Positions 1 to 39,319 of a stretch of 39,319 nt of DNA are shown here, piece by piece. The notes beneath the pieces were generated by a model. That model did not search any database. It saw only the letters and a program-made list of their open reading frames with translations, and was not told the DNA's origin. How positions within the stretch are numbered: the first letter of the stretch is position 1; every line of letters starts with the position of its first letter. Source of the stretch: an uncultured Prevotella sp. (lineage in GTDB: Bacteria > Bacteroidota > Bacteroidia > Bacteroidales > Bacteroidaceae); assembly GCA_934120735.1 (NCBI GenBank), contig CAKOVA010000014.1, positions 1 through 39,319 on the forward strand. The letters are read 5' to 3'. The translations under genes were made by a program, and so were the position numbers.

Positions 1-64
1 TGTTACCACAAGATGCGAATGAGATAGCTGCTACAGCTACGAACATTAAAACTAATTTCTTCAT
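1..64 (-). CDS. Lipoprotein, N-terminus only (cut by window edge)
   Basis: Only the first 21 codons are present. They read MKKLVLMFVAVAAISFASCG and then Asn: a short basic start, a hydrophobic core and a lipobox ending FASC with Cys19. This is a type II signal peptide, so the product should be lipidated and anchored in the inner or outer membrane. No acidic stretch is visible right after the cysteine within the two residues available. A good Bacteroidota promoter lies about 50 bp upstream. The function cannot be told from this fragment. Confidence 0.75.
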   Translation of the reverse strand, partial: MKKLVLMFVAVAAISFASCGN

Positions 65-114
65 TTCTTTGCTTTTTAAATCTGTAAAACAATCATTTGT
101 TTATTAAAACATTG

Positions 115-142
115 CAAAGGTAAGGCTTTTTTCCTTACCCAA
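115..142 (-). promoter_or_regulatory. Bacteroidota-type promoter for the lipoprotein at 1-64
   Basis: On the minus strand the -7 box TACCTTTG (115-122) matches TAnnTTTG exactly. A TTG at 140-142 could be the -33 element, though the 17-bp spacer is slightly short of the usual 19-20. The box lies 50 bp from the ATG. Confidence 0.55.
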
Positions 143-322
143 TACTTTTTTTTAGTCTTTTTTTTGCTTTTGTTTGTAACTTTTCTGTAACTACATGATA
201 ATCACTTGTTTGTAATTGTTAAAAATATGTTAAATATTTATAGCTTCTCATTGAGTTTACAAAAATAGGGCATGAAATCGACAATTTGGATGCTCATGTA
301 CAGCCATCTGAACTTTTTTCTT

Positions 323-330
323 TAATTTTG
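323..330 (+). promoter_or_regulatory. Probable -7 box for mtaB
   Basis: TAATTTTG matches the Bacteroidota -7 consensus and lies 23 bp before the mtaB ATG. No TTTG or TTG is found 19-21 bp upstream, so the -33 element is missing or weak. The divergent gap 65-352 otherwise holds only the lipoprotein promoter and A/T-rich DNA. Confidence 0.4.
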
Positions 331-353
331 CATACCATATTAAATAAGGTAAG

Positions 354-1715
354 ATGATTGATACGAGTGCTTTTCAAGATAAAACCGCTTCCTATTATAC
401 ACTGGGTTGTAAACTAAATTTCTCCGAGACTTCTACGTTCGGAGAGATGCTTCAAGCGTTGGGCGTTCGTACCGTTGACAGAGGTGAGCGTGCCGACATC
501 TGCCTCATTAACACCTGTTCGGTCACCGAAGTTGCTGACCATAAATGCAGGCAAGCCATTCGTAGGATGGTGCGAGAGAACCCCGGCGCGTTTATCATTG
601 TCACCGGATGTTATGCCCAACTCGAATCAGAAGCAGTGAGCAAGATACCGGGTGTGGACCTGGTTTTGGGCTCTAATGAGAAAGCCCACTTGGTGCAATA
701 TCTCAATGATGCGTGGTTGCAAAGGAATGCACTTCGTGAGGAGGGTGATGGCGTGCCTGATGGTTTGCATGCATTCCAATCGGTCAAGACGAAAGACATC
801 AAGACTTTCCAACCCTCTTGTTCGAAAGGTAACCGCACACGGTATTTCCTCAAAGTGCAAGATGGGTGCAACTATTTTTGCACCTATTGCACCATACCCT
901 TCGCACGCGGCTTCTCCCGCAATCCTTCCATTGCGTCTTTGGTTCAGCAGGCCGAGCAGGCTGCGGCAGAAGGTGGGAAGGAAATCGTATTAACGGGCGT
1001 CAATATTGGCGAATTTGGCGAAAGAACCGATGAGACTTTTTTAGACCTTGTCAAGGCACTTGATCAGGTGGAGGGCATCCGCCGATTTCGAATTTCCAGC
1101 TTGGAACCCGATTTGATGGCCGACGAGTTGATCGATTATTGTGCGCAGTCCAGAGCTTTCATGCCTCATTTCCATATCCCCTTGCAAAGTGGGTCTGACG
1201 AAGTGCTTAAATTGATGCATCGTCATTACGACACCTCGCTGTTTGCCGACAAGATACACCATATTAAAGAGGTGATGCCGCATGCCTTTATCGGTGTGGA
1301 TGTCATGGTGGGCTGCCGGGGAGAAAAGCCCGAATACTTTGAAGAAAGCTACGAGTTCATTCGTTCACTTGACGTCACACAGCTACACGTCTTCCCTTAT
1401 TCCGAGCGTCCCGGCACCCGTGCGCTGTCCATTCCGTACGTCGTTTCAGAGCATGATAAGAAGTTGCGTTCGAAGCGTCTATTGCAGTTGTCTGACGAAA
1501 AGACGCATGCTTTTTATGCCAAGTATGTGGGTCAGGAGGCTGAGGTGCTGTTTGAGAAGGCTAATCGCGGCCGGGCCATGCACGGTTTCACTCGTAACTA
1601 CATTCGTGTGGAACTGCCCGCAGCATTGGCCAAAGAAGAATTTGATAACCAATTGATAACGGTCAAGTTGGGTGACTTCAATCATGACCGATCTGCATTA
1701 AAAGCAATGATATGA
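354..1715 (+). CDS. mtaB: tRNA t6A37 methylthiotransferase MtaB
   Basis: Radical-SAM enzyme that adds a 2-methylthio group to N6-threonylcarbamoyladenosine at position 37 of tRNAs reading ANN codons. The N-terminal UPF0004 domain carries the second cluster's cysteines (Cys19 in LGCKLN, Cys55 in NTCSVT, Cys86 in TGCYAQ). The radical-SAM CxxxCxxC motif is Cys172, Cys176 and Cys179 (DGCNYFCTYC). A TRAM-like segment ends the protein. LGCKLN at the first cluster and the 453-aa length fit MtaB (YqeV) better than MiaB or RimO. The ATG is the first in frame and follows a -7 box. The stop overlaps the next start as ATGA, so the glycosyltransferase is probably translationally coupled. miaA at 25894 is a second tRNA position-37 enzyme in this window. 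Confidence 0.93.
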   Translation: MIDTSAFQDKTASYYTLGCKLNFSETSTFGEMLQALGVRTVDRGERADICLINTCSVTEVADHKCRQAIRRMVRENPGAFIIVTGCYAQLESEAVSKIPGVDLVLGSNEKAHLVQYLNDAWLQRNALREEGDGVPDGLHAFQSVKTKDIKTFQPSCSKGNRTRYFLKVQDGCNYFCTYCTIPFARGFSRNPSIASLVQQAEQAAAEGGKEIVLTGVNIGEFGERTDETFLDLVKALDQVEGIRRFRISSLEPDLMADELIDYCAQSRAFMPHFHIPLQSGSDEVLKLMHRHYDTSLFADKIHHIKEVMPHAFIGVDVMVGCRGEKPEYFEESYEFIRSLDVTQLHVFPYSERPGTRALSIPYVVSEHDKKLRSKRLLQLSDEKTHAFYAKYVGQEAEVLFEKANRGRAMHGFTRNYIRVELPAALAKEEFDNQLITVKLGDFNHDRSALKAMI

Positions 1716-2725
1716 AAGTAGCTATTGTCATTTTGAACTGGAACGGAGCCAAGATGTTGTCAACCTACCTCCCTTCCGTCATCAATTATTCTCGCGACGA
1801 AGCCGAAATCTTTGTGGCAGACAATGCGTCGACCGATGATTCCATGTCATGGTTATCACAACATTACCCCATGGTGAAGCAAATTGCCCTGGATCGTAAT
1901 TGGGGTTTTGCCGAAGGCTACAACAAGGCTTTGGGCCATATCGATGCCGAGTACTACATATTGCTCAATTCCGACATTGAAGTTACTCATCACTGGCTGA
2001 CGCCGCTCATTGAGTTTATGGACGCTCATCCGCAGGTGGCAGCGTGTCAACCCAAGCTGTTGTCGGTTTTCGATCATGACCAGTTTGAGTATGCGGGCGC
2101 TTGCGGAGGATTTATTGACAGATATGGCTATCCATTTTGCCGTGGCCGTATCTTTCAAACGGTAGAAAATGATGATGGCCAGTATGATGATCCCTGCAAA
2201 ATAGCATGGGCTACGGGTGCGTGTCTGATGATTCGTTCTCACGATTATTGGGAGGCCGGAGGGTTGGATGGCCGTTTCTTCGCCCATAGTGAGGAGATAG
2301 ATCTGTGCTGGCGTTTGCGCTCACGCGGCCGTGATATCTATTGTGTTCCCGACAGTCAGGTGTACCATGTGGGTGGAGGAACGCTGCCCAAGAACAATCC
2401 GATGAAGACATACCTGAATTTCAGGAACAACTTGACCATGCTTTACAAAAACCTGAATGACAAAGATTTGAAGCATGTTATGCGCGTTCGGTGGTGGCTC
2501 GACTATCTTGCAGCCTTGCAAATGCTGTTGCTGGAGCACCATTGGGGCGACTGCCGTGCCGTGTTCAAGGCCAGAAAAGCCTTCAAACGCTGGCGAAATG
2601 AATTTGAATTTGACCGCCAAAAAATTCAAAACAGCAGGTTGGTGGAAGACGAAAAAATACTGAACTCTTATTCTATTCTTTGGAAATATTATGTCAAAGG
2701 AAAGAAAAAATACAGTGAAATCTAA
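1712..2725 (+). CDS. Glycosyltransferase family 2 (rhamnosyltransferase-like)
   Basis: Soluble GT-A fold enzyme of 337 aa, expected to transfer a sugar from a nucleotide donor to a surface glycan or lipid-linked acceptor. The N-terminus VAIVILNWNG and ADNASTDDS (about 36-44) form the nucleotide-binding part. LLNSDIEV (84-91) supplies the metal-binding acidic residue, and the segment from WATGA to HSEEIDLCWRLR (166-203) holds the acceptor region and probable catalytic acid. These features match the WbbL/RfbF-like branch of GT2. The C-terminal 100 residues are basic and amphipathic, fitting peripheral membrane contact. It overlaps mtaB by 4 nt. The acceptor cannot be inferred because no other glycan cluster genes are nearby. 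Confidence 0.88.
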   Translation: MKVAIVILNWNGAKMLSTYLPSVINYSRDEAEIFVADNASTDDSMSWLSQHYPMVKQIALDRNWGFAEGYNKALGHIDAEYYILLNSDIEVTHHWLTPLIEFMDAHPQVAACQPKLLSVFDHDQFEYAGACGGFIDRYGYPFCRGRIFQTVENDDGQYDDPCKIAWATGACLMIRSHDYWEAGGLDGRFFAHSEEIDLCWRLRSRGRDIYCVPDSQVYHVGGGTLPKNNPMKTYLNFRNNLTMLYKNLNDKDLKHVMRVRWWLDYLAALQMLLLEHHWGDCRAVFKARKAFKRWRNEFEFDRQKIQNSRLVEDEKILNSYSILWKYYVKGKKKYSEI

Positions 2726-2773
2726 GCAGAATTAAAGTAATTTTGGCTTAAATTTATCTTTTTTAGTTTAAAA

Positions 2774-2805
2774 TTTGCTACTTATTATATTTTTGCTTAA
2801 TTTTG
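2774..2805 (+). promoter_or_regulatory. Consensus Bacteroidota promoter for the GldB-like gene
   Basis: TTTG at 2774-2777, a 20-bp spacer, and TAATTTTG at 2798-2805. This is a full match to the -33/-7 consensus. It lies 28 bp before the TTG start and supports a separate transcript from the mtaB pair. Confidence 0.7.
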
Positions 2806-2833
2806 CTCATAATAAGGATAATGTGTATTCGTT

Positions 2834-3637
2834 TTGAAGCAATATTATAGTCTATTATTTTTAGTCCTCCTGTTGTGTAGTGCTTGTCAGCTGAAACTCA
2901 AGCCTTACAATCAAGAAGATCAGAAGATGCTGGTAGAAGTGCAGCGCTATGATCGTCTGGAGAGCCGTTATCTCACAACGGGTGATTTCTCGGCGCTTCA
3001 ACAAATGAATACCACCTATCCCATGGAAACCCGCACGTTGATAGAAGACGTTTTGGATTTGGGCGAAGTGAACGAACCGTACATCAATTCAAAATTCCTT
3101 AATTTCTACCAAGACTCCCTGTTGCAGGTCCTCATTTCTGACGCTGAAGCTGAATATGCTGACATGGATGACATCAACAAAGAGCTTAGCAGTGTCTTCA
3201 TGAAGTTGCAAAAGTTGCTGCCGGGGCTTGAAATCCCCACTGTCTATGCGCAAATTGGCGCGCTCAATCAGAGTGTGGTGGTGGGCGACAAGCTGATTGG
3301 TATTTCGTTGGATAAGTATTTGGGAGAAACCTATTCGGTATATAAGAAATATTATTCCGAGCAGCAACGACAGTCCATGACACGCGAATACATCGTGCCC
3401 GACTGTATTGTTTTCTATTTGTTGAGCGTCTATCCCATGGAAGATCACGGCGTGAACACGCAGGTGGAAAAAGATTTGCACATGGCTAAGATTATGTGGA
3501 CGGCCAACAAAGTGCTGGGTAGGCGATTTTTCAAGAGCGACTATGTGAATGTTGTCGACAGATTCATGCGGAAACATAAGAGCATCTCGGTAGCTGCACT
3601 GCTAAAACTGGATGACTATTCCAAATTTGAGGTATAG
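2834..3637 (+). CDS. GldB-like gliding-motility lipoprotein
   Basis: A 267-aa predicted lipoprotein. The signal peptide is MKQYYSLLFLVLLLCSAC with Cys18 as the lipidation site. The start codon is TTG: no in-frame ATG lies upstream before a stop, and the signal peptide begins here. The middle of the protein (PTVYAQIGALNQ, then GISLDKYLGE) and the C-terminal stretch with AKIMWTANKVLGRR resemble GldB, a lipoprotein needed for gliding and type IX secretion in Flavobacterium. GldB homologues are widespread in non-gliding Bacteroidales, where their role is not settled. No acidic export signal follows Cys18, so it probably faces the periplasm. It stands alone behind its own promoter. The family call is by pattern recall and is moderately secure. 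Confidence 0.7.
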   Translation: MKQYYSLLFLVLLLCSACQLKLKPYNQEDQKMLVEVQRYDRLESRYLTTGDFSALQQMNTTYPMETRTLIEDVLDLGEVNEPYINSKFLNFYQDSLLQVLISDAEAEYADMDDINKELSSVFMKLQKLLPGLEIPTVYAQIGALNQSVVVGDKLIGISLDKYLGETYSVYKKYYSEQQRQSMTREYIVPDCIVFYLLSVYPMEDHGVNTQVEKDLHMAKIMWTANKVLGRRFFKSDYVNVVDRFMRKHKSISVAALLKLDDYSKFEV

Positions 3638-3714
3638 GGTGATGTCTTGAATTTAAACTTATACCTAATTTTTCCTGATTAATTCATACATATTATCATA
3701 CTTTTATACCGTTT

Positions 3715-3802
3715 CAATAGCATTGAGTTTGGTGGTCAAAGTCATTGCTATTGAGGGGTAAACTCATTGAGTTTGGCGGTCAAAGTCAATGCTATTGAAA
3801 AT
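3715..3802. repeat. 22-bp degenerate repeat array, copy A1 (4 units, partly inverted)
   Basis: Four consecutive 22-bp units begin at 3715, 3737, 3759 and 3781. Units 1 and 3 carry CATTGAGTTTGG. Units 2 and 4 begin CAAAGTCA and carry TTGCTATTG, which is close to the reverse complement of the unit-1 core. So units 1+2 form an imperfect inverted repeat with arms CAATAGCATTGAGTTTG and CAAAGTCATTGCTATTG. The array lies upstream of the nupG promoter. The same family occurs at 10091, 18753 and 31217. Confidence 0.75.
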
Positions 3803-3863
3803 CAATGCGTGCTTTCTTGGATCTCTACCTTGTTTGGCATTCCGAAAAAAAAGATTTTTTTAT

Positions 3864-3894
3864 TTTGCGCATTCTCACATTTAGCTTACCTTTG
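3864..3894 (+). promoter_or_regulatory. Consensus Bacteroidota promoter for the nupG operon
   Basis: TTTG at 3864-3867, a 19-bp spacer, and TACCTTTG at 3887-3894. The start codon is 153 bp downstream of the -7 box, so the mRNA would carry a long leader made almost wholly of the 65/66-bp tandem palindrome. Confidence 0.7.
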
Positions 3895-4021
3895 CATAAG
3901 ACAGCATCGCCTCGGCAACTTCAAACAAGCTTGGTTGCGCTCGGCTCGCACTGTCTTTGCATAAAACAGGCATCGCCTCGGCAACTCCAAACAAGCTTGG
4001 TTGCGCTCGGCTCGCACTGTC
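3891..4021. repeat. Tandem 65/66-bp imperfect palindrome in the nupG leader
   Basis: Two near-identical direct copies, 3891-3955 (65 bp) and 3956-4021 (66 bp), differ by two substitutions and one inserted G. Each begins TTTGCATAA, contains CTCGGCAACT and then ACAAGCTTGG at its centre, and ends GCTCGCACTGTC. Each copy is also an imperfect inverted repeat: GCATAAGACAG at the left arm matches CTGTCTTTGC at the right junction, and the centre CAAGCTTG is palindromic. In RNA each could fold into a long hairpin. The short reading frames crossing it have no supporting features and are treated as non-coding. Confidence 0.85.
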
Positions 4022-4047
4022 TTTGTATGACATAAATAATACATGAA

Positions 4048-5295
4048 ATGAACTTAAAAGTACGCTTGGCGGCAATGAATTTTCTTGAATTTGCCGTATG
4101 GGGTTCCTATCTTACTTGCATGGGAATCTATTTAACCAACATCGGAATGGCTTCCAACATCGGTGCATTCTTTGCCATGCAGGGGGTTGTATCCATCTTC
4201 ATGCCTGCATTGATGGGCATCGTGGCTGACCGTTTGGTGCCTGCTCAACGCCTTTTAGGCTATTGTCACCTGTTGGCTGGCTCGTTTATGTTTGCAGCGG
4301 CCTACTATGGGATGAGCCAAGGAAGCAATGCTGAATTTAGCACACTCTTCACACTTTATTCATTTAGTGTGGCATTTTACATGCCTACCTTGGCATTGAC
4401 CAATTCGGTAGCCTACAATGCCTTGACGCAAGCGGGGATGGATACCATCAAAGACTTTCCACCCATTCGTACATTTGGAACCATTGGCTTTATCTGTTCC
4501 ATGTGGTTTGTAGATATCTTTGGCTTTAAGAGCGATCAGAATCAGTTTGTGGTCAGTGGTGTTTTGAGCATTCTCTTGTTTCTTTACACCTTCACGTTGC
4601 CACATTGTCCTACGTCCAAGGGGCAGCATGCAACTGGTTTGGTTGAAGCTTTTGGACTGAAGGCCTTCTCCTTGTTCAAACAAAAACGCATGGCCATCTT
4701 CTTTATCTTCTCCATGCTATTGGGTGTGAGTTTGCAGATAACCAATGGTTTTGCAACCCCTTTTATTGAAAGTTTCAAGGCGTTGCCTGAATATGCGAGT
4801 TCGTTTGGGGTGAAATATCCAGTGATACTTTATTCTTTGTCACAGGTCAGTGAGACCCTTTGCATCTTGATGATACCCTTCTTCATGAAGCGTTACGGCA
4901 TCAAGAACGTGATGTTGATTGCCATGTTCGCATGGGTGTTGCGGTTTGGTTTGCTTGGATTGGGTAACCCGGGTGACCGCGTATGGATGTTTGTGCTGTC
5001 CATGATAATCTATGGCGTTGCCTTTGACTTCTTCAACATCAGCGGATCGTTGTATGTGGACAAAGCAACCGAGCCGGCTCTTCGCTCCAGTGCGCAAGGT
5101 TTGTTCATGCTCATGACCAACGGTATCGGCGCAACAATCGGTTCATTGGCAGCGCAGGCTGTGGTTACCTCGAATACCGTCAATGGCGTTACCAATTGGT
5201 CGGCCTGCTGGTATGCATTCGCCGGATATGCTTTGTTGGTGGGAGTGAGCTTTGCTTTGTTGTTTAAACCCAAGAAAAATATGGTGAAGGCATGA
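4048..5295 (+). CDS. nupG: Nucleoside:H+ symporter, NupG family
   Basis: Inner-membrane major-facilitator transporter of 415 aa with about 12 hydrophobic segments. The N-terminus MNLKVRLAAMNFLEFAVWGS and the loop MGIVADRL closely follow the E. coli NupG/XapB family, which imports nucleosides with protons. The ATG at 4048 gives this family-type start directly. The preceding gap holds the promoter and the tandem palindrome. The stop overlaps the next start as ATGA. The window also encodes a xanthine permease and Xpt elsewhere, so purine and nucleoside salvage is well covered. The exact nucleoside range cannot be read from the sequence. Confidence 0.9.
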   Translation: MNLKVRLAAMNFLEFAVWGSYLTCMGIYLTNIGMASNIGAFFAMQGVVSIFMPALMGIVADRLVPAQRLLGYCHLLAGSFMFAAAYYGMSQGSNAEFSTLFTLYSFSVAFYMPTLALTNSVAYNALTQAGMDTIKDFPPIRTFGTIGFICSMWFVDIFGFKSDQNQFVVSGVLSILLFLYTFTLPHCPTSKGQHATGLVEAFGLKAFSLFKQKRMAIFFIFSMLLGVSLQITNGFATPFIESFKALPEYASSFGVKYPVILYSLSQVSETLCILMIPFFMKRYGIKNVMLIAMFAWVLRFGLLGLGNPGDRVWMFVLSMIIYGVAFDFFNISGSLYVDKATEPALRSSAQGLFMLMTNGIGATIGSLAAQAVVTSNTVNGVTNWSACWYAFAGYALLVGVSFALLFKPKKNMVKA

Positions 5296-5843
5296 ACAAG
5301 GTACGGCTGATTTTTAAGAGCGTAACAGAGATTGTGGGTTCTGACGATGTGGGACTGCTCATCCTGGTGGATGAACAACAACAGCGTCAGCTTACCATCC
5401 CGTGTGACCGCAACATGCTGTATCAGTTTAGTCTTCGTGTACAAAAGGTTCCAATCACGAACAGGATGCTGCCAGAAGTGTTGTGGCAGGTCATCCGTTC
5501 GCAAACCACGATGCGCTTTGAGATTCTCATCAACGACTTGATTGAGGGACAGTACAGGGCTGTGTTGTACAATGTAGAAACGCTTGAACCGATCTTGATA
5601 AGCATCAGTGATGCCATGTTGTTGGCTTATGTCAGCGACATTCCAATATACATTGATGAGAAGTTGATGAAGAAGCAGAGCGTGAAGTATGTTCACAATG
5701 CGCAGGGCATGTCTATTCCGGTAAACACCTTGACGGATGAAATGTTGAAAAAGGCATTGAATAAGGCCGTTGAAGATGAGCATTATGAATTGGCATCCCT
5801 GTTAAGAGATGAGATGAAACGACGCAATTTGCTTGATGCTTGA
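5292..5843 (+). CDS. Bifunctional nuclease (BFN/DUF151) domain protein with UVR motif
   Basis: A 183-aa soluble protein. Residues 1 to about 135 match the DUF151/BFN fold known from Thermotoga TM0160 and plant and mycobacterial bifunctional nucleases. Segments such as LLILVDEQQQRQLTIPC and RFEILINDLIEGQYRAVLY are typical. The C-terminal ALNKAVEDEHYELASLLRDE is a UVR (UvrB/C-like) helical hairpin, a common partner of DUF151 in Bacteroidota. The biological role of this architecture is not established. It overlaps nupG by 4 nt and is followed 9 nt later by rsmE, so it belongs to the same operon. Confidence 0.85.
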   Translation: MNKVRLIFKSVTEIVGSDDVGLLILVDEQQQRQLTIPCDRNMLYQFSLRVQKVPITNRMLPEVLWQVIRSQTTMRFEILINDLIEGQYRAVLYNVETLEPILISISDAMLLAYVSDIPIYIDEKLMKKQSVKYVHNAQGMSIPVNTLTDEMLKKALNKAVEDEHYELASLLRDEMKRRNLLDA

Positions 5844-5852
5844 TGTTTGAAT

Positions 5853-6578
5853 ATGAAAGAAGCCAGATATTTTTACGTTCCTGATGCTGCCCAGGCTACT
5901 GAATTATCGCTGGAAGAGGCGCGGCATGCTGTCAGCGTTCTGCGACTGAAAGCCGGTGATGAAATATTCTTAATGGATGGGAAGGGTTCTTTTTACCAGG
6001 CAAACGTCACACTCGCAGCAACCAAGCATTGCATGTATGACATCGTGAAAGCGTTGCCGCAGCAGAAAACATGGAAGGGGCATGTGCATTTGGCTATCGC
6101 ACCAACCAAGATGATGGATAGGATGGAATGGATGATTGAGAAGATGACTGAGGTTGGATTTGATGAAATCACGTTCCTGGATTGTCGTTATTCAGAGCGC
6201 AAACAACTACGAATTGACCGCTTAGAAAAGATTGTCATCGCTGCAATGAAGCAGAGTAGAAAGGCTTGGAAACCTGTAGTTCATCCCATCATGCCCTTTC
6301 AAGACTTCGTCAATCAGCAGCGAGAGGGCGGCCTGTACATTGCCCATTGTTACACAGAGATAGCCAGAAAGGTTTTTCTTAACGAGATACAGCAAGCTAA
6401 TGATCAACAAGACATTACCATACTTGTAGGGCCTGAAGGTGATTTCTCGATTGACGAAGTGAATCAAGCCCTTGAAAAGGGATTCTCGTCTGTGTCATTA
6501 GGGCAAAACAGATTGAGGACTGAAACTGCAGGACTGGTATCAATTGTGATGTCACAAGTAGTAAAACGCATCTTATAA
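5853..6578 (+). CDS. rsmE: 16S rRNA (uracil-1498-N3)-methyltransferase RsmE
   Basis: SPOUT-family methyltransferase that methylates U1498 of 16S rRNA using S-adenosylmethionine. A PUA-like N-terminal domain (YFYVPDA..., EEARHAVSVLRLKAGDEI) is followed by the SPOUT domain with LVGPEGDFS and, near the end, SLGQNRLRTETAGL, which forms the knot and cofactor site. Length 241 aa is normal. I chose the ATG at 5853 over an in-frame TTG two codons upstream, because MKEARYFYVP fits the family N-terminus. It lies 9 nt after the BFN gene. Confidence 0.93.
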   Translation: MKEARYFYVPDAAQATELSLEEARHAVSVLRLKAGDEIFLMDGKGSFYQANVTLAATKHCMYDIVKALPQQKTWKGHVHLAIAPTKMMDRMEWMIEKMTEVGFDEITFLDCRYSERKQLRIDRLEKIVIAAMKQSRKAWKPVVHPIMPFQDFVNQQREGGLYIAHCYTEIARKVFLNEIQQANDQQDITILVGPEGDFSIDEVNQALEKGFSSVSLGQNRLRTETAGLVSIVMSQVVKRIL

Positions 6579-6672
6579 TCCATGAAGGAAAAGGTTGGAA
6601 ACATATAACAGACCCAGAAAAGGTGCCTCTTTAACGGTATGATGTTTCATTAATAGAAAGGTAAGATTCAAC

Positions 6673-8010
6673 ATGAAAGTATTCAAACTATACTGCATTT
6701 CCGCATGCTTGCTCATCATTGCTTTTTTGTCATCTTGTTCAGATGACGAATATCGCCAAGCTATTCCAAAGTCAAGCACAGCTTTAGTCTCGTTTGATGT
6801 CAATAAAATAAGTGGGATAAACAGCGCCACATTACTGAAAGTACTGCTCCGGATGAAGAATTTGGATGAGAGTGGCATCGATTTGACGCATAAGATTTAT
6901 CTTTTTGAATCGCCCGATGGGAACTTAGGTGTCTGTGCGAAAGTGCAAGACAAAGGGAAGTTGGAGCAGATGTTCGTGAAGATGAACAGCAAACCTGCGA
7001 AGTATCGTGAGGCCTATTTCGCACAAGTCAGTGACTCTTGGATTGCCGGTTACAATGATCAGTCGCTCTTAATCATGGGACCTTTGCCTGTTACTGCGCA
7101 GGAAGTCATGAAAGGAACGATGGCCAAATATCTGCAACAAGACGAGGAAAATAGCGTGATAGCTTCTCCTATGTTTGAAAAGTTGGAGAGCATTAACAAT
7201 CCCATGGCGATGGTTGCACAGGCGAAAGCCTTGCCCGAACAGCTTGTTGCACCGATGACGTTAGGCGCTCCGAAGGGTGTAGATGGGTCACAAGTGCTGA
7301 TAGCTGCTGAAATGAGCATCGAAAAACGATGCCTGACCATCGAAGGCAGACCGTTTTCTTTTAACCAACGCATCAATCAAGAGATTGAAAATTCGTTCAA
7401 AGTATATCGTCCCATTACTGATGCTTACCTGCAATCCATATCAAACGAGGCCTTGTTAGGCATGTTCGTGAATGTAGATGGGCAGAAGTTTTTGCCCATT
7501 TTGCAGCAGAACAAGGGACTTCAGGTGTTGCTGACGGGCATCAATCAGGCGATAGACATGGACAACATCATCCGCAGTGTTGATGGTGACATGTGCATCA
7601 TTGTTCCAAACTATTCTGATGGTGCCATTCAATTGTCGATGGCTGCGCGTCTTGCGCATACAAAATGGCTGGCTGACATCCCATATTGGAAGCAGTCAGT
7701 GCCGCAAGGTGCTAAATTGACCGATGTTGGTAAGAACATCTATTCCTATTCAGATGGCAAAACCAACTTTTGTTTTGGAGTGAATGAAGACAAGCAGTTC
7801 TTCAGCGGCAGCAGCAAGCAGGAAGCGTTAGCTTCAATCGGTCAGGCGAAAACGCCAATGCCCGTGCAGCTGCAAAATCAAATAAAAGGGCAGAAAATGG
7901 TCATGGTGATTCATTTCAACGACGTGCGTAATGAAACGATGAAAGTGTTTGTTGATTTGCTGAAGCCCGTGTTTGGACCTGTCAACACCATGGTATATAA
8001 ATTGAAATAA
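6673..8010 (+). CDS. DUF4836-like lipoprotein, probably surface-exposed
   Basis: A 445-aa predicted lipoprotein. Residues 1-22 form a type II signal peptide ending LSSC (Cys22). The residues after the cysteine are SDDE. Short acidic runs in this position act as lipoprotein export signals in Bacteroidota, so the protein may reach the outer leaflet; this is inference. The body (PKSSTALVSFDVNKIS near the start, repeated beta-rich segments) fits DUF4836, a Bacteroidota-specific family of unknown function. It follows rsmE by 94 bp without a clear promoter, and is 3 bp from the ABC ATPase gene. It may be a partner or cargo of that transporter. The family call is by recall and would need a profile search. 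Confidence 0.65.
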   Translation: MKVFKLYCISACLLIIAFLSSCSDDEYRQAIPKSSTALVSFDVNKISGINSATLLKVLLRMKNLDESGIDLTHKIYLFESPDGNLGVCAKVQDKGKLEQMFVKMNSKPAKYREAYFAQVSDSWIAGYNDQSLLIMGPLPVTAQEVMKGTMAKYLQQDEENSVIASPMFEKLESINNPMAMVAQAKALPEQLVAPMTLGAPKGVDGSQVLIAAEMSIEKRCLTIEGRPFSFNQRINQEIENSFKVYRPITDAYLQSISNEALLGMFVNVDGQKFLPILQQNKGLQVLLTGINQAIDMDNIIRSVDGDMCIIVPNYSDGAIQLSMAARLAHTKWLADIPYWKQSVPQGAKLTDVGKNIYSYSDGKTNFCFGVNEDKQFFSGSSKQEALASIGQAKTPMPVQLQNQIKGQKMVMVIHFNDVRNETMKVFVDLLKPVFGPVNTMVYKLK

Positions 8011-8013
8011 AAG

Positions 8014-8658
8014 GTGGAAACTATCACATTGAACAAGGTTCTGCCGCATGTCTTTTCACATGTGCAAGGATTAGTGTCGGATGTTTGGAATGAGGAAATC
8101 ACCTTCCACAAGGGACATTATTATCTGTTGGAAGCCAATTCTGGCAAAGGAAAGAGTACGTTTTGCAGTTATTTGATAGGATATCGGCGTGATTTCGATG
8201 GGAAAATCTTGTTTGATGAGCAGAATATCAATACACTCACAATCAAAGATTGGGCAGAAATACGCACTCGGCATGTCAGTTATCTCTTTCAAGAGTTGCG
8301 TTTGTTTCCCGAATTAACCGCTCTTGAGAACGTTATGATTAAGAATAACATGACGCATTTCAAGACCAAAGCGCAAATTCTTGATTGGTTTGATGAATTG
8401 GACATCGCTGACAAGGTGAATGTCAGGATAGGACAGATGTCCTTTGGACAGCAACAACGTGTGGCATTGATACGCTCGCTCGTCCAACCTTTTGATTTCT
8501 TGTTGGCTGACGAACCCATCAGTCACCTTGATGATGACAACTCCAACGCCATGGCACAAGTTCTCTTGCGTGAGGCTACTCACCAAGGAGCCGGCGTCAT
8601 TGTTACGAGTATCGGCAAACATCTGGGTTTAAAATATGATAAGGTTGTAAGACTATGA
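8014..8658 (+). CDS. ABC transporter ATP-binding protein, LolD/MacB-like, atypical motifs
   Basis: A 214-aa ATPase subunit for the permease encoded next. Walker A is ANSGKGKST (41-49), where Ala replaces the usual first Gly. The Q-loop is FQELRLF (Gln93), the signature is MSFGQ (142-146) instead of LSGGQ, Walker B is FLLADEP (162-168), and the D-loop is SHLD. After VIVT the H-loop position is Ser199, not His. Start is GTG at 8014, three bases after the previous stop; the next in-frame ATG lies inside the ATPase fold. The small size and order ATPase-permease fit the LolCDE/MacB/FtsE group. The stop overlaps the permease start (ATGA). Confidence 0.85.
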   Translation: METITLNKVLPHVFSHVQGLVSDVWNEEITFHKGHYYLLEANSGKGKSTFCSYLIGYRRDFDGKILFDEQNINTLTIKDWAEIRTRHVSYLFQELRLFPELTALENVMIKNNMTHFKTKAQILDWFDELDIADKVNVRIGQMSFGQQQRVALIRSLVQPFDFLLADEPISHLDDDNSNAMAQVLLREATHQGAGVIVTSIGKHLGLKYDKVVRL

Positions 8659-9848
8659 CGCTTGTTTGGAAACTTCTTCGGCAACATGTGAGCATTCCTC
8701 AGTTTGTAGGTTTTTTCTTTGCAAACCTGTTTGGAATGATTGTCATTCTTTTGGGATATCAGTTTTATCGTGACGTCATGCCTGTGTTTAACAGCGATGA
8801 TAGCTTCATGAAGGCCGATTATCTCACCATCAGTAAGAAAACAGGTACCACTGCCACCATCAGTGGGGAAGATAATACGTTCAAAGAGGCAGAGATTGAA
8901 GATTTAAAGCAACAGCCTTTCGTCAAAAAGTTGGGCGCATTTACCTCGGCAGAATATAAAGTGAACGTAACGCTGTACGTCAAAGAAACTAAATTGCTTG
9001 ATTCCGAATTCTTTTTCGAGAGCATTCCAGATTCGTTTGTCGATGTTCCGCTTGCCCAATGGCATTATGAGGAGGGCAGCAAGACGGTGCCCATCATCCT
9101 ACCCAGGTCATACATCACCATGTATAACTTCGGCTATGCGCGCAATCACTCATTGCCGAGCATCTCTGAAGGCGTGGTGGGAATGCTAAATGTGCGCATG
9201 TCCATTCATGGTAATGGCAAGGATGAAGTGTTTGAAGGAAAAGTCATTGGTTTCTCCGGTAAATTGAACTCTATTCTCGTCCCCATGTCATTTATGTCGT
9301 GGAGCAACCATCATTTTGCGCCAAACGTGACGAGCAGCCCCAACAGACTAATTGCTGACGTGTCGAACACACGCGATGATGCCATCGCAAAATACTTGGA
9401 TAGCCATGCGTATGAGGTTGAAGACAGTAATCTTGCCAACGAGAAAGCCATCTCGTTCTTATCGTTAGTCGTTTCTATCGTGATGGTTGTGGGCTTGTTC
9501 ATATCCCTCTTGAGCTTTTACATCCTGCTTTTAAGCATCTATCTTCTCGTACAAAAGAATGCTGACAAACTTGAAAATCTCTTGCTGATAGGCTACCGTC
9601 CCTTGCAGGTGTCGAAGCCGTACATCTTCCTCACACTCATGCTGAACGTCGCAGTCTTGCTGATGGCCGTTCTGGCTGTGTATTGTGTACGGGATTATTA
9701 CATTGAAATATTGTATGCCATGCTTCCAAGCATTGACAAAACCAGTATGCTTCCTACTTGTTTATTGGGATTTGTAATCCTGACAATCGTGTCTTTCATC
9801 AACAGTTTAATTATCCATCGCAGAATCTCTGCTTTATACAAAAAATAA
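8655..9848 (+). CDS. FtsX/MacB-like ABC permease
   Basis: A 397-aa inner-membrane protein with the four-helix layout of mechanotransmission ABC systems. One helix is near the N-terminus (about 18-40). A large extracytoplasmic domain follows (about 41-270). Three helices lie at the C-terminus, about 272-300, 325-346 and 368-388. The segment after helix 2, KNADKLENLLLIGYRPLQVS, resembles the FtsX-domain coupling loop. MacB, LolCE and FtsX proteins share this layout and move or signal to molecules in the periplasm rather than across the inner membrane. With the preceding ATPase and the DUF4836 lipoprotein it suggests a lipoprotein-linked envelope system. Substrate unknown. Confidence 0.82.
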   Translation: MTLVWKLLRQHVSIPQFVGFFFANLFGMIVILLGYQFYRDVMPVFNSDDSFMKADYLTISKKTGTTATISGEDNTFKEAEIEDLKQQPFVKKLGAFTSAEYKVNVTLYVKETKLLDSEFFFESIPDSFVDVPLAQWHYEEGSKTVPIILPRSYITMYNFGYARNHSLPSISEGVVGMLNVRMSIHGNGKDEVFEGKVIGFSGKLNSILVPMSFMSWSNHHFAPNVTSSPNRLIADVSNTRDDAIAKYLDSHAYEVEDSNLANEKAISFLSLVVSIVMVVGLFISLLSFYILLLSIYLLVQKNADKLENLLLIGYRPLQVSKPYIFLTLMLNVAVLLMAVLAVYCVRDYYIEILYAMLPSIDKTSMLPTCLLGFVILTIVSFINSLIIHRRISALYKK

Positions 9849-9882
9849 AAAAAAGGCAATGGTCTTCACAGATAATCGCCTT
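9841..9882 (-). terminator. Rho-independent terminator (minus strand)
   Basis: Read leftward, AAGGCGAT (9882-9875) pairs with ATTGCCTT (9860-9853) over 8 bp with one G-U wobble and a 14-nt loop. A run of eight T, then ATTTTT, follows directly. The T-run overlaps the end of the permease gene on the other strand. On the plus strand no T-run follows the stem. Confidence 0.75.
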
Positions 9883-9937
9883 CAAATCTTCAATAGGTAT
9901 TAGTCCTTTAAGGTAAAAAGATTGTTTTCAGGATAAC
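9846..9937 (-). ncRNA. Candidate small RNA of about 90 nt
   Basis: A consensus promoter (9943-9973) and a strong terminator (9841-9882) face the same way with only about 60 nt between the first transcribed base and the terminator stem. No start codon with a meaningful frame lies between them. The 5' part contains CAATCTT, which can pair with AAGATT further on, and CCTTAAAGG, a perfect short palindrome. It lies antisense-convergent to the 3' end of the permease gene. I do not recognise it. The Rfam Bacteroidales-1 motif also has promoter-plus-terminator borders and is one family to test. End points are estimates. Confidence 0.5.
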
Positions 9938-9942
9938 ACTTG

Positions 9943-9973
9943 CAAAGTTAATGTTTTTTTTGAATCCTCCAAA
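9943..9973 (-). promoter_or_regulatory. Consensus Bacteroidota promoter of the small RNA candidate
   Basis: On the minus strand TTTG (9970-9973), a 19-bp spacer and TAACTTTG (9943-9950) match both elements fully. It does not point at any protein gene in range: leftward it meets only the terminator and the 3' end of the permease. Confidence 0.7.
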
Positions 9974-10090
9974 CCTTTTTAGTTATTTTTTTTATAATAA
10001 TAAAAATGTATCCTTAAAGGTGCAGATGTTTGCTGTTTTTCAAATCTTGAAGTGACGTCGGTCAACCGCTATATTAGATGCATTCACCTT

Positions 10091-10288
10091 CAAAAGCAAT
10101 GCCTTTGCCCTCCAATAGCAATGAGTTTGGGCACCAATAGCATTGAGTTTGGGCACCAATAGCATTGAGTTTGGTCACCAATAGCATTGAGTTTGGTGTC
10201 CAATAGCAATGACTTTGGTTACCAATAGCAATGAGTTTCCATTCCAATATGCATGCGCTTGCGTGGCAATCTACATATTATCTTGAAT
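10091..10288. repeat. 22-bp degenerate repeat array, copy A2 (about 8-9 units)
   Basis: Units start every 22 bp at 10091, 10113, 10135, 10157, 10179, 10201, 10223, 10245 and, faintly, 10267. Central units read CAATAGCATTGAGTTTGG plus four more bases ending in C. End units are more divergent: 10245 carries CAATATGCATGC, which recurs in array A3. The period is exact, but 22 is not a multiple of 3, so the array is not coding. It fills the gap between the convergent ABC permease and xanthine permease genes, next to the small RNA candidate. Confidence 0.9.
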
Positions 10289-10336
10289 ATGATACAGTTA
10301 CGATGCGTCCCGATTGGGTGAATGTTCGGGAGTTAT

Positions 10337-11707
10337 CTATTCTTTAATCTTGATAAATGCATTTGTCAGGATGGCCGTGAGTCCACCTGTCGTAATGCCC
10401 GAAGAAAAGATGTTTTTGATGGTTTCCGGCATGTGATCCAGTATTCCAGGAACCATTTCTACGCTAAGTCCCAGGGCAAAGCTGATGGCCATCACCAATA
10501 CTGCCTTTCGGTTGATTTGAGTTGATGCGATGATTTTGATGCCTGCGGCAGCCACGGTTCCAAACATCAACAGCGTGGCGCCACCGAGTACGGGAGCCGG
10601 AATTAAGGAAAACACCAATCCAACAACAGGGAACAGTCCTAAGACAACCAACGCTCCGGCAATGTAGTAGCCCACATAGCGGCTGGCGATGCCTGTCAAT
10701 TGAATCATTCCATTGTTCTGTGCGAAGATTGAATTGGGGAAAGAGTTGAACACAGCGGCTAACATTGAGTTGAAACCATCGGCCAGAATGCCGCCCGATG
10801 CTCTTCTTTCAAACACTTCACCTTCGATGGGTTCTCCGGAAATCAGCGAGTTGGCCGTGATGTCTCCATAAGCTTCGATGGCCGTTATGAGGTAAACCAG
10901 TCCCAATGATATCAGGGCCGAAATGTCAAAACGGAATCCGTATTTGAACGGAACGGGAATGATAAAGCCTCCATAGCTTTGAATGGAATCCAAGTGAATC
11001 ATTCCCATGAGATAGGCAGCGATACACCCAATGAGGAGACCCAGCACGATTGAACTCATTCGAAGAAAGCGGTTGCTGGAACGATTGAAGATGATGATGC
11101 TGAACAACACCAGTGCTGCCAACCCAAGGTTGACCAGAGATCCGAACGCCCCGTCAGCTTCGGCAGCGGCACCACCACCACATGAGTTGATTCCGGCCTT
11201 GACCAACGACATACCTATCAACGTGACAACGATGCCAGAGACCAGTGGTGTGATGATTTTGCGTGTGTACTTCAATAGGCGGCTCACAAGCATTTCGACA
11301 ACAGAGGCGAACATGCAGGCGGTAAATATATAGGACAAAGCCATTTCGGTGTTCAACTTGCCACCCACCATGCCAAGCATGCCGGCTCCGATAATGGGGC
11401 CTATGAAGGAGAAGCTGGTGCCTTGGATGCACAATAGTCCAGTACCGATGGGACCAATGCGGTGACATTGTATGAATGTGGCGACGCCAGAAACGAACAA
11501 TGACATGGAAACCAAAAATCCTGTTGTTTCCAAATCAAAATTAAGGGCATTCGAAATAATCAGCGGCGGCGTGATGATGGCTACGAAGATGGCCAGCAAG
11601 TGCTGCAATGCGGCAAAGATACTTTCTCGGAGAGCCGGACGGTCGTGAAGACCATAAATCAAGTCAGTCGACTTTGACCTTACTTGTTCTTGTTCTGTTG
11701 CGTTCAT
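10337..11707 (-). CDS. Xanthine permease, NCS2/NAT family
   Basis: Inner-membrane purine:H+ symporter of 456 aa with about 14 hydrophobic segments. The helix-1 motif LQHLLA, the segment GTSFSF, the helix-8 ITAIEAYGD and the NAT signature QNNGMIQLTG identify the xanthine/uracil permease family (E. coli XanQ/XanP, B. subtilis PbuX). Xanthine is the likeliest substrate because the gene follows xpt by 29 bp on the same strand. No separate promoter is visible. Uric acid or uracil cannot be excluded from sequence alone. Confidence 0.9.
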   Translation of the reverse strand: MNATEQEQVRSKSTDLIYGLHDRPALRESIFAALQHLLAIFVAIITPPLIISNALNFDLETTGFLVSMSLFVSGVATFIQCHRIGPIGTGLLCIQGTSFSFIGPIIGAGMLGMVGGKLNTEMALSYIFTACMFASVVEMLVSRLLKYTRKIITPLVSGIVVTLIGMSLVKAGINSCGGGAAAEADGAFGSLVNLGLAALVLFSIIIFNRSSNRFLRMSSIVLGLLIGCIAAYLMGMIHLDSIQSYGGFIIPVPFKYGFRFDISALISLGLVYLITAIEAYGDITANSLISGEPIEGEVFERRASGGILADGFNSMLAAVFNSFPNSIFAQNNGMIQLTGIASRYVGYYIAGALVVLGLFPVVGLVFSLIPAPVLGGATLLMFGTVAAAGIKIIASTQINRKAVLVMAISFALGLSVEMVPGILDHMPETIKNIFSSGITTGGLTAILTNAFIKIKE

Positions 11708-11736
11708 GTTTTAGCGTTCAATCAATAGGGGAGTGG

Positions 11737-12315
11737 TTACTTTTCGATATTTTTTAATTTGATTTGACAATTGTCCAGCGATTCAATCATCGCAAGAGAT
11801 TCGCATCTCACGCCTTCTGCTTCTATCCCGTCACGTCCATGTTGGAAGGTTTTTTCAATGATAAAGCCCATTCCAACCAGTTCTGCACCGGCCTGCCGGC
11901 ATAGATCGATGATGCCTTTGGCGGCATTTCCATAGGCCAGGAAGTCGTCAATGAAAACCACTTTGTCGTTGGGTGTTAGATAATCCTTGCTGATAACGAC
12001 GTTATATTCACGCTGCTTGGTGAATGAGAAGACCGTGGTGGATAAGATGTTGTCCATCGTTGACGGTTTTTTCTTCTTGGCAAATACCACTGGAAGGTCC
12101 AGAAGTAACCCCATAACGATGGCAGGTGCAATGCCCGAAGCTTCGATGGTTAAGATTTTGTTGATTTCCGTTGAGGCGTAACGTTTGATGAATTCGATGG
12201 CGATGGCTTTCATAAGGTTGGGATCCATCTGGTGGTTGATAAATTTATCTACTTTCAGTATGCCACCAGGATAGCATTTGCCATCTTTCAGAATGCGGTC
12301 TATTAATGTTTTCAT
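11737..12315 (-). CDS. xpt: Xanthine phosphoribosyltransferase
   Basis: Converts xanthine and PRPP to XMP in purine salvage. The 192-aa protein matches B. subtilis Xpt along its length: [12 protein letters not shown] near the start, [22 protein letters not shown], and the PRPP-binding [16 protein letters not shown]. The start is taken as the ATG at 12315 ([12 protein letters not shown]); an ATG three codons upstream (12324) is also possible, while the longer open frame beyond it crosses the promoter. xpt and the permease gene form a two-gene salvage operon. No purine riboswitch is visible: the leader is too short. Confidence 0.94.
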
Positions 12316-12341
12316 CTTTTGCATTATAAAAATAATGCATG

Positions 12342-12349
12342 CAAAGTTA
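12342..12349 (-). promoter_or_regulatory. -7 box of the xpt operon
   Basis: TAACTTTG on the minus strand, 26 bp from the xpt ATG at 12315. TTTC at 12370-12373, with a 20-bp spacer, is the nearest -33-like element. The upstream gene's probable terminator T-run abuts this box. Confidence 0.5.
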
Positions 12350-12351
12350 CT

Positions 12352-12415
12352 AAAAAAATGTAAAGCACAGAAAGATGACAAACTATTTTTTCTTGCCGCT
12401 TGTGCCGTGCTTCAC
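12352..12415 (-). terminator. Possible terminator of the TPR gene
   Basis: Read leftward, GTGAAGCAC (12415-12407) can pair with GTGCTTTAC (12368-12360) over 9 bp with one wobble, and is followed by ATTTTTTTA. The loop is long (about 38 nt), which weakens the call. The stem includes the stop codon of the TPR gene. Confidence 0.4.
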
Positions 12416-13056
12416 TTGATGCTATCGCTTGGTAGTTCGGTGGCTGTTGATTGGTCTATTTGTTGTTTGCAGCCGTTAATCATGTTTTCAATCTGTGCCA
12501 TACGGTATTTCAAACCACGTTTGTATCCGTAATGTTGATAGTAGGAGCGTGCGCTTTCAAAATATTCAAGTGCATTTTCCCAATCCTTTTTAAACAGAAA
12601 ACAGAACCCAAGACGGTAGAGGGCATCGGCTTTTTCGTTGTCATGGCACACGTTCAGCATCTTTTCATAGCATGGGATGGCTGCTTCGTATTGTTTTAAT
12701 TGAAAGTGACTTTCAGCGTTGGCATAGTAATAGACTGATTGTTCGTGAGGTGCGAAGACAGTGATACTCGGCATAACCGAGTCCAGATACAGGCATGCCT
12801 GCTCGTATTTCCACAGATGATAGTAGCACACGCCGATGTAAGCCTTGTACCGTTGGTTGAGAAGGTATTCCTGGTCAAGCTTCTGAAACAGCAAAAGAGC
12901 CTCATGATACTTCTCGCTTTGAAAGTATTCCAGCGCCATGTTCAGTCGATCTTTGTCACTGATGGGTCGGTTGTGAGTGGCATCTGCTGGGTTGTTTTGG
13001 CCTATCAAAAACACGAGGGTGGCCAACCCTATCATCAGATAGTGCTTCGGCTTCAT
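12412..13056 (-). CDS. Exported TPR-repeat protein
   Basis: A 214-aa protein with an N-terminal hydrophobic segment (MKPKHYLMIGLATLVFLIG) and then about four or five TPR-like helical hairpins. Recognisable units are NMALEYFQSEKYHEALLLFQ, AYIGVCYYHLWKYEQACLYL, AESHFQLKQYEAAIPCYEKM and ALYRLGFCFLFKKDWENALE. TPRs usually hold protein partners, so a periplasmic scaffold role is likely; no partner is identified. I use the ATG at 13056, because the longer open frame would overlap the M64 gene by 70 bp and would put residues ahead of the signal peptide. It follows the M64 gene by 10 bp and probably shares its transcript with folK. Confidence 0.75.
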   Translation of the reverse strand: MKPKHYLMIGLATLVFLIGQNNPADATHNRPISDKDRLNMALEYFQSEKYHEALLLFQKLDQEYLLNQRYKAYIGVCYYHLWKYEQACLYLDSVMPSITVFAPHEQSVYYYANAESHFQLKQYEAAIPCYEKMLNVCHDNEKADALYRLGFCFLFKKDWENALEYFESARSYYQHYGYKRGLKYRMAQIENMINGCKQQIDQSTATELPSDSIK

Positions 13057-13066
13057 GCTAAGTTCA

Positions 13067-14323
13067 TCATTTTGTGTAGAAATCAATGACGCGTTGGATG
13101 GCTCGTTGACACACAGGACAGAACTCAGGCGTGTCATTTGTGCGCATTCTACAATCGGGTGATGCGCGGTAAATGCCTTTGAGCGAGTAGCCGGCGCCTT
13201 CTATCAGTCCCACAGAAGGTACTTTTTCCATCATATCTTGCCATTTATCAGAAAACTTAACCTTGGTTGTGATGTTTTGTTCCCATGGTTCGATGTCTGG
13301 CGGATACATGGGGATTTCCTCGAAATCATAGGCATATTCGTCGGCCAGTCCAGCAAAGCTGTGACCAAACTCATGTACAACAACTGGTTTGAACGATGGA
13401 TGATGGGTCATTGACAGGTTGTATGAATTAAGAATACCGCCGCCTCCGTACCGATTAGTGTTCACCAAGATGATGATATGTTCGTATGGAAGTCCTGCCA
13501 GCCAGTCGTGTACGGTTTTTAATCGCAATGTAGTAAGATAACGGTTGCTGTAGAACGTGTCAAAATGTGAGTGCAGGGCGGTATTCTTCCACACGCCTTT
13601 AGAAGGCTCACTGGTACCACTGTCTGCCGAAGGAGCTTTGACTGCTATGATGTTGAACCTGTTTCTCATGGCCTTGAAAGGCTCATGCGCAAACAACGCC
13701 TCAGTGGCTTCGGCGGCATCTTTCAGGAAGATGTCCATTTCGGTAGTGCGGTATCCCTCTGCCAGGAAGGCGATGTGGATGCAGCGGGAGGTGTCTTGAG
13801 CCGTTTGTAACGTTTCAAATGGAGTGCGGTCTCGTTCTCCGATGTGCTTGATCAAGATGTCACTTGGTGCGATTGTGTGTGTCAGTTGGGTCATCGTCTC
13901 ACGCCTGTTGTCATTCAGTGTCACCGTAACGTCAACGGTGTCCTTGGGCATCGGAACAAGAAATACATTCTCGAAAGCCCTGCTTGTGTGCTTGGCTTCA
14001 TCGTAAGTGAGCCATTCTTGAAACAACGTAGAAAACGAATTACGGTAGAGAATTCGCTTCGTGTGGTGGTCGCGGACGGTTATTTGGCCGTTTCCTTCCA
14101 TGGGTAATTCGGCCAACCGCTGTTTTTTTCCGTACCATCTGGGCGTGACGTTCAATTGGTCGACGGCGATGTGTTGCTGGTTTGCGTTGCCCGAAAATAT
14201 ATAATCAATGCGCAGTGTGCTGTCAGAAAACACCTTGTTGAAGTCCTGCGCGTTCACGTTTGCCGACATGAATAGGCACAGAACACACGGGATCACATGG
14301 GTTAGGAAGGTTTGGATGTTCAT
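13067..14323 (-). CDS. Secreted M64-family zinc metallopeptidase
   Basis: A 418-aa exported protein. The signal peptide ends near VNA|QDF (residue 25). Residues 30-150 are beta-rich, an N-terminal domain often seen in Bacteroidota M64 proteins. The catalytic site HEFGHSFAGLADEY (317-330) supplies His317, Glu318 and His321. MEROPS M64 is named for the Clostridium ramosum IgA protease, but most Bacteroidota members are uncharacterised, so IgA cleavage should not be assumed. Late cysteines (CRMRTN..., CPVC) may bind metal or form disulfides. It lies 10 bp after folK and 10 bp before the TPR gene. Confidence 0.9.
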   Translation of the reverse strand: MNIQTFLTHVIPCVLCLFMSANVNAQDFNKVFSDSTLRIDYIFSGNANQQHIAVDQLNVTPRWYGKKQRLAELPMEGNGQITVRDHHTKRILYRNSFSTLFQEWLTYDEAKHTSRAFENVFLVPMPKDTVDVTVTLNDNRRETMTQLTHTIAPSDILIKHIGERDRTPFETLQTAQDTSRCIHIAFLAEGYRTTEMDIFLKDAAEATEALFAHEPFKAMRNRFNIIAVKAPSADSGTSEPSKGVWKNTALHSHFDTFYSNRYLTTLRLKTVHDWLAGLPYEHIIILVNTNRYGGGGILNSYNLSMTHHPSFKPVVVHEFGHSFAGLADEYAYDFEEIPMYPPDIEPWEQNITTKVKFSDKWQDMMEKVPSVGLIEGAGYSLKGIYRASPDCRMRTNDTPEFCPVCQRAIQRVIDFYTK

Positions 14324-14333
14324 TGTTCAATGC

Positions 14334-14711
14334 TTAAAATAAATCAATTTCGTTCATCAACTCTTGTATATAGTCGCGTTGCCAGTCGTCTATGTGCAGC
14401 TTTTTGTCGCCATACAGCAAGATGTCGATGTCCATTTGGATGCGATTAAGCGACCTTTCAGCCCCTGTGTTTCCACATATCCGTTCCATGTTTTTCACCT
14501 TTTCGGTGAGTTCTTCAAGGGATTCTTCCACCTCTGTGTATGCTAAACAGTTATAAAATAGGGCTGATGACATGCCAATGGGCTGTGTCCACTTCGTTGT
14601 AGTGAACTTCATGTCAGGCCAAGTGTCAACCAATAGCTGCCTAACTTGTTTCATGTTGCGCTCTTGGTTGACATTTGTTCCCAATGCCAAAATGACTTGT
14701 TTGCTGTCCAT
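14334..14711 (-). CDS. folK: Short HPPK-like protein (folate pyrophosphokinase)
   Basis: Resembles 6-hydroxymethyl-7,8-dihydropterin pyrophosphokinase, which moves pyrophosphate from ATP to the pterin in folate synthesis. The N-terminal ILALGTN, the pterin-binding PIG...LFYNCLAY (44-57) and the metal-binding MDIDILLYG (93-101, Asp94 and Asp96) are present. At 125 aa it is about 30 residues shorter than typical FolK and lacks the C-terminal part, so activity is likely but not certain. The ATG lies only 5 bp beyond a -7 box, suggesting a leaderless or nearly leaderless message. It leads a three-gene unit with the M64 and TPR genes. Confidence 0.78.
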   Translation of the reverse strand: MDSKQVILALGTNVNQERNMKQVRQLLVDTWPDMKFTTTKWTQPIGMSSALFYNCLAYTEVEESLEELTEKVKNMERICGNTGAERSLNRIQMDIDILLYGDKKLHIDDWQRDYIQELMNEIDLF

Positions 14712-14716
14712 TTGTA

Positions 14717-14724
14717 CAAAATTA
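14717..14724 (-). promoter_or_regulatory. -7 box of folK, 5 bp from the ATG
   Basis: TAATTTTG on the minus strand, with only TACAA between it and the start codon. The best -33 candidate, a TTG at 14748-14750, has a 23-bp spacer, longer than usual. It is divergent from the GH73 promoter. Confidence 0.45.
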
Positions 14725-14753
14725 CTAATAATTATTAAACGAACACCAATCCA

Positions 14754-14785
14754 TTGTGCTTTTTTTATGAATTTATGTAACTTTG
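14754..14785 (+). promoter_or_regulatory. Bacteroidota promoter of the GH73-LysM gene
   Basis: TTG at 14754-14756, a 21-bp spacer and TAACTTTG at 14778-14785. It lies 18 bp before the chosen ATG. The in-frame TTG at 14783 is part of this box, which rules it out as a start. Confidence 0.6.
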
Positions 14786-14803
14786 TCTAACATTTTAATG
14801 TTC

Positions 14804-15721
14804 ATGAATAAAATTGCGATTATATTCCTCTTTTCAATTTCATCTATGGCATCATGGGCCCAGATGAGATGGAACCAGACCTATCAACTCTACATCAATC
14901 AATACAAAGATTTGGCTATTCGGGAGATGCTTCAATACCGAATCCCAGCGAGTATCACCTTGGCTCAGGCTGTTTTTGAGAGTGGAGCAGGGCGAAGTAG
15001 ATTGGCACGACTGGGCAATAACCATTTCGGAATCAAGTGTCATGGCTGGACTGGTCGTACCATTGCTGAGGATGATGACGCTTTGGGCGAATGCTTTCGC
15101 GCATACGATCATCCCCTTCAAAGTTTTGAGGATCATAGTAAATTCCTTGTGAACAGCAGTCGTTACCGCAAGTTGTTTAGCCTTTCCATGCAAGATTACC
15201 GTGGATGGGCGCATGGTTTGAAAGCTTGTGGCTATGCAACCAACCCGCGATATGCTTATAAACTCATCGAATTGATAGAGCTTTACAAGCTTTATGTCTA
15301 CGACAGTGCCAGATCATACGATCATGCCATGGTTGAATATTCTGGCAATCAAACAGTAGTTAACCAGGCAAAGCCTTTGCATCCCATCGCAATCTTCAAC
15401 AAAAATTATTATATCCGGGCTCGTCGTGGCGATACTTTCAAGCTGATAGGCGAGGAAATCGGCGTGTCGTACAAGAAAATTGCCAAGTACAACGAGCGAG
15501 ATAAAGATGATGCTTTGACAGAAGGCGAAATCATTTTCCTGAAGAAAAAGCGGAAAAGAGCACCGAAGGCTTTCAAGAATCGTCCGCATGTTGTCAAGAA
15601 CGGAGAGAGTCTGTATATCATTGCACAGATTTATGGTATGCGTCTGTCCAGTTTATACAAGTTGAATGATTTTACTCCAGACCATACCATCCACGTCGGT
15701 GACGTTGTGAGAGTATATTAG
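14804..15721 (+). CDS. Secreted N-acetylglucosaminidase (GH73) with two LysM domains
   Basis: Peptidoglycan hydrolase of 305 aa. A signal peptide ends near SWA|QMR. The GH73 domain spans about 30-170, with the catalytic glutamate in AQAVFESGAG (Glu59) and the following NNHFGIKCHGW, typical of FlgJ/LytG-type glucosaminidases. LysM 1 (about 205-250, YYIRARRGDTFKLIG) and LysM 2 (about 262-305, HVVKNGESLYIIAQIYG) should bind glycan strands. I chose ATG 14804; an in-frame ATG at 14798 is also possible, adding two residues. It stands alone and ends in a strong bidirectional terminator, convergent with the zinc-ribbon gene. It probably acts in cell separation or wall turnover. Confidence 0.9.
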   Translation: MNKIAIIFLFSISSMASWAQMRWNQTYQLYINQYKDLAIREMLQYRIPASITLAQAVFESGAGRSRLARLGNNHFGIKCHGWTGRTIAEDDDALGECFRAYDHPLQSFEDHSKFLVNSSRYRKLFSLSMQDYRGWAHGLKACGYATNPRYAYKLIELIELYKLYVYDSARSYDHAMVEYSGNQTVVNQAKPLHPIAIFNKNYYIRARRGDTFKLIGEEIGVSYKKIAKYNERDKDDALTEGEIIFLKKKRKRAPKAFKNRPHVVKNGESLYIIAQIYGMRLSSLYKLNDFTPDHTIHVGDVVRVY

Positions 15722-15760
15722 GACAAGTCAGTTTGCACGGCTGACAACAATAAATACGAA

Positions 15761-15807
15761 AAACCATTGAGCCAGTAGGGTGAACCAAGCTCAATGGTTT
15801 TATTTTT
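15761..15807. terminator. Bidirectional rho-independent terminator
   Basis: A perfect 12-bp stem, AAACCATTGAGC (15761-15772) with GCTCAATGGTTT (15789-15800), has a 16-nt loop. TATTTTT follows on the plus strand, and the minus strand also ends in a T-run. It serves the convergent GH73 and zinc-ribbon genes. Confidence 0.9.
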
Positions 15808-15835
15808 CAGATCAATTGAATTGTCTTTCGGAACA

Positions 15836-16984
15836 CTACTGAATGATGCGAGTCATGTTGAACTCTGTAATTTTTCCGTCAGGATTTACCTTGGCTTTGA
15901 TGCGATAATGCATGGTTTGCTGTGTATCATCCACCTTGTCAACATCTTGGTCTGCAGAGAAATTCACGGTGTATTCGTATTGTTCGTCACCGATTTCTTT
16001 CTTGTCAATCTTGTAATCATTGAGCAGATGCCATGACATGCTGGCCACCTCCTGGTTGTAAAGTTTATGCAAAAAGGTGATGACATCATTTTTATTCGCA
16101 TCCACTTTACCCAGGAAAGAACTGATGACAGGACTGACCGTGCTGGTCAAACCATTCTCGTCTTTTGCGTTGATACTCTGAAAGAACTGTTTGAACAGCG
16201 AACTTAACATGGCCCTTTCCTCTGGTTGAACCGTCTGTGCATTAATTGTTTTGATGCCATTTTTGGCATCGTCTACATACGCACCGTTGGGATGGTCTTC
16301 CAAGTAAAACTGGTATGCGTCCACACTGTTGGCTGAGCTGGCGGCCACCCAGTCCAACGAGTCAATCTTGCGCATGGCTTCCGCACGGTGTTCAGAGTCG
16401 GGATGCTTGTCAAGATAATCTTCCAGAGCCGTCTTCGAGTTGCTCACCCAGGCATTGGTCCACTCGCTATCCATTTGCTGGATGGCCGTCAAGCGAACGT
16501 GTATGGAGTCTCTGTGTGCGATAGGTGCGTCTTTAAAGCGGTCAAGATAGTCCTGAAGCACGATTGGATCTTCGCTCTTGGCGGCAAACTCGTATGCCTC
16601 CAGCTCTTCTTTTGTTTGTGCATTGTGATAGAAATAATAGCCCACTCCACATGCAATGATGGCTATGATGAAAGCTATTATTAAAGTGGTAGGTTTCTTC
16701 TTGGGACGTTGCACGTCTCCGTTGGGCGCTGGCGGCGTTGTGTCCGCCATGGTCGTAGGCTCTTCTTTCGGCTCAATAGCCTGTTCATGAACCGGAGATG
16801 TATCATCGCGATAGTTCATATTGGCATGGTGGCAGTTTGGACATTCGTGCAAATCATTAAAATAAACTTCGCCACATTGCGTGCAACGGGTCACTCTATC
16901 AGCAATTTCTACCCCACAAGAGGGACAAACGGGTGCTCGGTCACTGATTTGGTGGCCGCACTCCGGACATCTTATTATCGCCAT
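15836..16984 (-). CDS. Zinc-ribbon membrane protein with helical repeats and an NTF2-like end
   Basis: A 382-aa single-pass protein. Two zinc ribbons open it: Cys6/Cys9 with Cys20/Cys23, and Cys34/Cys37 with Cys48/Cys51. A Pro-rich linker and one hydrophobic helix (about 99-117) follow. Three roughly 40-residue helical repeats come next, each with a D/E-YL-D motif (LQDYLDRF, LEDYLDKHP, YQFYLEDHP). The last 120 residues look like an NTF2-fold domain. The ribbons would face the cytoplasm and the rest the periplasm. I chose ATG 16984 because MAIIRCPECG begins the first ribbon. It lies 25 bp after the GH25 gene in the same operon. Function unknown. Confidence 0.75.
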   Translation of the reverse strand: MAIIRCPECGHQISDRAPVCPSCGVEIADRVTRCTQCGEVYFNDLHECPNCHHANMNYRDDTSPVHEQAIEPKEEPTTMADTTPPAPNGDVQRPKKKPTTLIIAFIIAIIACGVGYYFYHNAQTKEELEAYEFAAKSEDPIVLQDYLDRFKDAPIAHRDSIHVRLTAIQQMDSEWTNAWVSNSKTALEDYLDKHPDSEHRAEAMRKIDSLDWVAASSANSVDAYQFYLEDHPNGAYVDDAKNGIKTINAQTVQPEERAMLSSLFKQFFQSINAKDENGLTSTVSPVISSFLGKVDANKNDVITFLHKLYNQEVASMSWHLLNDYKIDKKEIGDEQYEYTVNFSADQDVDKVDDTQQTMHYRIKAKVNPDGKITEFNMTRIIQ

Positions 16985-17009
16985 ATCGTTAAAGTGTATT
17001 GTATGTTTG

Positions 17010-17738
17010 TTAATGTATCCATGTATACTTTCTTGTGTTCGTGCCATTTCGTCGGAATCTGATTTCTCTGAGTCCGTGCTTTCCCATCATTCTGCTTTTA
17101 TCAACAAAGGTGTTGATACCATTGATTCTACCTTTACCCGTGTATTGCCACATGGTAATGTCGCGCCCGTCTGCCAATACCGGTTCTCGGTCGGTATACT
17201 GCGCAATCATGATTTGATAGCTGTCCAGTTGTCCCTGCAGGTTGTGGTCATAGAAGTTAGCACCCGTGTAGATGAGTGGTTTTTGTTGATAAGCTTCTTC
17301 TACCATGTCCAGGAATTTGTGCAAAGAGTCACAAAAAGCTTCTGTTGACAAGCCGCTACGAGTTTCTACATCAATCATGGGAATGAGGTCTTGGTCGCCA
17401 GGTCGGCACTGCGTCATGAAGTTCTGTAGTTGGAGCGTCAAGTTGGTTTTCGGTCTGAAGAAGTGGTACGAACCTACTTTCAGGCCATAGCGATGCGCCA
17501 ACTCTATGTTAGTTTGGTAGGTAGGGTCTATCCTGTCACCGCCTTCAGTGGCCTTGAGGTAGACGTATGTGTTTTTGGTGTTTTCACCTACTGTTTCCCA
17601 GAACACCTCACCTTGATAGTGACTCAAATCGATGCCATGTACATGCGAGCACGTGTCTTCGCATTGTACGTCAAAATATTGGGCGTGGACGGCCAACATA
17701 CAGAATAGGGTAATCACACATGAAATGATTCTTTTCAT
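17010..17738 (-). CDS. Secreted GH25 lysozyme (muramidase)
   Basis: A 242-aa exported enzyme that cuts the MurNAc-GlcNAc bond of peptidoglycan. The signal peptide is MKRIISCVITLFCMLAVHA. GH25 marks are GIDLSHYQGEV (Asp37), FLKATEG-like YLKATEGGD, YHFFRP, PMIDVE (Asp123 and catalytic Glu125) and the C-terminal MWQYTGKGRINGI. It ends in a basic tail (RFRRNGTNTRKY). A -7 box lies 5 bp from the ATG, hinting at a leaderless message. The next gene on the transcript is the zinc-ribbon membrane protein. Confidence 0.92.
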   Translation of the reverse strand: MKRIISCVITLFCMLAVHAQYFDVQCEDTCSHVHGIDLSHYQGEVFWETVGENTKNTYVYLKATEGGDRIDPTYQTNIELAHRYGLKVGSYHFFRPKTNLTLQLQNFMTQCRPGDQDLIPMIDVETRSGLSTEAFCDSLHKFLDMVEEAYQQKPLIYTGANFYDHNLQGQLDSYQIMIAQYTDREPVLADGRDITMWQYTGKGRINGINTFVDKSRMMGKHGLREIRFRRNGTNTRKYTWIH

Positions 17739-17743
17739 GTTTG

Positions 17744-17751
17744 CAAATATA
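17744..17751 (-). promoter_or_regulatory. -7 box of the GH25 gene, 5 bp from the ATG
   Basis: TATATTTG on the minus strand with CAAAC between it and the start codon. No TTG lies at the expected -33 distance, so the promoter may need an activator or the box may be chance. Confidence 0.4.
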
Positions 17752-17890
17752 CATAAAAAACAGAATCTTTACGCCCTGTTCTCTGAAAAATAACAAAACA
17801 GAGTGTATCTTTGTGGGAAAATTAAACCTTTGGTTTCAATCGTTGTTAACAAAAACATTCCCGAATCGGGGTAAACAGGGTTGACAAGAG

Positions 17891-17986
17891 ATGAGGAGAA
17901 TTTTATTTCTGAAGCTCATTCTATTCCTTCTGATTACTCTCATCTTTCAGAAGATCTGCCAAAAAAGAATCCAGGTCCTTATCTAA
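17891..17986 (+). CDS. Possible 31-codon hydrophobic small protein
   Basis: The frame ATG to TAA encodes a basic start (MRRILFLK) and a run of Leu, Ile, Phe and Thr like a single membrane helix, then a basic end. A TAnnTTTG box (TATCTTTG, 17806-17813) lies upstream on the same strand. Two-thirds of it overlaps the 3' end of the acidic-protein gene on the other strand. Antisense reading of Glu/Asp-rich codons gives hydrophobic residues by chance, so this may be no gene. Confidence 0.15.
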   Translation: MRRILFLKLILFLLITLIFQKICQKRIQVLI

Positions 17987-18379
17987 GTCGTGCATCAAAT
18001 CGCCTCCTATAATCACGGTGTCATCGTCGGCAACATATAGTTCGGCTATATTCTCCAGGTCATCATTTTCTAAAACAAAGCTAAATGGCTTGAGAATATT
18101 CATCTGATCAACCGTTTCATGAAGTTGTTTCAGGACTTTGCGAAGAATGGCTGTGGCATGTTCGTAGAACTTCTCCTCCGTATTGCCTATCCATTCTTCA
18201 ACGACGCAACGGGTAATCTCATTTTCATCGTCATCGAATGCTCGTAATTCACCACTGTCTTGATAGATTCGGATGTGAATATCCGTAACGAGTGATGGGG
18301 TTTCATCTGACGTGAACTTTTGTGCTATCTTGCGAATGGCATACTCAGTCTGCTTGTACACTTGTTCGGTTGCGTTCAT
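17921..18379 (-). CDS. Conserved-looking acidic protein of unknown function
   Basis: A 152-aa soluble protein without signal peptide or membrane helix. It is rich in Asp and Glu, with acidic clusters AFDDDENE and, near the C-terminus, ELYVADDDTVIIGGDLMHDLDKDLDSFLADLLKDE. The predicted fold mixes helices (EQVYKQTEYAIRKIAQKF, EHATAILRKVLKQLHETVD) with short strands. I do not recognise the family. The start at 18379 (MNATEQVYKQ) follows a consensus promoter; the longer frame runs back through that promoter. It is monocistronic, with a 182-bp gap before the GH25 gene. A small CCCG/CGGG hairpin at about 17862-17873 with a T-run may end its transcript. Confidence 0.7.
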   Translation of the reverse strand: MNATEQVYKQTEYAIRKIAQKFTSDETPSLVTDIHIRIYQDSGELRAFDDDENEITRCVVEEWIGNTEEKFYEHATAILRKVLKQLHETVDQMNILKPFSFVLENDDLENIAELYVADDDTVIIGGDLMHDLDKDLDSFLADLLKDESNQKE

Positions 18380-18405
18380 TAGTAGTTCCTTTCGATTATA
18401 CCCTG

Positions 18406-18435
18406 CAAATATAATTCTTTTTGCGAACACTGCAA
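18406..18435 (-). promoter_or_regulatory. Bacteroidota promoter of the acidic-protein gene
   Basis: On the minus strand TTG (18433-18435), a 19-bp spacer and TATATTTG (18406-18413). The box lies 26 bp before the ATG at 18379. Confidence 0.6.
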
Positions 18436-19164
18436 GTAAATTTAGAAATAATTTATCTTAATGGCCGCGGCTCTCTCATTTCTGAAAGGTTGTTGGTTGC
18501 GAAAGACTGAATATCACATATTTATATAAACAAGGGTTATTAGGAATAAAACAACCTTTGATGACTATGTGTGGGATGATGGCTGAGTATTCGCCATCTT
18601 TATTCTAATATGTTAACAAACCTTTTATTTGTTAAATCAATTCATTTTATTTGACAAAACAAAATCGCAAAATAGAGAAAATAGGAGAATGTTTTAGGTG
18701 TTCAAAATCTTAAAATCATCATCTTTTACCTCATTCACAGAGATTAAACCAGCAATCTGCATGCTTTTGCAGTCTAATATTTATGCTCTTGCTCCTCAAT
18801 ATGCATGCTTTTACACCCCAATTTACATCATATAACACGCCTTTTTGTACAAAAACAAGTGCTTTCATCCTCAAAACACATCTCTTTTTCATGGTGATTT
18901 AGGTTTGTAAACCGTATAACTTATTATAAATCAATAAAATAATGAAACACCTCTATATTTCGCATATTTCCGGCGAATGAGTATGTTGGTGGATAAAATG
19001 CCCAGCATTTGTGTTAAAAAGTTGTTGTGACGGGAGCTGTTTCACCGAAGAAGGTTCCGTTCGATAGAATACAGATATAGCGCAATCATCATAAATGAAT
19101 GAGCTGTGCCGAAACGGCTTACAGGTTAATTTGTCATCACATCACCTACATTTTGTATACAGGC
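18436..19164. other. Long divergent gap without a gene
   Basis: About 730 bp between the acidic-protein promoter and the aspS promoter. I see no reading frame with gene-like features and no tRNA. It holds the A3 repeat array (18753-18840), an inverted repeat TTAACAAA/TTTGTTAA at 18613-18635 with a 7-nt loop, and a lone TAGGTTTG box at 18900-18907 with no -33 partner. Base composition is A/T-rich around 18600-18960 and more mixed after that. Confidence 0.6.
18753..18840. repeat. 22-bp degenerate repeat array, copy A3 (4 units)
   Basis: Units start at 18753, 18775, 18797 and 18819, an exact 22-bp period. Units 1 and 3 carry CAATCTGCATGC and CAATATGCATGC followed by TTTT; units 2 and 4 are weaker (TAATATTTATGC, CAATTTACAT). 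The shared TGCATGC variant also ends array A2. This is the most degraded of the four arrays. Confidence 0.7.
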
Positions 19165-19196
19165 TTTGCTTGTTTCGGCTTTTTTGTATAATTTTG
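19165..19196 (+). promoter_or_regulatory. Consensus Bacteroidota promoter of aspS
   Basis: TTTG (19165-19168), a 20-bp spacer and TAATTTTG (19189-19196). The box lies 27 bp before the aspS ATG at 19224, which confirms that the open frame upstream of that ATG is not translated. Confidence 0.72.
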
Positions 19197-19223
19197 CGTT
19201 TGATAAGATATAAATTTCAAACT

Positions 19224-20984
19224 ATGTATAGAACGAATACATGTGGGGAGTTAAGACTTTCCGATGAGGGCAAGGAGGTAATCCTGTCTGGATGGGTGCA
19301 GCGTACACGTAAGATGGGTGGAATGACATTTGTTGACGTGCGCGACCGATATGGCATTACCCAACTTGTTTTTAATGAGGCAACCGACGCTTCTTTGTGT
19401 GAGCAGGCCAATAAACTGGGGCGTGAATTCTGTATTCAGGCAACGGGTAAGGTGAGTGAGCGACAGAGCAAAAACGACAAGTTGCCGACCGGAGATATCG
19501 AAATTTTGGTCAGTAAACTAAACGTACTGAGTGAAAGTTTGACGCCTCCATTCAAAATAGAAGACGAAACCGATGGGGGTGACGATTTACGAATGAAATA
19601 TCGATACTTAGATTTGCGCCGACCAGCGGTAAGAAAGAATTTGGAATTGCGCCATCGGATGACGATTCTGATTAGGAATTTCCTTGATAATGAGCAGTTT
19701 ATAGAGGTAGAAACACCCATATTGATTGGCTCTACTCCTGAGGGTGCACGCGACTTTGTGGTGCCGTCGCGTATGAATCCCGGACAGTTTTATGCATTGC
19801 CACAAAGCCCACAGACGCTCAAACAGCTGTTGATGGTGAGTGGGTTTGACCGCTATTTCCAAATCGCTAAATGTTTCCGTGATGAAGACTTGCGCGCCGA
19901 TCGTCAACCCGAGTTCACGCAAATTGACTGCGAGATGAGTTTCGTAGATCAGGATGATGTGATCGACTTGTTTGAAAATCTGTGTCGTCACCTTTTCAAA
20001 GAGATTCGTGGGGTGGAGCTGCCTGAGAAGTTGCAGCAAATGACATGGCACGAGGCGATGAGACGTTTCGGCAGTGATAAGCCAGATTTGCGTTTCGGCA
20101 TGGAGTTCGTTGAACTTTTGGATGCGTTCCAAGGCAAGGCAGATTTTAGTGTCTTCAATGAAGCAAGCTATATTGGCGGCATTTGTGTGCCTGGATGCGC
20201 CAGCTATAGTCGTAAGCAATTGGACGAACTGAGCGACTTTGTTAAACGTCCGCAGGTAGGTGCTAAGGGATTGGTATACATTAAGTATAATGCCGATGGA
20301 ACGATTAAGAGTTCTGTTGATAAGTTCTACTCAAAGGAACAGTTGCTGGATGTGAAAGAGCGAATGGGAGCTAAGGACGGTGACTTGGTATTGATTTTGA
20401 GTGGAGACAACGCCAACAAGACGCGTGTGCAGTTGTGTACGCTTCGCTTGGAGATGGGCGAGCGACTGGGTCTTCGTGACAAGAACAAGTTTGAGTGTTT
20501 GTGGATTGTTGATTTCCCCCTGTTCGAGTGGAGTGACGAGGAGCAGCGTCTCATGGCAACGCACCATCCGTTCACCATGCCAAATCCAGACGATATCCCC
20601 TTGCTTGATGAGCATCCAGAACGAGTTCGTGCCAAGGCATACGACTTTGTTTGCAACGGTATTGAAGTAGGAGGGGGGAGCCTGCGTATTCATGATGGAC
20701 GGTTGCAGCAAAAGATGTTTGAGATATTGGGCTTCACACCTGAAAAGGCAATGGCTCAGTTTGGCTTCTTAATCAATGCATTTAAATATGGTGCACCCCC
20801 TCATGCAGGTTTGGCGTTTGGTTTGGATCGGTTTGTGAGTATCATGGCCGGCTTGGATAGCATTCGCGACTGCATTGCTTTCCCAAAGAACAACAACGGC
20901 CGTGATGTGATGCTTGATGCTCCGTCGACCATTGATCAAAAACAATTGGATGAATTAGAGATAAAACTTGACATACATCAATAA
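19224..20984 (+). CDS. aspS: Aspartate--tRNA ligase
   Basis: Class II aminoacyl-tRNA synthetase of 586 aa that charges tRNA-Asp. The OB-fold anticodon-binding domain is at 1-105 ([20 protein letters not shown]). The catalytic core includes [15 protein letters not shown] (169-183), [12 protein letters not shown] YALPQSPQ, motif 2 [16 protein letters not shown] (218-233) and the closing motif 3 GLAFGLDRF. An inserted GAD-type domain lies between about 280 and 420. I chose ATG 19224 ([10 protein letters not shown]), since 43 extra upstream codons would cover the promoter. It is followed by a 147-bp gap and a separate promoter for the winged-helix gene. Confidence 0.96.
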
Positions 20985-21039
20985 AACGCTTCTTTGGTTC
21001 AACTAACCCATAAATGTGTTACTTTTTGATGTTTAATAA

Positions 21040-21070
21040 TTGTGTTTTTTAAATAAAATGGCTACCTTTG
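21040..21070 (+). promoter_or_regulatory. Bacteroidota promoter of the winged-helix gene
   Basis: TTG (21040-21042), a 20-bp spacer and TACCTTTG (21063-21070), 61 bp before the ATG. The leader contains a short hairpin or palindrome ACCTC-ATCT-GAGGT at 21091-21104. Confidence 0.65.
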
Positions 21071-21131
21071 CTTCGTTAATGAGATATTTTACCTCATCTG
21101 AGGTGCAAAGTATATTAAAATTTTATTGATT

Positions 21132-21428
21132 ATGACAGAAAAGAAAGTAACGGCAGCAGTAGCTCCAAAGAAGGTTGCGGCTCCCAAGAAGACCACTACT
21201 ACAAAGAGAGCTTCAGCAAAGAAACCTACTCTTGTGGTAAATGCTGAAAGCGTTGGCTTCCGTGCTGGTGATGTTTATCAAGCATTGGCCGCAGCAGACA
21301 AAGCGTTGAGCGTTGCTGAAATAGCTAAGGCTGCTAAAATTGGAACAGAAGAAGTCTATCTGGGAATAGGATGGCTGTTCAAAGAAGGTAAAATTAAGGA
21401 TTCAGAGAATCTGTTTACTTTGGCTTAA
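21132..21428 (+). CDS. Winged-helix protein (DUF2582-like) with Lys/Ala/Thr-rich tail
   Basis: A 98-aa protein. Residues 1 to about 36 are a low-complexity basic tail of Lys, Ala, Thr and Pro (VAPKKVAAPKK, then TTTTKRASAKK). Residues 38-98 form a compact winged-helix domain (AGDVYQALAAADKALSVAEI, then YLGIGWLFKEGKI), like the DUF2582 family common in Bacteroidota. DNA binding is likely but unproven. The tail plus winged helix recalls the linker-histone layout. I chose ATG 21132; a TTG two codons upstream is unlikely. It is monocistronic, with its own promoter, a leader hairpin, a structured 3' end and a terminator, so it may be well expressed. Confidence 0.85.
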   Translation: MTEKKVTAAVAPKKVAAPKKTTTTKRASAKKPTLVVNAESVGFRAGDVYQALAAADKALSVAEIAKAAKIGTEEVYLGIGWLFKEGKIKDSENLFTLA

Positions 21429-21473
21429 TTGCAACTCTTTGCTATCGGCTTTTGCCGATTATGAGGGTGCAAT
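21428..21473 (+). other. Stem-loop directly after the winged-helix stop
   Basis: Nested pairings ATTGCA/TGCAAT, CTC/GAG and a perfect ATCGGC-TTTT-GCCGAT hairpin (21444-21459) make one long interrupted stem starting at the last base of the stop codon. No T-run follows, so it is not a classical terminator; the real one lies 34 bp on. Confidence 0.55.
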
Positions 21474-21506
21474 ATCATACTTTCTTGTTAGACAAACAGG
21501 AAAATT

Positions 21507-21546
21507 AAATGAGCTCGAAAATAATTTGGGCTCATTTATTTTTTTT
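21507..21546 (+). terminator. Rho-independent terminator of the winged-helix gene
   Basis: AAATGAGC (21507-21514) pairs with GCTCATTT (21530-21537), followed by A and eight T. The convergent PIF1-like gene ends 55 bp further on; the minus strand has only a short AATTTT after the stem. Confidence 0.85.
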
Positions 21547-21600
21547 ATCTCCCTATCGTTTTTTTTCTCTATTGGGTTGTGATGCGAGCCAATAACAGTG

Positions 21601-23358
21601 TTATTGATTCGTTCTTTTCTTTATTTTCTTGATTCTTCTGATGGCTTCTGGATGCTCGGGACAGAGCTCTAATGCCTTTTGATAGTTGCGCAAAGCCGCT
21701 TCTTTCATTCCCTCTCTTTCACATTCTTTGCCCATCATGACATATTCAACGGCGAGCCGTTTCAGCAAATCTTCTTTTTCTTTTTGCTTGTCTCGTAAGC
21801 TTTGATTTTCTTCTTTAAGCGTGTTGATGAGGTTGAGCTTTCGCCTGATTAGGCGTTTTGCCGCAGGCTTTTCTATTTCATACCTGCTGTGAATGGCCAG
21901 AAAGAAATTATCCAAGGCCGATTGCATGTCCCCCTGGCCGAATGCCGTCACAGCATCATGATATTGTTTTTCGGCTTTACTTTGTTGTAAAGCTTTGTCG
22001 AGAGATTGCTGGTCATTGTAAGTCTTTGCAAAACTTGTGATTTCTCGACTGATAAAAATATTTTCTTTCTTGATGGGGGCTTCAAGGTTAATGCCTTCCA
22101 ACGAACGACAACGTGACAGGGCAACGTAAGTTTGGCCTCCAGCAAACACGCCTCCCGATAAGTCGATGTTAACTTGATTGAAGGTTAGTCCTTGACTTTT
22201 ATGAATAGTGATGGCCCATGCTAACCGAATGGGGAACTGGCGAAAAGTTCCAATTACTTTTTCTTCAATCTTTTGCTCTTTCTCATTGTAGGTGTATCTA
22301 ACGTTTGACCAAATGTCTTGTTCTACATCTACAGCCTCACCTTGTTCAGTCCTCACGTAAATTAAACCGTCGCTCTCATCTCCCATGCCAATAACGGTGC
22401 CCAAGGTACCATTCACCCATCGCTTGTCCCTATCGTTCTTGACAAACAAAACTTGCGCACCTGTTTTGATTTCAAGTTTCATGGGAGTGGGCAGATTGTT
22501 TTCGGGAAACTCGCCTTCGATGATGCCATAGAAGACAGTGGGTTCGCCTGGTAATTGTTGAAGGTGTTGCTGGTTGATGTAGTCCACGCTATCTCTTCGG
22601 GTAGATAAGGTGATTGCCAGTCCGTCATGATTTTGTTGAGAGGTGTTTCCTACTCTTTGATTGAGAATGGACAAATCGGTTTGCGATGTGTTGGACGTTC
22701 TGATATGGTCTAATATACTGATGAAAAGCGGATCAGTTTGTCGGTAAACTTTCTGTAGTTCGATACAAATCAACTGCATCTCCCTGAAAACGTGAGCATC
22801 AAAAAAGAATTTTGACGGATAAAATGGTTGTAGCAATGCGCGTTCTTCCTCTTTTAATACCGGCTCTAACTGATACATGTCGCCAACGAGTAATAATTGC
22901 TTTCCTCCGAAAGGAACGCGCATGTTCTGGGCATAAACGCGCAGTATCTTGTCAATGAAGTCGATGATGTCGGCTCTCACCATCGAGATTTCGTCGATGA
23001 TGATGAGTTCTACCTCTTTGATGAGTTTGATTTTCTCGCTGTTATATTTGAGCGTTTTCCGAAGGTTTCGTACGCTATACCTGTTGTCGTTAGGTAATAG
23101 AGGATGGAAAGGAAGCTTGAAAAAACTATGTAAGGTGCTTCCTCCCACATTGATGGCAGCAATGCCTGTAGGTGCAAGAATAACATGTTTTTTCTTGGTT
23201 GTATGTGAGATGTATTGAAGAAATGTTGATTTACCAGTTCCAGCTTTCCCTGTTAAGAATAATGAGCGGTGGGTATACTGAATAATCTGCAGTGCGTTTT
23301 GCAACTCCAGATTATTCAGATCAATGTGTTCGATGTCAGCTTCCTTAGCCATACCCAT
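21601..23358 (-). CDS. PIF1/RecD-like helicase with C-terminal coiled coil and TPR
   Basis: A 585-aa superfamily 1 ATPase, expected to unwind DNA 5'-3'. Walker A is GKAGTGKST (37-45), motif Ia is PTGIAAINVGGSTLHSFF (63-80), Walker B is IIIDEISM (119-126) and motif III is GDMYQLEP (159-166). Late motifs are TIHKSQGLTF and YVALSRCRSLEGI. About 120 residues follow the helicase core: a lysine-rich coiled coil (about 505-540) and a TPR unit (EGMKEAALRNYQKALELCPE). Its ATG shares an A with the stop of the class A PBP gene (TAATG), so translation is coupled. It ends the lpxD operon. The role is unknown; genome maintenance is the default inference. Confidence 0.88.
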   Translation of the reverse strand: MGMAKEADIEHIDLNNLELQNALQIIQYTHRSLFLTGKAGTGKSTFLQYISHTTKKKHVILAPTGIAAINVGGSTLHSFFKLPFHPLLPNDNRYSVRNLRKTLKYNSEKIKLIKEVELIIIDEISMVRADIIDFIDKILRVYAQNMRVPFGGKQLLLVGDMYQLEPVLKEEERALLQPFYPSKFFFDAHVFREMQLICIELQKVYRQTDPLFISILDHIRTSNTSQTDLSILNQRVGNTSQQNHDGLAITLSTRRDSVDYINQQHLQQLPGEPTVFYGIIEGEFPENNLPTPMKLEIKTGAQVLFVKNDRDKRWVNGTLGTVIGMGDESDGLIYVRTEQGEAVDVEQDIWSNVRYTYNEKEQKIEEKVIGTFRQFPIRLAWAITIHKSQGLTFNQVNIDLSGGVFAGGQTYVALSRCRSLEGINLEAPIKKENIFISREITSFAKTYNDQQSLDKALQQSKAEKQYHDAVTAFGQGDMQSALDNFFLAIHSRYEIEKPAAKRLIRRKLNLINTLKEENQSLRDKQKEKEDLLKRLAVEYVMMGKECEREGMKEAALRNYQKALELCPEHPEAIRRIKKIKKRTNQ

Positions 23359-25850
23359 TATAGATTATCCAAATGGATTACCTCTTCTGTAGGCGTATGG
23401 TTCTCATTAGAATTTACCGAGTTGTCTTTTTGTTTCTCCTTCTCGTCTTTGATGGGTTTGGAAACAGGGTTGCCAAATTCGTCAAGAATGATTTCTTCAG
23501 AGATGGAGTTCAGGCTATCTGTTGCAGTTGTGTCCACTCGTGCCTGCTGGTAATAACTCGGACAGTTGTACATGTCGCTGCTAATATCTTTATCTTTAGG
23601 CTTGCCAAATTTGGCATGATATTGTTTGAAGTTTGGATCATCCAATACTGCTTGCAAAAAGTAGCCACATATAGGTAGGGCAGTCCTTGATCCTTGCCCT
23701 AAAGCACCAGTTCGGAAATGGATGCTACGATATTCTCCACCTACCCATGCGCTGACAACGAGTTTTGGACTGATGCACATAAACCAAGCATCTGAGTGGT
23801 TATTGGAAGTTCCTGTCTTACCTCCCCATTCCGTATCATTGTGTTTTCCCACGTATCCCCATAAGCTTTGTGAGGTTCCGCCTGGTTCTTTTAGGCCACC
23901 CAGCAATAGTTGTTGGACGAGGAACGCACTCTTGTATGGAATTACTTGTTCGGTCTTGTTGGGTGCGATGTAGACTTGCCTCCCATCACGATCAACGATG
24001 TGGGTAACCAGGATAGGCTCGTGATGTTTTCCATCGTCTGCAATAGTGCTATAGGCATTTGCCATTTCCAGCAGGTTGACGTCGCATGATCCTAACGCAA
24101 GGGATGGTTCGTCTTGCAGTGGACTCTTGATTCCCATCTTCTCTGCCGTGTCAATGATTCGTTTGATTCCCATCTCTTGTCCGAGTCTCACGGCGATTGA
24201 GTTGATGCTTCTCGCAAAGGCACTCTTCAAGGGGATGGAGTCTCCGGAAAAACGTCCATTGGCGTTTCCCGGTGTCCATGTAACCTCTTCTTTCTTTTTC
24301 TTGTCATATACTTTCATGGAGATGTATTCGTCCCGGCGTTTGTCACAAGGTGTCAGGCCTTGATTCATCGCCTCAGTATAAACAAAGAGTTTGAAAGTGG
24401 ATCCCGGTTGGCGCATGGCGGTTACTTTATCATATTTCCATGAGTTGAAGTTGATGTCGCCTACCCAAGCTTTCACGGCTCCTGTCTGTGGTTCCATCGC
24501 AACCATGGAGCAGTGCATGAAGCGCACCATGTACCGAATGGAGTCCATGGTTGACATTTCTTTCTCTATGGTTCCTTCGTCATAATCGAACAATTTTACC
24601 TTGTGGGGCTTGTTCAAATAATAGGTGATGGAGTCTGGATTGTTTTGATATTTGGCGGCAAGGTATTTGTACACAGGCTGTCTTTGTGCAATTTGCTCAA
24701 TGAATCCCGGGATAACCTTTCCGTTTTCATCAATCCATGGGTCATTTTTACCCCAGTGGTTGTTGAAGTTGCGTTGAATTTGCTTCATTTGTTTACGTGC
24801 AGCCTCTTCAGCATACTTCTGCATGCGAGTATCAATCGTGGTATATATCTTCAGACCACTGCTGTACAAGTCATACCCATTCTCCTCGCACCAATCCTTC
24901 AAATAGTTGGCGACAGCTTCCCTAAAGTATAATGCCTGACCGTCATAATTAGATTCCACGCTATAACTAAGCTTGATAGGAATGACGCTCAGACTGTCAT
25001 ATTGCTTTTTTGACAGGTCGCCTTTGGTTACCATATTTTGCAAAACAACATTTCTACGTCTGAGACTATTCTTGGGATTGGCTATCGGGTTATAATGTGT
25101 TGTGGCTTTAAGCATGCCTACCAGCACGGCACCTTGCTCAGTTGTGAGATTCGCGGGTGTTGTGTTGAAATAGGTTTTACTGGCCGTTTTGATTCCATAC
25201 GAGTTCGATCCAAAGTCAACTGTGTTGGCGTACATGGTAAGGATGTCGTTTTTTTCGTACAACATCTCAAGCTTCAAGGCAATAATCCATTCCTTGCTTT
25301 TCATGATAAGTATCTTGATACCTGGTATCTTACCAAGCAATCCAGTGGAATATTGCGTGCGTACGCGGAACATATTCTTTGCCAACTGTTGCGTAATCGT
25401 TGATGCTCCACGGGCATCATTTCCAACCAAAGCATCTTTGGCCGCACCAAAGAGTCCTTGAAAGTCAATGCCAATATGTCTGTAGAATCGTTCGTCTTCT
25501 GTATCAATCAGTGCTTTCCAGAACTGCGGATTCACTTCTTCATACTTGACGGGTGTTCTGTTTTCATTAAAATATTTTCCTATGAGCTTCCCATCTGCAC
25601 TATAAATCTCAGACGCCGAGGAGGTATTGGGATTCTTAATCTGGGCGAAACCTGGTGATTTGCCAAACAACCAGAGGAAATTAAGATCAACAGCTCCAAG
25701 ATAGATGATAAGTGCTATCAGCCCAGAGAGCAAAGCAATGCCCGTCTTAACATACCAAGGGCGTCCTTGATACAGGCTTTTATACCATGGCCATACGCCA
25801 CGTAGTTTGATCCACAACCAGCTGAAAAATCTTTTTATCTTGTGAAGCAT
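23358..25850 (-). CDS. Class A penicillin-binding protein (PBP1A-like)
   Basis: Bifunctional peptidoglycan synthase of 830 aa, anchored by one helix (about 36-54). The GT51 transglycosylase domain has EDERFYRHIGID (118-129, catalytic Glu118) and GASTITQQLAKN (148-159). The transpeptidase domain has the SxxK serine at Ser484 (GSTFK), SIN at 548-550 and KTG at 678-680. The region between them, about 350-440, is a linker. The C-terminal tail is rich in Lys, Glu, Asn and Ser. It polymerises and cross-links lipid II and is the beta-lactam target. A -7 box lies 19 bp upstream, so it may have its own promoter inside the lpxD operon. Confidence 0.95.
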   Translation of the reverse strand: MLHKIKRFFSWLWIKLRGVWPWYKSLYQGRPWYVKTGIALLSGLIALIIYLGAVDLNFLWLFGKSPGFAQIKNPNTSSASEIYSADGKLIGKYFNENRTPVKYEEVNPQFWKALIDTEDERFYRHIGIDFQGLFGAAKDALVGNDARGASTITQQLAKNMFRVRTQYSTGLLGKIPGIKILIMKSKEWIIALKLEMLYEKNDILTMYANTVDFGSNSYGIKTASKTYFNTTPANLTTEQGAVLVGMLKATTHYNPIANPKNSLRRRNVVLQNMVTKGDLSKKQYDSLSVIPIKLSYSVESNYDGQALYFREAVANYLKDWCEENGYDLYSSGLKIYTTIDTRMQKYAEEAARKQMKQIQRNFNNHWGKNDPWIDENGKVIPGFIEQIAQRQPVYKYLAAKYQNNPDSITYYLNKPHKVKLFDYDEGTIEKEMSTMDSIRYMVRFMHCSMVAMEPQTGAVKAWVGDINFNSWKYDKVTAMRQPGSTFKLFVYTEAMNQGLTPCDKRRDEYISMKVYDKKKKEEVTWTPGNANGRFSGDSIPLKSAFARSINSIAVRLGQEMGIKRIIDTAEKMGIKSPLQDEPSLALGSCDVNLLEMANAYSTIADDGKHHEPILVTHIVDRDGRQVYIAPNKTEQVIPYKSAFLVQQLLLGGLKEPGGTSQSLWGYVGKHNDTEWGGKTGTSNNHSDAWFMCISPKLVVSAWVGGEYRSIHFRTGALGQGSRTALPICGYFLQAVLDDPNFKQYHAKFGKPKDKDISSDMYNCPSYYQQARVDTTATDSLNSISEEIILDEFGNPVSKPIKDEKEKQKDNSVNSNENHTPTEEVIHLDNL

Positions 25851-25869
25851 AATAGAGATAATTGATTTG

Positions 25870-25877
25870 CAAAGATA
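25870..25877 (-). promoter_or_regulatory. Possible internal -7 box before the class A PBP gene
   Basis: TATCTTTG on the minus strand in the 43-bp gap between miaA and the PBP gene, 19 bp from the ATG. No TTG stands at -33. Confidence 0.4.
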
Positions 25878-25893
25878 GCGAATTACTTGATTT

Positions 25894-26790
25894 CTATCGT
25901 TGATCGTCTATATAATTTATGATTTCTTCAATGTTCGTAGGCGAGAACCATTTGATTTGGTTGTCACGTTTGAACCATGTGACTTGTTTTCTCATGTATT
26001 GTCTTGTGTTTGACTGTATTTTTAAGATGGCATCATCCAGTGAAATGTCACCATCGAAATTGGCGAAAAGTTCTTTATAACCTACCGTATTCAAAGCATT
26101 TAGGCCCTTTTGTGGATATACCGCTTTGGCTTCTTCAATCAATCCTTGGTTCATCATTTCCAAAACACGATTGTTGATTCGCTCATACATCTCTTCTCTA
26201 GGACGGTTGAGTCCAATCTTTACGATGTTGAAAGGTCGTATCTTCTTTGTGTTTTTACGATAGGAAGTATAGGTGTTCCCCGTCATATGGCATATTTCAA
26301 GCGCATGAATCACGCGTCTGGGATTGTGTAAATCCACAATTTTGTAATGTTCTGGATCCAGAACTTTTAACTCTGCAACGAGAGCATCCAAGCCTTCTGT
26401 CTCCAGTTTTCGTTTCAGCAGCCTCCTTGTCGCCTCGTCGACCGTTGGTATGTCGTCAATACCCTGGCATACAGCATCAATATACATCATGCTGCCCCCT
26501 GATAGCAAAGCCATTTGTTGCTGGTTGAAAAGCTGGTTTAAAAGTTGCAAAACATCTTCTTCATATTTGGCTGCACTATAATAGTCTGTTAGATGCAACG
26601 TGCCGACGAAATAATGTTTTACTCGTTCTTGCTGCTCTTTGGTTGGGGCTGCTGTACCAATAGGTATCTCAGCAAATAGCTGTCGAGAGTCGGCATTGAG
26701 GATAGGCGATTGCAAATGTTCTGCAATTTGCAACGCCATCTCTGTTTTTCCCACTCCAGTAGGGCCTAAAAGCACAACAAGTGTGTTCAT
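25894..26790 (-). CDS. miaA: tRNA dimethylallyltransferase MiaA
   Basis: Adds the isopentenyl group of DMAPP to A37 of tRNAs reading UNN codons. The 298-aa protein opens with the P-loop [14 protein letters not shown], followed by [20 protein letters not shown], which includes the substrate-binding aspartate. The C-terminal part has [15 protein letters not shown], typical of the family. Its ATG begins on the base right after the lpxA stop, so the two are coupled. MtaB, also in this window, modifies the same tRNA position in a different tRNA set. Confidence 0.95.
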
Positions 26791-27561
26791 TTATCTGATG
26801 ATGCCTCGTTGAGAACTTTCTACAAAGTCGATGATGTATTGAATTTCTGGGGTAACGTTCAGGTTCTTTCTGATTTCTTCGATTCCTTCTTTCAAAACAC
26901 CTTTGCTATAAAGCAATCGATAAGCTTGGTGTATCAGTTGAATTAATTCGTTGCTGAATCCTCTTCGTCTCAGGCCGATAATGTTGATGCCAGCATACTT
27001 GATGGGCTCTTTGCCCGCCATGACGTAGGGTGGAATATCTTGTGAAGACCGACTTCCACCTTGAATCATGACATAACCACCGATGTGACAGAATTGATGA
27101 CATAAAACTGTTGCACTGATGATGGCGTAATCATCTACAGTCACTTCACCGGCAAACTTGGTGGAATTGCCGATAATGACATTGCTGCCAATGATACAAT
27201 CGTGTGCAACGTGCATGTTTTCCATCAACAAGTTGTTGTTTCCTACCTTGGTCGTTCCTTTTGATGCGGTGCCCCTTGAAATGGTAACATTCTCACGAAT
27301 GCTGTTTTTGTCACCAATTTCGCAGATTGTTTCTTCGCCAACGAACTTCAAATCCTGCGGCTTCGTGCTGATGCTGGCACCGGGAAAAAACTCGTTGTCA
27401 TCGCCTATTCGTGCTCCATAATTGATGGTGACGCTATTTTGTAGGATGTTATGGTTGCCCAGTACTGTATTTTTGTCAAGATAGCAAAAAGGGCCAATGA
27501 CATTATTGTCACCGAGTTGCGCTTCTGGATGTACAAACGCTAATGGGCTTATTTGATTCAT
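26791..27561 (-). CDS. lpxA: Acyl-ACP--UDP-N-acetylglucosamine O-acyltransferase LpxA
   Basis: First step of lipid A synthesis: transfers a 3-hydroxyacyl chain from acyl carrier protein to the 3-OH of UDP-GlcNAc. The 256-aa protein is mostly a left-handed beta-helix of hexapeptide repeats (VIGPFCYL, RIGDDNEF, KVGNNNLL). The site MENMHVAHDC contains His117 and the catalytic His120, matching His122 and His125 of the E. coli enzyme. A C-terminal helical bundle closes it (SNELIQLIHQAYRLLY). It lies 50 bp after lpxC-fabZ and abuts miaA. Confidence 0.96.
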   Translation of the reverse strand: MNQISPLAFVHPEAQLGDNNVIGPFCYLDKNTVLGNHNILQNSVTINYGARIGDDNEFFPGASISTKPQDLKFVGEETICEIGDKNSIRENVTISRGTASKGTTKVGNNNLLMENMHVAHDCIIGSNVIIGNSTKFAGEVTVDDYAIISATVLCHQFCHIGGYVMIQGGSRSSQDIPPYVMAGKEPIKYAGINIIGLRRRGFSNELIQLIHQAYRLLYSKGVLKEGIEEIRKNLNVTPEIQYIIDFVESSQRGIIR

Positions 27562-27611
27562 AGGGTATTGATGACTTTATGATGATGAAAAACATCGAGT
27601 GAAATTTCTGT

Positions 27612-29003
27612 TTATTTGTTTTTGATAATCTGTGCTGTAAACATTGCTTCAGATACCACTTGGTCGCCAACAAAGGCATAACTCTTCATCGAACTGATGC
27701 CATGTCGTACAGGTTGAATCATTTCCACGCGAAAGATAACCGTGTCACCAGGAACCACTTTCTGTCTGAACTTCACGCTGTCAATCTTCAGAAAGTACGT
27801 AGACCATCGTTCAGGTTCTTCCACTTGGTTTAAAACCAACAATCCTCCACATTGAGCCATGGCCTCCACTTGCAACACTCCAGGCATGACTGGCTCTTGC
27901 GGGAAGTGTCCTGTAAAGAAGGGTTCGTTGCTTGTAATGTTCTTTACCCCAACAATCGAGTTAGAACCGATGGCGATAATCTTGTCAACCAGCTGCATGG
28001 GATAACGGTGGGGGAGTAGTTCCCTGATTCTGATGTTATCCATGATGGGTGGTTCATTGGGATCGTAAATCGGTGCCTGTATTTCATGTTTGCGAATCTC
28101 TCTGCGCATCAGGCGGGCAAACTTGTTGTTGATGGTGTGTCCTGGCCGTGTTGCAACAATTCGTCCTTTGATGGGTTTGCCTATCAAGGCCATGTCACCG
28201 ATAATGTCCAGCAATTTGTGACGTGTACACTCGTTTTCCCACATCAAGGGCTTATGCTGAATGTAACCTATCTTGGTCGCATCCATACGTGGCACTTTCA
28301 AGATATCTGCCAGTTGGTCCAGTTGCTCTTGCGACACTTCTCTTTCGTAAATCACGATGGCATTGTCCATGTCACCGCCTTTGATGAGGTTCGCTTCGAG
28401 CAAGGGGACGATGTCTCTGACGAAGACAAAAGTACGGGCAGGCGCGATTTCTGTCGCATAATCATCGATATTATCGAGTGTCGCAAATTGACTATTGATA
28501 AATTTTGACTCGAATGAGCACATGGCCGTGATGCTGAACTGATCATCGGGAAGTATCGTGATACACGAACCTGTCTCGTCATCTTTGACTTCTATTTTCT
28601 TACGAATGATATAAAAATCTTTCGGCGCATTTTGCTCTACGATACCAATTTCCTGGATTCTATTCACGTAGATGCCGGCAGAGCCATCCAAAATTGGAAA
28701 CTCAGGTCCATTTACTTGAATCATACAGTTGTCTATCCCCATTGCATACAGGCCAGAAAGACCGTGCTCAACGGTAGAAACGCGCACGTCGCCACGCGCC
28801 AGAACCGTGCCGCGCTGCGTGTCAACCACGTTTTCGGCAATGGCCTCAACGATGGGTTGTCCTTCCAAGTCTATTCGTTGAATTTTATATCCAGTATTTT
28901 CAGGAGCAGGGTTAAAGGTAACAGTCAAGTTCAGACCCGTGTGCAATCCTTTGCCACACAGGGAAAAACTACCTTTTAGTGTTCTCTGTTTGATTGTATC
29001 CAT
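27612..29003 (-). CDS. lpxC: LpxC-FabZ fusion
   Basis: A 463-aa fusion. Residues 1 to about 305 are LpxC, the zinc deacetylase that commits UDP-3-O-acyl-GlcNAc to lipid A. STVEHGLSGL (His80), RHKLLDIIGD (His262, Asp270 at the end, with Asp266 also near) and RPGHTINNKFA (His289) are the metal and catalytic segments. Residues from about 320 on are FabZ, the 3-hydroxyacyl-ACP dehydratase, with LLPHRYPMQLVDKI and the active site GHFPQEPVMPG...E (His366, Glu380). The fusion is typical of Bacteroidota. It joins the enzyme that spends 3-hydroxyacyl chains on lipid A with the one that diverts them to fatty acids. It lies 30 bp after lpxD. Confidence 0.96.
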   Translation of the reverse strand: MDTIKQRTLKGSFSLCGKGLHTGLNLTVTFNPAPENTGYKIQRIDLEGQPIVEAIAENVVDTQRGTVLARGDVRVSTVEHGLSGLYAMGIDNCMIQVNGPEFPILDGSAGIYVNRIQEIGIVEQNAPKDFYIIRKKIEVKDDETGSCITILPDDQFSITAMCSFESKFINSQFATLDNIDDYATEIAPARTFVFVRDIVPLLEANLIKGGDMDNAIVIYEREVSQEQLDQLADILKVPRMDATKIGYIQHKPLMWENECTRHKLLDIIGDMALIGKPIKGRIVATRPGHTINNKFARLMRREIRKHEIQAPIYDPNEPPIMDNIRIRELLPHRYPMQLVDKIIAIGSNSIVGVKNITSNEPFFTGHFPQEPVMPGVLQVEAMAQCGGLLVLNQVEEPERWSTYFLKIDSVKFRQKVVPGDTVIFRVEMIQPVRHGISSMKSYAFVGDQVVSEAMFTAQIIKNK

Positions 29004-29033
29004 TCTATGATTTATTTATCAAGTGCAATAGTC

Positions 29034-30071
29034 TTATTTGATGTTCTTTTTCAATCGCTCCACCTCTTCTTTCAGGTTGTTGATTTCTTTATATAGTTCA
29101 GGAAGTTTCCGGAAGATGGCATGGGAGCGAAAATAGGGCCTCTCCTTCATGGGTGGCGTGCCAATGAGTTGCTGATTGTCCTTGATACTACCGGGCGCAC
29201 CAGACTGTGCGCCAAGGAACACCTTGTTGCCAATGGTGATATGACCAGCTACACCCACTTGTCCACCAAACATGCACCACTGTCCAACCTTTGTCGATCC
29301 GGCCACACCCACCTGTGCACTCATCACAGTATGCTCACCGATGTCGGTATTGTGGGCGATTTGAACCAAGTTATCTAGCTTCACTCCTTTCCTTACATAG
29401 GTGCTGCCCATGGTCGAACGATCAACGCAAGTGTTGGCACCCACCTCTACATCATCTTCAATGGTCACAATACCAATTTGCGGTATCTTGTCGTAGCCAT
29501 CTTCAGAAGGAGCGAATCCGAAGCCATCGGCTCCAATGACAGAGCCTGCATGCAGGATGACACGGTTGCCTATCTTGCAGTTGTGATAGACAGTTGCGTG
29601 TGGATAGATGATACATTCCGAGCCTACGGATGCATTTTCCAAAACCACTGCGTGTGGGAAAATCTGTGTGTTGTTGCCAATCACGACATGTTCACCGATG
29701 TAAGCAAATGGGCCAATGTATGTATTCTCACCTATCTTGGCCGTTTCGGAGATGGTGGCCATAGGGTGAATGCCGGTCTTTCGGGGCTTAGTCGATTCGT
29801 ATAATTGAAGTAATTTGGCCACGCTGTCGTATGCATTCTTCACGCGTATCAAAGTCGTTTGGACGGGTTTGTCCAACTTCAAATCCTCGTCAATGAGAAC
29901 GATCGACGATTGTGTATTATATATATAATGTGTGTATTTTGGATTAGATAGGAATGAAATCGCCCCATTGGTACCTTCTTCTATTTTTGCGAAGGTGTGG
30001 ACGGTTGCATCTTCATTGCCTTCAATTTTGCCTCCTATATATTGTGCTATTTGCTTGGCAGTAAATTCCAT
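29034..30071 (-). CDS. lpxD: UDP-3-O-acylglucosamine N-acyltransferase LpxD
   Basis: Third step of lipid A synthesis: adds the N-linked 3-hydroxyacyl chain to UDP-3-O-acyl-glucosamine. The 345-aa protein has an N-terminal uridine-binding domain (1-100, [18 protein letters not shown]), then a hexapeptide beta-helix. The catalytic histidine is His240 in [11 protein letters not shown], and [12 protein letters not shown] (177-188) is a family mark. A C-terminal coiled helix ([18 protein letters not shown]) probably aids trimer packing. It opens the operon lpxD, lpxC-fabZ, lpxA, miaA, PBP, PIF1-like. Confidence 0.96.
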
Positions 30072-30099
30072 ACTTTAGGTATCTCAATTGATTATTTTG

Positions 30100-30107
30100 C
30101 AAATATA
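30100..30107 (-). promoter_or_regulatory. -7 box of the lpxD operon
   Basis: TATATTTG on the minus strand, 28 bp before the lpxD ATG. The nearest TTTG upstream has a 27-bp spacer, too long for a standard -33. Confidence 0.45.
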
Positions 30108-30281
30108 CCTATTTTTACTCAGACTTTTGACTGACAAATGTAATATTTGCGTTTTTTCACTGAAACATTTATTTCTTGCATGGTGCGTCTAACCCAATTG
30201 ACCCCCCAATGGGGCAGGTGTTCCCTCACTGTTTATGGGTATCGGTGCGCAATGAAAGTTGAGTAAAAAGGGCGCCATTTG

Positions 30282-31115
30282 TTATTTGCAAGATGATAAC
30301 CTTTCTAATTCTTTTTCCATTTCTTGCTGAAGTTTCATCGCACTCTTTGCAGCTGCATCAGCAAAGTCCTCTCCTTGGCTGGCATAGATGATGCCGCGCG
30401 AACTGTTGACGAGTAAACCGCAATCCTTCGTCATTCCATATTGGCAGACGTCTTGCAGGCTTCCTCCCTGCGCACCCACGCCTGGCACCAGCAAAAAGTG
30501 GTGAGGAGCCACCTTTCTGATTGCCTCAAACATGTTGCCTTGCGTTGCACCAACCACATACATCATGTTTTGATCGGTCCCCCACGATTGAGAGGTCTTG
30601 ATGACTTTCTCAAAAAGCTTCTCTCCGTTCTTGTCTTCCGTCAGCTGAAAGTCATGCGATCCTTTGTTACTTGTCAGTGCCAATACAACGACCCACTTGT
30701 TTTCATATTCGAGAAAAGGCGTCACGCTGTCTTCTCCCATGTACGGAGCTACAGTCAATGCGTCAACATCGTATTCTTCAAAGAAGGTTTTGGCATACAT
30801 GGCGGACGTGTTTCCGATGTCCCCTCGTTTGGCGTCAGCAATGATGAAATGGTCGGGATAATGCGCTTTCAGGTAGCTGACTGTTTTCTCGAACGAGGTC
30901 AAGCCTTCAACACCTCTACACTCATAGAAAGCTAAATTGGGTTTATAGGCCACACAATAGGGTGCCGTAGCATCGATAATGGCTTTGTTGAAGGCATAAA
31001 TGGGATCTTCTTCATGCTGCAAATGTGGCGGCATCTTCTTGATGTCGGGGTCAAGTCCTACACATAAGAAAGACTTTTTGTCGAAAATCTGTTTTATAAG
31101 TTGTTGTCTGTTCAT
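30282..31115 (-). CDS. pyrF: Orotidine 5'-phosphate decarboxylase, long type
   Basis: Last step of UMP synthesis: decarboxylates OMP. The 277-aa protein belongs to the longer OMPDC group, with LCVGLDPDI near the start, [10 protein letters not shown], the active-site [13 protein letters not shown] (Asp94, Lys96, Asp99), and PGVGAQGG near the phosphate site. I chose ATG 31115; an in-frame TTG two codons upstream is unlikely. The start is 340 bp from prfA, across the A4 repeat array, and no TAnnTTTG box is visible in the gap. A GGCGCC plus short T-run follows the stop but is a weak terminator. Confidence 0.94.
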
Positions 31116-31455
31116 AAACAATCTGTGAATATAAAAGTGGTAAATTTATTTAACGATTTTCCCTTTTGCGATGCTGTTTATAGCCATGCTTTACACAACG
31201 CATAGAGGATGGATTTCAATCTCCATGACTTTGGCGTCCAATCTCCATGACTTTGGCATCCAATCTCCATGACTTTGGTAGCCAAACTCAATGCTTTTGG
31301 AAGCCGTCTTCGCAACGTTTGATAATCATTTGTATATCAGCTGGTTATGGTGATTCTTATCTTGTGCGTGGGACTGACCTTTTGTGGTGATTAGCTGTTT
31401 TAAAGTTGTTGTTGTATTGCAATCTATCCTTGTGTAAAAATGATGACATTTTTGA
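31116..31455. other. Gap between prfA and pyrF
   Basis: About 340 bp without a gene-like frame or a -7 box on the minus strand. The only clear structure is the A4 array of 22-bp repeats at 31217-31304. If prfA and pyrF share a transcript, the array is transcribed. Confidence 0.6.
31217..31304. repeat. 22-bp degenerate repeat array, copy A4 (4 units)
   Basis: Units start at 31217, 31239, 31261 and 31283. The first three are nearly identical (CAATCTCCATGACTTTGG, then four varied bases ending in C). The fourth reads CAAACTCAATGCTTTTGG. Same period and same fixed positions as arrays A1-A3, but with CTCC where A2 has AGCA, so the arrays have homogenised separately. Confidence 0.85.
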
Positions 31456-32568
31456 TTAAAGTTCATTCTCTTTGAGCTTTTCCGCATTCTCTGCTACGGT
31501 CAGCGCATCTATCATTGCTTGAATGTCGCCACCGATAAAGCCTTGCAGGTCGTGAGTGGTGTAGCCGATGCGGTGGTCAGTGACACGTCCTTGTGGATAG
31601 TTGTAGGTACGAATCTTCGCACTGCGGTCGCCAGTAGATACCAATGACTTGCGTCGGTTGGCAATATCATCAATGTACTTCTGATGCTCACGGTCGTAGA
31701 TAAAGGTACGCAAGCGTGACAGCGCACGTTCCTTGTTCTTAGGTTGGTCGCGTGTCTCGGTACATTCAATGAGAATTTCCTCCACTTCGCCAGTATTGGG
31801 GTTCTTCCATGGATAGCGAAGACGAACGCCCGATTCAACCTTGTTGACGTTTTGTCCACCAGCTCCCGAGCTTCTGAACGTGTCCCATTTGATATCACCT
31901 TCGTTGATGTTCACCTCAAACTGGTCTGCTTCTGGCAACACAGCCACCGTGGCAGCCGATGTGTGCATGCGCCCCTGGGTCTCTGTGGCTGGCACGCGCT
32001 GCACACGATGTACACCACTTTCGTATTTTAATGTACCGTAGACATTGTCGCCGCTCACTGCAAAATCGATTTCTTTGTAACCGCCCACCGAGCCTTCGTT
32101 GACCGATGTGACACTTAACGTCCAACCTTTCGAGTCACAGTAGTGCTTATACATGTTAAATAAGTCGCCAGCAAACAGGGCTGCTTCATCTCCTCCCGTG
32201 CCAGCACGTATTTCCATTTGTACGTTCTTGGCATCCTCAGGGTCTTTTGGCACTAATGCTAATTTTATTTCTTCTTCCAACTGTGGCTGCATATCTTCGT
32301 TGGCTTGCAATTCCTCACGAGCCATCTCTTTCATGTCAGCATCCGTTTCATTGGCAAGAATATCTTTCGACTCACGTATGGCATTGAGGCATGCAATGTA
32401 TCGCTTGCGAATGTCCATGATGTCGCCAAGGTCTTTGTATTCCTTGGTTAGCTTTACATAGCGTGGCTGATCGGCTATGACATCTGGGTCGGTAATCAAG
32501 GTAGACACTTCTTCAAACCTTGCCTCTAATCCTTCGAGCTTATTCAGTATGCTGTTGTTTTCTATCAT
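31456..32568 (-). CDS. prfA: Peptide chain release factor 1
   Basis: Ends translation at UAA and UAG. The 370-aa protein has the codon-recognition PAT tripeptide (193-195, in RVPATETQG), which marks RF1 rather than RF2, and the catalytic GGQ (237-239, in SSGAGGQNVNKVE). The N-terminal helical domain 1-110 and the RAGTGGDEAALFAGDL segment are typical. Length is normal. Start is the ATG at 32568, 5 bp after the purM stop, so the two are cotranscribed. Confidence 0.97.
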   Translation of the reverse strand: MIENNSILNKLEGLEARFEEVSTLITDPDVIADQPRYVKLTKEYKDLGDIMDIRKRYIACLNAIRESKDILANETDADMKEMAREELQANEDMQPQLEEEIKLALVPKDPEDAKNVQMEIRAGTGGDEAALFAGDLFNMYKHYCDSKGWTLSVTSVNEGSVGGYKEIDFAVSGDNVYGTLKYESGVHRVQRVPATETQGRMHTSAATVAVLPEADQFEVNINEGDIKWDTFRSSGAGGQNVNKVESGVRLRYPWKNPNTGEVEEILIECTETRDQPKNKERALSRLRTFIYDREHQKYIDDIANRRKSLVSTGDRSAKIRTYNYPQGRVTDHRIGYTTHDLQGFIGGDIQAMIDALTVAENAEKLKENEL

Positions 32569-32573
32569 ATATA

Positions 32574-33734
32574 TTAATATTCGAATGTTCCAAATTCTGA
32601 TTGAATGGTCAATGCGCGTGCTCCCTCTTCGATATGACCGATGATTTGTGCGTCAACATTAAAGTTTTTGCTGATGTTGATGATTTCTTGTGCATGCTCA
32701 GGAGCTACATATATCTCCATGCGATGCCCCATGTTGAACACCTTGTACATCTCTTTCCAATCGGTGCCACTGTTTTCTTGTATCACTTTAAACAAGGGAG
32801 GAACGTGGAACATGTTGTCTTTCACTACTTTACAATTGTCGCTGACAAAGTGTAGCACCTTGGTTTGTGCGCCTCCTGTGCAGTGAACCATGCCATGAAT
32901 GTGACTTCGGTGTGCATCCAACACCTTTTTAATAATAGGTGCATAGGTGCGAGTAGGCGAGAGAACCAAATGACCGGCATCAATTTCCACGCCTTCTATG
33001 CTGTCGGTAAGTTGATATTTACCGCTATAGACCAACTCGTCAGGTACGGCATTATCGTAACTTTCAGGGAACTTTTCTGCCAAATATTTGGCAAAAACAT
33101 CGTGACGAGCACTGGTCAGACCGTTACTTCCCATGCCTCCGTTGTATGTTTTCTCGTAGGTAGCTTGTCCTGTGCTACTCATTCCTACGATGACATCGCC
33201 AGGGCGGATGTTGGCATTGTCGATAACCTCGCTGCGTTTCATGCGGCAGGTCACGGTAGAATCGACGATGATGGTGCGCACCAGGTCGCCTACATCAGCT
33301 GTTTCGCCTCCAGTGGGGTAGATGCCAATGCCCATGTCTCGCATCTCTTGCAGTAACTCGTCGGTGCCTTTGATGATGGCAGAAATCACTTCGCCGGGTA
33401 TCAAGAGTTTGTTACGCCCAATGGTACTCGACACCAAGATGTTGTCTACCGCACCCACACACAGCAAGTCGTCGGTATTCATCACAATGGCATCCTGTGC
33501 AATGCCCTTCCATACGCTGAGATCGCCCGTCTCTTTCCAGTACATATAGGCCAAAGACGATTTGGTTCCGGCACCGTCGGCGTGCATGATGTTGCAGTAA
33601 TCGGGGTCGCCTCCCAGTATGTCGGGAATGATTTTGCAGAAAGCTTGTGGGTAAATGCCCTTGTCGATGTTTTTGATGGCGTTGTGAACATCTTCCTTTG
33701 CGGCAGAAACACCGCGCATCATATATCTATCCAT
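32574..33734 (-). CDS. purM: Phosphoribosylformylglycinamidine cyclo-ligase (AIR synthase)
   Basis: Fifth step of purine synthesis: closes FGAM to AIR with ATP. The 386-aa protein has the PurM/PurL/SelD-family marks HADGAGTKSS (51-60), DDLLCVGA, GGETADVGD and VGMSSTGQ, and the later CTGGAQTK. It is longer than the E. coli enzyme (345 aa), as is usual in Bacteroidota. I chose ATG 33734 (MDRYMMRGVS); a TTG three codons upstream is unlikely. It lies 132 bp after aroE and 5 bp before prfA. Confidence 0.92.
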   Translation of the reverse strand: MDRYMMRGVSAAKEDVHNAIKNIDKGIYPQAFCKIIPDILGGDPDYCNIMHADGAGTKSSLAYMYWKETGDLSVWKGIAQDAIVMNTDDLLCVGAVDNILVSSTIGRNKLLIPGEVISAIIKGTDELLQEMRDMGIGIYPTGGETADVGDLVRTIIVDSTVTCRMKRSEVIDNANIRPGDVIVGMSSTGQATYEKTYNGGMGSNGLTSARHDVFAKYLAEKFPESYDNAVPDELVYSGKYQLTDSIEGVEIDAGHLVLSPTRTYAPIIKKVLDAHRSHIHGMVHCTGGAQTKVLHFVSDNCKVVKDNMFHVPPLFKVIQENSGTDWKEMYKVFNMGHRMEIYVAPEHAQEIINISKNFNVDAQIIGHIEEGARALTIQSEFGTFEY

Positions 33735-33866
33735 GTGTATCAATGTTTTTTAAGTTTGGTGAGTAAACCGTTGATGTGATGACAAACAGCTGCATGAACT
33801 ACTCTGTTCTTTCTGTGGCTATTAGTCTAAACACATCATTTCTTGAGAGGGTTTAAGAAAGAGCAT

Positions 33867-34610
33867 TTAGGCTTGGTGCCAAAACTCCCATGAGACAAAA
33901 GCCTGCAACAGCAGCATTTCCAATCCATTTTTGACTGTTGCTCCCTGCTTGGCTCCCTGTTTCATGAAAAGCGTTTCATCTGGATTGTATATCAAATCGT
34001 ACAGCAAATGATGGCTGCCCATTGCTTCGTAAGGCAGCTGGGGACAAACGTCGGCATGTGGATACATCCCAACGGGCGTACAGTTGACGATGACATTGTA
34101 TTCTTGAATGATTTCGGGAGTGATGTCATCATATCGCAAAACGTTTGGAAGGTTTTGTCGAGAGACATATTTTGTTTCAATTCCCAATGACCTTAGCCCT
34201 ACATCTACCGCTTTTGCAGCCCCTCCAGTACCTAAGATTAGTGCTTTTTTGTGAAACGTCTCAAGCAGCGGTTCGATGCTGCGTGTAAACCCAATGACAT
34301 CACTGTTGAAGCCCTTCAAAATGGTTTTCTTGCCCTTGTGCGTGACCTTGATTACGTTAACGGCACCTATGGATTTGGCCTCCGGACTGAGTTCGTCCAG
34401 ATAGTGGATGACCTTTTCTTTGTAAGGCCTCGTGACATTTAATCCTTTGAGATCGGGGTTGGATGCCAACACTTCTTGAAGATTCTCTATATTGGGAATC
34501 TCAAAATTCACATACCTGGCATTGATTCCTTCGTTTTGGAATTTTTCATTAAAATAACCTATCGAGAATGAATGCCCAAGAGGGTAGCCTATCAGTCCGT
34601 ATTTGTCCAT
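33867..34610 (-). CDS. aroE: Shikimate dehydrogenase
   Basis: Reduces 3-dehydroshikimate with NADPH in aromatic amino acid synthesis. The 247-aa protein has the substrate site GYPLGHSFS (8-16), NVTRPYKEKV with catalytic Lys64, Asp104 in GFNSD, and the nucleotide loop GTGGAAKAV (127-135). It is somewhat shorter than E. coli AroE (272). The start at ATG 34610 (MDKYGLIGYP) fits the family; ATG 34616 would add two residues. It follows menG by 47 bp. Confidence 0.94.
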   Translation of the reverse strand: MDKYGLIGYPLGHSFSIGYFNEKFQNEGINARYVNFEIPNIENLQEVLASNPDLKGLNVTRPYKEKVIHYLDELSPEAKSIGAVNVIKVTHKGKKTILKGFNSDVIGFTRSIEPLLETFHKKALILGTGGAAKAVDVGLRSLGIETKYVSRQNLPNVLRYDDITPEIIQEYNVIVNCTPVGMYPHADVCPQLPYEAMGSHHLLYDLIYNPDETLFMKQGAKQGATVKNGLEMLLLQAFVSWEFWHQA

Positions 34611-34657
34611 AATCATGTCGTTATTGCACGCAAATCCATTGGCGTAGTTCTTCTAAA

Positions 34658-35395
34658 TCATTCTTTTTCTGCAAAATACATCGTGCAGATACCTAATGTC
34701 AATCTCTTGAACTTTGCGTTGGAAAAGCCTGCTTTCTGTAATATCTCAACCATCTGTTCACCTTGTGGAAAGGCTTCGATGGTTGACGTGAGGTATTTGT
34801 AGGCGCTTTTATCCTTAGAAAGGAGTTTGCCATAAAAGGGTAGAAGTGTGTGCGAATATACCTTGAACAATTGTTTCATCGGGAACGACACAGGTTGTGT
34901 CAGCTCAACAATGCTCAGGTGTCCACTGGGTTTCAGTACCCTGTAGATTTCTTTCAGTCCGCTGTCCAGATCTTGAAAATTACGAATGCCAAAAGCAGCC
35001 GTGACAGCATCAAACGAATGGTCTGCAAAAGATAAGGCCAGACAGTCTTCTTTTTGAAAAGAAACAATGTGGTCTAAATGCGCTGCAGCAACTTTTCGTT
35101 TGCCTATTTCCATCATGCCAACCGAGATATCAGCACCAATCAATTGTTTGGGTTGCAGCATTTTGGCTGACAAAATGGCGAAATCACCGGTACCGGTGGC
35201 TATGTCCAGTATGGTTTGGGGGGCGAAAGGCTGCAATTGCTTGATGGCTTTTTTGCGCCATCCCTTGTCTATGTTCCATGACAAACGATGGTTCAACTCA
35301 TCGTACGTGGGCGCAATGCGATCGAACATTCGCTCTACTTGCTGTTTCTTCTCGCCCTCCTGACCATACGGTTTTATCTTTTCTTGTCCGTACAC
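34658..35395 (-). CDS. menG: Demethylmenaquinone methyltransferase
   Basis: Last step of menaquinone synthesis (MenG/UbiE): methylates the naphthoquinone ring with S-adenosylmethionine. The 245-aa class I methyltransferase has [14 protein letters not shown] (23-36), motif [11 protein letters not shown] (64-73), [10 protein letters not shown] and a late RVLKPSGHL. The start is GTG at 35395: the N-terminal segment [10 protein letters not shown] fits the family, and no in-frame ATG lies upstream. It sits 23 bp after purC. An anaerobe or microaerobe would use the quinone in fumarate respiration. Confidence 0.93.
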
Positions 35396-35418
35396 GCTGT
35401 TGTATGAATTGTATTTCT

Positions 35419-36369
35419 TTATTTTAGCGAAGCGAGATAATCGCTGACATTCTTTTCAATGCGTGCAGCCAAATCATCATGGTCGGCCGCCTTCTTGAAT
35501 TTTTCGCCAGTGATGTGCTCGTACAATTCAATGTAACGCTCGCTTACACTTTCAGCATATTCGTCCGTAATCTCTGGCATGGTCTGCCCAGGTTCGTTCA
35601 TGAAGTTGTGTTCGATGAGCCATTGACGTACAAACTCTTTTGACAATTGCTTCTGTGGTTCACCTTTCGCCAGCTTCTCCTCATAGCCGTCGGCATAGAA
35701 GTAACGACTGGAGTCAGGGGTATGAATTTCGTCAATGAGATAAATCTTGCCGTCTTTTTTGCCAAACTCATACTTGGTGTCCACAAGAATCAGTCCTTGT
35801 TTGGCTGCAATTTCCTGTCCGCGAGCGAACAATTTGCGCGTGTAATCCTCGATGATGGCGTAATCTTCTGCCGGAACAATCCCCTGACTGATGATTTCTT
35901 CTTTTGAGATGTTGAGGTCGTGTCCTTCGTCAGCCTTGGTTGTTGGTGTGACGATTGGCTCTGGGAAACGTTCGTTTTCCTTCATGCCATCGGGCAATTT
36001 CACGCCACAAAGCTCTCTGGCTCCTGCCTTATATTCGCGCCAAGCGCTGCCTGTCAGAATGCTCCGGATGATCATTTCAACACGAAAGCCTTCACATTTT
36101 ACACCTACCGTCACCATTGGGTCTGGTGTGGCAATCTTCCAGTTGGGGCAGATGTCTTTGGTAGAGTCAAGAAATTTGGCAGCTATCTGATTGAGAACTT
36201 GTCCTTTGAAAGGAATTCCCTTGGGTAGAATCACGTCGAATGCGGAGATTCTGTCAGTTGCAACCATCACGATCAAGTCATCGTTGATGTTATAAACATC
36301 ACGTACTTTGCCATGGTAAACACTCTTTTGTCCATCGAAATGGAAATCAGTTTTTGTTAATGCTTTCAT
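35419..36369 (-). CDS. purC: Phosphoribosylaminoimidazole-succinocarboxamide synthase
   Basis: Purine step joining CAIR and aspartate with ATP to give SAICAR. The 316-aa protein has GKVRDVYNI (20-28), [13 protein letters not shown] (37-49), the GSAWREY segment, LVDTKYEFG and [12 protein letters not shown], all typical of the longer PurC group. I chose ATG 36369 ([10 protein letters not shown]); the longer open frame would overlap the end of phoH and adds no family sequence. It lies 10 bp after phoH. purM of the same pathway is three genes downstream. Confidence 0.95.
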
Positions 36370-36379
36370 TGTTGTATGT

Positions 36380-37351
36380 TTAATCTTTAAACTCGAGTTT
36401 CTTTTCTTGGTTCCTGGCATTGTCGTATGCTTCATAGGCGTTCACGATTCTCGTGACCAATTTGTGGCGAACGATGTCCTTCTTGCCCAATTCAACCACA
36501 GAAATACCTTCAACACCGCCTAATATTCTCAGTGCTTCTTTTAAGCCACTCTTTTGTTCGTGCGGTAAATCTATCTGGGTCATGTCGCCCGTGATGATCA
36601 TTTTAGTGTTCCATCCCATGCGGGTGAGGAACATTCTGATTTGGGCTGGGGTGGTGTTTTGCGCTTCATCAAGGATAACGACAGCGTCGCTTAAGGTTCT
36701 GCCGCGCATGAAAGCCAGGGGGGCAATCTGAATAATGTGTTTCTCCATCATGTCTTGCAACTTCACGGCTGGAATCATGTCTTCAAGAGAATCGTATAAA
36801 GGTTGTAGGTATGGATCTATCTTGTCCTTCATATCTCCAGGCAAAAATCCAAGTTTCTCTCCGGCTTCCACGGCTGGGCGGGAGAGGATAATCTTCTTGG
36901 CAGCCTTTTCTTTCAGGGCTTTTACGGCTAAAGCAATGCTGAGATAGGTTTTTCCAGTGCCTGCCGGACCAACGGCAAACACCATGTCCGAAGTATTGTA
37001 TGCTTCGATGAGCTTTTGCTGGTTCTCGCTCCGGCTCTTGATAGGGCGTCCCGATATACTATACACCACGACATCTTTGATGGCGTCAGCCTTTGTCTTG
37101 TGGTCATGAACGATGTCTAATATGTCTTCTTCCGTGATGGAGTTGTACTTTAAGACGTGCTTCTGCATCAGTTCGATGTCCTCTTCAATCTTGGCCATCT
37201 CTTCCTCGTCGCCCAAAATGCGGATGACGTTTCCACGGGCAACTATTCGCAATTTGGGAAACAGCGACTTGAGCATCTGCAAATGATCATTGTTAACCCC
37301 ATAGAATGTAACAGGGTCTATGTCTTCCAGAACAATATGCTTCTCAATCAA
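36380..37351 (-). CDS. phoH: PhoH-family ATPase
   Basis: A 323-aa cytoplasmic ATPase of the PhoH/YbeZ type, linked to RNA metabolism in other bacteria; the exact role is open. An N-terminal KH-like segment (about 30-70, [19 protein letters not shown]) precedes the SF1-like core with Walker A GPAGTGKT (128-135) and Walker [10 protein letters not shown] (224-232), then GDMTQIDLP. The start is TTG at 37351: no in-frame ATG lies upstream, and [12 protein letters not shown] fits the family N-terminus. A -7 box lies 28 bp upstream. It leads the purC, menG, aroE, purM, prfA run. Confidence 0.92.
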
Positions 37352-37379
37352 TGTGATGTATATGTTTAAATAATTGTTG

Positions 37380-37387
37380 CAAATGTA
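37380..37387 (-). promoter_or_regulatory. -7 box of the phoH operon
   Basis: TACATTTG on the minus strand, 28 bp before the TTG start. No exact TTG at -33 distance. Confidence 0.45.
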
Positions 37388-37481
37388 CGAAAAAGATTAG
37401 ACTTTAAAGATGTGGTATTGGAGTTTTTTCATAAAAGTGAAAAAAAAAGATTGGTACAGGGATTAACTGTTTTCTTTTTAT

Positions 37482-37489
37482 TAACTTTG
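37482..37489 (+). promoter_or_regulatory. -7 box of the DUF5715-like gene
   Basis: TAACTTTG, 19 bp before the ATG at 37509. The -33 element is not clear. It diverges from the phoH box about 95 bp away. Confidence 0.45.
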
Positions 37490-37508
37490 TCGCTCAGAAA
37501 CTGTTTTG

Positions 37509-38336
37509 ATGAAGATTTCAAAGAAGAGATACTTACAAGGTTTTGCCCTCTGCGTCGTGTTTTTGGGCATGGTGCGTTGCGTCTTTCCTGATGTTGCGGG
37601 CAATAGGGCTGCAAAGGATATCTCTTCCACGAGTAATCATTTTGATTCGCTGACGCTGAAAGACAAGTTTCATGAAGAACATGCTGTTAAATCCGTTGCT
37701 GCGAACAACCCTGAAGCTCGTCCGAGTATGCGCTCAAAATTTTTCAATGCTGATGGATCACTTGTTAAAAACCGAATTTATAGCGTCCAGAATTTTTCCA
37801 AATCGTTTCCTGATCAGAATGATGTTCAGCTCGTTGCCGCCAATAAGTTGGGGGTAAAGCCGGTGCTTGATCGTGCCGAAGCTGAAAGTAGAAAGGCTGA
37901 GTTGGTGTATATTGGTGCGAATCCTTATTTCTATGTCGACCGGTTAAAAAGCAGTATTCCTTATCTGGTGCCACAGGCTGCCGTCTTGCTTCAAGATATT
38001 GGGCGCAATTTCTTTGACAGTTTGCAAGTGAAAGGAATTCCCCTTCACAAAATTATTGTCACCAGCGTGATGCGTAGTCGTGAGGATATTGAGAGATTGA
38101 GAGGCCATAATGGTAATGCCAAGCCAAACAGTTGCCATCTCTATGGAACAACTTTTGACATTGGTTATAATCGTTATATTACTGTACAAGACCCTGATGG
38201 ACCAGCCCGCCGACAGGTTCGTAACGATAGTTTGAAGTGGGTGTTAAGTGAAGTATTGAACGATTTGCGCAATCTTAACCGCTGCTATGTTAAATACGAA
38301 ATACACCAAGGATGCTTTCACGTTACGACACGATAG
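37509..38336 (+). CDS. DUF5715-like exported protein with M15-type metal site
   Basis: A 275-aa protein with an N-terminal hydrophobic helix (about 8-23), so exported or membrane-tethered. The C-terminal half has SVMRSREDIERLRG, then NSCHLYGTTFDIGY and, at the end, EIHQGCFHVT. His210, Asp217 and His271 (or His266) match the His-Asp-His zinc layout of VanY/DacA-like M15 peptidases, which cut D-Ala ends of peptidoglycan stems. I believe the family is DUF5715, seen mainly in Bacteroidota; this is by recall. The ATG at 37509 is preferred to the TTG just before it. It ends one base before the convergent gene at 38338. Confidence 0.72.
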   Translation: MKISKKRYLQGFALCVVFLGMVRCVFPDVAGNRAAKDISSTSNHFDSLTLKDKFHEEHAVKSVAANNPEARPSMRSKFFNADGSLVKNRIYSVQNFSKSFPDQNDVQLVAANKLGVKPVLDRAEAESRKAELVYIGANPYFYVDRLKSSIPYLVPQAAVLLQDIGRNFFDSLQVKGIPLHKIIVTSVMRSREDIERLRGHNGNAKPNSCHLYGTTFDIGYNRYITVQDPDGPARRQVRNDSLKWVLSEVLNDLRNLNRCYVKYEIHQGCFHVTTR

Positions 38337-38337
38337 G

Positions 38338-38904
38338 TTAGAAGTGGTACTCGTATTCAGGTAAGGTAACAGTAGCTTGGCCCATCAAGTCGAAATGATG
38401 ATCCCTGACCATCCATCTTTGTCGTGATTTCGGTGCTCTTGGATTTAAGCACCTGGAGGTTTTACGAAGAAGAAAACCTTCTTTTGTTCTATCAATGGTA
38501 AACCCAGAGGCTATTCGTGTGGATTTTCTGTTATAAGAGTTGATTCGCCAAAGTTCGAATCTATCTTCCAGCACCCATCCAGATTTGTTCCCCTTGTCCA
38601 GGCAGATGAACATGTATTCACCGTCAGGACTGAGGTAGGAAGATAAAATTTTATCATATTTGTGTGGCGTAAAGTTGAGTTCTTCATTGATGTTGAGCAC
38701 CACATCCAGACAAAAAAACTTGTCTTTGCGTATGTAATACAGACTATGACGCTTGTTATCCGTATACTTCGCCACCACAGAGGCATCTTTAGATACATGT
38801 CTGGCCGCCTCGTTAACACGGTTTGCGATGGGCGTTTGAGCAGACAAAATCGTTGAGGCGAATATGGATAAGAGTAATATTTTAAGTCTTCTTAAGAGTT
38901 TCAT
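38338..38904 (-). CDS. Exported protein of unknown function
   Basis: A 188-aa protein with a clear signal peptide (MKLLRRLKILLLSIFASTIL, cut near LSA|QT). The mature part is mostly short strands (SLYYIRKDKFFCLDVVLNIN, YLSPDGEYMFICLDKG, FELWRINSYN), suggesting a small beta domain. SPDGEYMF resembles a single beta-propeller blade motif but one copy is not a propeller. I do not recognise the family. The start at 38904 follows a consensus promoter by 9 bp. It is convergent with the DUF5715-like gene, with stops one base apart and no terminator between them. Confidence 0.7.
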   Translation of the reverse strand: MKLLRRLKILLLSIFASTILSAQTPIANRVNEAARHVSKDASVVAKYTDNKRHSLYYIRKDKFFCLDVVLNINEELNFTPHKYDKILSSYLSPDGEYMFICLDKGNKSGWVLEDRFELWRINSYNRKSTRIASGFTIDRTKEGFLLRKTSRCLNPRAPKSRQRWMVRDHHFDLMGQATVTLPEYEYHF

Positions 38905-38913
38905 AATCAATTG

Positions 38914-38945
38914 CAAAGGTAAATTAAGAATCTGATACTCCCAAA
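38914..38945 (-). promoter_or_regulatory. Consensus Bacteroidota promoter of the exported protein gene
   Basis: On the minus strand TTTG (38942-38945), a 20-bp spacer and TACCTTTG (38914-38921). Only 9 bp separate the box from the ATG, giving a very short leader. Confidence 0.68.
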
Positions 38946-39053
38946 TAATTGATTTATTTTTTGCATTGCGTATTTTACATACTCGTGGGTAGCAGCTCTT
39001 GTTATTTGCGAGTTATACACTCAGAATAATTCCTTGTTTACCTTTCAATGAAC

Positions 39054-39087
39054 AACCGCCAGCTTTGCATATTCAAAACTGGCGGTT
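39054..39087 (-). terminator. Hairpin after the fumarase gene
   Basis: AACCGCCAG pairs with CTGGCGGTT over 9 bp, and TTTG with CAAA inside it beyond one wobble. Read leftward it starts 32 bp after the fumarase stop. Only a weak T-rich stretch (GTTGTTC) follows, so it may end or simply protect the transcript. Confidence 0.5.
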
Positions 39088-39119
39088 ATGCCATAACCAT
39101 GAGAGGCTATTGCGGTCTG

Positions 39120-39319
39120 TTATTTTGTGCAATTAGGCGTCCAAGGTTTCAGTTGTTTGAAGAAATCGTTTCCCTTGTCGTCTACTAAGATGAAAGCAGG
39201 GAAGTCGACAACGTCAATTTTCCAAATGGCTTCCATGCCCAATTCGGGATATTCCACGCACTCAATGCTCTTAATAGAGTTCATCGACAGCACAGCAGCA
39301 GGACCGCCAATGCTACCCA
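39120..39319 (-). CDS. Class I fumarate hydratase, C-terminal end (cut by window edge)
   Basis: The last 65 codons of a leftward gene. They read [19 protein letters not shown], then [15 protein letters not shown] and, close to the end, [15 protein letters not shown]. This matches the C-terminal swivelling domain of iron-sulfur class I fumarases (FumA/FumB type), which hydrate fumarate to malate. The two-subunit L(+)-tartrate dehydratase or fumarase beta chain shares this domain, but [14 protein letters not shown] favours the single-chain fumarase. The enzyme would fit a fumarate-respiring anaerobe, together with menG in this window. Confidence 0.88.

What the first reader, a model, noticed from the sequence alone, without database searches (positions are those of the whole stretch)
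10091..10288. A family of intergenic tandem repeats with an exact 22-bp period
Eight to nine units stand head to tail at exactly 22 bp in the gap between two convergent transporter genes. Three more gaps carry the same family at the same period: 3715, 18753 and 31217. Across all sixteen best units AA at positions 2-3 and TG at 10-11 are almost fixed; CAA(T/A) opens the unit, TTT(T/G)G lies at about 14-18, and position 22 is mostly C. Drift within an array keeps the length but changes the sequence, so spacing seems to be what is selected. 22 bp is close to two DNA helical turns, which would put each unit on the same face. It is not coding (22 is not a multiple of 3) and not CRISPR (no spacers). 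Possible roles are a multimeric DNA-protein site, chromosome organisation, or a mobile repeat. I know of no description.
Basis: seen in the sequence. Interest (0 to 1): 0.78.

Follow-up and report, generated by a model that had tools for sequence, protein, structure and literature searches.

The report
Palindromic 22-bp intergenic lattices in Prevotella
Some Prevotella species carry short intergenic blocks, typically about four palindromes set exactly 22 bases apart, which look like docking strips for an unknown DNA-binding protein and which one jumping element uses as its landing site.

Summary
The window belongs to the Hoylesella (Prevotella) buccalis complex. In nearest held genome G001 a strict two-unit pattern occurs 53 times, reversed control 0. 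Well-matched units there lie 22, 44 or 66 bp apart (86, 56, 28 pairs), rarely otherwise (5 pairs): the mark of four-unit blocks. Of 76 placeable arrays 70 lie in gene gaps, without orientation bias. Arrays are present at 13 of 13 resolvable orthologous loci; core positions differ at 5.9%, linkers at 24.9%. Half-sites show no significant RNA-type covariation in the buccalis group. An IS3-family element abuts arrays at 13 of 13 readable right ends, ten exactly in register. Distribution is patchy, essentially Prevotella-only. The RAYT domain is lacking in 7 of 11 array genomes and flanks are not conserved, so REP or BrickBuilt membership fails, though they behave like BIMEs. Best reading: binding lattice for an unidentified dimeric protein.

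The parts
3715..3797 (.). Four-unit palindromic 22-bp array (degenerate fifth unit to 3819), codirectional gap between gldB-like and nucleoside-symporter genes
   Evidence: core scores 10,10,9,10,6; ortholog L107 in G001 with 4 units; context, neighbours
10091..10261 (.). Eight-unit array, the one reported; degenerate ninth unit 10267-10288; convergent gap before a xanthine/uracil permease gene
   Evidence: Pfam PF00860 for the permease; relatives L016, L017, L108 carry 5, 7 and 5 units there
18753..18835 (.). Weak, degenerate array (units with a CATG centre); below the calling threshold
   Evidence: TRF score 70; core scores 8,7,7,5
31217..31299 (.). Four-unit array in a codirectional gap between OMP-decarboxylase and release-factor genes
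   Evidence: core scores 9,9,9,10; ortholog L204 in G001 with 4 units; neighbours by Pfam

Best explanation
Each array is a rigid binding lattice for an unidentified homodimeric DNA-binding protein. One dimer would sit on each 17-bp palindrome; dimers repeat every 22 bp, about two helical turns, so that commonly four (fewer or more in some species) lie side by side and make a compact nucleoprotein block in an intergenic region. Shown: palindrome, exact period, four units as the commonest number in the buccalis complex, mainly intergenic and orientation-neutral placement, conservation of place in the loci tested, slower change of the core than of the linkers, and use of the lattice register by an IS3-family element. 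Inferred: the protein, dimer binding, and the role of the block (an orientation-independent boundary or organiser between genes, comparable to what BIMEs are thought to do).
For: Palindromic consensus in G001, G071, G375. Spacing of units with at least 9 of 10 core bases: 86/56/28/3 pairs at 22/44/66/88 bp in G001 with 2 pairs elsewhere (77, 99), and 40/28/16/3 in G071 with 6 elsewhere; reversed control none. Four units in 35 of 51 G001 arrays and 18 of 28 G071 arrays. Orthologous loci: 13 of 13 resolvable with an array; core 31/529 differences, linker 51/205, triplets 37/318, flank 698/6916 over 12 alignable pairs. 70 arrays in gaps: 40 codirectional, 16 convergent, 14 divergent, expected by gap bases 39.6, 12.0, 18.4. 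No significant excess of complementary half-sites in the buccalis group. IS insertions keep the 22-bp register: 10 of 13 exactly, 3 of 13 off by one base. Other species keep the architecture with different letters between the core positions, as expected of a co-evolving protein-site pair.
Against: No binding protein was identified; gene families recurring beside arrays in three or more species were only TonB-type receptors and RidA. With a conservative correction for ascertainment (only changes in the second genome, 18/480, against half the divergence of the comparator) the core is still slower than the linker (p 5e-5) but not than flank (p 0.23) or triplets (p 0.22). Gene conversion or slippage could also keep cores alike: neighbouring units are more alike (0.57) than units of different arrays (0.42). 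366 of 398 genomes of the genus had no match to the survey pattern, so the function is not general. In G375 and G006 units or arrays are nearer perfect palindromes, so a hairpin role is not excluded there.
Confidence: 0.5

Rival explanations
1. A selfish or relict extragenic repeat family, like REP/BIME or a MITE, spread by a transposase now lost or unrecognised; conserved by descent only.
For: High copy number, extragenic placement, patchy families with species-specific letters, local likeness of neighbouring units, IS targeting as known for REPs (PMC1525189, passages).
Against: No RAYT-type transposase domain (PF01797) in 7 of 11 array-bearing genomes; no conserved leader, tail or terminal repeats; no empty site among 13 resolvable orthologous loci; a preferred unit number and slow core are unexpected for decaying relics.
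Confidence: 0.22
2. RNA-level element: tandem hairpins acting as transcription terminators or mRNA stabilisers at gene ends.
For: Palindromes; in G375 several arrays end in TTTTT and some lie within 20 bp of a gene end; within-unit complementarity exceeds shuffled in G375 (29 units); G006 has perfect long inverted repeats; in codirectional gaps 26 of 40 arrays are closer to the stop side (p 0.08).
Against: In G001+window the halves of a unit are complementary less often than shuffled (6% against 13% for all three variable bases, z -3.2), likewise across the linker (9% against 16%, z -2.5); divergent gaps hold 14 of 70 arrays; no Rfam match in the window.
Confidence: 0.13
3. Landing pads for the IS3-family element, kept by or made by it.
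For: 13 of 13 readable right ends lie beside an array, ten exactly in register.
Against: The element's end motif, with up to one mismatch, was found in only 2 of 10 array-bearing genomes; an exact search for one inner end sequence found nothing in the window; G001 has 14 right ends genome-wide but 51 arrays in the quarter of it that was fetched.
Confidence: 0.05
4. Ordinary minisatellites produced by replication slippage, without function.
For: Adjacent units more alike than distant ones; unit number differs at the 10091 locus between relatives and in 4 of 13 orthologous pairs.
Against: Same palindrome at scores of unrelated loci, preferred count of four, hardly any spacing other than multiples of 22, core conserved relative to linker.
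Confidence: 0.1

Closest known systems
BIME / REP (palindromic units) of enterobacteria and pseudomonads
   Same: Extragenic, palindromic, many copies, clustered, target of IS3-family elements (IS1397, ISKpn1, ISPsy8; passages of PMC1525189)
   Different: No GTAG or CGTC tag, no RAYT domain in 7 of 11 array genomes, a rigid 22-bp lattice with a preferred number of units
BrickBuilt minisatellite/MITE of Porphyromonas gingivalis (PMC4596501; abstract, section 5 and part 1 of section 7 read)
   Same: Bacteroidales, intergenic, imperfect direct repeats of similar length (23 nt), 19 loci
   Different: BrickBuilt has leader, tail and IS5-like terminal repeats and 1 to 22.8 units, and is not bisected by a full-length mobile element; here there are no conserved flanks, period 22, a palindrome, most often 4 units, and IS insertions
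Iterons and partition-site arrays of plasmids (recalled, not searched)
   Same: Tandem binding sites of about 20 bp in helical phase
   Different: Those are one or few loci next to a replication or partition gene; here dozens of chromosomal loci with varied neighbours
IS1397/ISKpn1 target choice
   Same: IS3-family element with specific insertion at extragenic palindromic repeats
   Different: Here insertion follows the lattice register, mostly at the array edge with the right end facing the array, in 7 of 13 cases one period outside the first recognisable unit

Membership tests
REP/BIME | Short extragenic palindromes in high copy | tested here: met
REP/BIME | GTAG or CGTC tetranucleotide tag at one end (PMC3733652, passages) | tested here: not met
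   unit profile and flank profile show no such tag
REP/BIME | Associated RAYT tyrosine transposase | tested here: not met
   PF01797 absent in 7 of 11 array-bearing genomes, present in 4 of 11; present in 13 of 20 genomes that had no pattern hit
BrickBuilt MITE | Leader and tail segments with terminal inverted repeats | tested here: not met
   96 flanks of four- and five-unit buccalis-complex arrays (flanks with the IS end left out): information content at most 0.33 bit per position
BrickBuilt MITE | Intergenic tandem repeat of 23 nt | tested here: not met
   period is 22
CRISPR array | Repeats separated by unique spacers of constant length | tested here: not met
   units adjoin with only a 5-bp linker
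MITE | Target-site duplication and empty orthologous sites | tested here: inconclusive
   no empty site among 13 resolvable orthologous loci; duplications around arrays not scored
RNA terminator/hairpin | Compensatory changes between arms | tested here: inconclusive
   fewer complementary halves than shuffled in G001+window and (within unit, all three bases) G071; positive signal in G375, 29 units
Intrinsically curved DNA | Higher predicted curvature than shuffled sequence | tested here: inconclusive
   arrays against shuffled: G001 0.0451/0.0453, G071 0.0493/0.0433, G554 0.0574/0.0432, G375 0.1005/0.0487; wedge parameters recalled, no significance test
Protein-binding array | A protein that binds it | not testable with these tools
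   no candidate found among neighbour genes
IS3 family (the inserted element) | OrfA with HTH, OrfB with integrase core, terminal inverted repeats, short target duplication | tested here: met
   PF01527 and PF00665; TGTCTTATACTGAAATAGC and TGTCTTTTCCTAAAATCGC ends; 3-base lists before left and after right ends agree, left-right pairs not physically linked

The most novel reading that the evidence does not exclude
The arrays nucleate a regular protein filament on DNA in living cells, and the IS3-family transposase reads that filament rather than the base sequence: it inserts on the 22-bp grid even one full period beyond the first recognisable unit, so the insertions are a fossil footprint of a chromosomal nucleoprotein lattice.
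Probability: 0.17. Interest if true: 0.85.

Novelty: new variant of a known kind. Interest (0 to 1): 0.62.

Why it matters
Prevotella is a major genus of the human mouth, gut and vagina (general knowledge). A family of tens to probably over a hundred short lattices per genome, kept at the same loci between sister species, most often with four units and with an exact period but with species-specific letters, points to an unknown DNA-binding protein that co-evolves with its sites. The test is simple: one pull-down with an 88-bp probe. The IS insertions in register give a natural probe of what occupies the DNA.

Tried and rejected
RNA families: no Rfam hit in the window. RAYT origin: PF01797 absent in 7 of 11 array genomes. 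Terminator or promoter role by gene orientation: no significant bias. RNA covariation: negative in the buccalis group, positive within units in G375. Intrinsic curvature: equal to shuffled in G001, somewhat higher in G071 and G554, twofold in G375; left open. Regular chromosomal spacing: 25 arrays on the single-contig G375 chromosome (positions collapsed by hand), gap variation 0.85 against 0.95 for random, 29.5% of random draws as low. Phage carriage: 46 viral contigs match the 33-base pattern, only one of them has a three-unit run and that is poor, so they look like chance matches. Partner protein by shared neighbour genes: nothing convincing. Bacteroidetes promoter elements (TTTG, TANNTTTG; recalled) were considered and dropped because the spacing does not fit; no test was run. 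Papers: the searches gave no description of these arrays that I could see; I saw only listings (20 of 72, 10 of 14) and passages of a few papers, and the library is open-access only.

Full report
WHERE IT IS. The permease beside the reported array is 99, 98 and 99% identical to those of Hoylesella (Prevotella) buccalis ATCC 35310, Prevotella sp. BV3P1 and MAG SUG2085; DNA identity to those loci is 94.2, 92.8 and 94.5%, so the window lies in the H. buccalis complex. Its own assembly is not held. The nearest held genome, G001, appears to be MAG SUG2085: its contig C95 and L018's contig are both 52,619 bases long.

THE OBSERVATION. All four period-22 sites exist. Three pass a palindromic core score; 18753 is degenerate. 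Twenty mononucleotide shuffles of the window gave none.

WHAT THE UNIT IS. Aligned on CAA, the unit is CAANNNCA-N-TGNNNTTG followed by five variable bases. It is a palindrome, and the linker TTG-N5-CAA is a second dyad, so the array reads the same on both strands. In window 3715 units 2 and 4 look like reversed copies of unit 1. Profiles from G001, G071 and G375 agree on CAA..CA.TG..TTG; letters between differ: the centre is A/T in G001 and G071 but mostly C/G in G375. All surveys used this core as the search pattern, so arrays with another core would have been missed.

HOW REGULAR. Counting pairs of well-matched units (at least 9 of 10 core bases) without any array caller, G001 stretches give 86 pairs at 22 bp, 56 at 44, 28 at 66, 3 at 88 and one each at 77 and 99; G071 gives 40, 28, 16, 3 and six at other spacings; reversed sequence gives none. 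The 3:2:1:0 fall is the signature of four-unit blocks. With an array caller, 35 of 51 G001 arrays and 18 of 28 G071 arrays have exactly four. Other species differ: G375 gives 3 to 6 with weak members (pairs 21, 12, 3, 1), G006 two or three, G554 three to five in 11 of 15. Most stretches were chosen because they hold hits or lie on contigs with hits, so densities (18 arrays in 276 kb of G001, 16 in 349 kb of G071, 10 in 400 kb of G375, reversed controls 0) are not blind estimates. In G554 the reversed control gave 1 against 15.

WHO HAS IT. Strict pair pattern in G001: 53 matches, reversed pattern 0. In 398 genomes of the same GTDB genus a pattern of one unit plus its neighbours' edges hits 32; 17 have two or more and 15 have one; the reversed control hits 2 genomes once each, so some singles may be chance. 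Highest: G001 61, G071 56, G209 40, G236 31, G375 20, G006 17. In a family draw of 301, hits are five genomes of the same genus (G001, G671 with 60, G554 with 7, two singles) and one single hit among 279 genomes of other genera, where the reversed control hit two. In a phylum draw of 392, besides G001, three single hits. So the family is patchy and, for this core, essentially limited to the genus.

WHERE IN THE GENOME. Using a simple ORF caller on G001, G071 and G375, 76 of 89 arrays could be placed (13 at stretch ends dropped): 70 in gaps and 6 inside called ORFs of 107 to 248 codons, possibly spurious. Of the 70, 40 are codirectional, 16 convergent and 14 divergent, not different from expectation; in codirectional gaps 26 of 40 are nearer the stop side (p 0.08). 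Some G001 and G071 arrays are orthologs, so counts are not independent. Flanks carry no conserved sequence apart from RAA after the last TTG and residual traces of the next lattice position.

CONSERVATION. Up to 51 G001 arrays (against G071 and G671 stretches) and 3 window arrays (against G001) were tried; 13 comparisons resolved, the rest lacking an orthologous stretch or flank. All 13 targets carry an array; the unit count is equal in 9 of 13. Over 12 alignable pairs, core positions differ at 31 of 529, triplets 37 of 318, centre 4 of 53, linker 51 of 205, flank 698 of 6916. Because references were chosen for matching the core, a conservative version counts only changes in the second genome (18 of 480) against half the comparator's divergence: still below the linker (p 5e-5) but not below flank (p 0.23) or triplets (p 0.22).

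NOT AN RNA HAIRPIN IN THIS GROUP. In G001 plus window (219 units) the variable triplets of the two halves are fully complementary in 6% against 13% after shuffling (z -3.2), and across the linker in 9% against 16% (z -2.5); G071 within units 4% against 13% (z -2.9), across the linker no clear difference. G375 (29 units) shows a positive within-unit signal (52% against 39%, z 2.0; z 5.6 at two positions). G006 has perfect long inverted repeats, e.g. at C24:38743. Units within an array are not independent, so z-values are optimistic.

THE IS3-FAMILY ELEMENT. Contig ends in G001 revealed a 1.6-kb element (C28:2-1601) with OrfA (PF01527) and OrfB (PF00665) and ends TGTCTTATACTGAAATAGC / GCGATTTTAGGAAAAGACA. 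14 right ends were found, 13 with readable flank. All 13 lie beside an array: the distance to the lattice is exactly 0 or 22 in ten and off by one base in three (L118, L119, L129); about 1.1% of sampled G001 sequence lies within 44 bp of an array. Of 16 left ends listed, 15 were read and only two have a unit within 66 bp (L194, L199), so the element mostly sits at array edges with its right end inward. The three bases after the right ends are matched, one for one, by three bases before left ends (left list has two extra), as expected of 3-bp target duplications; contigs break at the element, so pairs are not physically proven, and L129 is a diverged copy. In seven cases the first recognisable unit begins one lattice step further in; the step actually hit matches 2.7 of 8 core bases against 2.1 at random offsets (p 0.12, n 7), while ordinary array fringes match 3.1 (n 48, p 1.5e-7). 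A remnant in G071 (L183) is also in register by eye. IS1397, ISKpn1 and ISPsy8, also IS3 family, target REP palindromes, and experiments on the first two suggest that the transposases themselves are responsible (PMC1525189, passages), so targeting of extragenic palindromes by this family is established behaviour.

INTERPRETATION. The combination of palindromic core, free linker, exact two-turn period, preferred number, orientation-neutral intergenic placement and conservation of place is what a block of dimer sites for a DNA-binding protein should look like. It works like a BIME but is not a member: the tag is missing and so is the RAYT domain in most array genomes tested (7 of 11). It resembles BrickBuilt only in being an intergenic minisatellite of a Bacteroidales species. 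I could not name the protein or the benefit to the cell.

LIMITS. Crude ORF calling; G001 is a metagenome assembly and seems to mix strains; arrays were partly chosen by hits; only open-access papers were searched and mostly as listings, so 'no description found' rests.

Noticed in passing
window 3890-4025: A 66-bp tandem repeat, 2.1 copies, 95% match, lies about 90 bp right of the 3715 array; it is a different repeat.
   Followed up: no
L263:87-494, L230:1094-1471, L163:4212-4589: In three different Prevotella species an array lies in a convergent gap just downstream of a RidA-like gene, with different partner genes; BrickBuilt_18 of P. gingivalis also neighbours an L-PSP endoribonuclease gene (table in PMC4596501).
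   Followed up: partly
L108:5645-5749 and L205/L018 (G001 C15 end, C95 end): Two different versions of the permease-side array, one with and one without the IS3-family element, end different contigs of the same metagenome assembly: probably a strain mixture.
   Followed up: partly
L129:1419-1501 and L183:1398-1502: Arrays flanked on both sides by sequences like the right end of the IS3-family element, in two species; remnants of two copies or an array-carrying derivative.
   Followed up: partly
L221:953-1190 and G375 arrays L156, L159, L162: A second 22-bp unit type, CAAATCAA-N-TTGATTTG-like, stands with or continues arrays of the first type in the same register.
   Followed up: no
L222 and L223 (G337): Eight-unit arrays of a variant (CAARACCATAGCTTTTG-like) recur at two loci with similar flanks, unlike the four-unit blocks of the buccalis complex (by eye).
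   Followed up: no
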